Source: Candidatus Zhuqueibacterota bacterium (GTDB lineage Bacteria; SM23-31). Taken from it: DNA of 8,531 nt. The position numbers and the translations under genes were made by a program. The notes beneath the pieces were generated by a model that saw only the letters and a list, made by a program, of their open reading frames with translations, was not told where the DNA came from and searched no databases. Shown here one piece after another: positions 1 through 8,531 of the stretch. Position 1 is the stretch's first letter; each line of letters begins with the position of its first letter. The stretch lies in contig JADFON010000054.1 of NCBI GenBank assembly GCA_022562855.1, forward strand, positions 1-8,531, written 5' to 3'.

Positions 1-938
1 TCCTGAAAACTATTTTTCCCGGCTTGAACATTTCTTGCATTTCTCAAAAAGCCTTCCCATTTGCTCCGTTTAACGGGACTATCTTTATATCGCGCTTGAA
101 ACTCATCCTGTATAAGTCCGCAAATATCGTCTAAATGAGTAAATCTCGAACCTTCTCCCGGCAGAAAATCCGGTTCCTGTGTCATTTGAGTGAATTTGTT
201 CCAGGGACAGACTTCCTGGCAAATATCGCAGCCAAAAACCCAGTCTTCATTTTTCCCTGCCCACTCATCGGGAAAATCGCCTCTGAATTCGATTGTCCTG
301 TACGAGATGCATTTATTACTGTCGACTACTTTGTTATCGAGAATAGCCTGTGTAGGACACGCATCGATGCACATTGTGCAGGTACCGCAATAATCCGGCA
401 TTTCCCGGTCATAGATCAACTCCTCGGTCAATAATATTTCAGCCAAAAACACGTATGAGCCAAAATCTCTTGTGATCAAGTTCGAGTGTTTGCCGATCCA
501 TCCTATTCCCGCGTAAGCCGCCCACACCTTGTCCAGCACCGGGGCGTCATCTACCGCAATTTTCGTTTCCGCACCAGGTGCAAGCTCTTTTATAAAATCA
601 CACAACGGCTGGAGTTTCTCACGTATCACGTTGTGATAGTCTCTTCCAACAGCATATCGCGAAACTTGTGCCGTCTCCGGCTTTCTCGGTGTGTCTTTAC
701 AGTAATAATTTAGCGCCAAAGCAATAATACTTTTTACACCGGGCAGGTATTTTTCAGGATCGGTCCTTTTTTCTTTAGTTCGTTCCATCCAGGACATCGT
801 CCCATGGAATCCGTTTTTGAGCCAGTTCTCAAGAAAAGTCCCGTCGAGTTTCCGTGCTTTTGCGACACCCGCCTTTGCAAATCCAAGCTCAAAAGCCCTC
901 GATTTGATCCGGTTTGTCAGAGTTAAAGTGTCTAACAT
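1..938 (-). CDS. queG: Epoxyqueuosine reductase QueG (partial, C-terminus off the left edge)
   Basis: Cobalamin-dependent iron-sulfur enzyme that reduces epoxyqueuosine to queuosine at tRNA position 34, the last step of queuosine synthesis; cytoplasmic. Translating the minus strand from the ATG at 936-938 gives 312 open codons up to the window edge. Visible motifs are RYAVGRDYH (94-102), VDDAP with the likely catalytic Asp130, and GIGWIGKHSNLI (144-155). A ferredoxin-like pair of 4Fe-4S clusters follows: CGTCTMCIDACP (C184, C187, C190, C194) and C210 with CDICQEVCPWN (C237, C240, C244). The final visible stretch (PVKRSKWEGFLRN) matches the usual end of short, roughly 310-residue QueG proteins, so only a few residues are probably missing. 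The start is forced: an in-frame TGA lies at 954-956, 15 bases upstream. Oddly, the ATG sits two bases after the T-run of a terminator, so no ribosome binding site is visible. No other queuosine gene is in the window. Confidence 0.93.
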   Translation of the reverse strand, partial: MLDTLTLTNRIKSRAFELGFAKAGVAKARKLDGTFLENWLKNGFHGTMSWMERTKEKRTDPEKYLPGVKSIIALALNYYCKDTPRKPETAQVSRYAVGRDYHNVIREKLQPLCDFIKELAPGAETKIAVDDAPVLDKVWAAYAGIGWIGKHSNLITRDFGSYVFLAEILLTEELIYDREMPDYCGTCTMCIDACPTQAILDNKVVDSNKCISYRTIEFRGDFPDEWAGKNEDWVFGCDICQEVCPWNKFTQMTQEPDFLPGEGSRFTHLDDICGLIQDEFQARYKDSPVKRSKWEGFLRNARNVQAGKNSFQ

Positions 939-940
939 AT

Positions 941-966
941 AAAAAAACGAAGCTCAAAAAGCTTCG
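941..966 (-). terminator. Rho-independent terminator after proline dehydrogenase
   Basis: On the minus strand a perfect 7-bp stem, CGAAGCT / AGCTTCG (966-960 with 954-948) around a TTTTG loop, is followed directly by seven T residues (947-941). It lies about 95 bases after the proline dehydrogenase stop codon and ends two bases before the queG ATG. It should separate the two transcripts, or act as an attenuator of queG. Confidence 0.85.
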
Positions 967-1061
967 CAGATATTTTTGTTCAGTATTCCAAAAATAAAAT
1001 CAATTGTTTGAGGGAAAATTGTAGCAAAAATAAAGCATAATAGCAAGAAAAATGTCATCCT

Positions 1062-2027
1062 CTAAACCGTGTCTTTGTCATCGGGCGTTTCAAGATATAT
1101 GCTTTTAAGAATAAACGTAAGATTGTCGATTCTCTCTCCCAACCGGCGGGTATAATAGGGAAACCATTCCTTTCCAAAAGGCACATATATTCTCAATCGG
1201 TATCCGTCTTTTATGATTTGCCGTTGAACGTCTCGGCGTATCCCGTAAATCATCTGGAACTCAAATTTCTCCGGCGAAACGTCATGTTTTTTAGCATACT
1301 CTTTTGCTTTATCCATCAAGCGGTTATCGTGGGTTGCGACAGCGGGAAAATTTCCGTCCTTCATGAGCAGTTCAAGACAATGGTCATAATTCAAATCAAC
1401 CATTTTCTTCTTCTGAAATGCAATGATTTCCGGCTCTAAGTACGCGCCTTTACATAACCGGACTTTAGCGCCGATTTTATTCATTTCACGCACGTCGCTT
1501 TCTGTCCTGTACAGGTAACTTTGAAGAACGATACCAACACTCTCTCCATATTTCTTGTGCAGATACCGGAAAACCCCGAGTGTTTTTTCTGTACAGCCGG
1601 AACCCTCCATATCGATCCTCACAAAGACATTATTTTTTTCCGCAGCTTCGACTATCGCTTGCATGTTGTCCTTACATACTTTAAGTCCTTTATCGGGAAT
1701 ATTCAGACCCAATTGCGTTAGTTTCACCGATATATGAGAATCCACATTATTCGATTTGATCAATGCAAGAAGGTCTAAAATCGTATCTCTTGCTTTATGA
1801 GTATCCTCAATCGTTTTAACGTTTTCCCCGAGAAGATCCAATGACGCCGACATTCCCATTCCGTTAAGGTCTTTGATGGCAGTAATTGCATCTTCGGAAG
1901 TTTCACCCGCTATAAACCTCCGGGCAAATCCGGATGAATCTTTCATACCGTGCTTTGTCGCCAATTTTTTTATCGACCGGCTCTCAGCAACTATATACAT
2001 TAGTCTGCGGGACAACTGCTGTATCAT
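1062..2027 (-). CDS. putB: Proline dehydrogenase (monofunctional PutB/PRODH type)
   Basis: FAD-dependent enzyme that oxidises L-proline to 1-pyrroline-5-carboxylate and passes electrons to the respiratory quinone pool; first step of proline catabolism. The 321-residue length fits stand-alone PRODH and not the bifunctional PutA. The beta/alpha-barrel signatures appear in order: SVKLTQLG (100-107), RIDMEGS (137-143), LQSYLYRTESD (168-178), VRLCKGAYLEP (189-199), ATHDNRL (231-237), FQMIYGIRRD (257-266), and the proline/FAD-site motif RIYVPFGKEWFPYYTRRLGER (in two pieces, 279-288 and 289-299). The chosen ATG has a GAGG five bases upstream (2033-2036). The partner P5C dehydrogenase is not in the window. 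The gene is followed by a strong terminator, so it is probably its own unit or the end of one. The enzyme family is clear; the symbol follows monofunctional homologues. Confidence 0.94.
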   Translation of the reverse strand: MIQQLSRRLMYIVAESRSIKKLATKHGMKDSSGFARRFIAGETSEDAITAIKDLNGMGMSASLDLLGENVKTIEDTHKARDTILDLLALIKSNNVDSHISVKLTQLGLNIPDKGLKVCKDNMQAIVEAAEKNNVFVRIDMEGSGCTEKTLGVFRYLHKKYGESVGIVLQSYLYRTESDVREMNKIGAKVRLCKGAYLEPEIIAFQKKKMVDLNYDHCLELLMKDGNFPAVATHDNRLMDKAKEYAKKHDVSPEKFEFQMIYGIRRDVQRQIIKDGYRLRIYVPFGKEWFPYYTRRLGERIDNLTFILKSIYLETPDDKDTV

Positions 2028-2143
2028 ATGTACCTCAATGGTATTATTTGGCTCGGTTTTGTAAAACGCAATGTAACAAACTATGTAATTTAATAAAAAT
2101 TACGCCAAATGCCAAACAAGAACTGCAGGATATTTTCAAGCTT

Positions 2144-2203
2144 CTATGTACAATAATTCCAAATATTGCAGCCGCCACCTTTCGCGGCAGTCTGCGTTTT
2201 CAT
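2144..2203 (-). CDS. Possible 19-residue peptide ORF (hypothetical)
   Basis: Between the hydrolase and proline dehydrogenase the minus strand carries GGAGG (2214-2210), a six-base spacer, then an ATG and 19 codons ending in TAG. It encodes MKTQTAAKGGGCNIWNYCT. The ribosome binding site is one of the two clearest in the window, while several real genes here have weak ones. The C-terminal half is rich in Gly, Cys, Trp, Asn and Tyr, the kind of composition seen in modified-peptide precursors, but no maturase, transporter or known precursor motif accompanies it. A 5-bp hairpin (GCCGC/GCGGC, 2171-2188) lies inside it, so the segment could instead be a structured untranslated region. The start lies 19 bases after the hydrolase stop codon, so coupling to that gene is possible. 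I do not recognise the peptide. Confidence 0.25.
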   Translation of the reverse strand: MKTQTAAKGGGCNIWNYCT

Positions 2204-2222
2204 TCACAGCCTCCGGACATTC

Positions 2223-2849
2223 TCAGGAATTGACCAAAAAAGGGTTAGTGCGTTTCTCAACACCAATGGTTGTTGGGGAACCGTGACCGCTAAAAACATT
2301 AATTTTTTCATCAAGCGTCATCAGTTTTTTATCGATCGCCTCAATCAACTGCTCGTAATCCCCACCGGGCAGATCGGTCCTTCCGATTGAACCTTCAAAT
2401 AAAGTGTCGCCAACCAGTATATCCTTTTCACCAAGAAAGCAGATCCCTCCGGGTGAGTGACCCGGTGTGTGCAGGACCGATAATTTGATATCGTCAAACT
2501 CGATAATATCGCCTTCATTAAGATATTCTTCTACCTCCGGCACACCGCGTGTTTCCATCCCATACATCTGCGCCTGTTCATTGATGAGCTTCAACAAATC
2601 CATATCTCCTTCATGGATAAAAAACGGTATCCCAAGTTTGTCCTGCATCTCTTTCGCACCCGCAGTATGGTCTATGTGCCCATGCGTGTTGATTATCTTT
2701 GAAACCGTAACCCCCGCATCCTCTATTTCTCCGATTATCCTGTCAACTTCGTCTCCCGGGTCGATGATCACACCGTTGCGGGTTTTCTCAGAGGCGACAA
2801 TATAACAATTCGATGCAAACGGGCTTACGGTTATTGATTTGATGAACAT
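2223..2849 (-). CDS. Metallo-beta-lactamase-fold hydrolase, glyoxalase II-like
   Basis: Small (208 residues) cytoplasmic binuclear metal hydrolase of the MBL superfamily, in the compact glyoxalase II-like group that includes YcbL; likely a thioesterase, with substrate unproven. All metal ligands are present: THGHIDH (H56, H58, D60, H61), TPGHSPGG (H131), GDTLFEGSIGRTD (D148) and GHGSPT (H189). The tail carries the group-typical NPFL (202-205). It lacks the C-terminal helical domain that binds glutathione thioesters in classical glyoxalase II, so hydroxyacylglutathione hydrolase activity should not be assumed. No Shine-Dalgarno is visible before the ATG; the upstream bases are A/T-rich. It lies 61 bases downstream of the O-methyltransferase gene on the same strand with no obvious terminator between them, so the two may be co-transcribed. 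Confidence 0.9.
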   Translation of the reverse strand: MFIKSITVSPFASNCYIVASEKTRNGVIIDPGDEVDRIIGEIEDAGVTVSKIINTHGHIDHTAGAKEMQDKLGIPFFIHEGDMDLLKLINEQAQMYGMETRGVPEVEEYLNEGDIIEFDDIKLSVLHTPGHSPGGICFLGEKDILVGDTLFEGSIGRTDLPGGDYEQLIEAIDKKLMTLDEKINVFSGHGSPTTIGVEKRTNPFLVNS

Positions 2850-2910
2850 AATTTATTTCATTAAGGAATATTGATCTAACAAATATTATCCATTTTCTAT
2901 ATTTCCGTTA

Positions 2911-3537
2911 TTACAACTTCAACGACACCGACACCCCGTCGCGGATAGGGATGATCGATGATATGACCTCCTTCTTACCAAAGATCATTTCGTTAAAGAC
3001 TTTTACCGCTTTTGTGGTTTCATCCGGGTCCGGCTCCGCGACTTTTCCCTGCCAGAGTGTATTATCGGTTATCAGAAGACCGCCTGTCCTGAGTCTCGGA
3101 ATAATCAAATCGTAGGCTTTTGGATATTCCTTTTTGTCTATATCCAAAAAGACAATGTCGAAAAATCCCTCCGTCTTTTCCATTGATTCAAGCGCATCGC
3201 CTTGTAAGTATCGTATCCGGTTACCTCCGTTTACCCTTTCAAAATAAGCCTTCGCACGGGCAATATTATCCGGCGACCGGTCGGTGCAGAAAATCTCCCC
3301 GTCCTCAGGGATCGCCCGCAGAAACCAGACAGCCGAATACCCGAATCCCGAACCAAGCTCAACTATACGTTTCGCGTTTATCGACTGCGCCAGCAGCATC
3401 AGCAGCCTTCCGACAACATGCCCCACTATCGGGAAATCGTTCGATTTCCCATACTCTTCCATCTCCCGGTACACAGGATCGTCAACCTCTGTAATACCGC
3501 TCAAATATTCTTCAATCTCCTCGTTGAGAATTTGCAT
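2911..3537 (-). CDS. Class-I SAM-dependent O-methyltransferase (methyltransferase_3 / CCoAMT-like family)
   Basis: A 208-residue Rossmann-fold methyltransferase. The SAM-binding motif I is IVELGSGFGYSA (58-69), followed by an acidic residue at the end of strand 2 (D86) and GDAL (113-116). The metal-binding and catalytic part is FLDIDKKEYPKAYD (130-143), with DN at 158-159. These are the hallmarks of the family that includes plant caffeoyl-CoA O-methyltransferases and the bacterial tRNA hydroxyuridine methyltransferase TrmR/YrrM. The N-terminal helices and the PIVG segment (36-39) fit the family. The substrate cannot be deduced: a tRNA or a small catechol-like molecule are both possible. An AGGG lies eight bases before the ATG. 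Upstream is nfo, separated by a weak terminator or palindrome; downstream is the MBL hydrolase. Confidence 0.88.
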   Translation of the reverse strand: MQILNEEIEEYLSGITEVDDPVYREMEEYGKSNDFPIVGHVVGRLLMLLAQSINAKRIVELGSGFGYSAVWFLRAIPEDGEIFCTDRSPDNIARAKAYFERVNGGNRIRYLQGDALESMEKTEGFFDIVFLDIDKKEYPKAYDLIIPRLRTGGLLITDNTLWQGKVAEPDPDETTKAVKVFNEMIFGKKEVISSIIPIRDGVSVSLKL

Positions 3538-3559
3538 ATAAATTTCCCTGCCATTGTGT

Positions 3560-3593
3560 AAAAAGGTTGGTCAGTTGACCAATTTGAAAATTG
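3560..3593. repeat. Adjacent palindromes between nfo and the methyltransferase gene; weak terminator or operator
   Basis: TTGGTCA and TGACCAA (3567-3573, 3576-3582) form an inverted repeat with a 2-base centre. It is overlapped by CAATTT/AAATTG (3580-3585, 3588-3593), also with a 2-base centre. On the minus strand the first can fold as a 6-bp stem with a 4-base loop, followed by CC and five T residues (3564-3560). That makes a modest intrinsic terminator 27 bases after the nfo stop codon. The near-perfect symmetry with a short centre also suits a dimeric repressor site in front of the methyltransferase. The sequence alone does not decide. Confidence 0.45.
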
Positions 3594-3609
3594 ATCACTT
3601 AACTGCGAT

Positions 3610-4461
3610 TTAGTTTTTCACAAGACTCCGAAGTTTCTTAATATCCAGCTTAAAACTTTCATCTCCTCCCGGTGTTTCTAAGAGCATCGGTTTGCCTATA
3701 AGCCTCTCGTCGTTTACAAGGAATTCAAACGCCTTCAGCCCAATAAAACCTTTACCAATATTTTCATGCCGGTCGACACGCGTGCCAAGATCTTTTTTGG
3801 AGTCGTTCATATGGAAACCGAATACATTGTCGAGACCGATAATGTCGTCGAGTTTACTTATGGTTTCGTTATACGTTTTTTTAGTGCGGAGGTCATACCC
3901 CGCTGCAAATATATGAGCCGTGTCGACACACACACCGAGACGTTCAGTCTTCTCTACATTGTCCATGATTTCGCGTAGATGCTGAAACGTATACCCGATC
4001 CCGGTACCCTGACCCGCAGTAGTTTCAAGCAGAAGCTTGACCTTCGAATCCGGGTATTTTTCAATTGCAATATCTAACGATCCGGCGATAGCTTTTATCC
4101 CCCAATCTTCACCGTTGCCCTGATGGGCGCCAGGGTGAAAATTCAGAAATTCAGCCTGTAATTGGTCCGCCCTTTCGATTTCATCGGCAAAGCTCTCGTG
4201 TGATTTCCTGAGAATATCCGGGTTGACCGAACAAAGATTGATGAGGTACGAGTCATGGATCATTATTGGTCCGATGCCGGTTCTTTTCTTCTCTTCATGG
4301 TACAGCTTGACCTCTTCCGGATCAAACGGTTTCGGTCGCCACTGCTTCTGATTCTTCGAGAATATCTGAACAGTGTCACACCCTATATCCACCGCCCGCT
4401 CAAACGCCTTGCTGACCCCTCCGGCAACTGAAACATGACACCCGAATTTGTGTTTTTTCAT
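3610..4461 (-). CDS. nfo: Endonuclease IV (AP endonuclease, Nfo)
   Basis: Zinc-dependent apurinic/apyrimidinic endonuclease of base-excision repair; it cuts 5' of abasic sites and cleans blocked 3' ends. The 283-residue length is standard. All nine trinuclear-zinc ligands known from E. coli Nfo can be placed: H69 (IHDSYLINL), H109 (LNFHPGAH), E146 (LLLETTAGQGTGIG), D180 and H183 (CVDTAHIFAAGYD), H217 (FHMNDSK), D230 and H232 (RVDRHENIGKGFIG) and E262 (LETPGGDE). The N-terminal GCHVSVAGG and QIFSKNQKQW segments are also typical. It is the first gene of the minus-strand block, divergent from the PLP enzyme. The ATG has only an A-rich leader and no clear Shine-Dalgarno. Confidence 0.96.
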   Translation of the reverse strand: MKKHKFGCHVSVAGGVSKAFERAVDIGCDTVQIFSKNQKQWRPKPFDPEEVKLYHEEKKRTGIGPIMIHDSYLINLCSVNPDILRKSHESFADEIERADQLQAEFLNFHPGAHQGNGEDWGIKAIAGSLDIAIEKYPDSKVKLLLETTAGQGTGIGYTFQHLREIMDNVEKTERLGVCVDTAHIFAAGYDLRTKKTYNETISKLDDIIGLDNVFGFHMNDSKKDLGTRVDRHENIGKGFIGLKAFEFLVNDERLIGKPMLLETPGGDESFKLDIKKLRSLVKN

Positions 4462-4580
4462 TTTCTGACTTGCTGTTTCGATAGTTGTTGTTACAAATTT
4501 CTAACAATACGGAAATACGAATACAATATCAAGCCGAATCTATACTGAATCTCAGCCTGAACCACATATCACATACCTTT

Positions 4581-4638
4581 CCCCCTCTCATACCAAGCCT
4601 GTCCTGAATTTATTTCAGGAAGAGGGGAACAAAGGGGG
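4581..4638. repeat. Nested imperfect inverted repeat
   Basis: The inner arms TCCTGAA and TTCAGGA (4602-4608, 4614-4620) enclose TTTAT. Directly adjoining on the right, AGAGGGG (4621-4627) pairs with CCCCTCT (4582-4588), leaving a 13-base bulge on the left. A second G-run (4634-4638) can compete for the C-run (4581-4585). The shape resembles an interspersed palindromic element of the REP/MITE kind. Neither strand has a T-run placed for intrinsic termination. Confidence 0.55.
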
Positions 4639-4771
4639 TGAGTTCCGAATTCATACAAACAGCTATTGAATTAATCTTAAAAAATTAGTACATTTTTGCC
4701 AATTCCTTTTCCCCGCGCATGAGATTTTCTGTGTAAATCGTTTTTAATCTGTGTCCTTCTGCGTCTAAAGA

Positions 4772-4814
4772 ATAAGATTATCGCCTACGCGGCGTCACGG
4801 GATAAAAATCTTAT
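4772..4814 (+). promoter_or_regulatory. Foldable 5' leader of the PLP enzyme gene
   Basis: ATAAGAT (4772-4778) is complementary to ATCTTAT (4808-4814), and between them CGCC/GGCG (4782-4785, 4791-4794) can form an inner hairpin. The outer arm ends three bases before the TGGAG ribosome binding site. The fold would bring the binding site next to a stem without covering it. It does not match a SAM riboswitch I can recognise. A regulatory role is a guess from position. Confidence 0.3.
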
Positions 4815-4828
4815 CATGGAGTAAATAA

Positions 4829-6010
4829 ATGACAACAAAACGAAAACCGGCGACTCTTGCCATACACGGCACCGAAAGCAGAAGGGGGAAAAACGAACCG
4901 GTGTCCCCACCGATGTATCATTCATCTACCTACGTTCTCCAGGACTCTGAAACAGTCGAAGCTGCTATGTCTCCCGGTTCGGATAAGCGTTATATCTACC
5001 AGCGTTACGGCAATCCATCGCAGGACCTGCTTGAAAAACGGATGGCATTGCTCGAAGAAGCTGAGGATTCGATGTTTTTTGCATCGGGTATGGCAGCAAT
5101 TACAACGGCTGTCCTTTCGGTAATGAATGCCGGCGATGAAGTCCTCTCGATACCGGCGCTTTATGGTCAGACGCTCAACTTCTTTAAAAAAGAACTTGCA
5201 AAGTTTTCTATGTCGGCACGCTTTGTTGCCATTGACGAACTCTACGATTTAAAGAACATAGTAAGCGGCAAAACAAAACTTATTTACTTCGAAACCCCCG
5301 CAAATCCAAACATGCAGGTAGTCGATATAGAGAGAGTTGTTGAACAGGCAAAAAAATTCGGTCTGAAAACAATGATCGACAACACGTACGCTTCTCCCAT
5401 AAACCAGCGTCCAATCCCGCTTGGGACCGATTATGTTGTCCACAGCGCGACAAAATATCTCGGAGGACACAGCGACGTTCTTGCCGGTGTCATAGTCGGG
5501 GACAAAAATTTTATTGATACATGCCGAAAACGTTCTCACATGTACGGACCGGTAATCGACCCCTTCAACGTATTTCTTCTGTTGAGAAGTATGTCCACGC
5601 TCGAAGTCAGGGTAAAACGCCAGAACGAAAATGCCTTGAAATTAGCCGAGGCTCTCAAGAAACATCCGAACGTTGAAGTGGTAAATTACCCCGGTTTACC
5701 GGACGACCCCTACCACGAAACCGCAAAAAAACAAATGGACGGTTTCGGCGGTATGATAGCTGTGGACGTCAAGGGCGGCAAAAAAGAAGCGATGAAAGTT
5801 GCCGACAGTTTTGAAGTTATACTCAATGCCGTGAGCCTTGGCGGCGTCGAAACGCTTGCAAGCATCCCGGTAATCACATCGCATATCTGGCTGTCGCCCG
5901 ATGAATTGAAAGAAGCAAAAGTGACGCCGTCAATGATCCGGATTTCCGTCGGTCTCGAAGACCCCGATGATCTTATCGAAGACTTTAACCAGGCGCTGGA
6001 TAAGATATAG
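4829..6010 (+). CDS. PLP-dependent Cys/Met-metabolism enzyme (cystathionine gamma-lyase/synthase or methionine gamma-lyase type)
   Basis: A 393-residue fold-type I PLP enzyme of the trans-sulfuration family. It acts on sulfur amino acids by beta- or gamma-elimination or replacement. The cofactor lysine is K209 in SATKYLGGHSDV. Y57 and R59 in YQRYGNP are the phosphate-binding pair from the neighbouring subunit, ASGMAA (85-90) is the phosphate loop, Y112 stacks on PLP, and D184 (IDNTYASP) contacts the pyridine nitrogen. The C-terminus has SLGGVETL and RISVGLEDPDDLI. At the position of the methionine gamma-lyase cysteine (LYGCT in the Pseudomonas enzyme) this protein has Gln114 (LYGQT), so a methionine gamma-lyase label is unsafe. 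Subfamilies cannot be separated by eye. TGGAG lies seven bases before the ATG. A secreted phosphatase gene follows 67 bases later on the same strand. Confidence 0.9.
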   Translation: MTTKRKPATLAIHGTESRRGKNEPVSPPMYHSSTYVLQDSETVEAAMSPGSDKRYIYQRYGNPSQDLLEKRMALLEEAEDSMFFASGMAAITTAVLSVMNAGDEVLSIPALYGQTLNFFKKELAKFSMSARFVAIDELYDLKNIVSGKTKLIYFETPANPNMQVVDIERVVEQAKKFGLKTMIDNTYASPINQRPIPLGTDYVVHSATKYLGGHSDVLAGVIVGDKNFIDTCRKRSHMYGPVIDPFNVFLLLRSMSTLEVRVKRQNENALKLAEALKKHPNVEVVNYPGLPDDPYHETAKKQMDGFGGMIAVDVKGGKKEAMKVADSFEVILNAVSLGGVETLASIPVITSHIWLSPDELKEAKVTPSMIRISVGLEDPDDLIEDFNQALDKI

Positions 6011-6077
6011 CACGGTTTCAGATATTAAATGGACAAAAGAACTTGAAAACAGAACGAGTTTTTTGAAAGGAATCGAC

Positions 6078-7289
6078 ATGCAGCTTCTGCACAAAAAATC
6101 ACTACAGATTATTTCAGTTAAAATCATACTTTTAGTATTTTTATTCTTGTTTCAATTATCAAACGGCTCTGTTTTAGCGCAGGATATTAATGCCTATACA
6201 CCTCCTCCCGACAATTCGGATTATCCGATTGTGCATCACCGGAACGTCAAAAACGTGATTTTGTTGATTGGCGACGGGATGGGATTTAATCAGATACTAT
6301 CAGGACGTATCAAGTTTGTCGGCGCGATGAATAAATTGTACATGGATAAACTTCCCATTTCCGGCGTGCAGTTTACCCATGCAGACGACCAGCTCATTAC
6401 TGATTCTGCCTCAAGCGCAACCGCGATTTCTTCCGGGTATAAAACCAAAAACGGGTTGATAGCCATGACCCCTGATAGTATGTCATTGCCCACATTATTG
6501 GAACTCTCGCAGGAAAAGAATAAAGCGGTCGGCTTGATAACGACCGTTCAGTCAACTCATGCAACAATGGCGTCGTTCGGAGCGCATATAATAAATAGAA
6601 ATATGCAGGCAGCGATAGCCGAACAGTATGTCGAGAGCAATATTGATATAATTTTGGGAGGAGGAAGGTCATATTATCTTCCACAAAATATGCGGGGAAG
6701 CAACCGGAAAGACGACAGGGACATTCTTTGGGAATTCGCAGATAGAGGGTACACTGTTGCCTCAAATTACGCAGAACTTATGGCTGCCGATAACGAAAAA
6801 CTCATAGGTATATTCAGCATGGACGAAATGAAATCCGTCCGCCCCGAACCCTCCATCGAAGAAATGGTGAGGAAAGCTGTTGAAATTCTCAGCAAAGACG
6901 AAGACGGGTTTTTTCTGATGGTTGAAGGCGGACAAATTGACTGGGGAGCGCACGACAATGATTTTGAATACATGCTTCGGGAGTTAATTGCTTTTGACTG
7001 GGCAGTCAAGACCGCTGTTGAATTTGCCATACAAGACAACAATACGCTGGTAATCGTCACCGCCGACCATGAGACCGGGGGATTGATTTTGACGGGCGGC
7101 GGAATGTGGGGAGAAGAATTAGAATACAACTGGGCAACAACGGGACACACACCCACTCCTGTACCGGTTCGCGCATTCGGTCCCGGGGCAGAAGACTTCG
7201 CGGGATTTTACCAGAATACGGAGATAGGCGTCAAAATAGCAAACCTCATGAAATTCGAAAATTTTCCCCGCCCCAAATACAAAAAATGA
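6078..7289 (+). CDS. phoA: Secreted alkaline phosphatase (PhoA superfamily, TAB5-like metal site)
   Basis: Phosphate monoesterase exported across the inner membrane. The frame is open upstream to 5967 into the preceding gene, but the ATG at 6078 is chosen because AAAGG lies seven bases before it and a signal peptide starts there: KK, a hydrophobic core (about 9-27) and likely cleavage VLA|QD after A34. The mature enzyme has LLIGDGMG (D66), TDSASSAT with nucleophile S110, THAT (H161, T163), likely phosphate-binding R174, VEGGQIDWGAH (E283, D288, H292), TADHETGG (D330, H331) and TTGHTP (H357), so the two-zinc plus magnesium active site is complete. H161 and W289 at the positions of E. coli D153 and K328 match the arrangement in the Antarctic TAB5 enzyme. 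Length is 403 residues. No secretion-system C-terminal sorting domain is seen. It is probably used to scavenge phosphate from organic esters; no Pho box was identified. Confidence 0.93.
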   Translation: MQLLHKKSLQIISVKIILLVFLFLFQLSNGSVLAQDINAYTPPPDNSDYPIVHHRNVKNVILLIGDGMGFNQILSGRIKFVGAMNKLYMDKLPISGVQFTHADDQLITDSASSATAISSGYKTKNGLIAMTPDSMSLPTLLELSQEKNKAVGLITTVQSTHATMASFGAHIINRNMQAAIAEQYVESNIDIILGGGRSYYLPQNMRGSNRKDDRDILWEFADRGYTVASNYAELMAADNEKLIGIFSMDEMKSVRPEPSIEEMVRKAVEILSKDEDGFFLMVEGGQIDWGAHDNDFEYMLRELIAFDWAVKTAVEFAIQDNNTLVIVTADHETGGLILTGGGMWGEELEYNWATTGHTPTPVPVRAFGPGAEDFAGFYQNTEIGVKIANLMKFENFPRPKYKK

Positions 7290-7301
7290 AGCAATTAATG
7301 A

Positions 7302-7332
7302 TTGACTAAATTCAAATTATTACTTAACTTTA
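7302..7332 (+). promoter_or_regulatory. Probable promoter of tRNA-Asn
   Basis: TTGACT (7302-7307) is followed, with a 20-base gap after its TTG, by TAACTTTA (7325-7332). The latter matches seven of eight positions of the Bacteroidota -7 element TAnnTTTG. Transcription would start near 7340, about 14 bases before the mature tRNA. A sigma-70 reading of the same place gives a good -35 but only three of six -10 bases. Confidence 0.45.
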
Positions 7333-7353
7333 TGACTCAAAATTATTGAGAAT

Positions 7354-7429
7354 TCCTCGGTAGCTCAATTGGTAGAGCGGGTGGCTGTTAACCACTAGGT
7401 CGTAGGTTCGAGTCCTACCCGAGGAGCCA
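7354..7429 (+). tRNA. tRNA-Asn (anticodon GTT)
   Basis: A complete 76-base cloverleaf. The acceptor stem TCCTCGG (7354-7360) pairs with CCGAGGA (7419-7425), with discriminator G and encoded CCA (7427-7429). The D stem is GCTC/GAGC with an AATTGGTA loop, and the anticodon stem is GGTGG/CCACT around CTGTTAA, with anticodon GTT at 7387-7389. The variable loop is AGGTC, and the T arm is GTAGG/CCTAC around TTCGAGT. The gene is intact. Its 3' half is the usual target of tyrosine-recombinase integration, which fits the integrase 200 bases downstream. Confidence 0.98.
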
Positions 7430-7432
7430 TTG

Positions 7433-7458
7433 CCCCGTAATAACTTACGGGGTTTTTT
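7433..7458 (+). terminator. Rho-independent terminator of tRNA-Asn
   Basis: A perfect 8-bp stem CCCCGTAA/TTACGGGG (7433-7440, 7445-7452) with a TAAC loop, followed by six T residues (7453-7458), starting four bases after the tRNA CCA end. Confidence 0.93.
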
Positions 7459-7630
7459 ATTTCTAAAGGGAAGTAGGGGAAGGTAAGAGTTGTGTAAATA
7501 TGTGTCAGAAATGCTCGAAATCGATGCAGCAAGCCTCCGCTCACCGAGGTTTCATATCGTCGTCATTTCTAATATCGGGTATAAGAATTTAGGTAGTGGA
7601 AACCATGCAAAACCAGTAAAGGAGGAACGC

Positions 7631-8394
7631 ATGGTTAGAATAAAACCAGTCCGCGTAATGAAGCGCGGTCATTATTTTCAATTATACTTTTATAACCACC
7701 TTCAGAAACGGAGACGTATTTCAGCCGGGAATAATTACCTTGTAGCTCAAAAGATGGCTGTGAGGTTCACTGACTGGCTTATTGATGGAAAAGATCCTGA
7801 GAAAGAATACCGCAATTTAAAAGTTAAAGATGCTTCATTGCCGATGACTTTACGGGAATCTTACTCGATCTTTATGAAGAGACATGGTAATTTCAAGAGT
7901 AAATCGATGCAGATCAGTTATGATAAGAGTTTCAGGATTATTTGCAGTAAAAGTAATTTAGCAGATATAAGCCTTGGGAGATTATACCTAGCCTTCTTTC
8001 AAATTATATGCATAAAAGATTAGAAGAAGATAATGTTAAACCTGCTACTGTAAATCGTGAAGCTGAATTTTTGAAAAGCCTTTTCACCAAAGCGGTTGAC
8101 TGGGGTTTTTTACATACTAACCAACTTAGAGGAATGAAACTCTTTAAAGAAACGAACAAGAGAAATGTAAAGTTAACACTTGAACAGGTCAAAGCTCTAG
8201 TAGATATTTTACCTGAGACCATTTCAGACATTGTTGAGTGTGCAATTTATACTGGATTTAGAAAAGAAAACCTCCTCAGTTTAAGAATCGAGAATATTGA
8301 ATTTGATGATAGTGGTACTGGTAAAGTAGTTTGCGTCAAAACTGGAACTTTGACTGGTCATAATGATTTTGTGGAATTTACAGTAATAAGCGGA
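7631..8394 (+). pseudogene. Tyrosine-recombinase integrase, frameshifted and lacking its catalytic C-terminus
   Basis: The frame starts at the ATG 7631, five bases after AAAGGAGG (7618-7625). An upstream extension in frame to 7490 has no support. The N-terminal arm-binding and SAM-like core-binding domains run through LRESYSIFMKRHG and KSMQISYDKSF, but this frame ends at 8021-8023. Family-like sequence resumes in the -1 frame from about 7978 (GEIIPSLLSNYMHKRLEEDN, then KPATVNREAEFLKSLF). Restoring one G to the GGG run at 7976-7978 joins the parts. The catalytic domain begins with LTLEQVKALVDIL and has the first catalytic Arg in YTGFRKENLLSLR (Arg codon 8260-8262). The HxxR box and tyrosine nucleophile never appear, because the frame enters a Calx-beta-like repeat near 8380-8400. 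As read, it cannot be an active recombinase. The position next to tRNA-Asn suggests an integrated element. A read or assembly error is the main alternative for each defect. Confidence 0.8.
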
Positions 8395-8531
8395 ACAATT
8401 ACAGCTGTTAATGATGATATCGCAGAGGGAAACCACAAGAGCGTTCTTAAACATACGGCTAAAAGTAAAGACGACAATTATGGTGGTATCAGTATCAATA
8501 ATGTATCTGTAAGCATTACAGATGACGATAC
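8395..8531 (+). pseudogene. Calx-beta-like repeat fragment of a large surface protein, in frame with the integrase (partial)
   Basis: From about 8395 the integrase frame reads TITAVNDDIAEGNHKSVLKH, later DDNYGGISINNVSVSITDDD, and runs off the right edge. The AVNDDIAEGNH start, the DxNY middle and the SVSITDDD end are the characteristic second half of a Calx-beta-type extracellular repeat as found in large adhesins. The first half of the repeat is missing; integrase sequence stands in its place. No signal peptide, start codon or ribosome binding site of its own is visible. It is either the remains of an adhesin gene joined to the integrase or a misjoined contig end. Confidence 0.6.

Follow-up and report, generated by a model that had tools for sequence, protein, structure and literature searches.

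The integrase treated here lies at the end of the window, by which we mean the whole 8531-bp stretch of DNA that was analysed. Its closest relatives are tyrosine recombinases, or phage-type integrases (PF00589, phrog_1), encoded on contigs C106 and C150 of genome G004, in a Candidatus Latescibacterota MAG and in a Gemmatimonadales MAG. They share 48–53% identity with the window copy from the core-binding domain through the start of the catalytic domain. All four are complete through the HDLRH and Tyr boxes and are unfused, whereas the window copy loses homology after about position 8346. A tRNA gene as neighbour is common to the window integrase and the four relatives (Ala, Met, Thr and Pro in the relatives, Asn in the window). 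The relatives read toward their tRNA (the 3' end of Ala, Thr and Pro, the 5' end of Met); the window integrase, in contrast, lies 3' of tRNA-Asn and is directed away from it.

The sequence that follows the integrase resembles the Calx-beta-like repeats of large surface proteins, found for instance in Nostoc pTCL26-01_C and in large ORFs of G394, G572 and other genomes, with up to 62% identity over 45 residues. Common to both are the motif AVNDDxAEGNH, the segment SxDxNYxGIxI and the closing ITDDD. Unlike the surface proteins, however, the window holds only half a unit, in which the preceding strand LTFTxxNWxxPQTV is unrecognisable, and it carries neither a signal peptide nor an adjacent repeat. 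As judged from the assembled sequence alone, the locus is also like the chimeric contig ends of draft assemblies, in that an unrelated sequence about one read long is placed terminally in a fragmented bin.

Genomic context

The window is one contig (C60) from end to end, with its physical end at 8531. The draft genome to which it belongs consists of 491 contigs totalling 2.51 Mb and is an estimated 79.6% complete; comparisons within the phylum refer to five other genomes of the same phylum. Ahead of the integrase, the contig carries the following genes:

Minus strand, QueG (epoxyqueuosine reductase), truncated at the contig start
Minus strand, proline dehydrogenase
Minus strand, metallo-beta-lactamase-fold hydrolase
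Minus strand, O-methyltransferase
Minus strand, AP endonuclease
Plus strand, Cys/Met-metabolism PLP enzyme
Plus strand, alkaline phosphatase
7354..7429, plus strand, tRNA-Asn (GTT), predicted by ARAGORN

The integrase gene starts 200 bp downstream of tRNA-Asn, and the integrase followed by the adhesin-like piece ends the contig. Since the four close integrase relatives also adjoin tRNA genes, tRNA-Asn is likely to have been the attachment site of the element that delivered the integrase. The far end of an island would be marked by another copy of the tRNA-Asn 3' end, and the assembly has none. The sister genome G001 has a homologue of the alkaline phosphatase, with no tRNA within its retrieved flanks.

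A frame-broken integrase

The end of the contig is divided as follows, residues being numbered in the 8008–8529 frame:

7631..7984, plus strand, N-terminal part of a tyrosine recombinase in frame A (ORF 7631–8023 including the stop)
7979..8007, plus strand, frame break, 23 nt in place of the 24 (8 codons) expected from the model of the relatives
7993..8346, plus strand, end of the core-binding domain and start of the catalytic domain in frame B, reaching the first Arg region YTGFRKENLLSLRIENIEF, with the His/Arg/Tyr part missing
8347..8394, plus strand, stretch holding the breakpoint, residues 114–129 TLTGHNDFVEFTVISG, scoring above shuffles for neither family
8395..8529, plus strand, second half of a Calx-beta-like adhesin repeat (TITAVNDDIAEGNH...SVSITDDD), profile positions 30–74 of 74

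The sequence-only reading had the catalytic domain beginning normally and took the integrase to be intact up to the junction. The latter does not hold, as a frame break at about 7979–8007, some 350 bp before the junction, had been overlooked. Positions 7631–7978 are 44% identical to residues 1–117 of a G004 integrase (same class), and 7993–8340 are 51% identical to residues 123–239 of that same protein, so that the integrase matches stop at 7978 and restart at 7993 in a different frame. A model built from the four closest relatives matched residues 1–118 of frame A with 129.6 bits, and its positions 133 and 142 fall on either side of nucleotides 7985–8007. The two parts thus lie in different frames, which places the break upstream of the region that had been described. 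Frame A stops while the catalytic part lies in the other frame, and no single open frame leads from a start codon to the catalytic domain. The repeat is read in a frame that becomes open only past a stop near 7957 and whose first ATG (8008) falls within the conserved core of the integrase; given the upstream break, no open frame therefore connects the start codon of the integrase itself with the repeat.

The core-binding domain and catalytic motif I (the Arg in TGxR) are present, YTGFRKENLLSLR being aligned in the four relatives with 132 bits. Neither the HxxR box nor the catalytic Tyr was found: the model matches end at residue 101–113, and the remainder, up to the contig end, gives no integrase signal. 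The underlying locus is probably an ordinary remnant, a tyrosine-recombinase gene with a broken frame that lies where an integrated element, otherwise unassembled, borders on tRNA-Asn. Compared with phages at the DNA level, the integrase region gave a single weak match of 37 nt.

The end of the integrase homology

With regard to the junction itself, the earlier claim that an integrase frame runs into a Calx-beta-like repeat in the same frame was confirmed: 8008–8529 is open throughout and changes family once. The integrase can be followed to about 8340–8349, as judged by the four-protein model of the closest relatives, which reaches residue 113 (nt 8346), a 25-protein integrase model, which ends at residue 101 (nt 8310) with its envelope reaching 116 (nt 8355), and the PHROG phrog_1 match, which ends at residue 110. 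The breakpoint, which had been proposed at about 8340–8400, lies in the stretch 8347–8394, which matches neither family; the repeat is recognised from 8395. For these residues (114–129), 76–82% of shuffles scored equally well against the integrase and 15–18% against the adhesin, and they lack any recognisable form of the repeat's conserved NWxxPQTV segment. The adhesin model does stretch across residues 114–129 if given a three-residue insertion, so that integrase and adhesin may be joined directly at about 8346. The join itself showed no copied or inverted sequence from nearby; a template-switch copy of nearby sequence was considered and rejected, the longest match being 13 nt, which is within chance.

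The adhesin-like repeat

A ten-unit profile from which the window had been excluded recognised residues 130–174 (8395–8529) with 60.8 bits (E 2.9e-16), and a 62-unit model gave 60.3 bits, compared to a maximum of 9.6 for shuffles of the same residues (n=3000). Single-sequence and profile searches matched the piece to repeats that other bacteria carry in large ORFs, many at 45–62% identity, and there were further matches to plasmid-encoded proteins annotated as Calx-beta. The name Calx-beta is nevertheless loose: relatives of the piece reach 15–20.2 bits where the Pfam gathering cut-off is 27, and the piece itself has no match to Pfam Calx-beta (PF03160), so Calx-beta-like is the proper label.

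The sequence-only reading also had the His/Arg/Tyr end of the integrase and the first half of the repeat both missing, and this agrees with where the integrase models end and with the match to profile positions 30–74 only. It had proposed profile searches of the two halves separately, and these identified an integrase (phrog_1 and the relatives' models) and an adhesin repeat. It had further named a normal integrase C-terminal domain at 8395–8531 as the result that would overturn it; this was not the outcome, for the integrase models gain nothing from residues 130–174, with shuffles reaching as high a score in 31% and 85% of cases. A forced global alignment does thread the stretch along an integrase as far as the HDLR region, identities being scattered, as would be expected if 8395–8529 were a divergent but normal C-terminus with a chance likeness to adhesins. 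In view of the shuffles, which the integrase models do not surpass, against an adhesin profile at 60 bits, such a reading is scarcely credible, and a C-terminus misread as adhesin is ruled out by the profile and shuffle tests together with the matches to large-ORF repeats.

The window contains no full repeat unit, tandem copies or secretion signal, and as the contig ends here, copies beyond it are possible. Other copies of the repeat were absent from the genome itself (single sequence, E up to 10; profile, E up to 1) and the repeat was absent from the five other genomes of the phylum; in another phylum, 40 of the 386 sampled genomes carry it, in large ORFs. A search of the phylum with Pfam Calx-beta also gave no matches, but neither did its control, so the negative for the phylum rests on the other searches. 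The tail has no relatives among plasmids at the DNA level, and as protein it has no match among phages and viral contigs.

Origin of the join

The junction is genuinely present in the assembled sequence, but most likely as an assembly artefact or as mutational debris and not as a working fusion. Between these two origins we prefer the artefact, namely a chimera made in assembly or library preparation at a thin contig end, and infer with a probability of roughly 0.58 that the join arose outside the cell. The last 137–185 bases would then be a piece of an unrelated gene for a Calx-beta-like adhesin, whose donor was probably a different organism in the sample; the attachment may have come about through a chimeric read or read pair, or through an erroneous extension as coverage gave out. 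In favour of this, the junction lies 137–185 nt from the contig end, about one short read, and about 4% of random points on the contig would be equally close to an end. A chimera is also favoured because the repeat is absent elsewhere in its own genome and phylum and yet present in another phylum, because the genome has no contig carrying the missing C-terminal half of the integrase, because the four integrase relatives are intact and unfused, and because viral contigs do not contain the exact junction. The sequence-only reading had proposed a search for the same junction in other genomes; it was found nowhere else, and a literature search for such fusions returned nothing. Base composition argues the other way. 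GC is about 34% in 8008–8345 and 35.5% in 8346–8531, against 44% in the rest of the contig, and GC3 is 24.8 and 26.2, respectively, against about 50; low GC is thus unbroken across the join, as if one AT-rich island held both halves. Moreover, further rearrangement would not be odd in a locus that is already decaying, as the frame break indicates, and a contig entering a real repeat array would likewise end there. No shared word that could explain a graph-based misjoin was found at the join, as judged without the sequences of the parent genes.

These same points bear on a real scar, which we consider the less probable origin, although a serious one. Here, a deletion or illegitimate recombination in a decaying AT-rich island at tRNA-Asn would have joined the middle of the integrase to the middle of an adhesin gene lying further inside the island; the matching frame would be accidental (one in three) and the product a non-functional pseudogene remnant. 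The one-base frame break in the integrase, the low GC and GC3 equal in both halves and unlike the neighbouring genes, and the position beside a tRNA gene, a usual site of island turnover, are all consistent with this, and as the assembly is only about 80% complete, missing pieces could be unbinned. On the other hand, a scar is difficult to reconcile with the lack of any such adhesin sequence elsewhere in the genome or phylum, of a second tRNA-Asn 3'-end copy in the assembly and of the same junction anywhere else, and with a junction at most about one read length from the contig end. That integrase decay and adhesin fusion together reflect a join in the living genome, at the edge of an AT-rich tRNA-linked island carrying a Calx-beta-like adhesin, appears improbable; if true, adhesin cargo would be undergoing rearrangement against the island's own recombinase. 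Of the three explanations offered by the sequence-only reading, a chimera consequently fits best in view of the terminal, read-sized piece, and a scar is possible given the decay and the shared low GC. A reassorting adhesin locus finds no support, as there is no other repeat copy in the genome or the five phylum genomes, and the contig end, which had been called repeat-rich, is not shown to be so, there being no other copy in the genome.

The shared reading frame

The frame is continuous across the junction, as would be expected of a functional fused gene or of a programmed reassortment in which the recombinase swaps adhesin repeats. This continuity is, however, not remarkable. For two fragments of coding sequence that share a strand, the chance of an in-frame join is one in three, and the adhesin piece, being itself coding, has no stops. 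A random stretch of the tail's composition would be open in about 0.5% of cases, which supports real coding sequence in the tail and not selection for a fusion. Set against a functional gene are the lack of a start of its own outside the integrase, the true N-terminus lying in another frame, the missing catalytic His/Arg/Tyr half, the lack of other repeat copies to exchange with and of a secretion-signal-like sequence ahead of the repeat, and relatives that are unfused; we therefore give a functional gene or programmed exchange hardly any weight. With the frame break, the missing catalytic half and no secretion signal, neither a chimera nor a scar would yield a working fusion protein, which is very unlikely to exist; the earlier view was that such a fusion makes no obvious functional sense. 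As a caution, where domains appear fused in frame within the final 200 bases of a draft contig, this should not be taken for a new protein architecture.

Other recombinases

The missing C-terminal half of the integrase was on no other contig of the genome. The recombinases on contigs C301 and C284 were considered as candidates and rejected as different genes, that on C301 repeating a part that the window already has. Positions 1–540 of C301 encode a tyrosine recombinase truncated at the contig start, near a FolD-like gene. In G003 (same class), a decayed integrase with two internal TAA codons (contig C48, 7005–7861) follows a tRNA-Met near the end of this 8500-bp contig, an arrangement like that of the window.
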